From Sphingomonas sp. IW22 (lineage in GTDB: Bacteria; Pseudomonadota; Alphaproteobacteria; Sphingomonadales; Sphingomonadaceae), in assembly GCF_041321155.1 (NCBI RefSeq), contig NZ_JBGGWB010000001.1, positions 1,747,501 through 1,811,500 of the forward strand: a stretch of 64,000 nucleotides of DNA. The letters run 5' to 3'. Positions 1 through 64,000 of this stretch are shown here, piece after piece. The notes under the pieces are model-generated. The model ran no database searches. It was not told where the DNA came from and was given only the letters and a program-made list of their open reading frames with translations. The translations under genes were made by a program, and so were the position numbers. Within the stretch, counting starts at the first letter, position 1. Every line of letters starts with the position of its first letter.

Positions 1-1362
<1,362 letters not shown>

Positions 1363-1478
1363 TTTTCGCGCTTCGAGAGTCCCACCATCAACGACAATGC
1401 TGGTTCATCCAGACGTCGGTGGATGACAATCCAAGCCTTTGTGCACGATTTGAAACCCAATTTCTCACCGCCTCCATT

Positions 1479-1595
1479 GCCTGGTGGCTATAGCGTCTGT
1501 GAACCACCCGATCCCATCCCGAACTCGGCCGTGAAACCAGACTGCGCCGATGGTACTAACGCTCAAGCGCTGGAAGAGTAGGTCGTCGCCAGGCA
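1479..1595 (+). rRNA. 5S ribosomal RNA
   Basis: A sequence of about 117 nt starts GCCTGGTGGC and ends GTCGCCAGGCA, so the two ends pair as the 5S terminal stem. The conserved inner segment CCCGATCCCATCCCGAACTCGG is recognisable between about 1508 and 1530. It lies about 117 bases after the 23S end, in the normal operon position. Confidence 0.96.
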
Positions 1596-1665
1596 TTGCA
1601 GACGGTGAGAAACAAAAACCCATTCACAAACCCCATCGAGCTACGCTCGATCAATAACCCTTCGA

Positions 1666-2179
<514 letters not shown>

Positions 2180-2187
<8 letters not shown>

Positions 2188-2479
2188 CGTGGTCGTCGCT
2201 GTTCCACGCGGCATTGACCGCCCACGCGCCGGCGAGACCCGGCGCGATCAGTGGATGTGCACTGGAGACGCCGGTGTCCAGGATACACACGACCGGCGCA
2301 TCATCTTCAGCAGCGGTCAGGCGACCGGCATAATTATCGACCAGTTCCTGCTGCCCCAGACCGCCTTCGTCGGCCAGAAGCAGTTCGATATTCCCTGCCG
2401 CTTGGCGAATGTCCGTGATCGCGCCGCGCACACCCTCGATGTGCGAGTTGAGGAGAGCGACAATCTGATTTGTGGACAT
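2180..2479 (-). pseudogene. Subtilisin-like (S8) peptidase, N-terminal fragment
   Basis: A start codon at 2479 follows a good Shine-Dalgarno (AAAGGAGGGCTG). The frame gives about 98 residues with the S8 aspartate box (APVVCILDTGVSSAHP) and then DDHASHG, matching the start of the histidine box, where the homology stops. The downstream DNA switches to the recombinase fragment. The serine box and most of the catalytic domain are absent, so no active protease can be made. The fragment is opposite in direction to the cargo operon. Confidence 0.6.
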
Positions 2480-3028
2480 CAGCCCTCCTTTCCGATCACG
2501 TACATTGTGCCTTGTCCGACAACGGACCTTTTCCCCTTCGAAGGCCTACAGGATGGTGCGCGACAGTGCCACATTTGATTGGCACCGATGGCATACAGGT
2601 CGGCAGCACAGAGCCGAAGCGATCACGGCCAGCGAGGCCGTGATCGACCGAGGTTCGAGCCGTCAGGCTGCTTTGGAGCCTTTCGTGACCTTACCTTTAC
2701 GGCGCTTTATGAACGACCGGCTTCGGCATAGCCGGACATTCCCTTTCGCGTCGATGACCGGCAGTGATGTCCCACTTCCCGCCTTTTCGCGACCTCGGCG
2801 CTCCCACTTTAAGCCCCGACCGACTGACATGAACAAGGGTCCGGAGCTGGGAGGCAGCTAGAGCGCGCTGAACGTCCACAACTGGGTCGTCTCAGTCACG
2901 GGTCACGCGGCCAGAATTCAGATCCGCTCTATCGCCAACCTAGGCTTGAGCTGATCGCGCGAAACTGTTACCGTGAAAAAATAAGACAAGGTCGCGCCTA
3001 GCTTATCCCTCTGTGGAGCTCGCGTGTT
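2480..3028. other. Non-coding stretch before the cargo operon
   Basis: No reading frame here resembles a known protein; short frames on both strands conflict with each other. It must hold the promoter of the six-gene operon starting at 3029. An AT-richer patch at 2960-2985 (CTGTTACCGTGAAAAAATAAG) is the most promoter-like piece, but I cannot define -35 and -10 boxes with confidence. Confidence 0.4.
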
Positions 3029-4093
3029 GTGGCCCAAACTCGACGCTTCAGCCGCGCCGCGTCGCGTGGAACATCCCCATTTTGGCTGTTGGCTGTTGCG
3101 GTTACGCTGCCGGGCTGCGCATCCAACGCGATCAGGCTCGATTACGCCGGTGACGTCGCGGGCAGGGCGGAGGTCGCGGCGGCGGCGTCGCGGCGGTACC
3201 TTGCGGAGGTCGACGAAACTCGAGTCGCGGTGAATGTCGATCTGATCGGGATGGACACCGCTTGCGTACCGAACCGCGCCTGGATTCGGCGACAGGCGGA
3301 CGTAGGCGCGATCAAAGCGTCGGATTTCCCGCCGCGTGGCTGGCTGTGCGCGCCCGGCCCGCTCGACGGCGTCACATACCCTGAGCCGCTCTCGCTCGCC
3401 CCGCTCGGACCGGACCTTGAGCCCACCTTTCTGCTCATAGACGCGCTCGGTGCCTATGGGGCCGGGATCGCCACGATATTGGAGGAGGAAGGGCCGGATC
3501 CGGCCGCCGACTTGGTCCACGCGTTGGCGCTGGCGCGCTCGGCGGAAGGCCTGCTCCGCGCGATGGCTGGCGGGGCGGGGCAGCCGGTCGTTCCTGCCGC
3601 TGACGATGTGCGCCTTGTTGCGATCGACGCCTTCATCGCCTTCGTGACCGAGTTGCGGACCGAGCAGCGGAAAGTCGACGCCCTGCGCCGGACGGCCGGA
3701 GCCGGCCCGCTGATCGCCGCCTTGCGGGACCATTTGTCGAATTGGGAGCTGGGGCGTCAGGCGGATGAGAACCTCCGGTTCGAACTCGCCACCGCGCTAC
3801 TTGGCGGGGCGCAGCGCGCCGACGCTCCCCAGCTCTCCAAGGCGATGAGGCGGGAGTTCGGCGCGGCTTATTACGAAGGGGCTGCCGGCCGGACGTCATC
3901 CGCGCGGTTCAAGGCGGCGCTCGACGGAACGCTGGGCGAACTGGCCGCTGCCGAGGCGGATCTGCGGCGCGTCCTGGCCGAAGATCCCGATCTAACCGAC
4001 GCCGAGAGGCGGGAGGCGGCGCGGATCACTCGGCAGCGGCTGACGCGCGCCTTCGACACGCTGTCTCGGCTGCTCTTGGCGTTTGGGGGGTGA
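3029..4093 (+). CDS. Predicted lipoprotein, first gene of island operon
   Basis: A 354-residue protein with a basic N-terminus, a hydrophobic stretch (WLLAVAVT) and a lipobox LPGC with Cys30, so it should be lipidated. The +2 residue is alanine, which by the usual Lol rule predicts the outer membrane. The rest is alanine- and arginine-rich and mostly helical, with no family I recognise. The start is GTG at 3029 with GGAG ten bases upstream. It overlaps the next gene by four bases (GTGA), indicating translational coupling. It is the only member of the operon that clearly leaves the cytoplasm, so it may be the envelope-facing component, but that is inference. Confidence 0.75.
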   Translation: MAQTRRFSRAASRGTSPFWLLAVAVTLPGCASNAIRLDYAGDVAGRAEVAAAASRRYLAEVDETRVAVNVDLIGMDTACVPNRAWIRRQADVGAIKASDFPPRGWLCAPGPLDGVTYPEPLSLAPLGPDLEPTFLLIDALGAYGAGIATILEEEGPDPAADLVHALALARSAEGLLRAMAGGAGQPVVPAADDVRLVAIDAFIAFVTELRTEQRKVDALRRTAGAGPLIAALRDHLSNWELGRQADENLRFELATALLGGAQRADAPQLSKAMRREFGAAYYEGAAGRTSSARFKAALDGTLGELAAAEADLRRVLAEDPDLTDAERREAARITRQRLTRAFDTLSRLLLAFGG

Positions 4094-4431
4094 CCGTGGC
4101 CACGAAAGCGGATCTCAGGGGAGCGTTCCTCAGCCTTTCCCAGACGCTCGCGGCGATGGCCGATCCGAGCCATCCGGAGGATGTGGCGAACCGGCGTCTG
4201 GCGGTGTCCGCGCGGATCGCGGCCGCGGGCCGCCGCGCGACCGACTGGAACGCTCTGCCCCCAGCCTCCGACGCGTTCGAGCCTGTGATCGCCGGCCTGG
4301 ACGCCGCCACTCGCGCCCTGGCCGTCGCGGACGAACCCGCCGAGCACCTCCGCGCGCTCGACCGCGCGGACGAAGCGCTCTTGCGATTGGAGCAAGTGCT
4401 GAACTCGGCCGGCGAGGACGTCGGCGACTAG
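4090..4431 (+). CDS. Small helical protein of unknown function
   Basis: A 113-residue protein, predicted all-helical, with no membrane segment and no motif I recognise. The GTG start overlaps the stop of the lipoprotein gene by four bases; a second GTG lies two codons later. The peroxidase gene follows after 42 bases. Its size and coupling fit an adaptor or regulatory partner for one of the larger proteins. No enzymatic function can be suggested. Confidence 0.65.
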   Translation: MTVATKADLRGAFLSLSQTLAAMADPSHPEDVANRRLAVSARIAAAGRRATDWNALPPASDAFEPVIAGLDAATRALAVADEPAEHLRALDRADEALLRLEQVLNSAGEDVGD

Positions 4432-4473
4432 CGATCGGGCATCCCCGACACACTCTGACGACGGGAGGTTGAG

Positions 4474-6138
4474 ATGGTTTTCACGCGGTACCACGGCGAG
4501 CCTCGGACCAATGAGGCCATGAACGGGGACGGTAGCGGTGACGGCGGCGCAGGCCGGCGCTTCGCAGCGACGGCGACGCCCGGAGGGTATGCGAAGGGGA
4601 ATGATGGAAACGGGCAGGGTCCGAACGGGGCGACCGGCACCGGCTTCGGCTACATGTTCCCCGATCTGCTCGCCGACCCCGACAACCTGCTGCCCGCCGG
4701 CCCCGGCACGATCGCCGCGCTGCGCGCGCTGGGAGCGGCGATGGCGACGGAGGACAGCGCCGCGACCGGCGACGGCGTGGTGCCCGCCGCCTACACCTAT
4801 TTCGGCCAGTTCATCGACCACGACATTACCAAGACGGCGTTCTCCCCAGACATCACGGCCGGGCTGGACCTAATCGAGGCGCACAGCTTCGCGCCGATCG
4901 CGCAGGATCGGGTGACGAGCCTGCTCAGCAACGCGCGGACGTCGGCGCTCGATCTGGACAGCCTGTACGGCGGGCTCGCGCTGGAGGCGACGGAGCCGGA
5001 CGGCCATATGCGTCTGGGTAAGGTCACGTCCGATTCGTCGATCCCCGGCCCGATCGCGGTGGCGACGCCCGAGCATGATCTACCCCGACGGCCACAGAAC
5101 CCCAGTCCCGCTTCCCTGGAGGAGGTGGCGCAGGATCGCGAGGCGCTTATCGGGGATCCGCGCAACGACGAGAACCTGATCGTGGGCCAGCTCCACGTCG
5201 CGTTCCTGCGCGCGCACAACGCGCTGCTCGACCGGTTGGGCAACGCGGACGAGGCCAAGCGCGCTCTGCGTCGCCGCTACCAATGGGCGGCGCTGCACGA
5301 TTTCGTGCCTCGCATCTGCGGCGAGGCGGTTTACGGCGGCCTCGTCGCGGACGGACCGCAGTTCTTCCACGCCGACCATCCTGCCGACCTGGTCATTCCG
5401 CTGGAGTTCTCGGGCGCGGCGTACCGTTTCGGCCATTCCATGATCCGGCAGTCCTACGAGCACAACAGCACCTTTCGGACGGGCGGGCTTACGCCGGCGA
5501 CATTCAACTTCATGTTCACCTTCACGGCATTGTCGGGCGACATATCGGCGCAGCCGGGGCCGGGCGGCAGCCCCACCCTGCCGGACAATTGGATCATCGA
5601 ATGGCACCGCTTCTTCAACCAGGACCCGGACGACCCAGCGTCCCCGAGTGAGAACCCGGCTCGCAAGATCGACACGCATCTCGCCCTGGAGCTCGCGCGG
5701 TTGCCCTCGGCCTTCGGCGAGACGCAGGTGAACGAGCTGATGGGCAGGCTGGCCGCTCGCAACCTCCTGCGCGGCTACCTACTCGGCCTGCCCACCGGTC
5801 AGGCGGTGGCGGCCCGGATGGGCGAAACGCCGATCGCGCCCGACGACCTGCGCGCGCTCGTCACGGGCGAGGCCCTGGACTTGTGCGAGAAGGAGGGCCT
5901 GTTCGACCGCACGCCCCTGTGGTTCTACGTCCTCGCGGAAGCCGAACTCGAAGCCGAGGGCCAGCATCTCGGCCGGGTGGGCGGGACCATCGTCGCCGAG
6001 ACCTTGTGGCAGATGGTGCGGCACTCGCGCGACAGCGTGCTCATCAATCCGCCGGACGCGGACGAGTTGGCGACCGGTGAGTTCACGCTCCGAGGCATCG
6101 TCAAGCTGGGACAGGACACCCTGCTCCCGCCGCTGTGA
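4474..6138 (+). CDS. Animal-type haem peroxidase family protein
   Basis: A 554-residue member of the peroxidase-cyclooxygenase superfamily. The distal motif FGQFIDHDIT has Asp115, His116 and Asp117 (in myeloperoxidase the Asp and Glu residues form ester links to haem and this Asp binds calcium). A calcium-loop-like segment TSALDLDSLYG follows. The proximal histidine is His321 in YRFGHSMIR. No signal peptide or membrane segment is visible, so the enzyme is probably cytosolic, unlike secreted animal relatives. The N-terminal 50 residues are glycine-rich and probably disordered. It is the third gene of the operon, 43 bases before the hydrolase-CHAT gene. It would use hydrogen peroxide to oxidise an unknown substrate. 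The family call is firm; the role is not known. Confidence 0.88.
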   Translation: MVFTRYHGEPRTNEAMNGDGSGDGGAGRRFAATATPGGYAKGNDGNGQGPNGATGTGFGYMFPDLLADPDNLLPAGPGTIAALRALGAAMATEDSAATGDGVVPAAYTYFGQFIDHDITKTAFSPDITAGLDLIEAHSFAPIAQDRVTSLLSNARTSALDLDSLYGGLALEATEPDGHMRLGKVTSDSSIPGPIAVATPEHDLPRRPQNPSPASLEEVAQDREALIGDPRNDENLIVGQLHVAFLRAHNALLDRLGNADEAKRALRRRYQWAALHDFVPRICGEAVYGGLVADGPQFFHADHPADLVIPLEFSGAAYRFGHSMIRQSYEHNSTFRTGGLTPATFNFMFTFTALSGDISAQPGPGGSPTLPDNWIIEWHRFFNQDPDDPASPSENPARKIDTHLALELARLPSAFGETQVNELMGRLAARNLLRGYLLGLPTGQAVAARMGETPIAPDDLRALVTGEALDLCEKEGLFDRTPLWFYVLAEAELEAEGQHLGRVGGTIVAETLWQMVRHSRDSVLINPPDADELATGEFTLRGIVKLGQDTLLPPL

Positions 6139-6181
6139 TCGGCGGACGGGTAGGCTGGACACGGGGCGAGAGGCGGAACGC

Positions 6182-9100
6182 ATGACCGAGATTATCCTCG
6201 CCCCAAACGTCCGCCTGGTTGACGCCGACGCGCTCGCCGTCTCGACGGCACCGCCTGGCGGCCGGCGCGGCGTGGGCAGGGAGCAGGCCGTGGACGACGC
6301 GCTGGACGCGGCGCTCGCCGGCGCCTTCGAGGTGGACGCGGACGTCGTGCTGGCGCCCTCCGGCCGGCGTTCGGCGCCCGGCGCCACGCCCCGCGTCGAG
6401 GTTGGGGTCGAGCCCGACCAGTCTGCGGTGCTGCTGGTCGAGTCGGGGGAAGGGGTCCTCCGATGGGCGTATCCCGAAAAGGGCGCGGTCGCCGATCCCG
6501 TCGGCCGGAGGAGCGCGGGCGGCGGTTCGGACGGACCGCTCGTGTTCGCGCTCGACGACGGGGCGTCTGACCGGCAGCAGGCAGGCGACGGACGGCGAGG
6601 GCTGCTCGACTGGGTCGGCGACCGGCTGATCGACCCGGTCCGCATCCGGGTGCTGCGGTTCCTCGCCGCTCGCACCGTGGACGCCCTCAAGGAGCGGCTG
6701 GAGGGCGGTCACCGATCGGGCCTCGTCGTCGTGGACGGCGACCCCTCAGCTTGGACGCCGTCCGGCGACGGGGCTCGGCTAAGCGGGCTTGCCTCTCCGA
6801 CCGACGCGCCGCGCGTGCTCCTGATGGTGCACGGGACCTTCTCGTCTACAGCCGGGAGCTTCGCGGCGCTGGCCGCCACCGAGGAAGGGCGGCGCTTCCT
6901 GGACGGAGCGAAGGAACGCTACGACCTCGTGCTGGGGTACGACCACCGCACCCTCGACCTCGACCCGATCGCCAACGCCAGCGATCTCGCGGCCGAGCTG
7001 GAGCGGCGGTTGCCCGACGGCGCGCAGATCGACGCGGTCGCATACAGCCGCGGCGGCCTGGTGCTGCGCGCGCTGATCGAGCGGATCGCGCCGGCCGGCC
7101 TCGGCTTCCGACGCGCGGTGTTCGTGGGCTGCACGAACGCGGGCACCAGCCTCGCCGAGCCGGAGAATTGGCGGGTGCTGGCCGACCTGTACGTGAACTT
7201 GCTGGTCGCCGGCGCGCGCGCGGTGGCATTGCTCGGCGGCGAGGCGGTCGCGCCGTTCATCGTCTTCGCGGTCAAGACGCTGGGCCGCTTCGTCCAGATC
7301 CTGCCGGAGGTCGCGGTGCACGGGGAACGCGTTCCCGGTCTGGCGGCAATGCGGCCAGACGGCGATTTCCTGACCGAGCTCAACGCCGAGGCGGCCGGGC
7401 GCGACGGCGTCGTCGAGCCGTCCTATTGCGTAATTGGCGCGGACTTCGAGGCGCGCATCGAACCCGGCCGGGCGATGACCGGCGAACTCGCGCGCTTCCT
7501 GGTCGACCGGGTGGCCGACCGCTTCTTCGGGCGGGACAACGACCTGGTGGTCGACACCGAGTCGATGACGAGCTTCGGCGGCCGCGCGGGCCGGCACGAT
7601 CAGGAGCGCACCAGACTGATCGCGCCGGCGGACGCCGTGTTCCACACCATCTATTTCGCAAGTCCGGCCGTGGCCGGCCTGCTTTCCGAATGGCTACTCG
7701 ACGACGGTCGGACCCGTGGCGTCGCGAGCGCGCTGGAGGACGAGCCGCCGGACTCATGGGCTAGGCGGGGTAGCGGTCTCGCTCCGCCGAACGTGGACAG
7801 GGACGGAGCTTGGGGTTTCGGAAGGTCGGCGGATGCGGCCATGCAACCCGGACCCCCGCGTCGGGGCGTGGACGCGACGACCGTCGACGTCGATCGGGGC
7901 GACAGGAGGACCGCCCAGGCGGCGCCCGCCCCGGCGTCGGACGCCGCGCCGCAGATGGACTGCCATTTCGCCGCCGAGATGGACCGGGCGCCCGATATCG
8001 CCGGGCCCGTTCCCTTGTTCGTCAGCGTCTCGCGCGAGCGCCTCCTCGTTCGGCCAGGGCCGACGGCGGCTGTGACCGAAGCCGTCCCGCTCCGCGCCGA
8101 CCAGGTCATCGAGGTCGAGGTGATCGCGCTGGAGAACTGCGCGGTGGAGGGCGAACCCCTTTGCAAGGTCGCTGTCCCCTCGGGGGGCACGCCGCCCACC
8201 ATCCTGCGCTTCCTCGTAAAGGGAGAGGTGGCCGGTTCGGCCCGGGTGCAGGTGGAGGCGCGGCAGGACGGGCTGGTGCTCGCGAGCTTCATCCTCGAAC
8301 CTCACTTCCTGGACTGGGCCGACCACAAAATCCGCGTGACCCAGGTCACGCCGATCTCGCCCCCGGAGCGGTCCGCGGTGCTGCGCATCTACGAGATGAA
8401 ACGGGACGGACAGCTTCGCATCCGGTACGACCTTTCCAGCGCCGATCCCAACATCGCGGTGACCGCCGAGCAGGAGTTCCCGGCGTCGTTCAACGACGCG
8501 CTGTTCGCCGCCGATCTCATCCGGAAGCTCGAACAGGCATACAACAAGTCGGATCGGAGCTATGATCTGCTGGCGACGGCGTTCGCCGACGAGGCCGCGA
8601 GCGCCACGCACGACCTGATCCCCGAAAAAATCCGGAGAGGCTTATGGAGATGCGGCCGAGACGCCGCCTCGATCCAGGTGATCGCGGACAGCGCCCACCT
8701 GCCTTGGGAGCTGTTCTTGGTGGACGATCCGGACGCGCCCGACATCGAGAACGGGGCCTTTCTGGCCGAATGGGGCCTGACGCGTTGGATGTACAACGCG
8801 CCCGTCCCGCCCGCGCGCCTGCCGATCCGGTCGGGACGGGCGCACTACGTCGTTCCCCGTTATCTGAGCCGAGGGGACGAGCTGGCCGCGGCCGACCGCG
8901 AGGGCGAAATGTTAGCGAAGCTGTTCGGCGCGCAGTCGCTCCAAGCCGACAGCTCCACGGTCCGGAACTATCTAAGCAAGCAGGCGCGCGAGTGCGACCT
9001 GCTCCATTTCACCTGCCACGGCCAGGTCAAGACGGGCGGCGTGGTCATCGCGGACCTGCTGCTCTCCGATCAGCGGGATGAGGCCGGCGCCACGCTCCGC

Positions 9101-9487
9101 GACACGCTCAGTCATCACGCGGTGTGGCGCGCCGCCCGTTTCGGCGACAACGGGCCTAGCGGGATGGTCTTTGTCAACGCTTGCCAGACGGGCCGGCCGG
9201 GTGACGGCGTGGTCCGCGTGTCCGGTTTCGCCGACGCGTTTCTGCGTCCCAAGGGCGGTCATGGCGCGGCCGCATTCGTTGGCGCGCTCTGGTCTGTCGG
9301 AGACGTCCAGGCGTTCGACTTCGCCAGCCGCCTCTATAAACGGATGAAGGAGGGCGACCGGCTGGCCGACGCCGTCCGATCGGCGAGGGAGGCGGGCAAG
9401 AAGCAGGGCGACTTCACCTGGCTCTCCTACACCGTATACGGCAACCCGCAGGCGAGACTGGCGCTCGATGACGCCGTCGTCTCCTGA
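6182..9487 (+). CDS. Alpha/beta hydrolase-CHAT protease fusion
   Basis: A protein of 1,101 residues. Residues 1-190 are a variable N-terminal part. Residues about 215-480 form an alpha/beta hydrolase with an oxyanion-type LMVHGTFSS strand and nucleophile elbow AYSRGGL (Ser289). A linker rich in proline and aspartate and a beta-rich region (about 600-740) follow. The C-terminus is a CHAT (caspase-like) domain with the catalytic pair His946 (LLHFTCHG) and Cys1001 (VNACQTG), then GAAAFVGALWSVGD. The ATG at 6182 follows GAGGCGG; an upstream in-frame extension overlapping the peroxidase gene was rejected. It overlaps the next gene by 20 bases. The order of domains suggests a protease or lipase effector released or gated by a regulatory region. 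Confidence 0.85.
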   Translation: MTEIILAPNVRLVDADALAVSTAPPGGRRGVGREQAVDDALDAALAGAFEVDADVVLAPSGRRSAPGATPRVEVGVEPDQSAVLLVESGEGVLRWAYPEKGAVADPVGRRSAGGGSDGPLVFALDDGASDRQQAGDGRRGLLDWVGDRLIDPVRIRVLRFLAARTVDALKERLEGGHRSGLVVVDGDPSAWTPSGDGARLSGLASPTDAPRVLLMVHGTFSSTAGSFAALAATEEGRRFLDGAKERYDLVLGYDHRTLDLDPIANASDLAAELERRLPDGAQIDAVAYSRGGLVLRALIERIAPAGLGFRRAVFVGCTNAGTSLAEPENWRVLADLYVNLLVAGARAVALLGGEAVAPFIVFAVKTLGRFVQILPEVAVHGERVPGLAAMRPDGDFLTELNAEAAGRDGVVEPSYCVIGADFEARIEPGRAMTGELARFLVDRVADRFFGRDNDLVVDTESMTSFGGRAGRHDQERTRLIAPADAVFHTIYFASPAVAGLLSEWLLDDGRTRGVASALEDEPPDSWARRGSGLAPPNVDRDGAWGFGRSADAAMQPGPPRRGVDATTVDVDRGDRRTAQAAPAPASDAAPQMDCHFAAEMDRAPDIAGPVPLFVSVSRERLLVRPGPTAAVTEAVPLRADQVIEVEVIALENCAVEGEPLCKVAVPSGGTPPTILRFLVKGEVAGSARVQVEARQDGLVLASFILEPHFLDWADHKIRVTQVTPISPPERSAVLRIYEMKRDGQLRIRYDLSSADPNIAVTAEQEFPASFNDALFAADLIRKLEQAYNKSDRSYDLLATAFADEAASATHDLIPEKIRRGLWRCGRDAASIQVIADSAHLPWELFLVDDPDAPDIENGAFLAEWGLTRWMYNAPVPPARLPIRSGRAHYVVPRYLSRGDELAAADREGEMLAKLFGAQSLQADSSTVRNYLSKQARECDLLHFTCHGQVKTGGVVIADLLLSDQRDEAGATLRDTLSHHAVWRAARFGDNGPSGMVFVNACQTGRPGDGVVRVSGFADAFLRPKGGHGAAAFVGALWSVGDVQAFDFASRLYKRMKEGDRLADAVRSAREAGKKQGDFTWLSYTVYGNPQARLALDDAVVS

Positions 9488-12305
9488 TCCGCCCACGGCC
9501 GCGCCGGAAGGCGTGCGGGACCTCCTGGCAGCCGCGCTGGCGTCCGGCGGGGCGAGCGCCGCGGTCGGTCCCATCGTCGAACGATTGCGCACCGTGGAAT
9601 ACTCATTGGAGGACCTGCTGGACGACGTCGCCGCCGTTCAGGCGGGCGTGAACGGCGACCAACGCGCCTCCGCCGTCCTCAACCATATCGTGCGCGATTG
9701 CCTTGGCACCACCGCCGCCGTGCACGAGGCTGCAATCGAGACGATGGCGCATGGCTTTTGCGAGCTGGACGGGAGGGGGCGGGTCGTATTTGCCAATCCG
9801 GCGCTCGCGGCGATTATGCCCGGCTGCGTCGGCCGGGCGTTCGCGCACTGGTTCGGGCGGAGCGCTCCCGATGTGCGCGCCGCCCTCGCGCACGGGAGTG
9901 GCAACCGCGTGCTGCAGCTCGACGTCCGCACGGGGGACGGGCGCAGGCCGGTCCTAGTCGAACTCGGGCGCGTGAACGACGGGAACGCCTCTTTTGCGAT
10001 CGTGACCGACCTGTCGGCCGCGGAGGCGGCCGAGCGGCGCGTGCTGGCGGCGTCGCCCACCGCCATCTTGAAGCTGGGCGCGCGCGGCCGCCTGCGCTTC
10101 GTCAACGCGGCGGCGGAGGAGCTGCTCGGGCGGCCCGCGGCCTCCATGCTCGGCCGAACCGTGCTGGCGTTGCTGCCCGTCCGGGATCGGGCCCGCGTGC
10201 GCGAGGAGATGGCGCGGCGCAGCCTGGGCGAGCCGGGCGATTACGAACTCGATCACCTTCGCCCGGGCGCCCGCCGGCCCAACCGCCTCCATGTGCTTGC
10301 CCTGCCCGATCTCGGCTACGCGGGCGGCAAGCCGGTGGGCACGCTGGCGATGCTGCGCCCGCTCGACGACGGGATCGTAGCGCGCGAGCTCGTGGAGATC
10401 ATCGGGCGGGCCACGGTACCGGCCGACCTGTTCGGGGAAGTGATGGCGCAGGTCGCGCGGCTCATGCCGTTCGCCCAAGCCTATTTGATGGCCTATAGCG
10501 CCGATGCGACTTTCGTCCGGGTGATCGGCTCCTTCCCCGACCGGCCGCCGGCCGACAGGGGCCGCTGGCTCGCCGTGCCGGCGCCGCTTCGGCCGCTGGT
10601 CGACAGGGAGGACGGAACGGGCGGGGCGCCCGACCAGATCTGGCGCGCCTTCGACAGCGCCGGCAAAGACGCCGCCGCCGGGCCGGAGGCGCTGGAGGGT
10701 CTGGGCGTCCGGTCCTTCCTCTACGCCCCCATCCGCGAGAAGAGCAAGCTCAAGGCGGTGCTCCTCCTCCTGGGGCGGGAACCCGGCCTGTACCGGGACG
10801 GCGCGGAGGACCGCCTGCGCGCGCTGGGGGCGATGGACGCGGCGGCGGCCGCGCTGCGGTTGGATCGGGCGCGGGAGCGGTCGTTCGAGCGCAAGTTCCT
10901 GCGCGAGCTGGCGTCGCTCGATGGCAGCCGGGAGATGGCGGCGCGCGTGTGCGAACGGCTGGTCGGCTTCTACGGATGGCAGAACGTCGCGCTGTTCAAG
11001 GTGAACGAAGTGGAGGCCCGGTTCGAGCTTGTCGCGCAGCGCGCCGCGCCGGTGGACGGCATCGACCTGCCGTCCTTCCACACGCAGCCCCTGGCGGACG
11101 GCCTGCTCGGCCTAGCGTTCGAGCGGGGCGCGCCCGTTCGGATGGGGGACGTCGACGACGGCAGCCTCGAGGCGGGCAGATACGTCGCCGGTTCGCCCGA
11201 CACCCGATCCGAAATCTGCGCGCCCGTGCGCCTGGGCGATCGGATCGTGTGGATGCTGTGCGTCGGCGACCGCCGGTCCAGGGTGTTCGAGGGACCGGAC
11301 GAACTGGCGCTGCTTCGGACGATCAAGCTCCTGGAGCCTTGCCTAGCGCGCGCGATCGAGGCCGAGCTGGGGAACCAAGCGCTGGACATGGTCCCGGACG
11401 GCGTGGTGCTGGTCGATCCCGACGGCGTGGTTATGCGATGCAACGCGAAGGCGCGCATGATGCTGGGCGGCGGAGCGGTGGGCCGTCCCTTCGCCGAACG
11501 CTTGGACGATCCAGAGGTCGCCCGGGAGCTGGCCCACGCCGCCAGCGCGCCGCGGGACGTGGTGGTCCGGGACGGCGACGGCGCCCCACTGGTGGTGCGC
11601 ATGCGCCACCAGACGCATGAGAGCGCCTATCACCACCGCGTGATCGTGCTGGAGGACCGCGGCGCCAAGCGCGCCGACGCCAGCTTCGCGCGAGTGGACA
11701 AGGTGCTGGCGGACATGGCCGACCGAGCCCGGGGACCGCTGTCATTGGTGCACAGCTTCCTCGGTGAGATCGCACGCTCGGCCGACACGCGCGAGCCGGA
11801 GGCGCTCGCCGGTTTGGCGGAGAAGGCGTTGAAGCATCTGGACCGCTTCTCATTCGACCACCGGGACGTGTCGGACGCGCTGAGCCGGCGCGCGGACGCG
11901 GCGGGCGGCTCCGCGCCCGACGCGGCGGCGCTGCTCGCCACGCTGCTGGACGAGCTGCCCCCGTCGGTGCGCACCCGCATACGCGTGGAGCCGTCCTCGT
12001 CCGACGGACCGCTTCCCGTCGACGCGCGGCCCGGCGAGACGGCCGAGCTGATCCGCAATATGCTACTCCGGGCGGTGGAGCTGACGCCCGGCCATGTCTC
12101 CACAGAGCTGGCGGCGGACCGCCGGAACGGCGAGGTAGAGCTGATACTGGCCTGCCCCGGCGCGGGGGACGTTCCCGCCGATCGCGATCCGGCCGACCGC
12201 CTGCTCGCCAGGGAGGCGCGCGCGCTGGGTGCGCAGTTCGAACGGCTGGCCGAACCCGGCGGGCAGCGGCTGCGCCTCAGCCTTCCGGAGGCGGGCCATG
12301 TATGA
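9468..12305 (+). CDS. PAS/GAF sensor with degenerate histidine-kinase core
   Basis: A 945-residue soluble protein. The first 80 residues are helical; two PAS-like domains follow (about 85-185 and 190-290), then GAF-like domains (about 310-460 and 475-625), another PAS-like domain (about 635-730) and a C-terminal region laid out like a histidine kinase. The H-box reads MADRARGPL where kinases have MAHELRNPL, so the phosphoacceptor histidine is replaced by Asp752. The N-box keeps one Asn (RNMLLRAVELTP) and the G1 box DTGxG is CPGAG. Catalysis is therefore unlikely. It overlaps both neighbours, by 20 and 8 bases, so its amount is probably coupled to the two CHAT proteases. It probably senses a ligand or redox state and signals by contact. 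Confidence 0.75.
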   Translation: MTPSSPDPPTAAPEGVRDLLAAALASGGASAAVGPIVERLRTVEYSLEDLLDDVAAVQAGVNGDQRASAVLNHIVRDCLGTTAAVHEAAIETMAHGFCELDGRGRVVFANPALAAIMPGCVGRAFAHWFGRSAPDVRAALAHGSGNRVLQLDVRTGDGRRPVLVELGRVNDGNASFAIVTDLSAAEAAERRVLAASPTAILKLGARGRLRFVNAAAEELLGRPAASMLGRTVLALLPVRDRARVREEMARRSLGEPGDYELDHLRPGARRPNRLHVLALPDLGYAGGKPVGTLAMLRPLDDGIVARELVEIIGRATVPADLFGEVMAQVARLMPFAQAYLMAYSADATFVRVIGSFPDRPPADRGRWLAVPAPLRPLVDREDGTGGAPDQIWRAFDSAGKDAAAGPEALEGLGVRSFLYAPIREKSKLKAVLLLLGREPGLYRDGAEDRLRALGAMDAAAAALRLDRARERSFERKFLRELASLDGSREMAARVCERLVGFYGWQNVALFKVNEVEARFELVAQRAAPVDGIDLPSFHTQPLADGLLGLAFERGAPVRMGDVDDGSLEAGRYVAGSPDTRSEICAPVRLGDRIVWMLCVGDRRSRVFEGPDELALLRTIKLLEPCLARAIEAELGNQALDMVPDGVVLVDPDGVVMRCNAKARMMLGGGAVGRPFAERLDDPEVARELAHAASAPRDVVVRDGDGAPLVVRMRHQTHESAYHHRVIVLEDRGAKRADASFARVDKVLADMADRARGPLSLVHSFLGEIARSADTREPEALAGLAEKALKHLDRFSFDHRDVSDALSRRADAAGGSAPDAAALLATLLDELPPSVRTRIRVEPSSSDGPLPVDARPGETAELIRNMLLRAVELTPGHVSTELAADRRNGEVELILACPGAGDVPADRDPADRLLAREARALGAQFERLAEPGGQRLRLSLPEAGHV

Positions 12306-13971
12306 TCGGGTGGTGGTCGCGACGGCCGACGAGGTGTTCGGCGACGGCTTCGGCGCGGTGGCAGACAAAGTCGCCGACGAGATGGCGCGGGGGAGCAGCC
12401 GCGAAACCGCGATGTCGGTTAAGCGACTGCGGGCGTTGCTGGCGAGGCGGGCTGCCGGGCCCGGCGATCTCTTCATCATAGACTTGTCTCTTCCGGAAGG
12501 GGGCGGCGCGACCACGGACGGGTTCGGAGCGGCGTTCGCCCTCGCGGCGGAGCTCCAGGACGGAGCCGATCCCCCCGCGACCATCCTGCTCGCGGCTCTC
12601 GCCGCTCCCGAGCTGCGCAAGCGCGTGGACGTGATGCCGCGCTGTCGAGTCTTCGAAGTGCCGGACGCCGCAACCGATTTCTTCCACGCGGTGGCGCTCG
12701 CCCGCGCGCTCGCCCGGTTGCCCGCCGCCGGTCGGGCCGCCGCGCCCGAGCCGAAGGCAGCCCGGAAGAGGTACGCGCTGCTCGATCTGGACGTGAGGGC
12801 GGGCGGTGAAGTGCGTGCCACCCTCAAGCTGCGCGGCGAGGACCGGGACGACAGCCGGGACCGGACCGCCACCTTCCGCATCGACCCGGACCGACTTAAG
12901 GAGCTTGCTGCGCGGTCGAGCGCGCTGCGCGACGAGTTCTCGGCCAAGCTGGAGCGCGGCGCCGAGTGGAGCGCGTACGTCGACCTCTGGCACGCCCGCT
13001 ACCAGGAGCTAGGCACGGCGGTTAGCAACCTTCTCGACACGAGCCAGTTCGCGGCGTTGTACGCTTTGGCGGAGGATCGCGCCGGCAAGAACGCCCGGGT
13101 CCGCTTCAACCTCGACGGGGAAAGCTTCGGGGTCTGCTGGGAGGCCGCGTTCAAGGGCACAAGCTGGATGGCCGTTGACACCACGGTGATTCGGCGCGTC
13201 AGCGACGCGGACGGCAGATCGGAGGCGCAGCTCGACGGCGGCGACGGTCGACTGGACGTGCTTGTGGTCGAGTCCGACCCCGCGCCCGACGCGCGCTACG
13301 ACGGACCGCAGGACGCGCAATGGCGGGCCGAGTGGAAAGAGAAGGCCAGACGGGGCTTTCCCCGCGTTCCCGGCCTTCCACAGGAGCGCGCCGTCTTCGA
13401 GAAGCTGGACGGCCGGCCGAACTTCAGCGCCCGTATCCTGCGCTCGCAGGATCGGGCCGGGCGGTTCGATCTTCGCCAGGAGCTGCGCGACGAGCTGCTG
13501 AGCCCCAGGGATCGGCCCTACGACGTGGTGCACTTCGCCGGCCACGCGATATGCCCCGACACCGGCCCGGACGCGCGCGGCTATCTGGTGCTGGCGGGCC
13601 GGCCGAACAATTATGCCTTGCCGATCGGCGTCTTCGCGGAGTGGCTGGCCGAGGCAGGCGTGCGGCTGGCCTATCTGAGTTGCTGCCGTTCAGCCGCCCC
13701 GCGCGCCACCTTCGAGCTCGCGCGCAAGCGCATCCCGCTGGCGCTCGGCTTCAGTTGGGATCTGGACGGCGGGGGCGCCGCCGAGTTCGCTGAGGAATTT
13801 TACGGCCGGCTCCTCGACAACGACCTGCGCGTGTGCCGCGCGTTTCAGGAGACTAAGGCGGCGCTGCACGACCTTCATCGGACCGGCAGCCCAATCTGGG
13901 CGTCGCCCGTGCTCGTGACGCAGCCCATGGAATGGCTGGACGTGGAGCGCTGCCTCGGTGCCGTCTCCTGA
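12298..13971 (+). CDS. Receiver-like domain-CHAT protease
   Basis: A 557-residue protein. Residues 1-140 have the alternating strand-helix pattern of a response-regulator receiver, with Asp62 in FIIDLSLPEG at the phosphoacceptor position, but the acidic pair after strand 1 is reduced to a single Asp. A linker and helical region lead to a CHAT domain with His416 (VVHFAGHA) and Cys462/Cys463 (YLSCCRS); by alignment to the SACET motif Cys463 is probably catalytic. The ATG at 12298 overlaps the sensor's stop by eight bases and is preceded by GGAGG at about 12286. It ends the operon. The preceding pseudo-kinase and this receiver-like domain look like partners. Confidence 0.8.
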   Translation: MYDRVVVATADEVFGDGFGAVADKVADEMARGSSRETAMSVKRLRALLARRAAGPGDLFIIDLSLPEGGGATTDGFGAAFALAAELQDGADPPATILLAALAAPELRKRVDVMPRCRVFEVPDAATDFFHAVALARALARLPAAGRAAAPEPKAARKRYALLDLDVRAGGEVRATLKLRGEDRDDSRDRTATFRIDPDRLKELAARSSALRDEFSAKLERGAEWSAYVDLWHARYQELGTAVSNLLDTSQFAALYALAEDRAGKNARVRFNLDGESFGVCWEAAFKGTSWMAVDTTVIRRVSDADGRSEAQLDGGDGRLDVLVVESDPAPDARYDGPQDAQWRAEWKEKARRGFPRVPGLPQERAVFEKLDGRPNFSARILRSQDRAGRFDLRQELRDELLSPRDRPYDVVHFAGHAICPDTGPDARGYLVLAGRPNNYALPIGVFAEWLAEAGVRLAYLSCCRSAAPRATFELARKRIPLALGFSWDLDGGGAAEFAEEFYGRLLDNDLRVCRAFQETKAALHDLHRTGSPIWASPVLVTQPMEWLDVERCLGAVS

Positions 13972-14510
13972 CGACGACAGATACGCCCACGCTTGCCGTG
14001 CTGATCGTCGTGGCGGCCGTTTCCTGCCGTCGAGGTTACCCGCCTATAATTCAAACCTGCTTTAGCGGCCGTGCGTAGCGCAGCGGCAATGCCGGCCGCA
14101 GGACCTCAGGCGAATTGGTTGTCCACTTCGTCGGTTGTGGTCGGCCGCGCGGCCGCGAACTGCTGGAGCATGTTCCCTGCTTCCAGCTCGGCCACGAGTT
14201 CGTCGGCCAGTTGCTTCAGCGAGCGCGCTCGAGCCCGGCCTGGTTGCGCGTAATCTCGACAGAGCCTGAGATCAGGACATTGCAAGTCTCACCGGACGTT
14301 TACTGTGAGGCCGCCTGCCTCGGCCCGGTCCAGCCTCAGCAAACTCTTAGCCGCTAAGCGACGGAACTCGGAATCGGCCGCAGTTCCAAGGTGAACGAAT
14401 GACCGGTTTAAGAAAGTTCCCGAGGCGGCCTGAATAGCGACTTCTGGGTCTTTATAGCCGAACAGGGACGATGATCCCGGTCGGCAAGTGGAAGCGAGTT
14501 CTACACCGGC
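13972..14510. other. Island right end with degraded coding remnant
   Basis: No intact gene is visible. On the minus strand, 14106-14290 reads like the C-terminal end of a protein (RSLKQLADELVAELEAGN in one frame, VLISGSVEITRNQAGLERAR in another), joined only if a frameshift near 14230 is allowed. I do not recognise the family. The rest shows nothing beyond short chance frames. Confidence 0.35.
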
Positions 14511-14531
14511 CAAATCCTGTCCCCGCAACCA
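14511..14531 (+). repeat. attR: second copy of tRNA-fMet 3' end
   Basis: An exact 21-base copy of 1722-1742, including the encoded CCA, with unrelated sequence immediately upstream. It marks the right boundary of the island and lies 15 bases before a strong terminator. Confidence 0.85.
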
Positions 14532-14545
14532 AACTTGAATCAATC

Positions 14546-14578
14546 AAACCGCCTCGGGTCCCTCGCGGCGGTTTTTTT
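14546..14578 (+). terminator. Rho-independent terminator, probably the original rrn terminator
   Basis: An eight-base perfect stem AAACCGCC/GGCGGTTT (14546-14553 and 14567-14574) is followed by a run of seven T. It directly follows the attR copy of the tRNA end. Before the island entered, it would have been about 15 bases after the tRNA-fMet, where the rrn terminator belongs. Confidence 0.8.
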
Positions 14579-14867
14579 GTGCCTTTTTGACGCCGACACC
14601 AGCATCGTCGCCAAGTCGCTTTCCTTCAGCATGAAGCACGCTACCAGGCGGCATTATCACCACGTCGATGATGCCCGGCTACGGGTACTGGGCGCGCAGA
14701 CCAGCCAAGCGTAAAAACCGCTAAGCCAAACAACGAGCGCTTCGCAAATCCACGACACCGGCCAGATCCGCCGGTATTTCGCGATGAACCCTAACCCCAT
14801 ATCGAGGCCCTAGCGAACTAGGCCGCCGCTTATTTTAGGATGTCGCGATCAGCCTACATCCTAGTCG
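14579..14867. other. Gene-free spacer
   Basis: No frame longer than a few tens of codons and no motif that I recognise. It separates the island from an IS3-type transposase remnant. Confidence 0.4.
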
Positions 14868-15069
14868 AATTGCGGCGCAGCCTCTCAATGTCCCGCTGCT
14901 CGGGCTTCATCTGACCGTTGCCGGGGAATACCGCCCAAGGCCGGTTTCCGCTTCGCATGCCCATTTCCGTACCACGTTCTCGTGCAAGCTCAGTCGCGCG
15001 CGGCTTGGCGGCCCCACTTCACGCCTTGAGCTTGAACTCCTGGCTGAACTTTCTCCGTTGCATTTCCAT
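14868..15069 (-). pseudogene. IS3-family transposase OrfA remnant
   Basis: Three minus-strand pieces in different frames match the order of an IS3-type OrfA: MQRRKFSQEFKLKA at the start, then LHENVVRKWACE, then AVFPGNGQMKPEQRDIERLR. At least two frameshifts or small deletions separate them. No OrfB and no terminal repeats are visible. It lies between the tRNA island and the alcohol oxidation cluster. Confidence 0.75.
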
Positions 15070-15121
15070 CCTCCGCTTCCAAGAACTTGGCCGATCGGAT
15101 CGATAAACGGGTTCAGCCTCG

Positions 15122-17422
15122 TCAAAAGACGGCGACCAGCGAGGCAAACCAGCGGCGCGGCGCGCCCGGGCCGATGGCGCGCGGGTCGCTTGCGCCCGGT
15201 ACTTCGATGATTTCAACCTCGTCCACCTCGCTGAACGTGCCGAAGGTGCCATAGCGACGGTCGAAGATGTTTCGCACCTCGCCGACAAGGCGGAGTCCGC
15301 CGGCGAGCGCGAATCCGGCGCGTACGTTGGCGATCAGATAGCCGTCGAGCGGTGCCACGTCGTTGCCCTCATCGCCCACCAACCGCTGCCTAGAACGCGC
15401 GATCAGGTCGCCGCCCAACGACCAACCACTTGTTGCATAGTCGGCCGACAAGGTGCCGCTGTGTCGCGGGATGCCGGGCAGGCGGTCGCCGGATTCGACC
15501 GCGATCGTGCCGTCGTTGGCGGCGGTCGGGTTGGCCGGACTCGACAGGGTCAGAGGGGTGCGGAACGTTGCGTCGATGAACGCATAGCTTGCGGCGATGC
15601 GCCAGCCCTTCGCCTCGTAGCGGAGATTCGCCTCGACCCCCTGCCGCCGCGTGCGGCCGATGTTTCGGAAATAGGCGCGGCCCCGAATGTCGGAGGCGAC
15701 ATACTGGATGTCATTGGTGTTGGTTGTGTGGTGGGCTGAGAGCAACCAGTTCAGTGTGCTGCGATGGCCGCTTGCGCCCAGTTCCCAGTGGCGCGAGACG
15801 ACCTGGTTCAGGGGCGGGTCGGCGACAAAGAAATTGGTGAGCGAGCAAGGCGCGTTTTCGTCCGCGCAGGAAAGCTCGGCCGCGGTCGGCGCGCGGCTCG
15901 TTTCTGCATAGCCTGCGCGCACGGTAAGCAGCGGGGATAGCGTCCAGTCGAACTCGATGCCCGGATTCAGGCGTTCGAAGGAATGGCGCCCGTTCAACGC
16001 CGTACCAATCTGGTCGATGAGTTCGATCCGCGTACGGTTCCAGCGGACGCCGATTTCCGCCGACAGGCCGGGGGCGATCGGAAGACGGTCGAGGGCGAAC
16101 ACGCCGACGTTGCTGCTGCGCGTGACGAGGCCCACGGGCGCGATCGCGCCATCGGGTTGGACGATCGTCGGGCCAAGCCCATCGACCCCGCGTGTCTCGT
16201 CGATCACCCCAAGCTCGGTCGAAGTATCGAAACGGGTCCGCGCCTCGTCATAGCTTGCGCCGAACGCGAGCAGATTGTCGGCCGGGCCGAAGGGCCGCGT
16301 ATCGACGATCTGGGCAAGGATCCCGCGACTGCGCGTCCGCTCGCGGCCATAGTTTCGCACGCCATAAGCATCGACGCCGCCGAATTCGGTGATCGGATTG
16401 CCGGCCGCGTCGGTCAGGACCGACTGCTCCTCTTCCTCGGCATCGTCGCCCCCGACGGTTTCGAGGCAGAGCAGACCTTGTTCGTCGTCATCCTCGCATT
16501 CCTCGATATCGGCGGCGTCGCCGTTGAGGTTGCGGCGGAGGAGAAACTGCTCATAGGCCGTTGCCTCGATCCGCGTCTGCGCGCCGAGCCGCAGCCAGGG
16601 GTGGACGCTGACCCGCCAATAGCTGCTGCGGGTGTTGTCGGGATGGGTGAAGACGGCATCGCGGCGCGCGGCGTAGAGTTCGACGGGCACGACACCGTTT
16701 CCGGTCAGGTTGCTGTCGGCGCCGATCAGCTTGACGTGCAGCCCGCCGGCCGCGCCGCCATAGCCGAAATCGGCATAGCCGTTGTAGAGCGTCGAGGGGC
16801 TGAAATCGCGCCAGCCGCCGTCATGGCTTTCCTGCGCGGCAATGAAGGCGCTCCACGGTCCGGACGACACCCCTGCCGCTGCCGATCCTTCGGCATAGCC
16901 ATACTGCCCGCCCGTGCCGCTCAGCGTCAGGCCCTGCGTGTCGCGCCCGGTCGCCGTCTCGATCACGATCGCCCCGCCGAGCGCGTTGAGGCCATAGACG
17001 GGGTTGGCGTCGAGCAATGTGACGCGCCGGATCGCCGCTTCGGGGATCAGGTCGAATTGCACGGTGTCGCCGAAAGGCTGATTGAAGCGCGCGCCGTCGA
17101 GGTAGACGGCCAGTCCCTGCGCCAACCCCTGTAGTGGCGAGGCCGAGAAGCCGCGATAGACGAGGTTGGGTTGCCACGGATTGTTGTGCGCATCCTGAAG
17201 CGTCACGCCCGCGATCTCGCGAGTCATGGCGGCGAGCAGATCGGGATTGCCCGCGCGGGTGATCGCGGCGGCGTCGACGGTGACAGCATCGTCGGCATCG
17301 GCGGTGGTGCCGGGTGCGGTGACGACAACGGGGGCGTCGGTCGATTGCGTTTCCTGGGCATGGGCGGCGTCCGCCATGATGCTGGCGATGGCGGTTGCTG
17401 CCAGCAGGGCCGGTAAGCGCAT
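15122..17422 (-). CDS. TonB-dependent outer-membrane receptor with acidic loop
   Basis: A 766-residue receptor with signal peptide (cleavage after AHAQ), an N-terminal plug with DAPVVVTAPG and a beta-barrel ending in FASLVAVF with terminal Phe. Around residues 305-335 an extracellular-type loop is packed with acids and two cysteines (EECEDDDEQ, then DDAEEEEQ). The gene faces away from the PQQ cluster but shares its promoter element, 50 bases before the start. In this context it may import a cofactor such as PQQ or a lanthanide complex; the acidic loop makes metal binding plausible. Substrate is inference only. Confidence 0.85.
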   Translation of the reverse strand: MRLPALLAATAIASIMADAAHAQETQSTDAPVVVTAPGTTADADDAVTVDAAAITRAGNPDLLAAMTREIAGVTLQDAHNNPWQPNLVYRGFSASPLQGLAQGLAVYLDGARFNQPFGDTVQFDLIPEAAIRRVTLLDANPVYGLNALGGAIVIETATGRDTQGLTLSGTGGQYGYAEGSAAAGVSSGPWSAFIAAQESHDGGWRDFSPSTLYNGYADFGYGGAAGGLHVKLIGADSNLTGNGVVPVELYAARRDAVFTHPDNTRSSYWRVSVHPWLRLGAQTRIEATAYEQFLLRRNLNGDAADIEECEDDDEQGLLCLETVGGDDAEEEEQSVLTDAAGNPITEFGGVDAYGVRNYGRERTRSRGILAQIVDTRPFGPADNLLAFGASYDEARTRFDTSTELGVIDETRGVDGLGPTIVQPDGAIAPVGLVTRSSNVGVFALDRLPIAPGLSAEIGVRWNRTRIELIDQIGTALNGRHSFERLNPGIEFDWTLSPLLTVRAGYAETSRAPTAAELSCADENAPCSLTNFFVADPPLNQVVSRHWELGASGHRSTLNWLLSAHHTTNTNDIQYVASDIRGRAYFRNIGRTRRQGVEANLRYEAKGWRIAASYAFIDATFRTPLTLSSPANPTAANDGTIAVESGDRLPGIPRHSGTLSADYATSGWSLGGDLIARSRQRLVGDEGNDVAPLDGYLIANVRAGFALAGGLRLVGEVRNIFDRRYGTFGTFSEVDEVEIIEVPGASDPRAIGPGAPRRWFASLVAVF

Positions 17423-17472
17423 GATTCCTCCCCGATCTTTTGCCGGTGAGCGTGGCAGGCGGGGGGCGCGGT

Positions 17473-17490
17473 TTCTCTAGACCTTTGGTA
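17473..17490 (-). promoter_or_regulatory. Candidate shared element, TonB receptor promoter
   Basis: Read on the minus strand this is TACCAAAGGTCTAGAGAA, sharing TACCAA-G with five other sites in the cluster but weaker in the second half. It lies 50 bases before the receptor start codon and overlaps the 3' end of the rhodanese gene. Confidence 0.35.
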
Positions 17491-18010
17491 TAATGGCGGG
17501 GCCGTCGGGGCCGCCCGCAGGCTTGGCCGGGGCAAGCGCCCAACCGCGTTCGCGCCAGCCGTCGATCCCGTCGGCGAACCAGCGCACGTCGCGGTATCCG
17601 CCCGCGACCAGCCGACGTGCGGCGTTCCAGCTCATCCAGCAGTCGGCGAGGCAGAAGACGATGACGGTCTGGCTTTTGTCGGCAGGCGCGGCGGCCAGCA
17701 GCCAGCGAATCGTGCCAGACGGCGCGTCGCCGCGTCCCGCCTCGGGCAGCCAGCGCGCGCCGGGGATCGTTTCATGAACCTCGGCTAGGCGCCATTCGCG
17801 GCGGGCGTTGTCCCAATGCCCGCCTTCGGCCGGTGTCACGTCGATCAGGCGCGCCTCGCGGCGCTGAAGCGCACGCACGGTGTCGACGTCGATGCGCGTC
17901 ACCCCGGCCGGGGCGCTGGGCACGACGCTGCGATACCGCGCAATGCGATAGCCCGCGGCATCGAAATTGCCGCTCTGCGCCACCACCAGCAGCATCAGCG
18001 CGCGCCACAC
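17477..18010 (-). CDS. PQQ catabolism-associated CXXCW-motif rhodanese-like protein
   Basis: A 177-residue protein with a hydrophobic N-terminus suggesting export and a rhodanese-like fold. The signature CLADCW gives the CXXCW motif of a family found beside quinoprotein alcohol dehydrogenases. The active-loop segment VIVFCLADCW precedes a typical ending (GGYRDVRWFADGIDGW). The start is GTG at 18010 after AAGGAGG at eight bases. Its exact role in periplasmic quinoprotein assembly or electron transfer is not established. Confidence 0.82.
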   Translation of the reverse strand: MWRALMLLVVAQSGNFDAAGYRIARYRSVVPSAPAGVTRIDVDTVRALQRREARLIDVTPAEGGHWDNARREWRLAEVHETIPGARWLPEAGRGDAPSGTIRWLLAAAPADKSQTVIVFCLADCWMSWNAARRLVAGGYRDVRWFADGIDGWRERGWALAPAKPAGGPDGPAIIPKV

Positions 18011-18060
18011 TGCCCCGCCTCCTTGTCCGTTGGTCGGATGGTAGGCGGGCGGGGGCGGGG

Positions 18061-18078
18061 GTAAACCATACCTTGGTA
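18061..18078 (-). promoter_or_regulatory. Candidate shared element, rhodanese promoter
   Basis: On the minus strand it reads TACCAAGGTATGGTTTAC, 50 bases before the rhodanese GTG. It contains the inverted repeat ACCA-N5-TGGT and ends only seven bases before the ATG of the divergent SoxYZ-like gene. Confidence 0.5.
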
Positions 18079-18085
18079 GGAGAGG

Positions 18086-18844
18086 ATGATGCTAGCGATG
18101 CTATGGCTGGCGCCGATTGCAATGGCGGCCGCGCTGCCCGCCGACCCGCTTGGCTCGCCTATGTGGGCCGATCATGCGCGCGTGCTGTTCGCGGGCGCGC
18201 CGGTCGAGTTCGACCGCCGCGTCGTTGTCGACATGCCGATGCTTGCCGAGAATCAGCGCGTCTTTCCGGTCGCGATCGACGCGAGCGCGCTCGCCGATGT
18301 GAAGCGCATCGTCGTCCTGGCCGACCTCAATCCCATTCCCGTCGCGATCGACTTTGCTCCCACCGGCGCGGCACCCGTCGTGTCGGTGCGGATCAAGCTG
18401 GACCAGCGGACGCCCGTGCGCGCCGCAGTGCTGACGGGGGACGGGCGCTGGCACGTCAACGGCGCATGGATCGATGCGGCGGGCGGCGGTTGTTCGGCGC
18501 CGCCGGTCAGCCGGGTCAAAGGCGATTGGGCAGAGCATCTGGGTGAGGTGCGCGCCCGCGCTGTGCTCGTCGGCATGGAGGCGCGGCTGCGCGTTGCGAT
18601 TCGGCACCCGATGGACACCGGCCTCGTCGGCAACACGCCGCTCTATCATGTCGAGGAACTGTCGGTTGCGCGCGGTGGAGCGGTGCTCGGGTCGATGAAG
18701 CTCTGGGCCGCGGTCGCGGAGGATCCGGCGATCGGACTGATTGTGCCCGCCGGACTGGGCGACATGCTGACGATCCGGGGGCGCGACACCAACGGGCGCG
18801 AGATCGACGGCAAGGTCGCGGTGCAGGCGTTGGCCGCGCAATGA
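18086..18844 (+). CDS. Quinoprotein dehydrogenase-associated SoxYZ-like carrier
   Basis: A 252-residue exported protein with an N-terminal SoxY-like domain and a C-terminal SoxZ-like domain. Cys136 in GGGCSAPP is in the position of the SoxY carrier cysteine. Signal sequence is short (LAMLWLAPIAMAAALP). Two tandem ATGs (18086, 18089) follow GGAGAGG; I use the first. It overlaps the metallohydrolase gene by four bases. In known clusters this pair forms a quinoprotein relay module beside PQQ alcohol dehydrogenases; the carried group is unknown. Confidence 0.85.
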   Translation: MMLAMLWLAPIAMAAALPADPLGSPMWADHARVLFAGAPVEFDRRVVVDMPMLAENQRVFPVAIDASALADVKRIVVLADLNPIPVAIDFAPTGAAPVVSVRIKLDQRTPVRAAVLTGDGRWHVNGAWIDAAGGGCSAPPVSRVKGDWAEHLGEVRARAVLVGMEARLRVAIRHPMDTGLVGNTPLYHVEELSVARGGAVLGSMKLWAAVAEDPAIGLIVPAGLGDMLTIRGRDTNGREIDGKVAVQALAAQ

Positions 18845-19785
18845 GGTTGGCGCGCCGGACGTTGCTCGGCGGGTTTGCCGCGCTGCCGCTGGCGGCGCGG
18901 GCGCAGCCGCTCGACTACCGTATCGAGCCGGTGGCGGTCGGCGAGGGGATGTGGATCGTGCGCGGGGCCGATGCGCCGATCGAGCGCGCCAATGGCGGCG
19001 CGATCGCCAATCTCGCGATCCTGGCGGGCGACGATGCAGCGATCCTGATCGATTGCGGGCCGTCGCTGCGCTACGGGCGGGCGCTGGATGCGGTGGTCGC
19101 GAAGCTGACAGGCAGGCCGGTCGGGCATGTGTTCATAACGCACCTCCACCCCGATCACGGTTTCGCCGCGGGAGCATTCCCCAAGGCCGAGGTGGCGGGG
19201 ACGTCCGAATTGCGGCGCACGCTCGAATCGACGGCAGCCGGCTATTCGGACGGCATGTACCGCCTGCTCGGCGACTGGATGCGCGGGACCGAGCCGGTGC
19301 TGCCCGCCGCCAGCGTGACGGCGGGCGAGCGGGTGGTGGCGGGGCGGCGGCTCGCTTTTTCGCCGATGGCGGGACACAGCCCGGCCGACCTGGTCGTCAC
19401 CGACCTGACGACGGGGACGGTGATCGCGGGCGACCTGGTCTTTCACGACCGCGCGCCGTCGACGCCCGATGCCGATCTGGCGATGTGGCGAAAGGCGCTG
19501 GGGACATTGGCGGCGATGCCGCACAAGGGGCTGCTGCCGGGGCATGGGCCGTTCGATCCGGGCGGGCAGGTGTCGATCGTGCAGACGCTCGACTGGATCG
19601 ACTGGCTGGAAGCGAGCCTTCGCGCCTCGGTCGCGTCCGGCCTCGACATGGTGGCGGCGGGCGCGGTCGCGATCCCGGCGCGGTTTGTGGGGTTGAAGGC
19701 GGCGCGCTACGAGCTCCAGCGCTCGGTCTCGCACTTCTACCCGCGGCTTGAGGCCGAAATCTTCCCCCGCGCCGACGCAAGTTGA
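18841..19785 (+). CDS. Quinoprotein relay system zinc metallohydrolase
   Basis: A 314-residue metallo-beta-lactamase-fold protein with an export signal (RRTLLGGFAALPLAARAQ; a twin-arginine-like pair is present). The zinc motif THLHPDHG gives His101, His103, Asp105 and His106, with further ligands in AGHSPADL and GHGP. It overlaps the SoxYZ-like gene by ATGA, so the two are translationally coupled. It probably acts on the SoxYZ-like carrier in the periplasm. Its substrate is unknown. Confidence 0.85.
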   Translation: MRLARRTLLGGFAALPLAARAQPLDYRIEPVAVGEGMWIVRGADAPIERANGGAIANLAILAGDDAAILIDCGPSLRYGRALDAVVAKLTGRPVGHVFITHLHPDHGFAAGAFPKAEVAGTSELRRTLESTAAGYSDGMYRLLGDWMRGTEPVLPAASVTAGERVVAGRRLAFSPMAGHSPADLVVTDLTTGTVIAGDLVFHDRAPSTPDADLAMWRKALGTLAAMPHKGLLPGHGPFDPGGQVSIVQTLDWIDWLEASLRASVASGLDMVAAGAVAIPARFVGLKAARYELQRSVSHFYPRLEAEIFPRADAS

Positions 19786-19788
19786 AAC

Positions 19789-19812
19789 GGGCGGCGTCGC
19801 CGCCGCCCCTTT
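19789..19812. terminator. Possible hairpin between convergent genes
   Basis: A stem GGGCGGCG/CGCCGCCC with a four-base loop lies between the converging metallohydrolase and porin genes. The following tract CTTTCCC is weak in T, so it is at best a poor intrinsic terminator. Confidence 0.35.
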
Positions 19813-19816
19813 CCCT

Positions 19817-21232
19817 TCAGAAGAACAGGATCGCGCCCAGCGCCAGCGCATTGCTGGTCGCGCGGTTGTTGTTCTGCGCCTCGGCCCGCGTGCGCGTGTA
19901 TTCGCCGAGCAGCGTGACCCAGCTCGTCAGGCCGTAGCGGACCTGACCAACCCAGCTGGAATTGCTGTCGAGAAGCACCGGGTTCACCTCGCCATCGGCA
20001 AGGTCGAGATAGCTCGCGCCATAGCTTGCCCCCAGCGTCACCTTGCCGATCGCATAGGTGCCCTGGACGTAGAAGCCGTTGCTGTCGCGCTTGCGCCCCA
20101 GCGCGTCGGTCGAGAGGATGAACAGCCCCGTCGTCCCGACGCCCGTGCCCATGTAATAATAGCCGAGCAGGCTGGCGGGTCCGGCGGTCAGCTTTGCGCC
20201 CACGTCGAACGCGCGGCCGGTATAGCTCGGCGAGCCGCCGATCCCGTCATGGTTCTGGATGATGCCCGATGCCCAGACATGCGCCCCGAACCCGCCGCCG
20301 GCATAGTCGTAGACGATCTTGCCCTGGAAACCCGGCGTGTCGTTATATTCGGTCTCCCCGATCGTCGTCAGCGGCTGGAACACGCCCGCCGAGAACTGAA
20401 GCCCGCCGAATTTGGGGCTGGTATAGGTGATCTGCGGCTGGAAGTCGGTGTAGATGTAGCCGATGCCGATCCGCCCCAGCGTCGTATTCGACGGCGCGAC
20501 GTTGCCCGCCGGGGTGCCGCTGGCGAGGAGGGTGATGTCGTTGAGGATCGCTTCCGACGCGAACAGGCCGATGTCGCGGCCGATCTTGATCTCCCCGAAC
20601 CCGGCCTTGCCGAAGGTGAGGTAGGTCTGGCGGTAATCGATGCCCGAGGTCGAGAGCGCGGTGGGGCTGCCCGCCGAATTGGCGCCGCCGACGCCCGTCA
20701 CGCTGTTGATGCCCGGATACATGCCGAAATGTGCGCCGACGTCCCAACCGCCCTGGTTGGCGGTCACATCGACCTTGAAGAAGCCGGGAAGCAGGCCGTT
20801 GCGGATCGACGAGCTGTTGCCGCCGACCGTTGCAAGCCCGCCGACGACGGTGCTGTCCGGCCCGCCCCCGTCGCCATTGTCGTGGACGTAGAAGCCGTTG
20901 ACCGAGCCTGAGAATTTGAGTTGCACCCCGCCCATTTCGAACCCGACGCCGCTTTCGGTCATCCGCACCGCGCGCTTGTCGTCGAGCGCCTGTGCGGCGG
21001 CCTGCTGCGGCGAGGCGGGGGTGCCGGTGGTGACGGTGGCGTTGCTCGCCGGCGCGGGCGCCGCCGCTTCCCGCGCTATCAGGGCGTCATACTCCTCGTC
21101 GGAGAGGATGCCCTTTTCCTTCAGCTTTTGAAGCAGGTCGCGGGTGGCCGTCTGGGCCGAGGCGGGGGTTGCAAATCCCGTCAGGCACACGGCAAGCATG
21201 GTGGCCGAAAGCCACCGCGCGGTGGATCGCAT
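19817..21232 (-). CDS. Outer-membrane porin
   Basis: A 471-residue porin with signal peptide (ATMLAVCLTGFATPASAQ), a short N-terminal helical segment (LLQKLKEKGILSDEEYDALI) and a beta-barrel ending in ALGAILFF with terminal Phe. The chosen ATG at 21232 follows GGGAGGG; an upstream in-frame extension lacks a signal-like start. The barrel pattern resembles porins seen next to alcohol dehydrogenase clusters. It may let small alcohols or acids through the outer membrane. Confidence 0.85.
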   Translation of the reverse strand: MRSTARWLSATMLAVCLTGFATPASAQTATRDLLQKLKEKGILSDEEYDALIAREAAAPAPASNATVTTGTPASPQQAAAQALDDKRAVRMTESGVGFEMGGVQLKFSGSVNGFYVHDNGDGGGPDSTVVGGLATVGGNSSSIRNGLLPGFFKVDVTANQGGWDVGAHFGMYPGINSVTGVGGANSAGSPTALSTSGIDYRQTYLTFGKAGFGEIKIGRDIGLFASEAILNDITLLASGTPAGNVAPSNTTLGRIGIGYIYTDFQPQITYTSPKFGGLQFSAGVFQPLTTIGETEYNDTPGFQGKIVYDYAGGGFGAHVWASGIIQNHDGIGGSPSYTGRAFDVGAKLTAGPASLLGYYYMGTGVGTTGLFILSTDALGRKRDSNGFYVQGTYAIGKVTLGASYGASYLDLADGEVNPVLLDSNSSWVGQVRYGLTSWVTLLGEYTRTRAEAQNNNRATSNALALGAILFF

Positions 21233-21305
21233 CGGTTTTCCCTCCCCTGTCTGGCTGCCGCTGCGGCAGCTCGGTCCGGGGAGGGTGCCGGGGGGCGAAG
21301 AACCC

Positions 21306-21323
21306 CGATATTGCACTTTGGGC
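21306..21323 (-). promoter_or_regulatory. Candidate shared element, porin promoter
   Basis: On the minus strand it reads GCCCAAAGTGCAATATCG, matching CCAAAGT-CAAT-TC of the PedF site. It lies about 73 bases before the porin start codon, further than the 50-58 bases seen elsewhere. Confidence 0.45.
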
Positions 21324-21343
21324 GACCCGCCGCCGCCCCGCGA

Positions 21344-22300
21344 TCAGGGGGCGACGACCACGCCCCAGGGTGCGTCACCCGTTGGAATCTGCGCGATTTC
21401 CCTCGCCTTGGCGATGTCGATCACCGACAGTGTGTCGGAAAGGCCGTTGGCGGCATAGGCGCGCGCACCATCGCGACTGATACCAAGGTGCCAGACGCGC
21501 TGGCCGACGGGCACATAGTGCGTCACCGCGCGGCTCGCGGTATCGACGATCGCCACCATGTTGGCGCGGCCGAGCGCGACCAGCGCCTTGCGGCCGTCGG
21601 GGGTGAAGCGGACGCCGACGGGCAGCACCTTGTCCGATATGACGCCCGGCGGCTTGAACGCGATGCTGTGCGCGACGTTGCGCGTCGCCACGTCGATGAT
21701 CTGGAGCGTGCCGCCGATCTCCGACGTGACCCACAGCTCGCGCCCGTCGGCGGTGAATTCGGCATGGCGGGGGCGCTGATCGACCTCAGTCTCGGCGGCC
21801 ATCCTGGCCGTAGCGATCTCGATCCAGTGCACCTTGTTATCGGTTTCGGAGGTTGCGACGACCCATTTGCCGTCAGGGCTGGTCGCCATCCCCTCTGGCT
21901 CGACCCCCACGTCGACCTGAAACGCGACGCGGCGGCCGGCAATGTCGATCGCGGTGACGGCGGCGTCATCCTCGTTGGCGGCGAACAGCGTCTTGCCGTC
22001 GATCGAGAGCGCGAACTGTTCGGGATCCTCGCCCGATGGGAGGTCGTGAAGCACCTTGCCCGTCGCGCGGTCGATCACCTGCACCGCATGGTCGTTCGAC
22101 GCGCAGACATACAGGTGCTTGCCGTCGCGGCTCATCGTCAGGCCGCGCGGGCGCGCGCCGACGGGCCAGGTCGCGACGGGCTTCATCGTCGCCACATCGA
22201 TGACGGTGATGGAATTGCCGCGCTCGTTCGAGACGTAGATCGTCTCGGCAAGCGCGGGGGCGGGCACCGCGATTAGGGCGGCGAGGATGAGGCTGCGCAT
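21344..22300 (-). CDS. PQQ-dependent catabolism-associated beta-propeller protein
   Basis: A 318-residue exported protein (signal ILAALIAVPAPALAE) made of YVTN-type repeats, for example IYVSNERGNSITVIDVAT, LYVCASNDHAVQVIDRATG and AYAANGLSDTLSVIDIA. It has about seven blades. This family regularly accompanies PQQ alcohol dehydrogenase clusters, with no defined enzyme activity. It is divergent from pedF. Confidence 0.85.
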   Translation of the reverse strand: MRSLILAALIAVPAPALAETIYVSNERGNSITVIDVATMKPVATWPVGARPRGLTMSRDGKHLYVCASNDHAVQVIDRATGKVLHDLPSGEDPEQFALSIDGKTLFAANEDDAAVTAIDIAGRRVAFQVDVGVEPEGMATSPDGKWVVATSETDNKVHWIEIATARMAAETEVDQRPRHAEFTADGRELWVTSEIGGTLQIIDVATRNVAHSIAFKPPGVISDKVLPVGVRFTPDGRKALVALGRANMVAIVDTASRAVTHYVPVGQRVWHLGISRDGARAYAANGLSDTLSVIDIAKAREIAQIPTGDAPWGVVVAP

Positions 22301-22338
22301 GAGTGAAGACTAACGCGCCGCGCGCTGCCACGCGAACA

Positions 22339-22356
22339 TACCAAAGTACAATGTCA
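22339..22356 (+). promoter_or_regulatory. Candidate shared element, pedF promoter
   Basis: TACCAAAGTACAATGTCA, 51 bases before the pedF start codon. It is one of six related sites in the cluster with the core CCAA-N4-CAAT. Confidence 0.55.
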
Positions 22357-22407
22357 GGCCGCCATGCTGCGCAGCACACTCACGCCGAAAGCCCCGATGG
22401 GAGAGGC

Positions 22408-22845
22408 ATGATGATAAGGCGTTATGGGCGGGCCGCGACGATTGCGGCGGCGCTCCTGTTCACTACCACCTTTTCGCTCAAGGTCACCGCACACGACAAT
22501 GTGACGCCGCAGCCGGTCGATACGTCGAAGCTGGCTGATATCGGCGAGGAATGGCGGACGGTGAACCCCTATCGCGGCAATCCCGACGCCATCAAGATCG
22601 GCGAATCGGCCTATGGCGGCAACTGCGCGCGCTGCCACGGGCTTGAGGCGATCAGCGGCGGCATAGCCCCCGACCTTCGCTATCTCGAGGTCGGCGAGGC
22701 GGGGGACGAGTGGTTCATCAGTCGCTATCGCCACGGCGCCTCGCGCGACGGAAAGGTGTTCATGCCACCCTTTGGCGACGTCATTGGGCAGAAGGCGGGC
22801 TGGGCTATCCGCTCGTGGCTCGACACCAAGCATCAGGAGTCCTGA
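22408..22845 (+). CDS. pedF: Cytochrome c550 PedF
   Basis: A 145-residue exported c-type cytochrome. The signal is hydrophobic (TIAAALLFTTTFSLKVTA). Haem attachment is GNCARCHG (Cys73, Cys76, His77), and the axial Met is probably in KVFMPPFGD. Tandem ATGs at 22408 and 22411 follow GGGAGAGG. It resembles PedF, the electron acceptor of quinoprotein ethanol dehydrogenases. Four bases separate it from the binding-protein gene and the dehydrogenase follows. Confidence 0.88.
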   Translation: MMIRRYGRAATIAAALLFTTTFSLKVTAHDNVTPQPVDTSKLADIGEEWRTVNPYRGNPDAIKIGESAYGGNCARCHGLEAISGGIAPDLRYLEVGEAGDEWFISRYRHGASRDGKVFMPPFGDVIGQKAGWAIRSWLDTKHQES

Positions 22846-22849
22846 AGCC

Positions 22850-23701
22850 ATGATCTCGCGTCGCGGCTTCGTACGCGGCGCGGCGGCGGCGGTTGTCGGC
22901 GTCGCCACCGCGCCCCTGGTGGCAGCGCCGCTGGCCAAGATCCGCGCGCTGGGCGTCATGCGGATCGCTGTCTATCGCGACTTCGCGCCCTGGGCGGCGG
23001 AGCGCGAAGGCAAGCTGGTCGGAATCGACGTCGATCTGGGCAAGCTTATCGCGTCGAAGCTGGGCGTGCGGGGAGAGGCGATCCAGTATATCGCCGACGA
23101 ATCGGTCGATGACGACCTGCGCAACATGGTCTGGCGTGGGTCGCTTCTGGGGCAGGCGCCGGGCGATGTGATGATGCACGTGCCCTATGATCGCGTGCTC
23201 GGCCAGCGCAACGACCGCGCGGTCCTGGTTGCGCCCTATTACCGCGAAAGTTTTGCGATGGTCTGCAACCGCGCGACCACCGACTGCGAGGTGCCGCCAC
23301 CGCAGCTGAAGGGCAAGAAGCTGGTCGCCGAACTCGACAGCATTCCCGACTTCTATCTGTCGGGGTCGTTCGGCGGGGTGTTGCGTCCCAGCGTCACGAA
23401 CAGATTGTCGGGCGAGGCGGCGGTCGCCGCAGTCGCGGCTGGCGAGGCCGATGCAGCGGTCGCGACCCGCGCGCAGGTCGAGGCGGGGATCAAGGCGGCT
23501 GGCGATCGCCTGAACCTTCGCAAGGGGCCGCTGCCGGCGATGACCAGCCCCGGCTGGAATGTCGGCATGGCGGTGAGGGACGACAGCCGCGACCTGGGCG
23601 ACGAGATCGAGCGGGTCATGGAGGGGCTTGCGAAGTCGGGCGAACTTGCCGGCGTTTTCGCCGCGCACGGCGTCGAGTATCGGCCGCCGCTCCTCACCTG
23701 A
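22850..23701 (+). CDS. Quinoprotein dehydrogenase-associated periplasmic binding protein (XoxJ/MxaJ-like)
   Basis: A 283-residue protein with a Tat-like signal ([20 protein letters not shown]) and the fold of family-3 solute-binding proteins ([28 protein letters not shown]). Members beside methanol or ethanol dehydrogenases are thought to help activate the quinoprotein rather than serve an ABC transporter. No transporter genes are present here. The start at 22850 is four bases after the pedF stop. It precedes the dehydrogenase by 86 bases. Confidence 0.83.
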
Positions 23702-23712
23702 CATTCGCATCC

Positions 23713-23730
23713 TTCCAAGGTCCAATTGTA
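23713..23730 (+). promoter_or_regulatory. Candidate shared element, alcohol dehydrogenase promoter
   Basis: TTCCAAGGTCCAATTGTA, 57 bases before the dehydrogenase ATG. It is the best match to the second half of the element (CAATTGT), shared with the site before the cytochrome gene at 31918. Confidence 0.55.
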
Positions 23731-23787
23731 GGGCCACCGGCCCGGCGTAGCATCCAAACAGGAAAGCAAAACTGGAGGGGAAGAGGC

Positions 23788-25560
23788 ATGAAGAGGTTCA
23801 CGAGCGCGGTTTCGTGCGCAGCACTGGTGCTGGCGGCGACGGCAGGAACAGCGATGGCGCGCGAAGATGTGAAACCTGCAGCGCCCGCAGCACTTGCGGC
23901 GGCGGCGGCTGGGCCGACCGACGCCGACATCCTCAATGACGAGCAAACGCCCGGCGACGTCCTCACCTATGGCATGGGCCTTCGCGGGCAGCGTTTCAGC
24001 CCGCTGACCAAGCTGACCGCTTCGAACGTGTCGAAGCTGGTCCCCGCCTTCTCCGCGTCGCTGGGCGGCGAGAAGCAGCGCGGGCAGGAAGCGCAGCCCA
24101 TCGTCTATGACGGCATGATCTATGTCACCGGCTCCTACTCGCGCCTTTTCGCGTTCGACGCGCGCACGGGCGAGGAGAAGTGGCAGTATGACGCACGCCT
24201 GCCCGACGGCATCATGCCGTGCTGCGACGTCGTCAATCGCGGCGCCGCCATCTATGGCGACAAGATCATTTTCGGCACACTCGACGCGCATCTGGTCGCG
24301 CTCAACCGGATGACGGGGAAGGTCATCTGGAACAAGAAGCTCGCCGATTACCAGGCGGGCTACAGCTTCACCGCCGCGCCGATGATCGTGAACGGCAAGG
24401 TGATCTATGGCAATTCGGGCGGCGAGTTCGGCGTCGTCGGCAAGGTCGAGGCACGCGACGTCAACACGGGCGAGCTCATCTGGTCCCGCCCGACGATCGA
24501 GGGCCATATGGGCGAGCTGGGTGGCAAGCCTTCGACCATGACGGGCAAGCTCAACGCGACCTGGCAAGGCAATCAGTGGGAGAATGGCGGCGGCGCCACC
24601 TGGCTTGGCGGCACCTATGATCCCGATACCAAGCTCATCTACATGGGCACCGGCAACCCGGCGCCGTGGAACAGTCACCTGCGCCCCGGCAACAACCTGT
24701 ACACGTCCTCGACGCTGGCGCTCGATCCGGAGACCGGCGAAATCAAATGGTATTACCAGACGACGCCGCATGACGGCTGGGATTTCGACGGGGTGAACGA
24801 GTTCATCTCGTTCGATGCGGGCGGCAGGAAACTGGGCGCCAAGGCCGATCGGAACGGTTATTTCTTCGTGCTCGACCGCACCAACGGCAAGTTCGTGTCG
24901 GCGAAACCCTTTGTATCGAAGACGACTTGGGCGACGGGCTTCACCAAGGACGGCAAGCCGATCTACGTCGACGCGAACCGCCCCGGCCCGCCGACGACCG
25001 AAAAGGGGACGACGGTGTTCGCCGCGCCCAGCTTCCTCGGCGGCAAGAACTGGATGCCGATGGCGTACAGCCAGCAGACGGGCCTATTCTACATCCCCGC
25101 TAACGAATGGGGGATGGACATCTGGAACGAGCCGATCGCCTATAAGAAGGGCGCCGCCTATCTTGGCGCAGGCTTCACGATCAAGCCGCTTTACGAGGAT
25201 CACATCGGCGTCCTGCGCGCGATGGACCCGATGACGGGGAAGATCGTCTGGGAATACAAGAACAAGGCGCCGCTGTGGGGCGGGGTGCTGACGACGGCGG
25301 GTAACCTTGTCTTCACTGGCACGCCCGAGGGCTTCCTCAAAGCGTTCGATGCCAAGACCGGCAAGGAATTGTGGAAGTTCAACACCGGGTCGGGTGTCGT
25401 CGGGTCGCCCGTCACCTGGGAGCAGGACGGCGAGCAATATGTCGCGGTGATGTCGGGCTGGGGCGGTGCGGTGCCGCTCTGGGGCGGCGAGGTCGCCAAG
25501 TCGGTCGGCCACATCAACCAGGGCGGCTCGCTCTGGGTGTTCAAGCTGCCCAAGGCATGA
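23788..25560 (+). CDS. PQQ-dependent alcohol dehydrogenase, lanthanide-type (PedH-like)
   Basis: A 590-residue periplasmic quinoprotein with signal peptide ([13 protein letters not shown]) and an eight-bladed propeller of tryptophan-docking repeats. The vicinal disulfide is Cys145-Cys146 ([11 protein letters not shown]). The active-site segment [11 protein letters not shown] gives the catalytic Asp332 and, two residues on, Asp334. Calcium-dependent ExaA, as I recall it, has Ser there (WDFSG), whereas lanthanide enzymes XoxF and PedH have Asp. Overall similarity is to ExaA/PedE/PedH ethanol dehydrogenases rather than XoxF. Electrons should pass to PedF. A strong GGAGGGG precedes the ATG. Confidence 0.9.
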
Positions 25561-25646
25561 TCGGGCTGGGGGGAAGCGTCGGCTCCCTCCCTTCCCGCGG
25601 GGCGTGTCACCCGATACGATCGGCGGGATTAAGGGAGGGGGAAGCC

Positions 25647-26303
25647 GTGGACCGCGTGCTCATCGCCGACGATCACCCGCTGGTCCGCGACGGGCTGCGC
25701 GCGGTGATCTCCCTTGCGTTCGAGGGGTGCGAATTGTTCGAGGCGGCGACGCTGGACGAGGCGCTGGGCGTATTGGGCGAGGGGGCCGAGTTCGACCTTG
25801 TGCTGCTCGACCTCAACATGCCCGGCGCCACCGGTTTCGACGGACTTGACCGCATGGTGACGCAGTTTCCCGCAACGCCCGTCGTCGTCGTGTCGGGGTC
25901 GCATACCGCGGCTCTGGTGCGCGGCGCGCTTGCCCACGGGGCGGCGGGGTTCGTGCCGAAGTCGCTCCGCCGTTCGGCGATTGCGGAGGCGCTCCGCGCG
26001 GTGCTCGACGGCGAGGTCTATGTCCCCGCCGACATCGCCGAGGAGATCACGACCGAAGATGCTGCCGAAGCGAGCATTCGCCGCCGCATCGACCTGCTCA
26101 CCCCGCAGCAGCGCATCGTCTTTGGCCTGATGGTCGCGGGTCGGCTGAACAAGCAGATCGCCTATGAGCTCGACGTGTCGATGACGACGGTAAAGGCACA
26201 TGTGTCGGCGGTGCTGGCGAAGCTTGAAGTCTTCAACCGGACACAGGCGGTGATCCTGGCGAACCGGGTAGGCTTCCCGCCGGTGATCCCGACGCGGAAG
26301 TGA
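25647..26303 (+). CDS. LuxR/FixJ-type response regulator
   Basis: A 218-residue regulator: receiver domain with acidic pair Asp8-Asp9, phosphoacceptor Asp55 (LVLLDLNMPG), threonine/serine in VVVSGSH and Lys in FVPKS, followed by a LuxR helix-turn-helix (LTPQQRIVFGLMVAGRLNKQ, then VKAHVSAVLAKL). The GTG start follows AGGGAGGGG. It lies 86 bases after the dehydrogenase and faces the hybrid kinase gene. It is the natural candidate to bind the shared 18-bp elements. Confidence 0.88.
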   Translation: MDRVLIADDHPLVRDGLRAVISLAFEGCELFEAATLDEALGVLGEGAEFDLVLLDLNMPGATGFDGLDRMVTQFPATPVVVVSGSHTAALVRGALAHGAAGFVPKSLRRSAIAEALRAVLDGEVYVPADIAEEITTEDAAEASIRRRIDLLTPQQRIVFGLMVAGRLNKQIAYELDVSMTTVKAHVSAVLAKLEVFNRTQAVILANRVGFPPVIPTRK

Positions 26304-26309
26304 TCGGCG

Positions 26310-28523
26310 CTAGCGCACGATCGCGCTGAGGAGTGCCCGCAGCTGCGCGGGCTTCACCGGCTTGTTGAGCCAGTGGAAGCCCTCGCCGCGCAACCGGTCC
26401 TTGAGTTCGGCGGTCCGGTCGGCGGTGACGATGATCGTGGGGATGCCAAGGCCCAGTGCGCGCACGACCGCGTCACCGGTGTCGCCGGCATCGAGGTGAT
26501 AGTCCGCGACGATCGCGTCGATCCCGCCGTGCCCCGCCGCCGCGACCGCTGCCTCGCGGTCGGCGACGCAGATCGCGTGGCAGCCCCAGCCGGTCAGGAT
26601 CACATTCATTCCCGACAGGATCGCTTCCTCGTTGTCGAGGACGAGGACGGTGCGCCCGGCCAGGCCCCCGCGCATCACCGCGGGCGTTGTCGCGGTATCG
26701 ACCGCCTGCGCGCGGCCGAGCGGCACCGTGACCGAAAACGTGGCGCCGCCCCCCGGCTGGGATTCGAGGCCGATCGGGTGGCCGAGCATCCTTCCCGCAC
26801 GCTCCACGATTGCGAGGCCGAGGCCAATGCCCTTCACCGGCCGGTCGCGGTCGAGGCGGCGGAACTCGGCGAAGATCTCCCGGTGATGCGCGGGCTCGAT
26901 ACCGGGGCCGGTATCAATCACCTCGATCCGCAGCACGCTCGCGGCGCCGCGGCAGCGGACGGTGACGCCGCCGGTGTCGGTATAGCGCAGCGCGTTCGAG
27001 ATGAAGTTCTGGACGATGCGCCGCAGCAGCCGCGGGTCCGACCGGATCCAGGCGTCGCAGCTGTCGTCGAAGGTCAGCGCGAGCCCGCGCTCGCGCGCCA
27101 GCGGCGTGAATTCGGCGCGCAGGTGGCGCATCGTTTCCGCCAACGGGAAGTCGATGATGTTGGGCCGCACGGCGCCGGCATCGAGCTTCGAGATTTCCAG
27201 TAGCGATTCGAGCAGGTCCTCCACCGAATCGAGCGCGGAGTCGATCTGGCGGACGAGCCCGGCATTGGCGGTCGCAAGCCGCCGTTCGCCAAGTGCCGAC
27301 ACGAACAGCCGTGCGGCGTTGAGCGGCTGGAGCAGGTCGTGGCTGGCGGCGGCGAGGAAGCGGGTCTTGGACCGGTTCGCTTCCTCCGCCGTCTGCATCG
27401 CCTCACGCATGGCTTCTTCGGCGGCGATGCGTTCGCGTACCTGCGCGGTAAGCTGTTCGTTGACCGCCGCGATATCGGCGGTGCGTTCGGCGACGCGGGC
27501 CTCCAAGGCCTCTGCGGCGCGCAGGCGTTCGGTGATGTCCTCGAAGCTCATGACCATGCCGCCGTCGGGCATGGCCGATCGGCGTACCTCGATCGAGCGG
27601 CCGCTGGCGTGGCGGCGCGCGGTCACGATCTCGCCCGCCGACAGCCAGCTCAAGGGCTCGCCATCCTCCAAGGGGCCGTTGAGCTCGGCGCAAGTAGCGA
27701 CCAGCCCGTCATGCGAGGCGATGCGCGGGATGCCGTCGACGGGCAGGCCGATGACCGCGAGCAGCGAGCGGTTCCACGCGATCAGCCGGCGATCGGCATC
27801 GTACACGCAGACGCCGAGGCGGATATTGTCGAGCGTCGCCTGGAGCAGCACCGACTTCTGCGCCAGTTCGCGTGCGCGCTCGCGCGCGTCCGACGCCTTG
27901 ATCTCGGTAATGTCGTTATAGATACCGACGATGCCGCCTTCGCTGGTGCGCAGTTCGTTGACCTGGATCCATCGGCCGTCGGCGAGCGCGTGGACATGAC
28001 TGCCACTCGCCACCGAATGCTGTGCCAGCCGCTCGGACAGCCAGCGATCGGGCGAAACCATCGCCCCCAGCGCCGCGCGGTCGTCGCCGATCAGCCGCGC
28101 GATCTCGTCGAAGCGCATGCCGGGAAGGATGCGGTCGGCGATCCGCGGCCAGAAGTCCAGATAGGTGCGGTTGCACAGCACCAGCCGATCCTCGGCATCG
28201 AAGATCGCAAACCCCTCGCTCATGCTCTCGATCGCGTCGGCAAGGCGCGCGCGCGCCTCGGTCGCCTCGTCGCGGGCGAGGGTGAGGGCGGCATTGCTGG
28301 CGGCGAGCGCGCCAAGCGCCTGTTCGAGGTCGCGGGTGCGTGCCTGCACCTTTGATTCGAGGGTGATCGCGGTTTCGAACAGGGAGAAGGCATTGCCCTG
28401 AAGGTCGGTCGATCGCTCGACCCGGTCCATCAGCACGCCGTTGATCCGGCGAAGCTTGGCGTTCTCGGCGCGCAGCGCCTCGATCTCCAAATCGGCGGGG
28501 GAGGGCGCGCGGCGTGCCATCAC
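26310..28523 (-). CDS. Hybrid sensor histidine kinase (PAS-PAS-HK-REC)
   Basis: A 737-residue soluble kinase with an N-terminal coiled coil, two PAS domains (about 95-220 and 235-350), a short coiled linker, HisKA with His395 (AASHDLLQPLNAARLF), an ATPase domain with NFISNALRYT, DTGPGIE and GIGLGLAI, and a C-terminal receiver with Asp674 (IVADYH). The H-box type DLLQPLNA matches hybrid kinases such as NahK and the ethanol-regulator ErcS group. It overlaps the FIST gene by ATGA. It probably phosphorylates the adjacent LuxR-type regulator, directly or through a relay. Confidence 0.87.
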   Translation of the reverse strand: MMARRAPSPADLEIEALRAENAKLRRINGVLMDRVERSTDLQGNAFSLFETAITLESKVQARTRDLEQALGALAASNAALTLARDEATEARARLADAIESMSEGFAIFDAEDRLVLCNRTYLDFWPRIADRILPGMRFDEIARLIGDDRAALGAMVSPDRWLSERLAQHSVASGSHVHALADGRWIQVNELRTSEGGIVGIYNDITEIKASDARERARELAQKSVLLQATLDNIRLGVCVYDADRRLIAWNRSLLAVIGLPVDGIPRIASHDGLVATCAELNGPLEDGEPLSWLSAGEIVTARRHASGRSIEVRRSAMPDGGMVMSFEDITERLRAAEALEARVAERTADIAAVNEQLTAQVRERIAAEEAMREAMQTAEEANRSKTRFLAAASHDLLQPLNAARLFVSALGERRLATANAGLVRQIDSALDSVEDLLESLLEISKLDAGAVRPNIIDFPLAETMRHLRAEFTPLARERGLALTFDDSCDAWIRSDPRLLRRIVQNFISNALRYTDTGGVTVRCRGAASVLRIEVIDTGPGIEPAHHREIFAEFRRLDRDRPVKGIGLGLAIVERAGRMLGHPIGLESQPGGGATFSVTVPLGRAQAVDTATTPAVMRGGLAGRTVLVLDNEEAILSGMNVILTGWGCHAICVADREAAVAAAGHGGIDAIVADYHLDAGDTGDAVVRALGLGIPTIIVTADRTAELKDRLRGEGFHWLNKPVKPAQLRALLSAIVR

Positions 28524-29740
28524 TGCCCGATCACAAGGCCCGAAAAGGTCTGGTTGACGTGGAGCGCGTGAAATTGCTCGCCATAGGTGTTGAAGCCAAC
28601 AACCCGGTGCTCCGTCATCAGCTTCGACACGTCGCGCAGGAGCTGGCGCTGTTCGATCTCGATGCGGTTGAGCACGCAGTTGAAGCCGAGGATGCGGTCG
28701 ATTTCGCCGACCGATTCCTCCAGCTCGTCAAGGAGCGCGCCCATGCTGCCGACGATGTCGGCCGCCTCGCCCAAGGTCAGTACCAGGCCCTCGTCGATCG
28801 CGCAGTAGAAGGTGAGGCTGCCATCGGCATTTGCCGACTGGATCGAGCGGACATAATGCTCGCCGCCAGCACGCACCATCGGCGGGCGCGAGGCGAAGAT
28901 GGCGGGTCCGAGTTCCTCGGCGCGGACGCCGACAAGACGCGCATATTCGGCGACCGCGGGCTCGGCATTGATCTCGCTGACGATGCGCGCGGCGGTGTCT
29001 GCGCCGGTGATGACCATCTTGGTGTCGCCCGGCGCATAGGGCTGCGAACGAAAGACGCGCATCGGCCGCGGGCTCGACAGGATGGCGACGAGGGCGGCGT
29101 CACGGTGAAAGCCGCGATTGTCGAGCACGAAGGTTTCGCGAAAGGCGAAGCCGTCGCCCGACGAGCCGCCGATCAGCGGGATCGCGCCGAGCGCATCCTG
29201 GACATTGACGGTCAGCATTTCCTCGCTGTGCGAGAGCCCGTCGACGAGGAATATGGCGGCGCGGTGCAATGGCTCGCCGAGGCGCCGGGCATCGGCGCCC
29301 GCTTCCGCAACGAGCGCGCGGACGCGCTCCTGCGCCTCGCCCGCCTCGATCCGGTCGAGCGCATCGAAGCGGATCGAGGAGAGCGCGAAGTCGCTGCGCG
29401 GGAAGCCGATGGCGACGAGCGCGCCGTCGCTGAACCCCTCCTCGGTGATCTCGCTCGACGAGGTGCAGCCGATCAACGTCAGCCCCTCGCACCGGGGGAC
29501 GAGCGCGGCCTCCAGCGCTTCGATCGGGTAGCGGCTGGAGGCGAAGAGGATAATGCCGGCGAGGCTTGGCGCGTCAAGTTCGGCGAACAGCGCGCGGACC
29601 GCCAGTTCGGGGTCGGGATCGCGCGAATGCGCGGTGCGGGTGATGGCGGCGGGGCGGACGCGGGGCGCAGGCTCGGGCATCGCCTCCAGCATGACAGGTC
29701 GCGGGCGGCGCGCAAGCCTTGCGCGGGGCTGGCGAAGCAT
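28520..29740 (-). CDS. FIST-domain sensory protein
   Basis: A 406-residue soluble protein with FIST N (LAGIILFASSRYPIEALEAA, LIGCTSSSEITEEGF) and FIST C (around YVRSIQSANADGSLTFYCAI) domains. FIST proteins are input modules thought to sense small molecules such as amino acids. The start at 29740 lies two bases after the DUF779 stop, and its stop overlaps the kinase start. An alternative ATG at 29692 lacks coupling. It probably detects a metabolite and passes the signal to the adjacent kinase. Confidence 0.83.
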   Translation of the reverse strand: MLRQPRARLARRPRPVMLEAMPEPAPRVRPAAITRTAHSRDPDPELAVRALFAELDAPSLAGIILFASSRYPIEALEAALVPRCEGLTLIGCTSSSEITEEGFSDGALVAIGFPRSDFALSSIRFDALDRIEAGEAQERVRALVAEAGADARRLGEPLHRAAIFLVDGLSHSEEMLTVNVQDALGAIPLIGGSSGDGFAFRETFVLDNRGFHRDAALVAILSSPRPMRVFRSQPYAPGDTKMVITGADTAARIVSEINAEPAVAEYARLVGVRAEELGPAIFASRPPMVRAGGEHYVRSIQSANADGSLTFYCAIDEGLVLTLGEAADIVGSMGALLDELEESVGEIDRILGFNCVLNRIEIEQRQLLRDVSKLMTEHRVVGFNTYGEQFHALHVNQTFSGLVIGQ

Positions 29741-29742
29741 CG

Positions 29743-30135
29743 TCAGTCGCCGCCGCGCGGCGGCGGGCAGGCCGCATCAAGCGCATCGACCTCTTCGTCC
29801 GAGAAAACGCGGCTGCGGACGATGAAGCGGCGGCCCGTTGGCCCTTCCAGCGAAAAGCCTGCGCCGCGACCGGGGACGACGTCGATCGTCACCTGCGTAT
29901 GGCGCCAATATTCGAACTGGGCCGCGCCGATCCAGACCGGCACGTCGCCCGCGACATGGCCAAGCAATATGTCCTGCCCGCCGACGCGGAACTCGCCCGC
30001 GGGATAGCACATCGGCGCCGACCCGTCGCAGCAACCGCCCGACTGGTGGAACATCAGCGGCCCGTGCCGCTCGCGCAGCTCGTTGATGACCGCCACGGCG
30101 GCGTCGGTGCTCAGGATGCGCGGTGGGGGAAGCAT
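29743..30135 (-). CDS. DUF779 protein, acetaldehyde dehydrogenase-associated
   Basis: A 130-residue protein with the DUF779 signature (HQSGGCCDGSAPMCYP and EYWRHTQVTIDVVPGRGAGF). The family is found beside aldehyde dehydrogenases of ethanol utilisation. The cluster of three cysteines may bind a metal or take part in redox control. It follows the aldehyde dehydrogenase gene by 90 bases and precedes the FIST gene by two. Confidence 0.85.
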   Translation of the reverse strand: MLPPPRILSTDAAVAVINELRERHGPLMFHQSGGCCDGSAPMCYPAGEFRVGGQDILLGHVAGDVPVWIGAAQFEYWRHTQVTIDVVPGRGAGFSLEGPTGRRFIVRSRVFSDEEVDALDAACPPPRGGD

Positions 30136-30225
30136 GGCATGGCTTTCAGACGAGGCAGGCCGGGCGACGCGGGTGCATCGCCCGGCCCGACCGGACCGGC
30201 GGGAGAGTAGTGACAGCCGGCCCTG

Positions 30226-31746
30226 TCAGAAGAAGCCCAGCGCCTTGGGGCTGTAGCTGACGAGCAGGTTCTTGGTCTGCTGATAATGATCGAGCATCAT
30301 CTTGTGCGTCTCACGGCCGATGCCCGACTGCTTGTACCCGCCGAACGCAGCGTGCGCGGGATAGAGGTGGTAGCAGTTGGTCCAGACGCGCCCCGCCTGG
30401 ATCGCGCGGCCGAAGCGATAGGCGCGCGTCCCGTCCCGCGACCAGACGCCGGCACCCAGGCCATAGAGCGTGTCGTTGGCGATCGACAGCGCCTCCTCCT
30501 CGTCCTTGAACTTCGTTACCGCGACAACGGGGCCAAAGATCTCTTCCTGGAACACGCGCATCTTGTTGTGCCCCTCGAGGATCGTCGGTTTGACGTAATA
30601 GCCCTCCGACAGCTCGCCATCGAGGCTGGCCCGCTCGCCGCCGGTCAGCACCCTGGCACCCTCGCCGCAGCCGATGTCGATATAGGAGAGGATCTTTTCG
30701 AGCTGGTCGTTCGATGCCTGCGCGCCGATCATCGTCGCGGCATCGAGCGGCGAGCCCATCTTGATCGCCTCGACCCGCTTGATCGCGCGTTCCATGAAGC
30801 GGTCATAGATCGATTCATGGACCAGCGCGCGGCTGGGGCAGGTGCAGACCTCCCCCTGGTTGAGGGCGAACATCGCGAAGCCCTCCATCACCTTGTCGGC
30901 GAAGTCGTCATCTTCGGCGAGGGTGTCGGCGAAGAAGATGTTGGGGCTCTTGCCGCCCAGTTCGAGCGTCACCGGGATCAGGTTTTCGGTCGCGTATTGC
31001 ATGATGAGGCGGCCGGTCGTGGTTTCGCCGGTGAAGGCGATCTTGGCGATCCGCTTGTTCTGGGCCAGCGGTTTGCCCGCCTCGATCCCAAAGCCGTTGA
31101 CGATATTGACCACGCCCTCTGGGATAAGGTCGCCGATCAGGTCCATCAGCGCCATGATCGACATCGGCGTCTGTTCGGCCGGCTTCAGCACGATGCAGTT
31201 GCCCGCCGCCATCGCCGGGGCGAGCTTCCACACCGCCATCAGCAGCGGGAAGTTCCAGGGGATGATCTGACCGACGACACCCAGCGGTTCGTGAAAATGA
31301 TAGGCGATGGTGTCGTGGTCGATCTCGGCGATCGAGCCTTCCTGCGCGCGCAGGCAGCCGGCAAAATAGCGGAAATGATCGATCGCCAGCGGCAGGTCGG
31401 CGGCGGTCGTCTCGCGGATCGGCTTTCCGTTGTCGATCGTCTCGGCAAGCGCCAGACGGTCGAGATGCGCCTCCATCCGGTCGGCGATCTTGAGGAGCAC
31501 GCGGGCGCGGTCGGCGGGGCTGGTGCGGCCCCATTTCTCCTTGGCCTCGTGCGCAGCGTCGAGTGCGAGCTCGATATCCTCGGCCGTGCCGCGCGCGACC
31601 TGGCAAACGGTGCGGCCGGTGATGGGGGAGGGGTTGTCGAAATACTCACCGCGGACGGGGGCGACCCACCGGCCGCCGATATAGTTGTCGTAGCGCGGGC
31701 GGAGCGCGACGTCGCCCTTCAGCTGTTCGAGTGATTGGCTCAACAT
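30226..31746 (-). CDS. Acetaldehyde (NAD+) dehydrogenase, ExaC/AldB-like
   Basis: A 506-residue cytosolic aldehyde dehydrogenase. Visible signatures are the Glu motif [11 protein letters not shown], the catalytic cysteine region [11 protein letters not shown] (Cys301, with a second Cys303), and a NAD-site segment [18 protein letters not shown]. The double-cysteine form is typical of ExaC-type acetaldehyde dehydrogenases. It would oxidise aldehyde from the periplasmic dehydrogenase to acetate, which the acetyl-CoA synthetase then activates. It is divergent from the cytochrome gene at 31918. Confidence 0.9.
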
Positions 31747-31841
31747 GATGGCTTCCTCCTGGCGATGGCGCGCCCGCTATCGTCGCGGGGCCGAATCCGA
31801 TCTTCACGGACTATCCGCCTGCCCCCGCGGCGCCGCCATTG

Positions 31842-31859
31842 TACCAACGGGCAATTGTG
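31842..31859 (+). promoter_or_regulatory. Candidate shared element, cytochrome c/EthD/TonB promoter
   Basis: TACCAACGGGCAATTGTG, 58 bases before the cytochrome ATG and 95 bases from the divergent aldehyde dehydrogenase ATG. It matches the dehydrogenase site at both CCAA and GCAATTGT. Confidence 0.5.
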
Positions 31860-31917
31860 ACCGGGCGCCGCGGAGCCGTAGCTCGGCCCAGTCAAAAGCG
31901 GGTTCTGGAGAGGGTGT

Positions 31918-32280
31918 ATGCGTCGGTTTGCAGCCATTTGGATCTTCGGCCTCGGCCTTGCCGCGCCGGCCGCCGCGCAGCAGACCGACCCCGGAAAAGC
32001 TGCCTTCGCGCCATGCGCGGGCTGCCATGCCGTGACGGCGGGGACCAATCGTGTCGGCCCCACGCTCTACAAGGTGGCAGGCCGCAAGATCGCGAGCGTA
32101 GCCGGCTACACCTATTCCGACGCGATGAAAGCCAGGAAGGGGACCTGGACGCCGGCGGCGCTCGACGCCTATCTGGCAAATCCCCGCGGCAATTTGCCGG
32201 GCACGAAAATGAGCTTTCCGGGCGTCAAGGATCCCGCCCGCCGTGCCGCGCTGATCAACTATCTGAACACGCTCAAATAA
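31918..32280 (+). CDS. Class I cytochrome c
   Basis: A 120-residue exported cytochrome. The signal is WIFGLGLAAPAAAQQ; haem attachment is CAGCH (Cys33, Cys36, His37); the axial Met is in GTKMSFPG. The layout is that of soluble cytochrome c2/c-class I. It may carry electrons from PedF or the dehydrogenase toward an oxidase. It heads an operon with an EthD-like gene and a TonB receptor. Confidence 0.87.
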   Translation: MRRFAAIWIFGLGLAAPAAAQQTDPGKAAFAPCAGCHAVTAGTNRVGPTLYKVAGRKIASVAGYTYSDAMKARKGTWTPAALDAYLANPRGNLPGTKMSFPGVKDPARRAALINYLNTLK

Positions 32281-32307
32281 GCGTCCGAAAAAAAAGGGGG
32301 GGTCGAC

Positions 32308-32610
32308 ATGGGCGTACTGGTCGTGAGCTATCCGGCGGAGCCCGGAAACCGTTTCGATCCGGATTATTATCTGACGACCCACCTGCCGCTGGTCGAGCAG
32401 CACTGGGGTGGCAAGGGCATGACCGGCGCCCGGCCGCTGATCGGCGGCGCGGGGCCGGCGGGCCGGCTTGCGGCGATGGTGCTGATCGACTTCGCGCCCG
32501 GTACCGCGATCGACGCGCTGCTCGGTGATCTAGCGAGCGCGCCGGTATTTGCCGACGTCGCCAACTTCACCGACATCGCCCCCGTCGCGCACATCTTCCC
32601 CGACGCATGA
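32308..32610 (+). CDS. EthD family protein
   Basis: A 100-residue dimeric alpha/beta-barrel-type protein with the EthD pattern VVSYPAEPGNRFDPDYYLTT and HLPLVEQHW. The family name comes from ethyl-tert-butyl-ether degradation, where its function is auxiliary. Its leader contains an A8 tract directly followed by G7 (32288-32302), the latter acting as the ribosome-binding site. Its stop overlaps the TonB receptor start by four bases. Confidence 0.82.
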   Translation: MGVLVVSYPAEPGNRFDPDYYLTTHLPLVEQHWGGKGMTGARPLIGGAGPAGRLAAMVLIDFAPGTAIDALLGDLASAPVFADVANFTDIAPVAHIFPDA

Positions 32611-34664
32611 TCGACCTGTTGTACGCGGGGCCGATCGCCCTTGCGCTTGCGGGCCCGCCGCAAAAGGATGGGCCGCCGCAAGCACCCGAAATTATCGTGA
32701 CCGGGCGGGGCCTTTCGCTTCCCTCGACCGCGAGCGCTGCCGGGACCGTGATCGATCGCGCGCGGGCGACGAATAGTGCGAGCGGGCGGCTGGAAGATGT
32801 GCTCGCCGACGTCGCGGGCCTCCAGTCGTTTCGCCGCGCGGATTCGCGCAGCGCCAATCCGACCGCACAGGGCATCACGCTGCGCGGCCTTGGCGGCAAT
32901 GCGGCGAGCCGCGCGCTCCTCATCCTCGACGGCGTGCCCCAGGCCGACCCGTTCGGCGGATGGATCGCGTTTCCAGGTTTCGCCACCGACCGGATCGGCG
33001 CGGTGCACGTGCGGCGCGGCGGCGGCAGCGGGCGTTGGGGATCGGGTGCCGTCGGCGGCGTGATCGAGGTCGACAGCGCGACGCCCGACCAGCTTTCCCC
33101 CTTCGCCGCTGAGGCGCTGTACGGCGAGCGCGACAGCGTCGATGCCCGCGCAAGCGCGACGCTCACGCAGGGGCCGGGTTTCGCGACGCTGTCGGCAGGC
33201 TATGCGCGCGGCGACGGTTTCGCCCCGATCGTCGAGGAAAGCCGCGGCCCCGTCGACCGGGCCGCGCCCCATGAGCAGTTCAACGCCGCCCTGCGGGCGG
33301 TGGTGCGCGTCGCCCCCGACATCGAGCTGCAATCGACGGTCCAGGGCTTTACCGACCGCCGCGACCGTGGGCTGGACTTCACCCGGATCAAGAGCGACGG
33401 GGCCGATGCCAGCGTCCGGCTGGTGGGCGGCGGCGACTGGCGCTTCTCGGTGCTCGGCTATGTCCAGACGCGCCGCTTCGCCAGCCGGTTCGCCAGCGTG
33501 AACACTGCGCGGACGGTGGTGACGCCGACGCTTGACCAATACAATACGCCCGGCACGGGGATCGGCGGGCGCGTCGAGATCATCCCGCCCCTGGGGCCGA
33601 ACGTCGATCTCGCCATCGGTGCCGACATCCGCACGCTGAGCGGACGGACGCAGGAGCTTTATACCTATGTCAACAACCTGCCGACGCGGCGGCGTCAGGC
33701 AGGGGGCGAGACGCGGACGATGGGCGCGTTCGCCAGCCTGTCCGCGCGGCTGGGGCCCGTCCGACTGGAGGGCGAGGGGCGGATCGACGACTGGCGGATC
33801 GGCAACGGCACTCTGTTCGAAGCCGCGCTGACCGGCGCAACGCTGACCGATACGCGCTACGCTGACCGTTCGGGCAGCGAGGCGACGGGGCGTGTCGGCA
33901 TTGCATGGCAGCTGGCCGGGCCCGTGACGCTGCGCGCCTCCGCCTATCGCGCCTGGCGCCTGCCGACCCTGAACGAGCTCTATCGCCCCTTCCGCGCGGG
34001 GGCAGACGCGACCGCGGCCAACGCCAATCTGCGCCCCGAGACGCTGGAGGGGTATGAGGGCGGGATCGACGTTGCGCTCGGCAGGCGCGTGACGATCGGC
34101 GCGACGGTGTTCCGGAACATCCTGTTCGACGCGATCGCCAACGTGACCGTGGCGAGGGGGCCGGGGGCCTTTCCGGGCGTCGGCTTCGTCTCGGCGGCGG
34201 GATTTTATCGCCAGCGCGACAATCTGGATGCGATCCGCTCGACCGGGGTCGAGGTCGACGGACGGCTGAGTATGGGCCAGGTCCATGCCCAGTTATCCTA
34301 TGCCTATGTCGACGCCGCGGTCGATGGCGGCACGCTGGCGCCCGCCCTGAACGGCCGCGCACCCGCGCAGGTGCCCGACCATCAGGGATCGGCGACGCTC
34401 GGCTGGGCGAAGGGTGCCTGGGGGGCGAGCACGACATTGCGATATCTCGCCAGCCAGTTCGAGGACGACCAGAATGCCCGCGTGCTGGGCGACGCTTTCA
34501 CCGTCGATGCGGTGGTGTCGGCGCCGGTGGCGCGCGGGCTGTCGCTGGTGGCGCGCGGCGAGAACCTGTTCGACGCCCGGATCGAGACGGGCTTTAGCAA
34601 CGCCGCGCTGGAGCGCGCGCGACCGCGGCAATTGTGGATCGGGCTGCGGCTTGGCGGACGCTGA
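32607..34664 (+). CDS. TonB-dependent receptor
   Basis: A 685-residue receptor. The plug carries APEIIVTGRG and an RADSRSANPTAQGITLRGL segment, and the barrel ends in LWIGLRLGGR. The N-terminal signal is short (MIDLLYAGPIALALAG). It overlaps the EthD gene by ATGA. Because it is locked into the alcohol-oxidation operon, import of PQQ or a metal complex is more likely than import of a carbon source. That is inference; the proximity resembles PQQ-uptake receptors in bacteria lacking PQQ synthesis. Confidence 0.85.
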   Translation: MIDLLYAGPIALALAGPPQKDGPPQAPEIIVTGRGLSLPSTASAAGTVIDRARATNSASGRLEDVLADVAGLQSFRRADSRSANPTAQGITLRGLGGNAASRALLILDGVPQADPFGGWIAFPGFATDRIGAVHVRRGGGSGRWGSGAVGGVIEVDSATPDQLSPFAAEALYGERDSVDARASATLTQGPGFATLSAGYARGDGFAPIVEESRGPVDRAAPHEQFNAALRAVVRVAPDIELQSTVQGFTDRRDRGLDFTRIKSDGADASVRLVGGGDWRFSVLGYVQTRRFASRFASVNTARTVVTPTLDQYNTPGTGIGGRVEIIPPLGPNVDLAIGADIRTLSGRTQELYTYVNNLPTRRRQAGGETRTMGAFASLSARLGPVRLEGEGRIDDWRIGNGTLFEAALTGATLTDTRYADRSGSEATGRVGIAWQLAGPVTLRASAYRAWRLPTLNELYRPFRAGADATAANANLRPETLEGYEGGIDVALGRRVTIGATVFRNILFDAIANVTVARGPGAFPGVGFVSAAGFYRQRDNLDAIRSTGVEVDGRLSMGQVHAQLSYAYVDAAVDGGTLAPALNGRAPAQVPDHQGSATLGWAKGAWGASTTLRYLASQFEDDQNARVLGDAFTVDAVVSAPVARGLSLVARGENLFDARIETGFSNAALERARPRQLWIGLRLGGR

Positions 34665-34691
34665 GTGCGGATTTTCGAGGAGGGAATGACG

Positions 34692-36659
<1,968 letters not shown>

Positions 36660-36737
36660 CCCGCGCGCTGGCAGAGACAGCACCTTAAGCGGGGCAAAGC
36701 GGATCTTCAGGTGCTACCGCTGGCGGTCGCCAAGTAC

Positions 36738-36840
36738 TGTAGACGCATATTCGCCTATCTCAAAATTAATCGGGCGATCGCCACCTGCTACAAGCAACGC
36801 GCCAACAGCTGCTCCGGCATGTTCTACATGCCACCGCCAG
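36738..36840 (+). pseudogene. IS5-family transposase C-terminal remnant
   Basis: The plus-strand frame reads FAYLKINRAIATCYKQRANS and then GMFYMP, which lines up with the C-terminal end of IS5-group transposases (pattern FAKLKQFRAIATRYDKTARN). Only about 35 residues remain and several key positions differ. No terminal repeats are visible. It marks the border between the alcohol cluster and the LacI-regulated cluster. Confidence 0.5.
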
Positions 36841-36890
36841 ATACTGGCTTATTCCCGACCAGGCCACTGGCCAAAACGCTTTTTGAGATT

Positions 36891-38126
36891 TTAGACCGCG
36901 ATCGGACTGACTGCACGCGCGGGAAGCGTTTCGCGCTGGCTTAGCCAGATCAGCGCAGCAAGGGTAAAGGCGATCGCTGCGGATGCCATGGCCACGGTCA
37001 ATCCGTATTGGTCGGCCAGGAAGCCGGTGACCAGCGGCGCGAAAAAGCTGATGATCCGCCCCCAGTTGAAGATGGACGCCGCCGTCGAGCGCAGATGCGG
37101 CGGATAGAGTTCGGCCAGCCAAGGCCCCCAGATCACGCTGGAGCACAGCGCCGCGCCATAGATCAGGCCGACCATCCGGAACAGCAGCAGATTGCCGGGC
37201 ATCAGCAAATAGACGATGATTGCCGCCGATGCGATCAGGAAGCCGATGGCGTTGAAGCGCCGCCCGAACCGGTCCGCCGCCCAGCCCCAGGCAAAGCCGC
37301 CAGCGATGTTGCCCGCGAACTGCCAAGCCACCATTTCGCCCGCTACCGCCGCCGACAAGCCCCGACTTTCGGTAAGATAAGTGGTCAGCCAGCCGCTATA
37401 AGCCTGATAGCCAAAGAAGTTCAGGCCGGTCATCGCCGCCAGCAACAGCGTCTGGCGCCGCACGCTGGGGTGAAACAGCTCGCGCACCGGCAGCCGTTCG
37501 GCGCGGACATGATGGCGATCGACGCTGGACCCGGGCGGGATCAACGCCAGCACCGCACCCGCCAACAGCAATGGCGGCACGCCGCCCAGCCACAGCAGCA
37601 AATGCCAGTCATGGCCCCCCAGGCGCCCGAGCGCGAGGCCCAGCGCGACGATCGAAAAGCTGAAACAGGCGTTGAGGGTGCCAGCAACGCGGCCGCGCAA
37701 ATGTCCTTCGAACAGATTCACGTAAATGCTGACGCCAACGGGGAACACGCCGCCCATGAACAGCCCCAGCACGAAACGCTGGGCCAGCAGTTGCGGATAA
37801 TCGGCCACCAGCAATCCGGCCAGCAGCGAAAGGCCATATCCCAGGATGATCGTGGTCAGCATGATCCGCCGCCCGAACCGGTCGGCAAGCTGGCCGATCA
37901 GTATCGCGCCGATCAGCGCCCCGGCCCCTTGCGCCGAATAGGTGGACCCTGCCTCCACCAGCGACAGGCCGAGCGAGGCGCGCTGGAACGGGCGGAGCAC
38001 ATCAACGGTGTTCCACGCCCAGCCATAGAAGAATTCGCTGAGCATCAGCGCAGCGAAGATCAACAGCCGCCGCCTGAGGGTCATAACCGGTATGTCGGCG
38101 CCGCCGATGCCGTTATCGCTTTTCAT
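36891..38126 (-). CDS. MFS transporter (copy 1)
   Basis: A protein of about 411 residues with twelve predicted membrane segments and the MFS loop motif GQLADRFGRRIML between helices 2 and 3, repeated as WAADRFGRRFN in the second half. It resembles the acid/sugar-acid:proton symporters and is closely related to the MFS gene at 44392 (shared FYGWAWNTVDVLRPF and LAELYPPHL). I chose the ATG at 38126, preceded by GGGAGCGG. An operator-like palindrome lies 31 bases upstream. Confidence 0.83.
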   Translation of the reverse strand: MKSDNGIGGADIPVMTLRRRLLIFAALMLSEFFYGWAWNTVDVLRPFQRASLGLSLVEAGSTYSAQGAGALIGAILIGQLADRFGRRIMLTTIILGYGLSLLAGLLVADYPQLLAQRFVLGLFMGGVFPVGVSIYVNLFEGHLRGRVAGTLNACFSFSIVALGLALGRLGGHDWHLLLWLGGVPPLLLAGAVLALIPPGSSVDRHHVRAERLPVRELFHPSVRRQTLLLAAMTGLNFFGYQAYSGWLTTYLTESRGLSAAVAGEMVAWQFAGNIAGGFAWGWAADRFGRRFNAIGFLIASAAIIVYLLMPGNLLLFRMVGLIYGAALCSSVIWGPWLAELYPPHLRSTAASIFNWGRIISFFAPLVTGFLADQYGLTVAMASAAIAFTLAALIWLSQRETLPARAVSPIAV

Positions 38127-38157
38127 ACCCCGCCGCTCCCTTCGCGCGCCGTTAGAT

Positions 38158-38171
38158 TGCATTCGAATGCG
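38158..38171. promoter_or_regulatory. LacI-type operator, site 1
   Basis: TGCATTCGAATGCG, 13 of 14 positions of the palindrome TGCATYCGRATGCA. It lies between the amidase and the first MFS gene, 31 bases before the MFS start. Confidence 0.6.
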
Positions 38172-38197
38172 AAAGTAAAGGGGCGGGCGAAGCGAGG

Positions 38198-39583
38198 TTA
38201 CTTCGGTTCCAAGGTTGGGACAGGGCGTGGCCCCAGACGCGCTTCGAGGGCGGTGCCCAGCGCGAACAGCGTTGCCTCGTCATGTGCCCGGCCCAACAGT
38301 TCCGCCGACAGCGGCAGACCGTTTCCGGCGCGCCCGGTCGGCACCACCAGCGCAGGCCAGCCGGTGCATGCCGCCAATTCGGGTGCCCAGCCGCCCTTGG
38401 GATTGTCGAGCGAATCCGGCAGCACGCCTGATGGCGGATAGAGCAGGGCGTCGAACCCGCGCGCCGTCATCATCGTATCAAGCGTGTCGCGCAGGCGTGC
38501 ATGGCGTGCCCGAATCGCCGTCCGTACCGCCGGGTCGCGGGGCAAAGCGCGCGCGCGCAAGTCAGCATCATAGTCGCGCAGGAACCGGCCGCTTGCGATC
38601 AGTTCGTTCAGCGAGGCCGGCACGCTGCCCGGCTCGAAATTGTCGCGGAGATAGGTGTCGAAAGCGGGACCGAATTCTTCATCCACGATATGCGCGCCCG
38701 CCGGGATCAGCGCATCGGGGAGGGCAGGGAAATCTTCGAGTGTCGCCCCTGCATCGCGCAGCGTGGCGATCGCATCTTCGATACCGCGGACGATATCGGG
38801 ATGCGTGCCGAACAACTGGCGCACGACGCCGACGCGCATGCCTGCCATCGTCGGCGGTGTTGCGCGCGCGGGGCGAAGGGGCGCCAGGATATCAAACAGC
38901 AGCGCTGCATCGGCGACCAGTCGGGTAATTACGCCAACGGTGTCGGTCGACGGTGCGAGCGGCGCCACCCCCTGCGTCGAGATGGCCCCCCAGGTCGGGC
39001 GCAGACCTACCAGCCCCGTATAGGCGGCAGGGACGCGGATTGAGCCGCCGGTGTCGGTGCCGATTCCGGCCAGTGCAAAGCCCGCAGCGACCGCGACCGC
39101 GGTCCCGCCGCTGGACCCACCCGACGTTACCGTCGGCGTAAAAGGGTTCAGCGTGTCACCGCCCAATGAGCTTCGCGATCGGATTTCGAAGGAGAACTCG
39201 GACAGGTTGGTCTTGCCCACCGGAACCGCGCCGGCGTTGAGCAGCGCATCGACCACGGGTGCGTTCCGAGGAGGCATTGCACCGGCCAGCGCGGCACAGC
39301 CCGATGTCGTGGCCATGCCGTACAGATCGATGTTGTCCTTGATCGCGATCGGTACGCCGTGGAGCGGGGTCAACGGCGCGCCGCCTTGGCGGGCAAGGTC
39401 GCGCGCGCGGGCCATGTCGATCAGGTCGGGCGTGATCCGCAACATCGCGCGGAGGGCCGGGCCGGCGCGATCCTGTGTGTCGATCCGCGACAGGCACGTC
39501 CGCACCATGGTCTCGGCGCTGATTGTCCCGGCCCGGATCGCCGCCAGGAACGCGTCGATCCCGCCGTCCGCTGCCCAGTCCAT
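38198..39583 (-). CDS. Amidase signature family hydrolase
   Basis: A protein of 461 residues. The Ser-cisSer-Lys triad regions are visible: Lys in GVPIAIKDNIDLYG, and the glycine/serine-rich TSGGSSGGTAVAVAAG followed by GIGTDTGGSIRVPAA. The ATG at 39583 follows AGGTGG; the longer frame overlapping the neighbouring gene has no homology. It would hydrolyse an amide or ester of unknown structure. It lies 67 bases after the SnoaL-domain gene in the same direction. Confidence 0.85.
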   Translation of the reverse strand: MDWAADGGIDAFLAAIRAGTISAETMVRTCLSRIDTQDRAGPALRAMLRITPDLIDMARARDLARQGGAPLTPLHGVPIAIKDNIDLYGMATTSGCAALAGAMPPRNAPVVDALLNAGAVPVGKTNLSEFSFEIRSRSSLGGDTLNPFTPTVTSGGSSGGTAVAVAAGFALAGIGTDTGGSIRVPAAYTGLVGLRPTWGAISTQGVAPLAPSTDTVGVITRLVADAALLFDILAPLRPARATPPTMAGMRVGVVRQLFGTHPDIVRGIEDAIATLRDAGATLEDFPALPDALIPAGAHIVDEEFGPAFDTYLRDNFEPGSVPASLNELIASGRFLRDYDADLRARALPRDPAVRTAIRARHARLRDTLDTMMTARGFDALLYPPSGVLPDSLDNPKGGWAPELAACTGWPALVVPTGRAGNGLPLSAELLGRAHDEATLFALGTALEARLGPRPVPTLEPK

Positions 39584-39650
39584 CGGTCCACCTGTTCGTG
39601 CGGTCATGAAAAGAAGGGGCGGCGGACGCGATCGCCCGCCGCCTGTGCGA

Positions 39651-41552
39651 TCAGCGCGGGATCCCGGCGTCCTGCTGCAACTGCGCCAACTTGACCTGTG
39701 CCAGCATCGACAGTTCGTCATACACGACCCATTCGTCGATGATCTTGCCATCGCGAACATGGAAGTGATTGACGCCCATGACCGACAGCGGATGCCCGGT
39801 CGGTGCGCCCAGCGCGCCATAGCCCAGATGGTGACCGTCCAGCATCCAGCGAACGGCATATTTGGTGCCGCCTTCTTCGCTTTCGACCGAACAGATGTGC
39901 TGCGGCACGAAGTAGCCGTCGGGGATCAGTGCGATCAGGCGCATGGTCTGCTGCAACACGGCTGCGACGCCGTAATATTCGCGCATCAATGGCCCGTGCC
40001 ACTGGCAATTGGGCGCATAGAGTTCGTGAATGCGACCGAACATCCGCTTGTTATAGATGTGGTGCAGGTCGCGCAGCAGCTGTGCCTCGTCCTCGCTATG
40101 GGCGATCGAGACATCGGCTTCGGTTTCCGGCGGATACTGGCCGAGCAGGCGGCGGTTTTCGACCACCTCCATCACCGGCTGGCCCGCCTCGAACTTGCGA
40201 TTGGCGATTTCCTGGGCAAAGGCATGCGGGTCCAGGCCGAGCTGGATGACGGGGCCCAGATTGTCGCGGACGATCCATTCCTTGTAGATCTTGTTTTCCA
40301 CGATCATGCAGTCTGCAACCGTGCGCGTCAGAAAGGTGCGACCGGTCGGCTTGCCGTACATGCCGAACTGGCTGTGACGGCCCTGACCATGTGTCATGTG
40401 GCTGGTGTAGAAGCCGTCCACGTCATTGCCGCGCCAGATCACCTGCTGGGCCAGGCCGCGACGGTCGGGGAATTCGACCAGCCGCTGGATGGTGTCGCGA
40501 ATATGCGTCTCGCGATCATACATCGTGCCCAGCGTCGTGTAAGCCACGCAATTATGGGTGTAATGGGTATAGATCAGCCCGACATCGCGCTCGTCCCAGA
40601 TGCGGTGGGTGCAACGTACGATATAATCGACAATGTCGGTATAGATGGGATCGAAACCCCGCATGCTCTGCGTGCGCGGACGATCGGTGGGGACCAGTTG
40701 GGTGAAGTCGCGTCGTTCGACCTGTAGCACCTGTCCGTCCTGCTGCGCGGCAGTGTCGGTCTTTCCGCTCGCGGACGTCTCAGTCTTGGTCATGCTTCCT
40801 CCTTTTTCGGCCCGGTCGGGCATCTGACAGGCACGGTCCACACGCGCGAGCCATGTGGCGACGTGGATTGCAACCGTGTCGGGGTCCTCGATTGGCGCGA
40901 AATGGCCCACGCCGTCGATCAGGATCAGTTCGGCGTCGGGCATGGCCGACGCCATTTCCTGCTGCACGGCGGGCGGGCACAGGCGATCCTCCTGCCCGGC
41001 CAGGATAAGCGCCGGGGCGGTGATCGCCGCCAGCCGTTCGCGCTTGTCGGTGCGGGCGCGAACCAGCTTTTCCTGCGCGGCAAAGGTTTCGGCACCGACG
41101 CGCTCTGCCATGGCGTCCAAGAGCGCGCGCAAGGCGGCATCGTCGCGACGGGCGGGGCCGACGCAGCCCGGCCAGACCGCCGCCACGGCATCGGCGGGCG
41201 TCGGTGCCGATGGCGGCGCATCGGCGGCGCGCGCGCGGGCGTTGCTGTCGATCATCGCCAACCCGACCACCCGATCGGGCGCCATCAGAGCGATTTCCAA
41301 TGCAACCAATCCACCCAGCGAGAAGCCGATAAGGGCGAACCGGCCCGGCGCGCGATCCAGTACCGTGCGCGCCGCTTTCACCGGATCGGATTGGTCGATC
41401 ACGACGACCTGTGACGCGCGGACGGCAATCCGGGCGAGGAGCGGGGAAAATATCGCATCGTCGCAAAGTGTTCCGGGCAGCAGCACGATCGGCACTGCCG
41501 CGTCCGTCGCAGCTTTCAAATCCGCTGCCGAAATCGATCCCTGGGAGTTCAC
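39651..41552 (-). CDS. Alpha/beta hydrolase fused in frame to tandem SnoaL/NTF2 domains
   Basis: One unbroken frame encodes two parts. The first, about 253 residues, is an alpha/beta hydrolase with nucleophile Ser78 (ALIGFSLGGLVALE), acidic residue in ILAGQEDRLCP and His in VGHFAPIED. The second, about 380 residues, holds two consecutive SnoaL/NTF2-like domains (beginning YIVRCTHRIWDERDVGLIYT and RDLHHIYNKRMFGRIHELYA). The junction contains a strong ribosome-binding site and ATG (40793), so the second part may also be made alone. The start is uncertain: a TTG at 41612 lies within the operator, so GTG at 41552 is preferred. Function unknown; polyketide-cyclase-like or decarboxylase/isomerase chemistry is possible. 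Confidence 0.7.
   Translation of the reverse strand: MNSQGSISAADLKAATDAAVPIVLLPGTLCDDAIFSPLLARIAVRASQVVVIDQSDPVKAARTVLDRAPGRFALIGFSLGGLVALEIALMAPDRVVGLAMIDSNARARAADAPPSAPTPADAVAAVWPGCVGPARRDDAALRALLDAMAERVGAETFAAQEKLVRARTDKRERLAAITAPALILAGQEDRLCPPAVQQEMASAMPDAELILIDGVGHFAPIEDPDTVAIHVATWLARVDRACQMPDRAEKGGSMTKTETSASGKTDTAAQQDGQVLQVERRDFTQLVPTDRPRTQSMRGFDPIYTDIVDYIVRCTHRIWDERDVGLIYTHYTHNCVAYTTLGTMYDRETHIRDTIQRLVEFPDRRGLAQQVIWRGNDVDGFYTSHMTHGQGRHSQFGMYGKPTGRTFLTRTVADCMIVENKIYKEWIVRDNLGPVIQLGLDPHAFAQEIANRKFEAGQPVMEVVENRRLLGQYPPETEADVSIAHSEDEAQLLRDLHHIYNKRMFGRIHELYAPNCQWHGPLMREYYGVAAVLQQTMRLIALIPDGYFVPQHICSVESEEGGTKYAVRWMLDGHHLGYGALGAPTGHPLSVMGVNHFHVRDGKIIDEWVVYDELSMLAQVKLAQLQQDAGIPR
40791..40806 (-). 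promoter_or_regulatory. Internal ribosome-binding site and start of the SnoaL part
   Basis: On the minus strand AAAGGAGGAAGCATG gives a near-perfect Shine-Dalgarno six bases before an in-frame ATG (40793). Translation from here would give a 380-residue protein holding only the two SnoaL-like domains. Confidence 0.65.
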
Positions 41553-41597
41553 GCCGCCTGCCGCCTTGCACCAATGTGCGAGTTGGTCTAGCTGTTC

Positions 41598-41611
41598 TGC
41601 ATTCGGATGCA
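41598..41611. promoter_or_regulatory. LacI-type operator, site 2
   Basis: TGCATTCGGATGCA, a perfect 14-bp match to the palindrome. It lies between the divergent hydrolase-SnoaL and cupin genes, 28 bases before the cupin start. Confidence 0.75.
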
Positions 41612-41639
41612 AGAGCGTTTAGCGCTGTAGGAGATCAAG

Positions 41640-42653
41640 GTGGATTGGACTGAGGACGCCATGCGCGCGCGGCTTGTGCGGTATGCGGATCTGGTGCCGT
41701 GCCGCACTGCGTTCATCGATACGCGGACGCCGGGTTCGACGGAAAAGGAGAATTTCACCATCATCGGTGCCGGGGTGTCGGAAAGTGCGGATCAGCATGT
41801 CCACATCACCGAACGCCACGGGTTCAATATCGGGGCCGCGCGCCAGCCCTTTGGCTGCGTGAATTCGCAGCACAGCCACGATACGGCGGAAGTGTTCGTC
41901 GTGCATTCCGGGCACTGGCGACTTCCCTTCGGGCCGAACAAGGAAGATGGCTTTATCGACATCGGCCCCGGCGATGTCGCATCGGTGCCAATCCATATGT
42001 TCCGTGGCTTTGCGAAACTGGACGAGGGACTTGGCTTTCTGTTCACCGTCCTGGGTCAGGACGATCCGGGCAAGGTGACATGGGCGCCCGCCGTGTTCGA
42101 AGCCGCAGCCGATCACGGGCTGAAACTGGCCAAGGGCGGACGGCTGATCGACACGTCCAGCGGCGAATATGCGTTGCAGGATGTCGAACTGGCCGATGCG
42201 ACCGCCGCCGATATAGCGGCCGAACTGCGCACGCCGCCAATGGAGAAGCTGCGTGAATGCGTGGTCGCCGCCGATGCGATGGTCGCCAATCCCAATTCGC
42301 CCTTGGCGCGCGACGGTGTAGAGGAAGCAGCCGTCATCACGCCGGTCGCAACCGGTGATGGCTTTGGCGCCGGGCCGATTGCGGGATGGTGGCCGCACGG
42401 CTTTAACGTGCGGCGGCTGACGATGCGGACGGGCGCCTTTGTGCCGTCACACGCCCGTTCGGAAGCGGAAGTGATCTTCGTGCAGTCGGGCACGCTGGAG
42501 ATCAGCTGGGCCGGCGGGGCGATCGTGATGGGCGCGGGCGATACGCTGACCGTGCCGGTCGGCTTGCCGCATGCATTCCGCAATACCGCATCGGTCGATC
42601 TGGTGGCGTTCATCGTGCGCGGCAGCGATGCGCCGTCAATGCCGGTGTTCTAG
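41640..42653 (+). CDS. Bicupin protein
   Basis: A 337-residue protein with two cupin barrels. The first has HVHITERHGFN, HSHDTAEVFVVHSG and later GDVASVPIHMFRGF; the second has SHARSEAEVIFVQSGTLEIS and GDTLTVPVGLPHAFRN. Only the first barrel has the full histidine set for a metal site. The start is GTG at 41640 after TAGGAG. It may be a dioxygenase or isomerase, but the substrate is unknown. A strong terminator follows. Confidence 0.78.
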   Translation: MDWTEDAMRARLVRYADLVPCRTAFIDTRTPGSTEKENFTIIGAGVSESADQHVHITERHGFNIGAARQPFGCVNSQHSHDTAEVFVVHSGHWRLPFGPNKEDGFIDIGPGDVASVPIHMFRGFAKLDEGLGFLFTVLGQDDPGKVTWAPAVFEAAADHGLKLAKGGRLIDTSSGEYALQDVELADATAADIAAELRTPPMEKLRECVVAADAMVANPNSPLARDGVEEAAVITPVATGDGFGAGPIAGWWPHGFNVRRLTMRTGAFVPSHARSEAEVIFVQSGTLEISWAGGAIVMGAGDTLTVPVGLPHAFRNTASVDLVAFIVRGSDAPSMPVF

Positions 42654-42694
42654 GACGTTCAGGCCGCCTGAGGCGCGCAGGGACGACAGGAAAG

Positions 42695-42727
42695 GGCGCG
42701 ATCGCTGCCGCGGTCGCGCCTTTTTTT
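42695..42727 (+). terminator. Rho-independent terminator after the bicupin gene
   Basis: An eleven-base stem GGCGCGATCGC/GCGGTCGCGCC (one G-T pair) with a four-base loop is followed by seven T. Confidence 0.8.
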
Positions 42728-42793
42728 ATTTTCCAGCGGCATTGCCGCGAATGATTCCCGACCGGCGCGATCGCACCGGCCGGGAACTGCCGA

Positions 42794-44098
42794 TTACTTG
42801 GCGGCGGCCTGATGCAGGCGGTCGACGCGGACCTGAGCGGCTTTCATATGGCCCTCCATACCCTCGCTGGCGCTCTGGCGCGATGCGGGCGGGCCGACGC
42901 GTAGCACGGCTTCGTCCTCCAGCCACTGATGGGTCGCGATCTTCACATAGGAACCGACCCACAGACCGCCGGTATAGCGGCCCGCGCCCATGGTCGGCAG
43001 AGTGTGATTGGTGCCCACCGTCTTGTCCGAATAGACGACGCTGGCATTCTCACCGATGAACAGCGAGCCATAGTTGCGCAGCTTTGCCGCCAGCCCGTGT
43101 GCGTCGGTGGTGTGCACCTGAAGATGTTCGGCGGCGACATGGTCGGAATAGGCGATCATCGCCGCCTCGTCCTGGCACAGCACGATCTCGCCGTAGTTGC
43201 GCCAGCTCTCTCCGGCGATGCCGGCGGTGGCCAGCGTCTCGAGCTGACGCTCAACTTCGCGAGCGGTTTCCTCTGCCACGGCCCGGTCGGTGGTGATCAG
43301 GCCGACACGGGTCCGCACGTCATGCTCCGCCTGCGCCAGCAGGTCGGCGGCGATCAGCCGGGGGTCGCCGCTGGCATCGGCCAGCACGAAGATTTCCGAC
43401 GGACCGGCGAGCTGGTCGATGCCGACCGGACCGAACACCTGGCGCTTCGCTTCGTTGACGAAGGCGTTGCCGGGGCCGACGATCTTGTTGACCTGCGGAA
43501 TGCTTTCGGTGCCGAACGCCATCGCGCCGATCGCCTGTGCGCCGCCCACGCGGAAGATGCGATCCGCGCCCGACAGGTGGCAGCCCGCGATCATCGCCTG
43601 ATGCGCGTTGGGCGGCAGGCAAGCGACAACTTCGTCGCAGCCCGCGACCTTGCCCGGCACGATCGTCATGATCGGTGCCGACAACAGCGGGAAACGGCCG
43701 CCGGGGACATAGGCGCCGACGCGCTGGATCGGGATCACCCGGTGGCCCAGGTGCAGACCGGGCAGCGGCTCAACCTCCAGCGGCAGGATGGTCGACAGCT
43801 GCGCTTCGGCAAAGCGGCGGACATTGTCGATCGCGAATTCGGTATCGGCGCGCGTCTGCGCCTCCAGCGCGTCCACGGCCGCCAGCCGGTCGGCGTTCGA
43901 CACTTCGAACTGGTCGAGATCGGCGCGGTCGAACTTGATCGAATATTCGCGGACCGCCGCGTCCCCGCGATCGCGCACCCCGGCCAGGATCGATTCGACG
44001 AGCGAGACGACGTCGCCCGTATCGACAAGCGAGTCGCGGGCCGGAGCCTTGACATAGCTGGTGGTGTGCTCGAACCCCTTTGGCGCCTGATCGGCCAT
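42794..44098 (-). CDS. HisD-like (histidinol/sulfopropanediol) dehydrogenase, copy 1
   Basis: A 434-residue member of the histidinol dehydrogenase family. Signatures are KIVGPGNAFVNEAKRQVFG, the base pair Glu-His in AAEHLQVHT and AQAEHD with zinc-ligand types. The C-terminal segment [14 protein letters not shown] differs from genuine histidine-biosynthesis HisD and resembles catabolic relatives such as HpsN, which oxidises a primary alcohol to an acid in two NAD-dependent steps. Context is catabolic, with no other his gene nearby. A second copy lies at 48440. The ATG at 44098 was chosen over a longer frame that crosses the promoter. Confidence 0.82.
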   Translation of the reverse strand: MADQAPKGFEHTTSYVKAPARDSLVDTGDVVSLVESILAGVRDRGDAAVREYSIKFDRADLDQFEVSNADRLAAVDALEAQTRADTEFAIDNVRRFAEAQLSTILPLEVEPLPGLHLGHRVIPIQRVGAYVPGGRFPLLSAPIMTIVPGKVAGCDEVVACLPPNAHQAMIAGCHLSGADRIFRVGGAQAIGAMAFGTESIPQVNKIVGPGNAFVNEAKRQVFGPVGIDQLAGPSEIFVLADASGDPRLIAADLLAQAEHDVRTRVGLITTDRAVAEETAREVERQLETLATAGIAGESWRNYGEIVLCQDEAAMIAYSDHVAAEHLQVHTTDAHGLAAKLRNYGSLFIGENASVVYSDKTVGTNHTLPTMGAGRYTGGLWVGSYVKIATHQWLEDEAVLRVGPPASRQSASEGMEGHMKAAQVRVDRLHQAAAK

Positions 44099-44154
44099 TT
44101 GCCTTGTCTCCAATACGGACGCCGCGACGCGCGACGCTTCGCGCTGTTTGCTAG

Positions 44155-44168
44155 TGACTGCGAATGCA
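44155..44168. promoter_or_regulatory. Weak LacI-type operator, HisD-like copy 1
   Basis: TGACTGCGAATGCA keeps the right half of the palindrome exactly but only 11 of 14 positions overall. It lies 56 bases before the HisD-like gene. Confidence 0.35.
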
Positions 44169-44234
44169 TTTGTCACGCGATCCGGCGCGCGCAAAGCACC
44201 AAATTGTGTAGACACTCCGGCGTAGGGTGCTGCC

Positions 44235-44248
44235 GTACTCCGGATGCA
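44235..44248. promoter_or_regulatory. Possible operator half-site between HisD-like 1 and MFS 2
   Basis: GTACTCCGGATGCA has the right half TCCGGATGCA and 10 of 14 positions. It lies 80 bases from the weak site at 44155, in the divergent promoter region. Confidence 0.25.
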
Positions 44249-44391
44249 AATGTGATGGACAGGCGGGGGGCGCGCCGATAGCCTTGCGTCGATCATGACA
44301 TGGGATGGCACGGCGATAATCCCGAACAGGCAATGTCCTGCATGACAGCGGGCCGCCCGGTAGCGCGGCGCTGGACAAGGGGTGGCGGGAT

Positions 44392-45678
44392 ATGACGGGG
44401 ATCGGTGGCGTGCGGGCGGAATTGGGGGGCGGGCAGGACGGCATTGGCGTCGCGCCTGGCCCCGCGTCCTCCATATTATCAGCGGGATCGAGTGGCGGGT
44501 TCGACCACAGCCTGGCGCGGCGAATCGCGGCCTTTGGTTTCGTGCTGATCGCTGAGTTCTTCTACGGCTGGGCGTGGAACACGGTGGACGTGTTGCGCCC
44601 CTTCATCCGCGACAGCCTTGGCCTCACGCTGACACAGGCGGGCTCGGCCTATTCGGCGCAAGGGGCCGGCGCGCTGGTCGGTGCCATCGCCTTTGGCCAG
44701 TTGGCCGACCGGCTGGGGCGGCGCAACATGCTGGTGGCGATCATGGTCGGCTATGGCGTGATGCTGATCGCGGGCGTGGGCGTGGCCAGCTATGTGCAGC
44801 TCTTGTTGCAGCGTTTCGTGCTGGGGCTGTTCCTGGGTGGCAGTTTTCCGGTCATTGTCGGTATTTATGTCAGCCTGTTCGGCGCGGGCGTGCGCGGGCG
44901 GCTGGCCAGCGCGATCAACCTGACGTTCAGCAGCGCGATCGTGGTGCTGGGGCTGGCGCTGGGCAATCTGGGCGATGCGGACTGGCGCATGTTGCTGTGG
45001 CTGGGCGGGGTGCCGCCGGTGCTGCTGGCGGCGCTGGCCTGGGTCATCGTGCCCGCCGGCGGTGTGGTGGTACAGGCGTCGCGCTTTCCCATTCGGGAGC
45101 TGTTCGCGCCCGCTGTGCGCCGCCGTACCCTGTTGCTCGCCAGCCTGACCGGGCTGAATTTCTTCGCCTATCAGGCGTTCAGTGGCTGGCTGACCATTTA
45201 CCTGAAGGATGTGCGCCTGCTGGATGCCGAAGTGATCGGGCGGCTGGTCGCAGCCCAGTTCGCGGGCAACATGATCGGCGGCTTTGCCTGGGGCTGGGCG
45301 TCGGACCGGCTGGGGCGGCGGTTCGCGGCGCTGGGTTTTGTCATGGCGGCGGTGTCGATCGCCATTTACCTGACCATCCCGTCGATCGTGCCGCTGCTGA
45401 TCGTTGTCGGCTTTGCCTATGGCTTCGGCCTGTCGTCCAGTGTGGTGTGGGGGCCGTGGCTGGCCGAGCTGTACCCGCCGCACCTGAAATCGACGGCGGC
45501 GTCGATCTTCAACTGGGGGCGGTTGATCAGCTTTTTCGCACCGCTGGTGACGGGCGCGCTGGCGGCCGGTGTGGGATTGCGCGCGGCGATGCTGGTCGCC
45601 TGCCTGATCTTTCTGGTGGCGGCGATGATCTGGCGCAGCCTGCCCGAAACGCTGACGCCGCGAACGCAACGGGGATAG
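44392..45678 (+). CDS. MFS transporter (copy 2)
   Basis: A 428-residue permease with twelve predicted helices and GQLADRLGRRNMLV plus WASDRLGRRFAALG loop motifs. It is a close paralogue of the gene at 36891 (the same FYGWAWNTVDVLRPF, LYPPHLKSTAASIFNWG segments). About 40 residues of polar sequence precede the first helix. ATG at 44392 follows GGTGGCGGG. It probably carries a small organic acid or polyol into the cell. Confidence 0.83.
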   Translation: MTGIGGVRAELGGGQDGIGVAPGPASSILSAGSSGGFDHSLARRIAAFGFVLIAEFFYGWAWNTVDVLRPFIRDSLGLTLTQAGSAYSAQGAGALVGAIAFGQLADRLGRRNMLVAIMVGYGVMLIAGVGVASYVQLLLQRFVLGLFLGGSFPVIVGIYVSLFGAGVRGRLASAINLTFSSAIVVLGLALGNLGDADWRMLLWLGGVPPVLLAALAWVIVPAGGVVVQASRFPIRELFAPAVRRRTLLLASLTGLNFFAYQAFSGWLTIYLKDVRLLDAEVIGRLVAAQFAGNMIGGFAWGWASDRLGRRFAALGFVMAAVSIAIYLTIPSIVPLLIVVGFAYGFGLSSSVVWGPWLAELYPPHLKSTAASIFNWGRLISFFAPLVTGALAAGVGLRAAMLVACLIFLVAAMIWRSLPETLTPRTQRG

Positions 45679-45730
45679 GCGGGCCGGGGCGGGGGTGCCG
45701 GCCGCGCCCCGCTCCCCGTTTCGCGGTGGC

Positions 45731-46474
45731 TTATCCGGCCATGGCCAGCGCATTGGCACCGGCCAGCATGAAGCCATGATCCGATCCGAGCAGGAACAGC
45801 GTGGCGCCATGTCCCTGCCAGTGCGGAATGTCGGCGGCGCGGGCCAGGAACATGCCGACCGGGCGATTGTGCCGCCGCCCCGCCGCGCAGATGCGCTCGA
45901 CCGCGTCGACCACCACCGGATCGTCCTGGCTCGCCGCGCCATAGGCTACGGTCAGGTCGACCCGGCCCACGAACAGCGCGTCGATGCCGTCGGTCGCGGC
46001 GATGGCGTCGATCGCGTCCACCGCTTCCGGGTCCTCGATCTGGGCGATGACGACGGTGCGCGCCGCCGAACTGGCCAGATGGTTTGCCATCGGCCGGGTG
46101 GTATATTCCGCCGCGCGCGACGATCCGGCATAGCCGCGCCCGCCCCGGCCATAATGCGCCATGCGGACCAGCGCCGCCGCTTCCTCCGCGCTGCGGACAT
46201 GCGGGGCGACGATGCCGGTCGCGCCGCAATCCAGCGCGTTCAGGACATGGTCGCTGGTGGCGACCGGTACGCGGACCAGCACGTCCTTGCCCGCCGCGCG
46301 CGCCGCCATCACGCATCCATCGATCGCGAGCCGGTCGAACGGCGCATGTTCCGCATCAAGGCACAGGCAGTCGAGCGCCGTCAGCGAGAGCACCTCGACC
46401 ACAATCGGGGAGGGTGTCTTGACGAAAGTGCCGATAATCCGTTCCCGCGCGGCCAGCCGTTGTTTCAGCGTCAT
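45731..46474 (-). CDS. HpcH/HpaI-type class II aldolase
   Basis: A 247-residue member of the HpcH/HpaI aldolase family. LDCLCLDAEHAPFD matches the metal-site region with Glu and Asp, followed by VRVPVATSDHVLNALDCGAT, AQIEDPEA (metal Glu) and LFVGRVDLTVAYG (metal Asp). It would cleave a 2-keto-3-deoxy or 4-hydroxy-2-oxo acid to pyruvate and an aldehyde. Its ATG overlaps the stop of the MetE-like gene. It is the last gene of the operator-controlled operon starting at 49768. Confidence 0.85.
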   Translation of the reverse strand: MTLKQRLAARERIIGTFVKTPSPIVVEVLSLTALDCLCLDAEHAPFDRLAIDGCVMAARAAGKDVLVRVPVATSDHVLNALDCGATGIVAPHVRSAEEAAALVRMAHYGRGGRGYAGSSRAAEYTTRPMANHLASSAARTVVIAQIEDPEAVDAIDAIAATDGIDALFVGRVDLTVAYGAASQDDPVVVDAVERICAAGRRHNRPVGMFLARAADIPHWQGHGATLFLLGSDHGFMLAGANALAMAG

Positions 46475-47622
46475 GCCCCGCGACCCCAAAGCCGGTCGCT
46501 GGCCCGCGCCGCCCCTTCGGCCAGCGTCGCCAGCTTCGCATAGACGATGTCAGGATCGACCGCGCCGAACCCGGCAAAGGTCGAAAAGCCGCAATCGGTC
46601 CCGGCGATCACGCGCTCGCGCCCGACCAGATTCGCGAACTGTTCGATGCGAAGCGCGACGACTTCGGGGTGTTCGATGAAGTTGGTGGTCGAATCGATCA
46701 CGCCGGGGATCAGCACGCGGTCGTCCGGCACCAGTGCCGCCAGGTCGCGAAACGCCTGCCAGTCATGCTGATGCCGGGGATTGGCGGTTTCGAACAACAG
46801 GCCCTGCGGTTTGGCCTTCATCAGAATGGGCAGGATCGTCCGCATTTCGACATCGTGGTGATGCGGGCCTTCGTAATTGCCCCAGCAGACGTGCATCCGC
46901 ACCTGTTCGGCGGGCACGTTGCGCAGCGCGTGGTTCAGCACCTCGACATGCCGCTCGATCAGCGAGAGATATTCTGCTTCCGACCGGTCCTTGTACATCA
47001 TGTGGCGGCCCAGCCCCAGGTCGGGGCTGTCGAGTTGCAGGATCAGTCCGGCGGCGACAATCGCCTCATATTCCGGGCGCATCGCTTCGGCCAGCGCCTC
47101 AAGATACGCATCCTGCGTCGGATAATGGCGATTGGGCTGGAACAGCGCGATCACGCCGGGGGAGGCGGCGTTCATGAATCCCCCCGCCGGGTGGTGCCGC
47201 GCAACGGCGCGGTCGAACCGGGCCAGATCCTCATGCAGCGGCGCCAGCGTCAGCGGCGCCACCGGGCCGACGCAGCACGGGCGGCGATAGGTCGGCGTAC
47301 CGCCACTGCTCGCCTGGCGTTTCAGGAAACTGGGAAATGCCTCAAGATCGGCGGGCGGCGTGCGTTCTGAATCGCCGTCAAAGCCGGTGATGCGATCCTT
47401 GATATAGGTCGCATAGCTGATCTTCGACATCTCGCCATCGGAAACCAGATCGATGCCGCACGCCACCTGCCGCGCGACGCATGCGTCGACGGCATCGCCG
47501 ATCACCGTATCGAAACGGGCAGGATCGACAGCATCGCCGCGTTCCAGCGCGAAGACCAGTTCGGTCACATCGGCATCGCGCGGCAGCGATCCGACATGGG
47601 TGGTCAGGATATGGTCGGCCAT
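46471..47622 (-). CDS. Cobalamin-independent methionine synthase (MetE) C-terminal-like protein
   Basis: A 383-residue protein with the TIM-barrel and thiol-binding zinc site of the MetE/epoxyalkane:CoM transferase family: His-X-Cys in VRMHVCWGNYEGPHHHD and the last Cys in GTDCGFSTFAG. It lacks the N-terminal domain of full MetE and so does not use polyglutamyl folate in the same way. In this catabolic operon, demethylation or thiol transfer on the substrate is a reasonable guess. ATG at 47622 follows CAGGAG. It overlaps the aldolase gene. Confidence 0.78.
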   Translation of the reverse strand: MADHILTTHVGSLPRDADVTELVFALERGDAVDPARFDTVIGDAVDACVARQVACGIDLVSDGEMSKISYATYIKDRITGFDGDSERTPPADLEAFPSFLKRQASSGGTPTYRRPCCVGPVAPLTLAPLHEDLARFDRAVARHHPAGGFMNAASPGVIALFQPNRHYPTQDAYLEALAEAMRPEYEAIVAAGLILQLDSPDLGLGRHMMYKDRSEAEYLSLIERHVEVLNHALRNVPAEQVRMHVCWGNYEGPHHHDVEMRTILPILMKAKPQGLLFETANPRHQHDWQAFRDLAALVPDDRVLIPGVIDSTTNFIEHPEVVALRIEQFANLVGRERVIAGTDCGFSTFAGFGAVDPDIVYAKLATLAEGAARASDRLWGRGA

Positions 47623-47675
47623 GAGACTCCTGTTCGCGCGACGCTGGCGCGGTCAATGGGTGGCGGTTTCGCGGG

Positions 47676-48443
47676 TCAGTCGGCGGTCCAGCCGCCATCG
47701 ACGACAAGGCTGGTGCCCGTGACCAGCGCGGCGGCGGGGGATGCGAGAAAGACGACAGCGCCCATCACATCCTCGACCGTGCCCAGCCGACCCAGCTTGA
47801 TCTTGGCCAATACGCTGTCGCGAAAGGCGGCATCTTCAAAAAAGGGGCGCGTCATCGGCGTTTCGATGAAGGTCGGCGCGATCGTGTTCGACCGGATGCG
47901 GTGCGGGGCAAGGTCGATGGCCATTGCCTTGGATAGCCCCTCAAGCGCCCATTTCGATGCACAATACAGGCTGCGGTTCGCGCCGCCGACATGCCCCATT
48001 TGCGAGCCCATATGGATGATCGACCCGCCGCGCCCGGCGGCGATCATGCCCGACGCCACCGCCTGAGCGACGAAAACCGCCGCTTTCAGGTTCAGGTCGA
48101 GGACCGCGTCGTAATCTTCGACGCTGACATCGGTGAACGAACGGGGCCGGTTGGTTCCGGCGTTGTTGACCAGAATGTCGAACGGCTCCGCCGCAGCGAT
48201 GGCGCGCTGCGCGGCGGCGACGTCTAGCACGTCGAGGACCAAAGCCGCCGCCGTGCCGCCGCCGGTGCGGATCGCGGCGGCGGCTTCTTCCACCTCCTGC
48301 GCGGTCCGCGCCGCCAGCGTGACCGATGCCCCCGCATCGGCCAGCGCGGCGGCGCAGGCCAGGCCCAGCCCGCGCCCCGCGCCAGTCACCAGCGCGCGTT
48401 TCCCCTCCAGCCGGAAGGACGGCGTGCGCGGCAGCTGGGTCAT
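47676..48443 (-). CDS. Short-chain dehydrogenase/reductase
   Basis: A 255-residue [11 protein letters not shown] nucleotide motif, NNAG in [12 protein letters not shown], catalytic YCASK with Tyr and Lys, and a Ser in IIHMGSQ. The ATG overlaps the HisD-like stop by ATGA. It should oxidise or reduce a hydroxyl group of an intermediate. Confidence 0.88.
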
Positions 48444-49768
48444 TCGGCGGGGACGAGCGCTTCGGCGACCCCGGCATAGGGGACGTTGCGGCCGCCATGG
48501 CGACGCACGCGGACATTGGCCTGCTCGCCATGCCCGGCAAAGCCCTCCAGCGCGCACAACCGGCTGCAATATTCGCCGATCATGGCCGATGCCTCGTCAC
48601 TGGTGACGCGCTGATAGGTGCAGGTTTTCAGGAACTTGCCGACCCACAAGCCGCCGGTATAGCGCGCCGCCTTGCGCGTGGGCAGCGTGTGGTTGGTGCC
48701 AATCACCTTGTCGCCATAGGCGACGTTGGTGCGCGCGCCCAGGAACAGCGCGCCATAGTTGGTCATGTTGGCCAGGAAATAATCCGGGTCGCGGGTCATC
48801 ACCTGAACATGTTCGGACGCGATTTCATCCGCGATGCGGACCATTTCGGCATCGTCTTCGGCAAGGATCACCTCGCCATAGCTTTCCCAGGCGCGGCGCG
48901 CGTAATCGGCGGTGGGCAGCACCTGCAACAGCCGCTCGATCTCGCGCATCGTTTCATGGGCCAGCGCCTCTGACGTGGTCAGCAGGATGGCGGGGCTGTC
49001 CGGGCCGTGTTCGGCCTGACCCAGCAGGTCGGTCGCGCACAATTCGCCGTCGGCACCCACTTCGTCGGCGATCACCAGCGTTTCGGTGGGGCCGGCGAAC
49101 AGGTCGATGCCGACCCGGCCGAACAATTGCCGCTTGGCTTCGGCGACATAGGCGTTGCCGGGGCCAACCAGAATGTCGACCGGTGCGATGGTTTGCGTGC
49201 CGAGGCCCATTGCCGCCACCGCTTGAATTCCGCCCAGGCAATAGATTTCATCGGCACCCGCCAGCGCCTGTGCCGCGACGATCGCGGGGGCAGGGCGGCC
49301 GTTGAACGGCGGCGCGCAGGTGACGACGCGCGGCACGCCTGCGACCTTGGCGGTGATGACGCTCATATGCGCCGAGGCGAGCAGCGGATATTTGCCGCCA
49401 GGAACATAGCAACCCGCGCCGTTTACCGGGATGTTCTTGTGGCCCAGCACAACACCGGGCATCGTTTCGACCTCGATGTCGAGCATCGATTCGCGCTGCA
49501 ACTTCGCGAAATTGCGGACCTGGGTCTGCGCAAATTCAATGTCGTGCAACGCCTGAGCGTCAAGCTGGTCGATGCAGCCCTGAATCTCTGCGTCGCTCAG
49601 ACGATAGGAATCGCGATCCCATCCATCGAATTTGATCGACAATTCGCGCACCGCATCGTCGCCGCGTGCCGCGATATCGGCCAGGATCGTCTCGACCGCA
49701 TTCTGAACCTGACGATCATTCGTCGCGGTGACCTCCGCATCCCGGCCACGCTTCAACCACTGAGCCAT
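48440..49768 (-). CDS. HisD-like dehydrogenase, copy 2
   Basis: A 442-residue paralogue of the gene at 42794, with [19 protein letters not shown], the ASEHVQVMT Glu-His pair and [16 protein letters not shown] ending in [14 protein letters not shown]. It is the first gene of a tightly packed operon with SDR, MetE-like protein and aldolase. The ATG at 49768 has AAGGAG seven bases upstream. The perfect operator begins ten bases before this start, so repressor binding would cover the leader. Confidence 0.83.
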
Positions 49769-49778
49769 ACCCACTCCT

Positions 49779-49792
49779 TGCATCCGAATGCA
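49779..49792. promoter_or_regulatory. LacI-type operator, site 3
   Basis: TGCATCCGAATGCA, a perfect 14-bp match, ten bases before the start codon of the HisD-like operon and directly next to its Shine-Dalgarno. Confidence 0.75.
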
Positions 49793-50274
49793 GGCTGCTT
49801 ATGGCTCCGCTGCCAAGTTCACAAGGGCTTTTGTGTAGCGAGCGGTATGGCCGGGCCGGCGGGCTGGATGATGCATTTGTGCGACCTGACAAGCCGCGTT
49901 GGCGGGTTGTGCGCCGTCGCGGCAGTTGGTTTGGTGAAGGTGCGGGCCGGGGCAGGGCTCGTGATCGCGAATCTGTTCCCTCGATAGCGCGCCAGACCAG
50001 TCATTCGAAAGCAAGAAACCGCCCGTTCCACGCCTGACCGGAGCGACCTCACCGATCCCAATATTCGAGCCGGATGAGGCGCTTGTCTTCAAAAGGCCCC
50101 TTATTTCCGACATATTTGCTTCGGATTGTGCGGTGCAACCATTGTGCAACAATCGCATGGCAAACAGCGCATTCGGATGCAGAAAATTGTGGACAGCTAT
50201 TTTTTCGCCCGATACGCAATCCCCCGAATGACGTGAATCAGGGCGCCTTGCCCGGATCATTTTTGGGGGGTTTC
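49793..50274. other. Divergent control region, HisD-like operon and TonB receptor
   Basis: About 480 bases without a convincing gene. It contains operator site 4 and presumably both promoters. A plus-strand frame (49801-50037) has no recognisable product. Confidence 0.4.
50168..50181. promoter_or_regulatory. LacI-type operator, site 4
   Basis: CGCATTCGGATGCA, 13 of 14 positions, 93 bases before the TonB receptor start codon. Confidence 0.65.
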
Positions 50275-53145
50275 ATGCTGAATTGGGCTTTGCTTTCCGG
50301 TTCGTCGGTGGTTGCGCTGAGCATGCTGGGTTCGCCCGCATTGGCCCAGAGCGCCGATGTCGGACCGACCAGTCAGAGTACCGCGCCGGTCGCCGCGCAG
50401 GCGCAACCTACGAGCGCGCAGCCCCAGCCGGGCCCTGGCACTCCGCTTGAACCCGCACCTGAGGTGGAGGATGGCGCGATCGTCGTCACCGGCATTCGCG
50501 CATCGCTGGCGACGGCAGCGCGCACGAAGCGCGATTCAGCCGTCGTGGTGGACTCGATCTCTGCTGAAGACATTGGCAAGTTGCCTGACGTTTCGATCGC
50601 CGATTCGCTTGCCCGCCTGCCCGGCGTCACCGCGCAGCGGCTGGAGGGACGCGACCAGCGCCTGTCGATCCGCGGTCTGGGGCCGGACTTCTCCACCACG
50701 CTGTTGAACGGCCGCGAACAGGTTACGGTCGGCGACAATCGCGGCGTCGAATTCGACCAATATCCCGCCGAATTCTTCCGTCAGGTCGATGTGTACAAGG
50801 CGGCGGACGCATCCCTGATCGCTGCCGGCATTTCCGGCACGGTCGACCTGCGGATGCTGCGCCCGCTGGATCAGCCCGAAGACCTGCTCGTCGTGTCGGC
50901 GCGCGGGGAAATGAACGGCATCGACAAGCTGAACCCGGACGGCACCCGCTATGGTTGGCGTGCGACGGGCACCTATGTCGGCAAGTTCGCCAATGACACG
51001 CTGGGCATCGCGATCGGCGTGTCGGGAACGCAGACGCCCAGCCAGAACGAGCGTTACAATGCGTGGGACTATATCAACGATCCCAACGGCAACCGTCTGA
51101 TTACCGGCGCCAAGCCCTATGTTCAGTCGAACCTGCTCAAGCGTTATGGCGTGGTGGCCACGCTGGAATGGGAACCGTCGGACAATTTCCACTCCACCTT
51201 CGATGCGCTTTATTCGAACTTCACCGAAACGCAGCGCAAGATCGGCCTGTATATCCCGCTGGGTAACAGCGCATCGGTGACCGACAAGGTGGTCGACAAC
51301 GGCGTCGTGACCGGTGCGACCTATGGCAACCTGTTCCCCGTTCAGGCGAATGACCAGAACGAGCGTACCGCAGATAACTTCTCCTTCGGCTGGAACAACG
51401 ATATCGGCCTGTCGGACACGGTTCGCCTGAACATCGATGCCAGCTGGTCGCATGCCGAGCGGACCGACGTGCTGCTTGAAACCTATTCAGGATCGGGCTT
51501 TCTCCGCGCGGGCGCCAACCCGGACACGATCGGCATTTCGCTGGGCGAAGATGGCGGCTTCTCCTTCTCGCCGACGATCGACTATTCGGATACCGGTATC
51601 ATCAAGCTGACCGACCCGCAGGGCTGGGGTCAGTCGGCGACGACGCCGGTGGTTCAGGCGGGCTTCGTCAACCGGCCGAAGTTCGAGGATGACCTGAAAT
51701 CGCTGCGCCCATCGCTGAAGGGCGAGTTCGGCGGTGGCAGCGTCTTCAATGGCTGGGAAGTCGGCGGCAATTACAGCCAGCGCAAGAAGGTCAGCGCGTT
51801 CCAGTCCTATTATCTCTGCCCGCCGGGTGGCGACGGCAGCTGCACAGTCGCGGGCGGCACGCCGACCATGGCCGACATCCCGGCCGAAGCAGTCATCGGA
51901 TCGGTGCCGGTGGGCTATGCCGGCGGCTTCTCGCTGCTCGCGCTCGACCCGGTCTATCTCTATGAGAATGTGCTGGATTCGGTGTTCGATAACCGGCCGG
52001 TGTCACTGGTCCGCGACAACAGCGTGACCGAAAAGGTCTGGACCGGCTATGCCAAGCTGTCGCTGGACGGCGAGGTCGGCGGCAAGTCGGTCAAGGGCAG
52101 CCTCGGCGCCCAGATCGTCCACACCACCCAGTCGTCGGTCGGCAGCACGTCGAACCTTCAGGTCGTCAACGGTGTCGGCGTCGTGACGGTGCTGCCCGCC
52201 AGCGGCGAGGCGAGCTATACCAACTTCCTGCCCAGCGCGACGCTGTCGGTCGAGCTGGAGCGCAACCTGTTCGTCAAAATGTCGGCATCGCAGACGATGG
52301 TGCGACCGCGTCTCGATCAGGAGCGTATCAATCAGGAATTGCGGATCAATCCGGTCAATATCGGTATCGGCGGTGGCGATCCGTTCTTCAGCCCCTTCTC
52401 CTCGGTCGGGGGTAACATCAACCTGCGGCCTTATCAGTCGCTCAACCTTGACCTGTCGGTAGAGCGTTATTTCACCGATGGCGGCTATGTCGCGCTGGCG
52501 GGTTACTTCAAGAACCTGACCGACTTCGTCGATCCCAACAACAATATCGCCTATGACTTCAGCTCGGCACTCAGCCTGTTGACCCCGGCGCAGCAACAGC
52601 AGGTGCTGGCAAGCGGCGGCGAGATCGGCTTGTTCCAGACCCCGTCGAACAGCGGCAAGGGCACCATTGCCGGCATCGAGGCGACCGTGTCGATGCCGCT
52701 GCGCACGATTGCGCCGGTGCTGGACGGCTTCGGCGTCTTTGCCAGCGGGTCGTACACGCAAAGCGATGTGCGCTATGCCAGCAACCCGACCCAGCCGATC
52801 GGCTTCCCCGGCCTGTCCAAATGGGTCGCCAGCGGCACCTTCTACTACGAAAAGCACGGCTTCCAGGCGCGGGCCAATTATCGTTACCGCTCCAGCTTCA
52901 TCGGCGAACTGGCTGGTTTGTCGGCGAACCCGTCGTTCCGTACGGCGGATGCCGAGGGCATTCTGGATGCCCAGATCGGGTATGAGTTTCAGAATGGCCC
53001 GCTCACCGGCCTGAGTCTGTTGCTTCAGGCAAAGAACCTGACCGACGAGCCGTTCATCAACTATACTGACAGCAGCATGAAGGAAATCTTCGACTATCAG
53101 CGCTATGGCCCGACCTATTATCTGGGTGCGACCTACAAGTTCTGA
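50275..53145 (+). CDS. Large TonB-dependent receptor, carbohydrate type
   Basis: A 956-residue receptor with signal peptide (VVALSMLGSPALAQ), a proline/glutamine-rich linker, a TonB box-like IVVTGIRASL and plug (AEDIGKLPDVSIADSLARLP, LEGRDQRLSIRGLGPDF), then a large barrel ending YYLGATYKF with terminal Phe. This plug pattern belongs to the receptor subfamily often tied to carbohydrate uptake in sphingomonads and caulobacters. The ATG at 50275 is preferred because only from there does a signal peptide start. Operator site 4 lies upstream, and the alpha-glucosidase and regulator lie downstream. Confidence 0.88.
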   Translation: MLNWALLSGSSVVALSMLGSPALAQSADVGPTSQSTAPVAAQAQPTSAQPQPGPGTPLEPAPEVEDGAIVVTGIRASLATAARTKRDSAVVVDSISAEDIGKLPDVSIADSLARLPGVTAQRLEGRDQRLSIRGLGPDFSTTLLNGREQVTVGDNRGVEFDQYPAEFFRQVDVYKAADASLIAAGISGTVDLRMLRPLDQPEDLLVVSARGEMNGIDKLNPDGTRYGWRATGTYVGKFANDTLGIAIGVSGTQTPSQNERYNAWDYINDPNGNRLITGAKPYVQSNLLKRYGVVATLEWEPSDNFHSTFDALYSNFTETQRKIGLYIPLGNSASVTDKVVDNGVVTGATYGNLFPVQANDQNERTADNFSFGWNNDIGLSDTVRLNIDASWSHAERTDVLLETYSGSGFLRAGANPDTIGISLGEDGGFSFSPTIDYSDTGIIKLTDPQGWGQSATTPVVQAGFVNRPKFEDDLKSLRPSLKGEFGGGSVFNGWEVGGNYSQRKKVSAFQSYYLCPPGGDGSCTVAGGTPTMADIPAEAVIGSVPVGYAGGFSLLALDPVYLYENVLDSVFDNRPVSLVRDNSVTEKVWTGYAKLSLDGEVGGKSVKGSLGAQIVHTTQSSVGSTSNLQVVNGVGVVTVLPASGEASYTNFLPSATLSVELERNLFVKMSASQTMVRPRLDQERINQELRINPVNIGIGGGDPFFSPFSSVGGNINLRPYQSLNLDLSVERYFTDGGYVALAGYFKNLTDFVDPNNNIAYDFSSALSLLTPAQQQQVLASGGEIGLFQTPSNSGKGTIAGIEATVSMPLRTIAPVLDGFGVFASGSYTQSDVRYASNPTQPIGFPGLSKWVASGTFYYEKHGFQARANYRYRSSFIGELAGLSANPSFRTADAEGILDAQIGYEFQNGPLTGLSLLLQAKNLTDEPFINYTDSSMKEIFDYQRYGPTYYLGATYKF

Positions 53146-53229
53146 TTGCCGCTTCGAGAAAAGGGTCGGATCGGCGCCCCATGCCGGTCCACCCGATTTT
53201 CGCAGGTTCGTTACTCTTCCTGAGCCTAT

Positions 53230-53264
53230 GGCCGGGCGCCCTTTTCGGGTGCTCGGCCTTTTTT
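53230..53264 (+). terminator. Rho-independent terminator after the TonB receptor gene
   Basis: A twelve-base stem (GGCCGGGCGCCC pairing with GGGTGCTCGGCC, two G-T pairs) with loop TTTTC is followed by six T. Confidence 0.82.
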
Positions 53265-53405
53265 GTCTGGTGAGCGCGGGATCGGGCGGGCCGTTGCTGT
53301 CATTTACATGTGTTCGCCCCATCGCAGGTGGCGTATAGAGGGCGGCTCCGGCGGGCGGGTCTTGCCCGGTGGGGGAACCGGCAAGCAGATGGAAATACGC
53401 AGATC

Positions 53406-54449
53406 GTGACGAAAGGCAGGACGCCCAAAGCCGAAACCGTGGCACCGCGCGGCAATCGCCGGGCGACTTCCTATGACGTTGCGCGGGTGGCGGGCGTGTC
53501 GCAATCGGCCGTCTCGCGCTGTTTCGCGCCGGGGGGTAGCGTGTCCAGCGGAACGCGCGAACGCATTCTGAAAGTGGCGCGCGAGCTGGGCTATCGCCCC
53601 AATGCGCTGGCGCAAGGGTTGATTTCGGGCCGTACCAACCTGGTCGCGGTGCTCATCTCCAGCCTGACCGACCTTTATTATCCCGAAGTCCTGACCGAAC
53701 TGGCACGGCAACTGACGTTGCGCGACATGCGGATGTTGTTGTTTTCGCTGGAAACCGAAAGTGAAGTCGACGCCGTCTTGCATCAGGTCTGGCGGCACAG
53801 CGTCGATGGGGTGATTTCGGCGGCCCGCCTGTCCGACGCGCAGGTCGAACTGTTCGCGCAGCATGAAGTGCCGCTGGTCCTGTACAACCGCACGGCGGTC
53901 ATCGCATCGGCGGCTTCAGTCTGCTGCGATTCAGTCAGCGGGGAACAGGCGCTGGTCACCCGGCTGCTGGCGGCGGGGCATCAGCGTTTCGCGATCATCG
54001 CCGGGCCTGAGGACAGCTATGTCGGCGAGGAAAGGCGAATGGCCGCTGCCCAGCGGCTGGCCATGGCGGGTATCAACGACGTGCCGGTGGTCCGCGGCGA
54101 TTACAGCTATGACAGTGGCCGGGCGGGGTTGCACGCGATCGCGGCACGCGGTGCATTGCCCGATGCGGTAATCTGCGTCAGCGACCAGATGGCGGCAGGC
54201 GCGATGGATGCGGCGCGGATCGATCTCGACATCGCCGTGCCCGACCGGCTGTCGGTAGTGGGCTTCGACGGGTCGGGTCCGGCGGGCTGGGCCAGTTATG
54301 AAGTGACCTCGATCCGCCAACCGGTGCGACGCATGACCGACGCCGCCGTCGCGATGCTGACCGAACGGATCGAAGATCCCGACATGCCCGGCGAACGCCG
54401 CCTGTTCGCGGGCAAATTGCTGACCGGAAAATCCGCGCGCCTCGGCTGA
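53406..54449 (+). CDS. LacI-family transcriptional regulator
   Basis: A protein of about 347 residues. The helix-turn-helix is SYDVARVAGVSQSAVSRCF, followed by the hinge-type LGYRPNALAQGL, then a periplasmic-binding-protein-like effector domain (VISAARLSDAQVE, DAVICVSDQMAAGAMDAAR, VVGFDGSGPAGWASYEVT). GTG at 53406 gives the usual family length; the longer frame has no homology at its start. The palindrome with central CG repeated in this block is the operator type expected for the family, so this protein is its most likely reader. Confidence 0.87.
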   Translation: MTKGRTPKAETVAPRGNRRATSYDVARVAGVSQSAVSRCFAPGGSVSSGTRERILKVARELGYRPNALAQGLISGRTNLVAVLISSLTDLYYPEVLTELARQLTLRDMRMLLFSLETESEVDAVLHQVWRHSVDGVISAARLSDAQVELFAQHEVPLVLYNRTAVIASAASVCCDSVSGEQALVTRLLAAGHQRFAIIAGPEDSYVGEERRMAAAQRLAMAGINDVPVVRGDYSYDSGRAGLHAIAARGALPDAVICVSDQMAAGAMDAARIDLDIAVPDRLSVVGFDGSGPAGWASYEVTSIRQPVRRMTDAAVAMLTERIEDPDMPGERRLFAGKLLTGKSARLG

Positions 54450-54506
54450 ATCGCCGCCCCCGTGATTAGCGCTTTACCCGGCATCGGCCTCTCGTCTAGA
54501 CCTGTT

Positions 54507-54520
54507 CGCATCCGAATGCA
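54507..54520. promoter_or_regulatory. LacI-type operator, site 5
   Basis: CGCATCCGAATGCA, 13 of 14 positions, 13 bases before the alpha-glucosidase start codon and just before its Shine-Dalgarno. Confidence 0.65.
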
Positions 54521-54533
54521 CAGGAGTAGCCGC

Positions 54534-56315
54534 ATGTCGTTTTTTCGCGCCTCGCTGACCCTTGCAAGCGCGTTGGCGCTGAGTGCGCCTGCACTGGCAA
54601 GGGGTGAGGCGACCTCCGTCGCCGCCGAACCGGCGGGCGATGCCGCGGCGGCGGAAGTGCCGTGGTGGAAGACCGGCGTGGTTTACCAGATTTATCCGCG
54701 CTCCTTCGCCGATTCCGACGGCAACGGCGTGGGCGACCTGAACGGCATTACCCAGCATCTCGATTATCTTAAGGATCTGGGCGTGGACGTCGTCTGGCTC
54801 AGCCCGCATTTCGACAGCCCCAATGTCGATAACGGCTATGACATCCGCGATTACCGCAAGGTGATGAGTGAATTCGGAACCATGGCCGATTTCGACCGGA
54901 TGCTGGCGGAGATGCGAAAGCGCGGCATTCGCCTGATCATCGACCTGGTGGTCAATCACAGCAGCGACCAGCATGCCTGGTTCGAAAATGCAAAAACCGG
55001 CCCGGACGCAAAATATCGCGACTATTACATCTGGCGGCCGGGCAAGGCGGACGGGTCGCCGCCCAATAACTATCCCAGCTTCTTCGGTGGGTCGGCATGG
55101 AGCCGTGCGACGCCGGGCGGCGATTATTACCTTCATTATTTTGCGCGCCAGCAGCCCGACCTCAACTGGGATAATCCGCAGGTTCGCGAGGGCGTGTACG
55201 ACATCATGCGCTTCTGGCTGGACAAGGGCGTGTCCGGTTTCCGCATGGACGTGATCCCCTTGATCTCCAAGGACCAGACCTTCCCCGATCTTAGTGCCGA
55301 ACAACTCGCTGATCCGGCCAAGCCCTATGCTCATGGTCCGCGCACGCACGAATATCTGCGTGAGATGAACGACAAGGTGTTGAGCAAATACGACACCATG
55401 ACCGTGGGTGAGGCAATCGGCATCGCGGACGATGAAGATCATCTGTTCACTGCACCCGAACGACGTGAATTGAACATGATCTTCCATTTCGACGCGTCCA
55501 ACGTCGATCGCGATGGCTGGCGGTGGAAGCCGTGGACGCTGCCGGAGTTGAAGGCCGATTACGACCGGCTTTATACCGCGCTGGGTGACAAGGGCTGGAC
55601 CGCAACCTTCCTTGCCAATCACGACAAGCCGCGCGCGGTGTCGCATTTCGGCAATGACAGCCCGAAGTGGCGCGAATTGTCGGCCAAGGCGCTGGCCACC
55701 ATGTCGCTGATGCAGCGCGGCACCCCGTTCATCTATCAAGGGGATGAGCTGGGCATGACCAATTTCCCCTTCACGTCGATCGACCAGTTCGACGATATTT
55801 CAGCCCGCAACCTGTGGCGCGAAAAGGTCGGCGGGGGTCAGGTGAGTGCTGCCGACATGCTGGCCACGCTCAACCGGACCAGCCGCGACCACACCCGTAC
55901 GCCGATGCAATGGACCGCAGGCGAGGGCGCAGGCTTTACCACCGGCAAGCCCTGGCTGGCGATCAATCCGAACCATGACCGGATCAACGCGCAAAGCCAG
56001 CAGGCAAAGCCGGGATCGGTGCTGTCCTATTACCGGCGCCTGATCGCGCTGCGTAAACAGGTGCCGGTGCTGGTGGACGGAGCGTATCGGGACATCGATC
56101 CCGGCCACGCCAGCGTCTATGCCTTTACCCGCACCGACGGTGATGCGCGCGCGGTGGTGCTGATCAACTTCAGCGACCAGCCGGTGGATTATGCGCTGCC
56201 CGACGGCATCGCGGTACAGGCGCCCTTGATCGACAATGGCGGCGGACCCACTGCGGCACCGGGTGCGCGCCGAGTGACGCTCGGCCCGTGGCAGGCGACA
56301 GTTTATCGCTATTGA
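54534..56315 (+). CDS. Exported GH13 alpha-glucosidase
   Basis: A 593-residue glycoside hydrolase family 13 enzyme with signal peptide (LTLASALALSAPALA). Catalytic residues are nucleophile Asp239 (GFRMDVI), acid/base Glu293 (TVGEAIGI) and Asp364 (ANHDKPR). Segment IYPRSFADSDGNGVGDLNGI is typical of oligo-1,6-glucosidase/alpha-glucosidase. It likely splits alpha-linked oligosaccharides in the periplasm. ATG at 54534 follows CAGGAG. The halogenase-like gene follows after 17 bases. Confidence 0.9.
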   Translation: MSFFRASLTLASALALSAPALARGEATSVAAEPAGDAAAAEVPWWKTGVVYQIYPRSFADSDGNGVGDLNGITQHLDYLKDLGVDVVWLSPHFDSPNVDNGYDIRDYRKVMSEFGTMADFDRMLAEMRKRGIRLIIDLVVNHSSDQHAWFENAKTGPDAKYRDYYIWRPGKADGSPPNNYPSFFGGSAWSRATPGGDYYLHYFARQQPDLNWDNPQVREGVYDIMRFWLDKGVSGFRMDVIPLISKDQTFPDLSAEQLADPAKPYAHGPRTHEYLREMNDKVLSKYDTMTVGEAIGIADDEDHLFTAPERRELNMIFHFDASNVDRDGWRWKPWTLPELKADYDRLYTALGDKGWTATFLANHDKPRAVSHFGNDSPKWRELSAKALATMSLMQRGTPFIYQGDELGMTNFPFTSIDQFDDISARNLWREKVGGGQVSAADMLATLNRTSRDHTRTPMQWTAGEGAGFTTGKPWLAINPNHDRINAQSQQAKPGSVLSYYRRLIALRKQVPVLVDGAYRDIDPGHASVYAFTRTDGDARAVVLINFSDQPVDYALPDGIAVQAPLIDNGGGPTAAPGARRVTLGPWQATVYRY

Positions 56316-56332
56316 GGCGGAGGGGCAGGGGG

Positions 56333-57832
56333 ATGGCGCAGGGACGCACGCGTATCGTGATCGCCGGCGGCGGCAGCGCCGGCTGGATGGCGGCGGCAGC
56401 GCTGCGTCGTTTCCTTGGCCCCGATCATGCGGTCTGCCTGATCGAATCCGAAGCGGTCGGCACCGTGGGGGTGGGAGAGGCGACAATCCCGCAGCTGCGT
56501 CTGTTCAACGCCGCGCTTGGCATTGATGAGGACGAGTTCATGCGCGCCTGCGGGGGTAGCTTCAAACTGGGTATCCAGTTCGACGGCTGGCGTAAGCCGG
56601 GTGAGGTTTATCTGCACGCCTTTGGCAATGTCGGTCGCGATGTCGGGCTGACCGGCTTTCAGCATCTGTGGCTGCGCGCCCGGTCGCTGGAGCTGGCGGG
56701 CGAACTGGGCGATTACTGCCTGAATGCCGTGGCGGCCGATGCGGGGCGGATGCATCGCGGCGCCGCGCTGACCGCCAAGGCGATTCCGCCGCTGCCCTAT
56801 GCGTTTCACTTCGATGCCGCGCTATACGCTGCCTTTCTGCGCCGCCGGGCGGAGACGGGCGGCGTGGTCCGGCATGAGGGACGCATCCTGTCAGTCGAAC
56901 GTGATGGCGAAAGCGGTGAGGTGCGCGCGCTGTTGCTCGAGGGCGACCGGCGGATCGAGGGCGATTTCTTTGTCGATTGCACCGGCTTTCGCGCGTTGCT
57001 GATCGGCGATGCGCTGGGCGTCGGCTATCGGGACTGGCGGCGCTGGCTGCCCTGCGACCGGGCCGTTGCCGCCCCCAGCGCGGCCATGCCGCCACTGCCG
57101 CCCTATACGCGGGCGACTGCGCATGAAGCGGGCTGGCAGTGGCGCATTCCCTTGCAGCACCGCACAGGCAACGGCCTGGTCTATTGCAGCGATTATCTGG
57201 ACGACGACGCGGCGGAGGCGATGCTGGTCGACCTGATTGGTGGCTCGCCATCCGCGCCGCCGCGCCGCCTGCGATTTGTCACGGGCATGCGCGAACGCGG
57301 CTGGTGCCACAATGTCGTGGCAATGGGCCTGTCGTCGGGATTTCTGGAGCCGCTGGAATCGACCAGCATCCATCTGATCCAGACCGCAATTTCGCGCCTG
57401 TTGCAGCTTTTCCCCCGCGCGGGCGGCGACAGCGCGGCGCTACGCCGGGAATATAACCGCCAACTCGATTTTGAAATGGCGCGGATCCGCGATTTCCTGA
57501 TCCTGCATTATTGGGCGAACGAGCGCAGCGAGCCCTTCTGGGTCGATCGGCGTGCGGCGGGGTTGCCCGACAGCCTGGCCGAACGCATCGCGCTGTGGCG
57601 GGACAGTGCCGTCATCGTGCGCGAGCATGAGGAATTGTTCACCGAAGCGGGGTGGATACAGGTGCTGATCGGGCAGGGCGTCATACCGCACAGCTGGCAC
57701 CCGCTGGCCGATACGATCTCGGCCGAAGAACTCAGCGAGTATCTCGTGACGCTGAACACGCTCTATCGTCGTGAAGTCGCTCGGTACGCCGATCATGATG
57801 CCACGATCGCCGCCGGGAGCGCGATGCGTTGA
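56333..57832 (+). CDS. Flavin-dependent tryptophan halogenase-like protein
   Basis: A 499-residue protein with the flavin motif GGGSAGW, conserved Lys78 (GGSFKLGIQFDGW) and the halogenase motif WxWxIP present as WQWRIP; the substrate-side glutamate region is FLEPLESTSIHLIQ. By motifs it should halogenate an aromatic or other electron-rich substrate using reduced FAD. However, such genes commonly sit beside carbohydrate-type TonB receptors and their real substrates are mostly unknown. No flavin reductase is nearby. Confidence 0.85.
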   Translation: MAQGRTRIVIAGGGSAGWMAAAALRRFLGPDHAVCLIESEAVGTVGVGEATIPQLRLFNAALGIDEDEFMRACGGSFKLGIQFDGWRKPGEVYLHAFGNVGRDVGLTGFQHLWLRARSLELAGELGDYCLNAVAADAGRMHRGAALTAKAIPPLPYAFHFDAALYAAFLRRRAETGGVVRHEGRILSVERDGESGEVRALLLEGDRRIEGDFFVDCTGFRALLIGDALGVGYRDWRRWLPCDRAVAAPSAAMPPLPPYTRATAHEAGWQWRIPLQHRTGNGLVYCSDYLDDDAAEAMLVDLIGGSPSAPPRRLRFVTGMRERGWCHNVVAMGLSSGFLEPLESTSIHLIQTAISRLLQLFPRAGGDSAALRREYNRQLDFEMARIRDFLILHYWANERSEPFWVDRRAAGLPDSLAERIALWRDSAVIVREHEELFTEAGWIQVLIGQGVIPHSWHPLADTISAEELSEYLVTLNTLYRREVARYADHDATIAAGSAMR

Positions 57833-58020
57833 GCCGCGCCGGCGGCCGCCACATCGCGCTTGCCGCATTGCCGCCGCGTTAAGAAAATTTCGGTGGCAGC
57901 AAGTGCCGCGGCGGAAAAGAAGACGGTTGAGCGGCAATCAGATCGCGACGCCCTCATCGATAGGTGCTGACCCTGGGCCGTGTTGACAAAAGGAGGGAAT
58001 TTGAGGATCGTCGGCAGGCT

Positions 58021-58230
58021 ATGGCCGAAGACGTCAAAGGTCCCGCATCCTATTTTCCTTCCATTGAGAAGAAATATGGCCGTCCCGTTTCCGACTGGAA
58101 GGAACTGGTTCGTGCGGCAATGCCTGCCAAGCACATGGAACTCGTTGCCATGCTGAAGGAGCAGCATGGAATGGGGCATGGCCACGCCAATGCGATTGTT
58201 GCCCATACCCTTGCAGAGAGCAGCGACTGA
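58021..58230 (+). CDS. DUF4287 domain protein
   Basis: A 69-residue protein with the DUF4287 pattern GPASYFPSIEKKYGRPVSDW and KEQHGMGHGHANAIVAHTL. ATG at 58021 has a weak Shine-Dalgarno; an in-frame upstream extension (57964) has no similarity. The function is unknown. It stands alone between two clusters. Confidence 0.82.
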   Translation: MAEDVKGPASYFPSIEKKYGRPVSDWKELVRAAMPAKHMELVAMLKEQHGMGHGHANAIVAHTLAESSD

Positions 58231-58311
58231 GTATTGTTGCTGTCCGGGATTTCGAAACTGTCCCGTTCCTGATTCAAGGCCGTTCCTTGAGGAGCCACGG
58301 GTCGCGGGCAC

Positions 58312-58380
58312 TTATCGGACAAGGAATGCGAGCTGATCGGGCCGCTTTTGCGTTCTGAGCGTGGGATCACTGCGCGTAAG
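58312..58380 (+). pseudogene. IS5-family transposase N-terminal remnant
   Basis: The plus-strand frame LSDKECELIGPLLRSERG closely resembles the start of IS5-type transposases (pattern LSDKEWELIGPLLPSERG). Homology ends at about 58380, before the start of any conserved catalytic region. It marks the border between the halogenase cluster and the minus-strand sugar cluster. Confidence 0.65.
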
Positions 58381-58392
58381 ATCTTGCGTTTT

Positions 58393-59904
58393 CTAGCGTC
58401 CAGCATTCTCCCGCGTGTCGCGCGCGCGATTCCAGCGCAGCCGTACCCGGGCGTCACGCAGCAGTGATACGGGGACAATCGTCGTAGCGCGCAGTCCGGC
58501 GACGCTTGAGATATTGCGCATCCCGCGTCGGGTTTCGTTGAACATCGCGCTGATCAGTTCGCGCGGCTCGATCTCGCCCTGCTCCTGCACAAGCGACAAT
58601 CGGTGCATCGCATAGATGCCGATCAGCCCCGCCAGCACGAAGTAAAAGTCCCAGTTCGTCAGCACGATCGGTACGCTGAACGTCCCCTGCGGGTTCGACC
58701 AGCGCAGCAGCAGTTCGAATTTACGCGCCGAGAAAAAGTCGGCCAGCAGCCCGCCGATGATCGGCGCCAGCCCCGCGGCAACAGCGGTCACGGTCGCGCT
58801 GGCCGCCAGATAGGAGGTAGCGCTTCCCCGGGGCGACAACTTCAGCGCAATGTTCGTCGACGTGAGAGTCACCCCGGCAACAGACGCGCCCATGAACAGG
58901 TGGAGCACGATCAGCCACAGCTTGACCAAATCCCGATCCCCGATCTGGGAAGCGCCGATCATCGCGACAATCGACAGGATGTAGACCGGCGCGCAAACGG
59001 CGAGCACCGACTTGTTGGCGAAGCGATCGCTCATCACCCCCCAGGAGCGCAGGGCCAGGATATTGGCTATCTGGCTGACGACGCTCAGCACCATGACAAA
59101 GCTGACGTTGAACTGCAGCTGGCGGACGATGAAGACGGTGAAGAATGGTGTCGCCAGATTGACCGCAAACTGCCAGCTGCCGACAAAGCCGAGCAACCGG
59201 CGAAAGTTGCTGTCCCGCAGGGGCAGGCGGAGCAATTCGCGAAGCGGGACCGGGCCTCCGGACGGGGGCATCAGCGGCTCGGGCATTGCGGTAACGATAC
59301 GCGCACTGATGAGCCCGGTGATACAGCCGATGGCAAACATCGCCGCAAAGACGAGATCGCGTGTCGGCGACCGTTCGGGCGTGAGGTCCAGTGCGAGTGC
59401 TGCCGCAAGGCCAAGCGCGAGGTTGATTAGGGTAAGCCAGACGGCGCGCTGAGCGAAGATCTGACCGAGCCGGTTCTCGGGCGCCAGATCTCGCAGCCAG
59501 GCATTCCATGCGCAGGTGCCGATTGCGCCAAGCCCGCACTGGGTAAACTGGGCGGCAAGAAAAATCAGCACTGCTGTCGTACCAGTGAAGAAGGCGGTGA
59601 CGGCCATCACCCCCAGCATCATACGGCCGACGATGCTGCTCAGTACGGCGATGCGCTTGCGCTGGCGCACACGCTCGACGAGCAGGATGGCCGGCAGTTG
59701 CAGCAGCTGCGCCAGGAAAGGGGCGCTGGCAAGGATGCCGATCATGATGTTGGATGCGCCGAGATGGAGCGCGAAGGCGGTCAGGATCACACCTGTTGTC
59801 AACGCAGCCCCACCGCCGGAGAAGGCCGCTTCCACGACCAGCAAGCGCAGCCCCCGATCGCGATCTTCGGCGCTGACGTGCGCTTGCGGCGCGAGCGTCG
59901 CCAC
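58393..59904 (-). CDS. MFS transporter
   Basis: A 503-residue permease with about twelve helices; it is unrelated in detail to the two MFS copies of the previous cluster. The long C-terminal tail is polar and arginine-rich. GTG at 59904 overlaps the TAG of the lactonase-like gene by one base, so translation is coupled. In context it probably carries a sugar or sugar acid. Confidence 0.8.
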   Translation of the reverse strand: MATLAPQAHVSAEDRDRGLRLLVVEAAFSGGGAALTTGVILTAFALHLGASNIMIGILASAPFLAQLLQLPAILLVERVRQRKRIAVLSSIVGRMMLGVMAVTAFFTGTTAVLIFLAAQFTQCGLGAIGTCAWNAWLRDLAPENRLGQIFAQRAVWLTLINLALGLAAALALDLTPERSPTRDLVFAAMFAIGCITGLISARIVTAMPEPLMPPSGGPVPLRELLRLPLRDSNFRRLLGFVGSWQFAVNLATPFFTVFIVRQLQFNVSFVMVLSVVSQIANILALRSWGVMSDRFANKSVLAVCAPVYILSIVAMIGASQIGDRDLVKLWLIVLHLFMGASVAGVTLTSTNIALKLSPRGSATSYLAASATVTAVAAGLAPIIGGLLADFFSARKFELLLRWSNPQGTFSVPIVLTNWDFYFVLAGLIGIYAMHRLSLVQEQGEIEPRELISAMFNETRRGMRNISSVAGLRATTIVPVSLLRDARVRLRWNRARDTRENAGR

Positions 59905-60927
59905 TAGCGTACGAACACGAAGACGGCGCCGGGCACCGGGAGAACCTGATGGTGTGGCGCCAGCGTACCATTGGAGAGGATTGAGAAGACAGCCACGTTG
60001 CCGGCCTCCTCATTGACGAGCACCAGCTGCCGCTGGTCCTCCAGCAGCACGAATGCGCGAGGCGATGCGCCGCCGCTCGGAACATGTTGCAGCAGGCTCA
60101 TCGAGCCGTTCATTACCAGGGCGAACACCGCGATGCTGTCATGCCCGCGGTTGGTGACATAGACGCGATCGCCGGCTCGGTTGATACAGAGGTGCCCCGC
60201 TATGTTCTGGCCGGCAAAGTCGACAGGCAGTGTGGAGACGGTTTGGGTGGCGACCAGTGCGCCATCGTCGATGCGCAGGAGCGTCAGCGTGCTGGCAAGT
60301 TCGCTCGCCAGGACAGCGACCGGCAGGGTTGGGTGAAAGGTGAGATGGCGCGGCCCGGATCCGGCAGGTGCAGCGTAGGCAACGCACGGGTCGCCTACGG
60401 CACCGGTCTCGGCATCGAACGGGTAGGCGAAGACCGCATCCGCGCCGAGATCGACATGGTACAACCATCGCTGATCCGGGCTGAAACACACGCAATGTGC
60501 ATGGGGGCCGTCCTGTCGGTCCGCGACGGGGCCGCTGCCCGAATGCCGCCGCAGCACTTCAGGAGCATCGCGCGGAACGCCGCTGGCGTCATCGAGACGG
60601 TACACCGCTATGCTGCCGCTGCCATAATTGGCGACCGCAAGGCGGTCCTGCGCGGCGTTCAGCGCGACGTAGCACGGCTCCGCCCCCCCCCGTCGGCACG
60701 CGTTCGATCTGCTGCCAGCCTGCCGCGGTTGCGCGGTAGGCGCCAACGGCGCCGTCCTTCTGCTCATCGACGATATAATAAAGGGCGTGCCGCGAAGAGT
60801 AGGTTGCGAAGGATGCGTTGCGTATGTCCGGACAGGCATCGCGCACTTCCCAACCCGCGTCTGCGGAAAAACAGAGCGGATGAAGCCCGGCGCCACCATT
60901 GCCGGCATTGGTGCCGACGTGGAGCAT
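59904..60927 (-). pseudogene. Lactonase-type beta-propeller (6-phosphogluconolactonase-like), frameshifted
   Basis: The gene starts at ATG 60927 (MLHVGTNAGNGGAGLHPLCF) and continues to about 60690, then the frame changes at a run of nine G (60683-60691), after which the propeller continues (AEPCYVALNAAQDRLAVANY ... HCVCFSPDQRWLYHVDLGAD) to the end. Eight G would restore one frame of about 340 residues, the usual size. This may be a sequencing error, a true mutation or phase variation. The family hydrolyses sugar lactones, which fits the neighbouring sugar dehydrogenase. It starts five bases after the dehydrogenase stop. Confidence 0.8.
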
Positions 60928-60932
60928 GACGC

Positions 60933-61988
60933 TCACGAAATCCTGATCGCGACGAATACCGCTCCTGTCTCTTCCTTCGCATCGGCGGCTTCGAAAGCAT
61001 CGTTGATGTGGTCGAGGTCGAAACGATGGGTGATCAGGCTCGCCGCGTCGAGCTTGCCGTTCGCCAGCAGTTCGAGAACGGTGCCCTGCTCGGGGTAGAT
61101 ATCGTGGAACGCGAAACTGGCGCTCATGATAATCTCGATTTCCGCCATCTGGATGCGCTGCCATTCCAGCGGGATTGCGGTTTCGCCTGCGTCAAAGCCG
61201 CCGACTACCACGACTTTCCCGCCGCGACGTACCAGCCTGGTCGCCAATGGCAGCGTCTGCGGCATCGATTCCCCGCCCGCGCATTCGAAGCAGACGTCGA
61301 CTCCCCGGCCGCCTGTGAACGCCATGACGCGTGCAACGGTATCGTCCGCGTTGCTGTCGACGATGTCATCAGCGCCGAGTTTCTTCGCCAATTCCAGCGA
61401 ACTCGCCACCCGATCCACGATTATGACATCGGCACCGCCCAGCTTTGCGAGTTGCAGTTGTCCCAGGCCGATCGGCCCCGCACCGATGATGGCAACCTTC
61501 TGATTGACGCTCACGCCAGCGCGGTGATGCGCGTGCAGGCACACAGAGAAGGTGTCGATGAGCGCCGCTTCCTCGAAGCTGACATGATCAGGCAGCTTGT
61601 AGAACTTCTTCTCCGGGCCGCAGACGAACTCGCCATAGGCGCGGGACACGAAGTTGGTGCGGACATCGTAAAGATGCTCGCAGATATTGTAGCGCTGGAT
61701 CGCGCAATATTCGCAGACATCGTCGCCCATCACCGTTTCGATGACGACGCGGTCGCCGGGCTTCAGATCGACGACGTCGGCGCCCACCTCGACGACCTCG
61801 CCGGCGAGTTCATGGCCGACGATATGGCATTCGAGCTCAGGTTCGGCCTTTTTCCAGTGGCGAAGATCGGTGCCGCAGATGCCCGCGACGCGTACCCGAG
61901 CAAGGACGAAATTGCCCGCAGGGATGATCGGCCGTTCGACTTCGGTGACATCGAACCTGCCGTCGGCTGTTTTCAGTGCGGCCTTCAT
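60933..61988 (-). CDS. Zinc-dependent alcohol/polyol dehydrogenase
   Basis: A 351-residue medium-chain dehydrogenase. GICGTDLRHW and GHELAGEVVEVG carry catalytic zinc ligands; the structural zinc-type region is reduced to CEYC and ICEHL; IGAGPIGLGQLQLA binds NAD(P). It resembles sorbitol, galactitol and threonine dehydrogenases. It would oxidise a sugar or polyol, with the adjacent lactonase-like protein acting on a lactone product. Confidence 0.88.
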   Translation of the reverse strand: MKAALKTADGRFDVTEVERPIIPAGNFVLARVRVAGICGTDLRHWKKAEPELECHIVGHELAGEVVEVGADVVDLKPGDRVVIETVMGDDVCEYCAIQRYNICEHLYDVRTNFVSRAYGEFVCGPEKKFYKLPDHVSFEEAALIDTFSVCLHAHHRAGVSVNQKVAIIGAGPIGLGQLQLAKLGGADVIIVDRVASSLELAKKLGADDIVDSNADDTVARVMAFTGGRGVDVCFECAGGESMPQTLPLATRLVRRGGKVVVVGGFDAGETAIPLEWQRIQMAEIEIIMSASFAFHDIYPEQGTVLELLANGKLDAASLITHRFDLDHINDAFEAADAKEETGAVFVAIRIS

Positions 61989-62023
61989 TGGCTTGGTCCT
62001 TTGGTGTCGGTGCTGGTTTGCGC

Positions 62024-62764
62024 TTAACTGGTCTTCTGCACTCGCGGTTCGATCCGCAGATTGACCACGTCCGCCCGTTCCGATCGGGTCAGCGTGAACC
62101 GGATCGCATCGGCGATCTCGTCGGCATAGAGCATCCGATGTTCAGCGATCGCCTGCTCCTTCTGGTCGTCGCTGCACTCCTGCATCGGCGTGGATACCGA
62201 TCCGGGCTGGATCACGCTGACCTTGATGTTCTTGGCCGCGACTTCCTTGCGAAGCGTCTCGGCGAATGCCTGAATGCCGGCCTTGGTCGCGGCATAGACG
62301 CTTTCGCCGTCGGCCTTGATCTCGGTGCTGATCGATCCGACGAACAGCAGATGTCCGCCGCCTTGGGCGTCCATCCGCAGGATCGCTCCGCGCGCCGCCG
62401 CCAGCGTGCCGATCAGATTGGTCTCGATCACGTAGCGCCAGTCGTCGTCCTCCATCTCGTGGATCGGCTGAGCGCCGATCGCGGCGCAGGAGACAAGCAT
62501 GTCGATGCCGCCGAACTTCTCATCCATCTCGGCGAACACGGCGTCGATGCCCTCTTTTGTCGAGGCATCTGCGATCAGCCCTTCGACGGTGCCAGACGCT
62601 GAGTCCGCCGAAGCCAACGCATCATCTAGTCCCGCCTGATGGCGGCCGAAAGTCAGCACCCGTGCGCCCTTTTGAGCAAGCAGCGCAACGGTGGCCAGCC
62701 CGATGCCAGTCGTCCCGCCGGTGACAAGGATGCGCTTGTCCTTCAGTGTCGTTTGCTCGTGCAT
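62024..62764 (-). CDS. Short-chain dehydrogenase/reductase
   Basis: A 246-residue SDR with TGGTTGIG, an unusual CAAIG in place of NNAG (MLVSCAAIGAQP), a catalytic YAATK and FVGSIS. ATG at 62764 is preferred, two bases after the preceding stop; an alternative at 62776 overlaps that gene. It is part of the sugar-oxidation operon. Confidence 0.87.
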   Translation of the reverse strand: MHEQTTLKDKRILVTGGTTGIGLATVALLAQKGARVLTFGRHQAGLDDALASADSASGTVEGLIADASTKEGIDAVFAEMDEKFGGIDMLVSCAAIGAQPIHEMEDDDWRYVIETNLIGTLAAARGAILRMDAQGGGHLLFVGSISTEIKADGESVYAATKAGIQAFAETLRKEVAAKNIKVSVIQPGSVSTPMQECSDDQKEQAIAEHRMLYADEIADAIRFTLTRSERADVVNLRIEPRVQKTS

Positions 62765-62766
62765 GA

Positions 62767-64000
62767 TTATTCCCAACGCAAATAAAGGCGGCCGCTTGCC
62801 GGCACGCGATAGTCGATGCGATCAGCCGAGGCGTTGTGGGGCCGCAGGATATCTCCATCGGCCGTGCTGATTGTAACCTTGCCAAGCTTGCGCCGCTTCG
62901 ATCGCACGATGCTCAAATCTGCAGTGCATCGTTCGCCGCCATCCAAAATGATCGTCAGGGAGCGGTCGCCGGTGCGCTCCGTCGAGCGGATGAAGTGATC
63001 GCAATATAACTGGAAGGGTGCGCCCTCGATCGGGTGGAAGGCGCGGGTGGCAAAGATGAAGGCAGCGCCGGCGCCATAAACCTCCTGGCCCACCTGTCCC
63101 GCCTGCTCGCCGCCCGGGTAGAGATCCTCGACCGGAAACGACAGCTTGCGATCGATATGACCGTTGCTTTCCCGTTGATCGGAAGCCAGCGCGTCCGCTG
63201 GAAGCGCATCGGGATAATAATACCAGCCGCGATGAAGCGCGTATCGGCAGAATTCCGAGATCAGCATCCGGGCGGCCGGTTCGATATCAGGCCCGCTGTC
63301 ACGCAAATAGCGCTCGAACGCCACAAATGAGTCGAAGCATTCATAGATCGCCATGTACGGCGCATCCTGAAGGCACGAGACGCCCATGAACGTGCTGTAA
63401 TGCGCCGCGTGGTCCAGATCGCTTTCCCAGACCACGCAATTGTGAAAGAAGCTCGCCAGATACACGTAGCTTTGTTCGAGATAGACGGCCTGGTTGGTGA
63501 TCCGCCACAACCGCATGCAGGCCGCGGCACCCCATGCGGTGAGATTGGCCTGATAATTGACCTTGAAGCGCAGACCCATGGCCGTGTCGATCGCGTTGCG
63601 GGCCTCATCCAGGAAACGCTTGTCGTCGGTCAGCTCGAATGCCTGCAACATCACCCAGGCATAGATGCCGCCGACATCGGTCTGACCGCGGTCGTCAGCC
63701 TCCGCGGTGTCGGTGATGACGGTGAAGTCCGTCACCTTGTACTGGATCGGCCATTTGTACTTGAAATGCTGCGCGGCCCTGATGCCGAAGTCGATCGACT
63801 TGAGCAGCAGCACTTTCGCATCCTCGTCACCGTCGAGCGCGAGTATGCCGAGGTTCAGCATTGGGTGGTAGAGGTACCAGCTATCGACCGCGTCCGCGTC
63901 CTTGTCATCACCGACATTGGGCAGATAGCGGCGGAGCGACTGAAGCTCGGGGTCGAAGAACTTCTCCAGACCGGCTTTGAATTCTGCCTCTAACGGATGG
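62767..64000 (-). CDS. Alpha-helical barrel-like protein, probable carbohydrate-active, partial
   Basis: At least 410 residues; the start lies beyond the window. Repeating helical segments with aromatic and acid residues (WYLYHPMLNLGILAL, TDVGGIYAWVMLQAFELTD, YQANLTAWGAAACMRLWRIT) suggest an alpha/alpha-toroid as in many glycoside hydrolases and epimerases, ending in a small beta region (LTIILDGGERCTADLSIV). I do not recognise the exact family. It is the first visible gene of the minus-strand sugar operon. Confidence 0.6.
   Translation of the reverse strand, partial: HPLEAEFKAGLEKFFDPELQSLRRYLPNVGDDKDADAVDSWYLYHPMLNLGILALDGDEDAKVLLLKSIDFGIRAAQHFKYKWPIQYKVTDFTVITDTAEADDRGQTDVGGIYAWVMLQAFELTDDKRFLDEARNAIDTAMGLRFKVNYQANLTAWGAAACMRLWRITNQAVYLEQSYVYLASFFHNCVVWESDLDHAAHYSTFMGVSCLQDAPYMAIYECFDSFVAFERYLRDSGPDIEPAARMLISEFCRYALHRGWYYYPDALPADALASDQRESNGHIDRKLSFPVEDLYPGGEQAGQVGQEVYGAGAAFIFATRAFHPIEGAPFQLYCDHFIRSTERTGDRSLTIILDGGERCTADLSIVRSKRRKLGKVTISTADGDILRPHNASADRIDYRVPASGRLYLRWE

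Follow-up and report, generated by a model that had tools for sequence, protein, structure and literature searches.

A sensor with a histidine-kinase-type core paired with a predicted receiver-CHAT protease on a tRNA-Met island of Sphingomonas sp. IW22

The window, the whole 64,000-nucleotide stretch of Sphingomonas sp. IW22 DNA that was analyzed, begins with 23S, 5S and tRNA-Met genes (1-1742), which are followed by an integrative island of 12,789 bp (1743..14531, no strand assigned) carrying a six-gene operon. The initial annotation had placed these genes on a tRNA island, and the island could be both confirmed and delimited: a 21-bp repeat forming the 3' end of tRNA-Met (1722..1742, + strand) recurs identically as a direct repeat at 14511..14531 (+ strand), and the flanks of the island, once joined, align in one unbroken stretch (query 11-235 of 235, 99%) to C2:1-225, an unoccupied copy of the site at another locus of this genome. 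Two remnants lie on the - strand at the left end of the island. The reading frame at 1699..2214 has no Pfam match; tblastn relatives were found in 33 plasmid records with a best identity of ∼50%, and among the ten of these 33 matches listed one is annotated as 'zinc ribbon domain-containing' and the others as hypothetical or not at all. It is probably the C-terminal remnant of a recombinase. The frame at 2048..2479 is a truncated S8 subtilase (Peptidase_S8, 1.1e-5, profile positions 2-59 of 288 only), which also matches a PHROGs family of unknown function (2.9e-5); in the same collection g1, g2 and the recombinase-like frame reach E values of only 0.016-0.026.

The operon consists of six open reading frames, g1 to g6, all on the + strand between 3029 and 13971. 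Their coordinates reproduce the arrangement described earlier, with junctions, in order, of a 4-base overlap, gaps of 42 and 43 bases and overlaps of 20 and 8 bases. The third-codon-position GC is 0.79-0.88 across all six genes. A promoter scan yielded one candidate (0.7 expected), and three terminators were found (7.5 expected). PADLOC-DB 2.0.0 (2023 library) contained no family matching any of the six proteins at E 0.001, which agrees with the earlier statement that no named system of this composition was known.

The first gene, g1 (3029..4093, 354 aa), encodes a putative lipoprotein; of this earlier assignment, a lipobox-like LPGC read by eye near the N-terminus is the sole basis, and no Pfam family was matched by g1 or by g2 (4090..4431, 113 aa). 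Relatives of g1 were detected in 2 of 385 genomes of the class, namely its own and one with a weak partial match. The third gene, g3 (4474..6138, 554 aa), encodes the animal-type haem peroxidase that had been recognized in the operon (An_peroxidase, PF03098, 8.6e-15), and it also matches lactoperoxidase (2.8e-6).

The product of g4 (6182..9487, 1101 aa) combines DUF7379 (6818-7384, Pfam 2.7e-58), DUF7363 (7973-8293, 1.9e-19) and a CHAT domain (8876-9397, 3.7e-17, 63.1 bits against a cut-off of 24), and carries the motifs MVHGTF, AYSRGG, HFTCHG and VNACQTG. From DUF7379 we infer an alpha/beta hydrolase, so that the hydrolase named in the initial annotation is probable as an activity; it has no gene of its own but forms the N-terminal half of g4. 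Two CHAT proteins had also been proposed, and g4 and g6 are the only CHAT matches in the whole genome at E 0.001. Relatives of g4 are rare. Matches occurred in 2 of 100 relatives (its own and one weak match to the CHAT part); the 60 same-genus genomes contained no full-length relative and one weak CHAT-part match only; and the phylum search gave 4 of 398, comprising its own, one full-length relative (44%) and two partial ones. No relative turned up when genomes were scanned with the g4 sequence alone. Two g4 relatives carry Pfam TCAD7.

The product of g5 (9468..12305, 945 aa) was resolved by Pfam, profile, AF2 and Foldseek analyses into a PAS-PAS-GAF-GAF-PAS sensor followed by a histidine-kinase-type core (11658..12290) without its key residues. 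Two long helices, followed by a catalytic-like domain, are predicted to make up this core. The single window sequence has no histidine-kinase Pfam match; a profile of 17 g5 cores matched histidine kinases in the PDB at 1.1e-11 over positions 30-244 of 249. Both core domains, DHp and catalytic-like, are covered by this match, which places the core in the histidine kinase superfamily by homology. In the aligned phospho-acceptor column histidine occurs in none of the 17 sequences, and the window residue, 752 (11721-11723), is Asp. The second Asn of the N-box is likewise absent from all 17, and the first is present only in the window copy (1/17). In six of the 16 other g5 relatives a His lies one (L025) or three positions (L014, L024, L026, L027 and L032) past the aligned column, and a shifted acceptor is therefore formally possible there; the window copy has no His in the stretch just after the column. 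The AF2 model (pTM 0.51) predicts a kinase-like three-dimensional fold; its top Foldseek match is to plant phytochromes, and DivL is among the matches of the kinase-core profile at E 0.001. In the phylum search with the kinase core, 1 of 274 matched, the genome itself. The earlier proposal of a pseudo-kinase as the likely controller is thereby supported.

The last gene, g6 (12298..13971, 557 aa), encodes a predicted receiver followed by a CHAT protease. In the structure prediction, the N-terminal domain (12298..12729) has the five beta-alpha repeats of a receiver fold, with Asp62 at 12481-12483. The receiver Asp is present in seven of 17 g6 relatives, the window copy included, and replaced in the other ten. 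The CHAT protease (12769..13962, Pfam 2.7e-14, 53.7 bits against a cut-off of 24) has catalytic residues His416 (13543-13545) and Cys463 (13684-13686), and this dyad is kept in 17/17; g4 and g6 thus both belong to the CHAT family (PF12770) by score, and g6 also by its dyad. The class search with the g6 profile gave 4 of 385 genomes (its own and three partial CHAT matches), and no match to g6 was found in phage records. Because g6 starts with a predicted receiver, a point overlooked in the initial annotation, g5-g6 resembles a remodelled two-component system.

Searches with g5 and with g6 at E 1e-5 each returned three plasmid records; the three were the same, and the genes are adjacent in all of them. 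Among 31 g6-like genome loci, g5 lies directly upstream in 13, namely the 12 best-ranked (L023-L034) and L036; the remaining 18 lack a g5 relative at E 1e-3 and were left out of the pair analysis. The pair set thus comprises 17 loci (the window, the three plasmid records and the 13 genome loci), in all of which g5 and g6 share a strand and are separated by no more than 36 bases; the median identity is ∼21%. Plasmids matched by g5 seeds from Bradyrhizobium (one record) and Caballeronia (two records) all carry the pair; the Caballeronia g6 seed gave no plasmid match at 1e-15. The distances of g5 and g6 are correlated (r 0.98, reached in 0 of 5000 permutations), which also reflects shared species history. 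The adjacency in the genome scan is partly selected, since the four loci used to build profile A1 were themselves pair loci and a locus entered the set of 17 only if both genes were present; the plasmid searches at E 1e-5 are a freer test, which rests on three records. The conserved unit is g5-g6, divergent and patchy.

The genes around this unit vary. Using phmmer at E 1e-3, no relative of g1, g2 or g3 was detected in the other 16 loci with the pair (several of them, including L030, L033 and L034, are cut by contig ends). A relative of g4 occurs in two of the 16, in one by its CHAT part only, and g4 is an occasional partner of the pair. The other neighbours include second CHAT proteins, S8, M6 and trypsin peptidases, a nuclease, phospholipase D and TIR, and a third-gene family of unknown function is present in seven of the 16. 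In the Sinorhizobium meliloti locus, for example, Endonuclease_NS + Trypsin_2, Trypsin_2 + EAD1 and S8 proteins were identified. These effector counts are lower bounds because Pfam was run on just 33 of the proteins that neighbour the pair in these 16 loci, none of them from L027, L028, L033 or L034. PADLOC, applied to ten neighbour proteins, gave weak matches for three: a TIR protein as bSEFIR, and two trypsin proteins as nacht, RT-Protease or LmuA. Peroxidase relatives were inspected in four of 34 plasmid records and in eight genomic loci; within ∼7.5 kb of the latter, two of them cut by contig ends, no relative of g4, g5 or g6 was found (0/8). The peroxidase was therefore rejected as a dedicated partner, and g3 looks like a local addition.

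g5-g6 is best read as a two-component pair whose sensor no longer performs phosphotransfer and whose output is caspase-like. A small ligand or redox cue would be sensed through the PAS and GAF domains of g5, and the signal would pass to g6 over an interface of the kinase-receiver type. As an initiator protease, g6 may then activate neighbouring effectors by cleavage. In this operon its most likely target would be g4, in which a probable hydrolase is fused to a further CHAT domain. This hydrolase may attack membrane lipid, and the peroxidase g3 may add oxidants. The purpose would probably be an abortive form of defence, directed at phage or mobile DNA, and we infer a role of the pair in defence or cell suicide. 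That g5 switches g6 by docking to its receiver instead of by phosphate transfer, and that g6 then cuts neighbouring effectors, is a proposal to which we give about an even chance.

The same sensor-protease pair could instead serve a stress, starvation or developmental switch by regulated proteolysis, with an output other than immunity. Such a switch is unlikely, though by no means negligible: the pair is island-borne, divergent and patchy, g4 has no full-length relative in the same-genus genomes, and the peptidase, nuclease and TIR neighbours recall effectors predicted for conflict systems in the part of one survey that was available (eLife 52696). A different role for g5 follows if the receiver is functional. 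Since Asp62 is kept in the window copy, phosphorylation by another kinase is possible, and an active histidine kinase other than g5, belonging to the host, might act on g6 while g5 serves as scaffold or antagonist. This is improbable, as the Asp is replaced in ten of 17 loci yet the pair stays intact, and g5 and g6 were found on one and the same set of plasmid records.

The initial annotation had proposed counting how often the six families co-occur and had named a lack of co-occurrence as grounds against it; they were not seen together elsewhere, which tells in part against its reading, and the six genes were rejected as a conserved system. It is quite improbable that the whole operon is a single co-evolved defence module in which the peroxidase is a dedicated effector and the lipoprotein connects to the envelope. 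The tight overlaps, the single strand and the common island would fit such a module, as would the peptidases near peroxidase relatives in L015, L017 and, by eye, L082; against it stand the absence of g1-g3 from the other pair loci, the peroxidase relatives found away from g4, g5 and g6, and one genome (G619) in which a g4 relative has neither g5, g6 nor a peroxidase beside it. Hardly credible is a chance assembly of decaying cargo with no joint function. The two remnants at the island's left end, a cut-short S8 subtilase and the recombinase-like frame, point that way, and they are outweighed by six open frames with high third-position GC, by the retained CHAT catalytic residues and by the recurrence of g5 with g6 despite their low identity.

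If docking without phosphate transfer is the correct reading of g5-g6, the pair would join the standard sensor logic of bacteria, the two-component system, to a recurrent death and immunity output of the caspase family, and would represent a new form of caspase gating. The loss of the His and N-box Asn, set against the retained CHAT dyad, gives a clear prediction that is testable with two proteins, and the varying neighbours, including the third-gene family, are candidates for effectors switched on by proteolysis. More tentatively, and with somewhat less than even confidence, we suggest a phosphate-free two-component family in which kinase-dead sensors, solely by docking to the receiver, fire a receiver-caspase protease as a universal trigger for interchangeable effectors. 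If true, this would be a bacterial sensor-to-caspase circuit made of two-component parts, with lipid hydrolase-CHAT, subtilase, trypsin-nuclease, phospholipase D, TIR and peroxidase proteins as plug-in effectors.

Like a canonical two-component system, g5-g6 has a histidine-kinase-type sensor directly upstream of a receiver-output protein. However, the pair lies outside that class: the acceptor His and second N-box Asn are absent from every g5 sequence, the receiver Asp of g6 is optional and the output is a protease domain. Plant phytochromes and DivL signal without normal kinase activity, and g5 resembles both of these kinase-deficient sensors, the former, with their kinase-related domain, by Foldseek and the latter by profile; to our knowledge, neither is linked to a protease. 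Among caspase-family systems, a precedent for the proposed role of g6 is canu (CanABC), in which, according to the part of the description available (PMC12799240), a caspase-family protease with an accessory protein activates a linked pro-effector in phage defence. However, CanA is MALT1-like whereas g6 is a receiver-CHAT protein, and that part of the description mentions no sensor kinase, which is present here as g5. canu also has a linked, gated MBL nuclease; Pfam found no MBL family among the six operon proteins, yet two MBL-fold proteins are among the neighbours of the Mesorhizobium pair locus (L023). Craspase (type III-E CRISPR, TPR-CHAT/Csx29) takes CRISPR RNA as input via gRAMP (Cas7-11) in the account available (PMC9729208), unlike the PAS/GAF sensor and receiver found here, and no Cas family was found by Pfam in the operon. 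The survey of Kaur et al. (2020; eLife 52696), in the part available, lists caspases paired with alpha/beta-hydrolases, as well as trypsin, S8, NucA nuclease, EAD1, SLATT and TIR, and reports that the effectors associated with vWA lack histidine kinase domains. The effector pool of its MoxR-vWA/VMAP ternary systems and of the NucA-peptidase 'System 3' overlaps the neighbours of the pair. However, the ternary systems have MoxR ATPase and vWA genes, and Pfam assigned none of the six proteins to a MoxR, vWA, EAD or NucA family; the NucA + trypsin core of System 3 is likewise not in the operon, and adjoins the pair in L013. In the open-licence literature, no paper on a g5-g6 system was found beyond those on related systems. 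A kinase-type sensor without phosphotransfer residues, joined to a caspase-family protease, would control a caspase in a novel manner.

On re-reading, the six ORFs at 3029-13971 share one strand, with overlaps of 4, 20 and 8 bases and gaps of 42 and 43 bases, as the initial annotation described. In Pfam, g3 (4474-6138) is a haem peroxidase, g4 (6182-9487) a DUF7379-DUF7363-CHAT protein, g5 (9468-12305) a PAS/GAF protein and g6 (12298-13971) a CHAT protein; g1 (3029-4093) and g2 (4090-4431) gave no Pfam match even with the limit relaxed to E 10, and none of the six proteins matched a PADLOC family. The operon itself was observed as annotated, but its six-gene extent was not conserved: what recurs is the g5-g6 pair, a smaller and stranger module than had been proposed.

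At E 1e-5, g5 and g6 each match three of 72,556 plasmid records; these are the same three records, and the genes are adjacent in them. A g6 profile from four proteins (the window copy and the three plasmid copies) was used, in the form of two peptide patterns, to search genome_contigs, which is described as covering 84,980 species; this yielded 31 loci, with a g5 relative directly upstream of the g6-like gene in 13 (L023-L034, the twelve best-ranked, and L036) and absent from 18. This gives 17 pair loci including the window, whose names we take to belong to alpha-, beta-, gamma- and deltaproteobacteria. The loci were selected for carrying both genes; the informative observations are the recurrence in three of three plasmids and 13 of 31 genome loci, and the spacing, as g5 and g6 always lie on the same strand at most 36 bases apart. 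Both g5 and g6 have a median pairwise identity of 21%, and the distances of the two proteins are correlated (r = 0.98; 0 of 5000 permutations), to which shared ancestry contributes. Plasmid matches of g5 seeds from Bradyrhizobium and Caballeronia were confined to records in which the pair had already been found; the g6 seed from Bradyrhizobium matched the same record as its g5 seed, and that from Caballeronia had no plasmid match at 1e-15. The pair is rare, since the g6 profile was found in 4/385 class genomes (its own and three partial CHAT matches) and the g5 core in 1/274 phylum genomes (its own).

Relatives of g1, g2 and g3 were found in none of the 16 other pair loci. Peroxidase relatives are present in eight of 385 class genomes at 1e-40, its own included, and no g4, g5 or g6 relative lies within ∼7.5 kb of the peroxidase in the seven other class-genome loci or in the phylum genome G619. 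The latter carries a full-length g4 relative (44%) with another CHAT gene beside it, and neither g5, g6 nor a peroxidase beside it. We regard the peroxidase and g1-g2 as local extras. Elsewhere, a haem peroxidase directly precedes a papain-like (C1) protease in Palleronia (L017:9791-13548 and L082:8816-12677), and the G350 locus has a similar order, its C1 label being assigned by eye. The closest plasmid relative of the peroxidase (54.5%; L015:9788-20684) lies near DyP-type peroxidase, C25 peptidase, ferritin-like and radical SAM genes.

Relatives of g4 occur in two of the 16 other pair loci, both with TCAD7: full-length in L029 and via the CHAT part in L025. The CHAT part of g4 retains HFTCHG and VNACQTG. 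DUF7379 is probably an alpha/beta hydrolase, because g4 contains MVHGTF and AYSRGG motifs and DUF7379 matches weakly (7.6e-4) within an LCAT-type protein of L025.

Among the 16 other loci, 33 neighbour proteins were scanned, and the following counts are lower bounds. A conserved third gene (∼425 amino acids) directly follows g6 in at least seven (L014:14433-15716, L024:10440-11759, L026:10401-11714, L027:10600-11883, L028:10868-12205, L032:10433-11695 and L033:3939-5216); three scanned copies had no Pfam match and the one scanned with PADLOC had none, and its product is a candidate substrate or effector. A second CHAT protein is found in at least five (L025, L029, L031 and L036 by Pfam, L030 by clustering) and other peptidases in at least four (S8 and trypsin in L013, S8 in L014 and L023, M6 in L032). 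L013 also has Endonuclease_NS with the trypsin and EAD1, L014 phospholipase D, L012 TIR, SLATT and pentapeptide repeats, and L023 an MBL-fold protein. Near the pair and the g4 relative, L029:14955-18632 encodes a protein in which CHAT is combined with an NTPase region of NACHT/AAA type, on Pfam matches that are weak and below cut-off. In a separate Agrobacterium plasmid locus, L005, genes for CHAT, caspase, TIR, S8 and metallophosphoesterase proteins are densely clustered.

The AlphaFold2 model of g5 (14 sequences, pLDDT 80.7, pTM 0.51) shows PAS, PAS, GAF, GAF and PAS domains in this order, followed by a pair of long helices and then a catalytic-like domain, with domain names taken from structural element order and Pfam. 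Foldseek placed plant phytochromes at the top (2.5e-19), followed by bacteriophytochromes and sensor kinases among others, and a 17-sequence C-terminal profile matched PDB histidine kinase cores (1.1e-11), in a list including RetS and DivL. In none of the 17 proteins does His occupy the column aligned with the phospho-acceptor, where the residues are D, S, N, R, A, G, Q, A, A, T, Q, Q, Q, A, A, L and Q; Gln follows in the adjacent column in 15 of them, and six of the 16 relatives have His one or three positions past the aligned column. All 17 lack the second N-box Asn, and 16 also lack the first, which the window copy retains. The input end of g5 varies, as 7/17 are without the first PAS domain; the sequence of one of these (L033) begins at a contig end.

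The left edge of the window cuts a 23S rRNA gene; 5S (1480-1594) and tRNA-Met (1666-1742) come next, and the 3'-terminal 21 bases of this tRNA are repeated at 14511-14531. The two outer flanks were joined as an empty-site query (235 bases, junction after base 130), which matched G000:C2:1-225 without a break (query 11-235, 99%); here the same genome has a further tRNA-Met locus, with the site unoccupied. Matches in some same-genus genomes also span the junction (e.g. G008, query 51-194, 89%). The repeat and the uninterrupted matches mark out 1743-14531 as an insertion of 12.8 kb. At its left end are an S8 subtilase ORF that is truncated (2048-2479, minus strand; profile positions 2-59 of 288) and a second ORF that is probably a recombinase remnant; S8 genes also lie near the pair in L013, L014 and L023.

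We infer that g5 senses a ligand through PAS/GAF and, being without kinase residues, likely signals by an altered hold of its kinase-like core on the predicted g6 receiver, to which it would dock. g6 would then act as an initiator protease, its likely cleavage target here being g4, in which a probable hydrolase is combined with a second CHAT domain; such a hierarchy would resemble initiator and executioner caspases. Our verdict is a remodelled two-component pair with caspase-type output, in a precise tRNA island with exchangeable enzymes around it; a defence role appears probable.

Of the types seen around the pair, caspase with hydrolase, trypsin, S8, NucA, EAD1, SLATT, TIR and pentapeptide repeats also appear in predicted conflict systems in the available part of eLife 52696; that part does not mention the phospholipase D, M6 and MBL of the neighbours, and the paper reports that its vWA-associated effectors include no histidine kinase. 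Receivers without kinases are mentioned as potential effectors in the available part of eLife 70394, and canu offers a precedent for a protease of caspase type that activates its linked pro-effector, there against phage T4 (PMC12799240, section 8). We rate the g5-g6 module as a variant of CHAT-based conflict systems.
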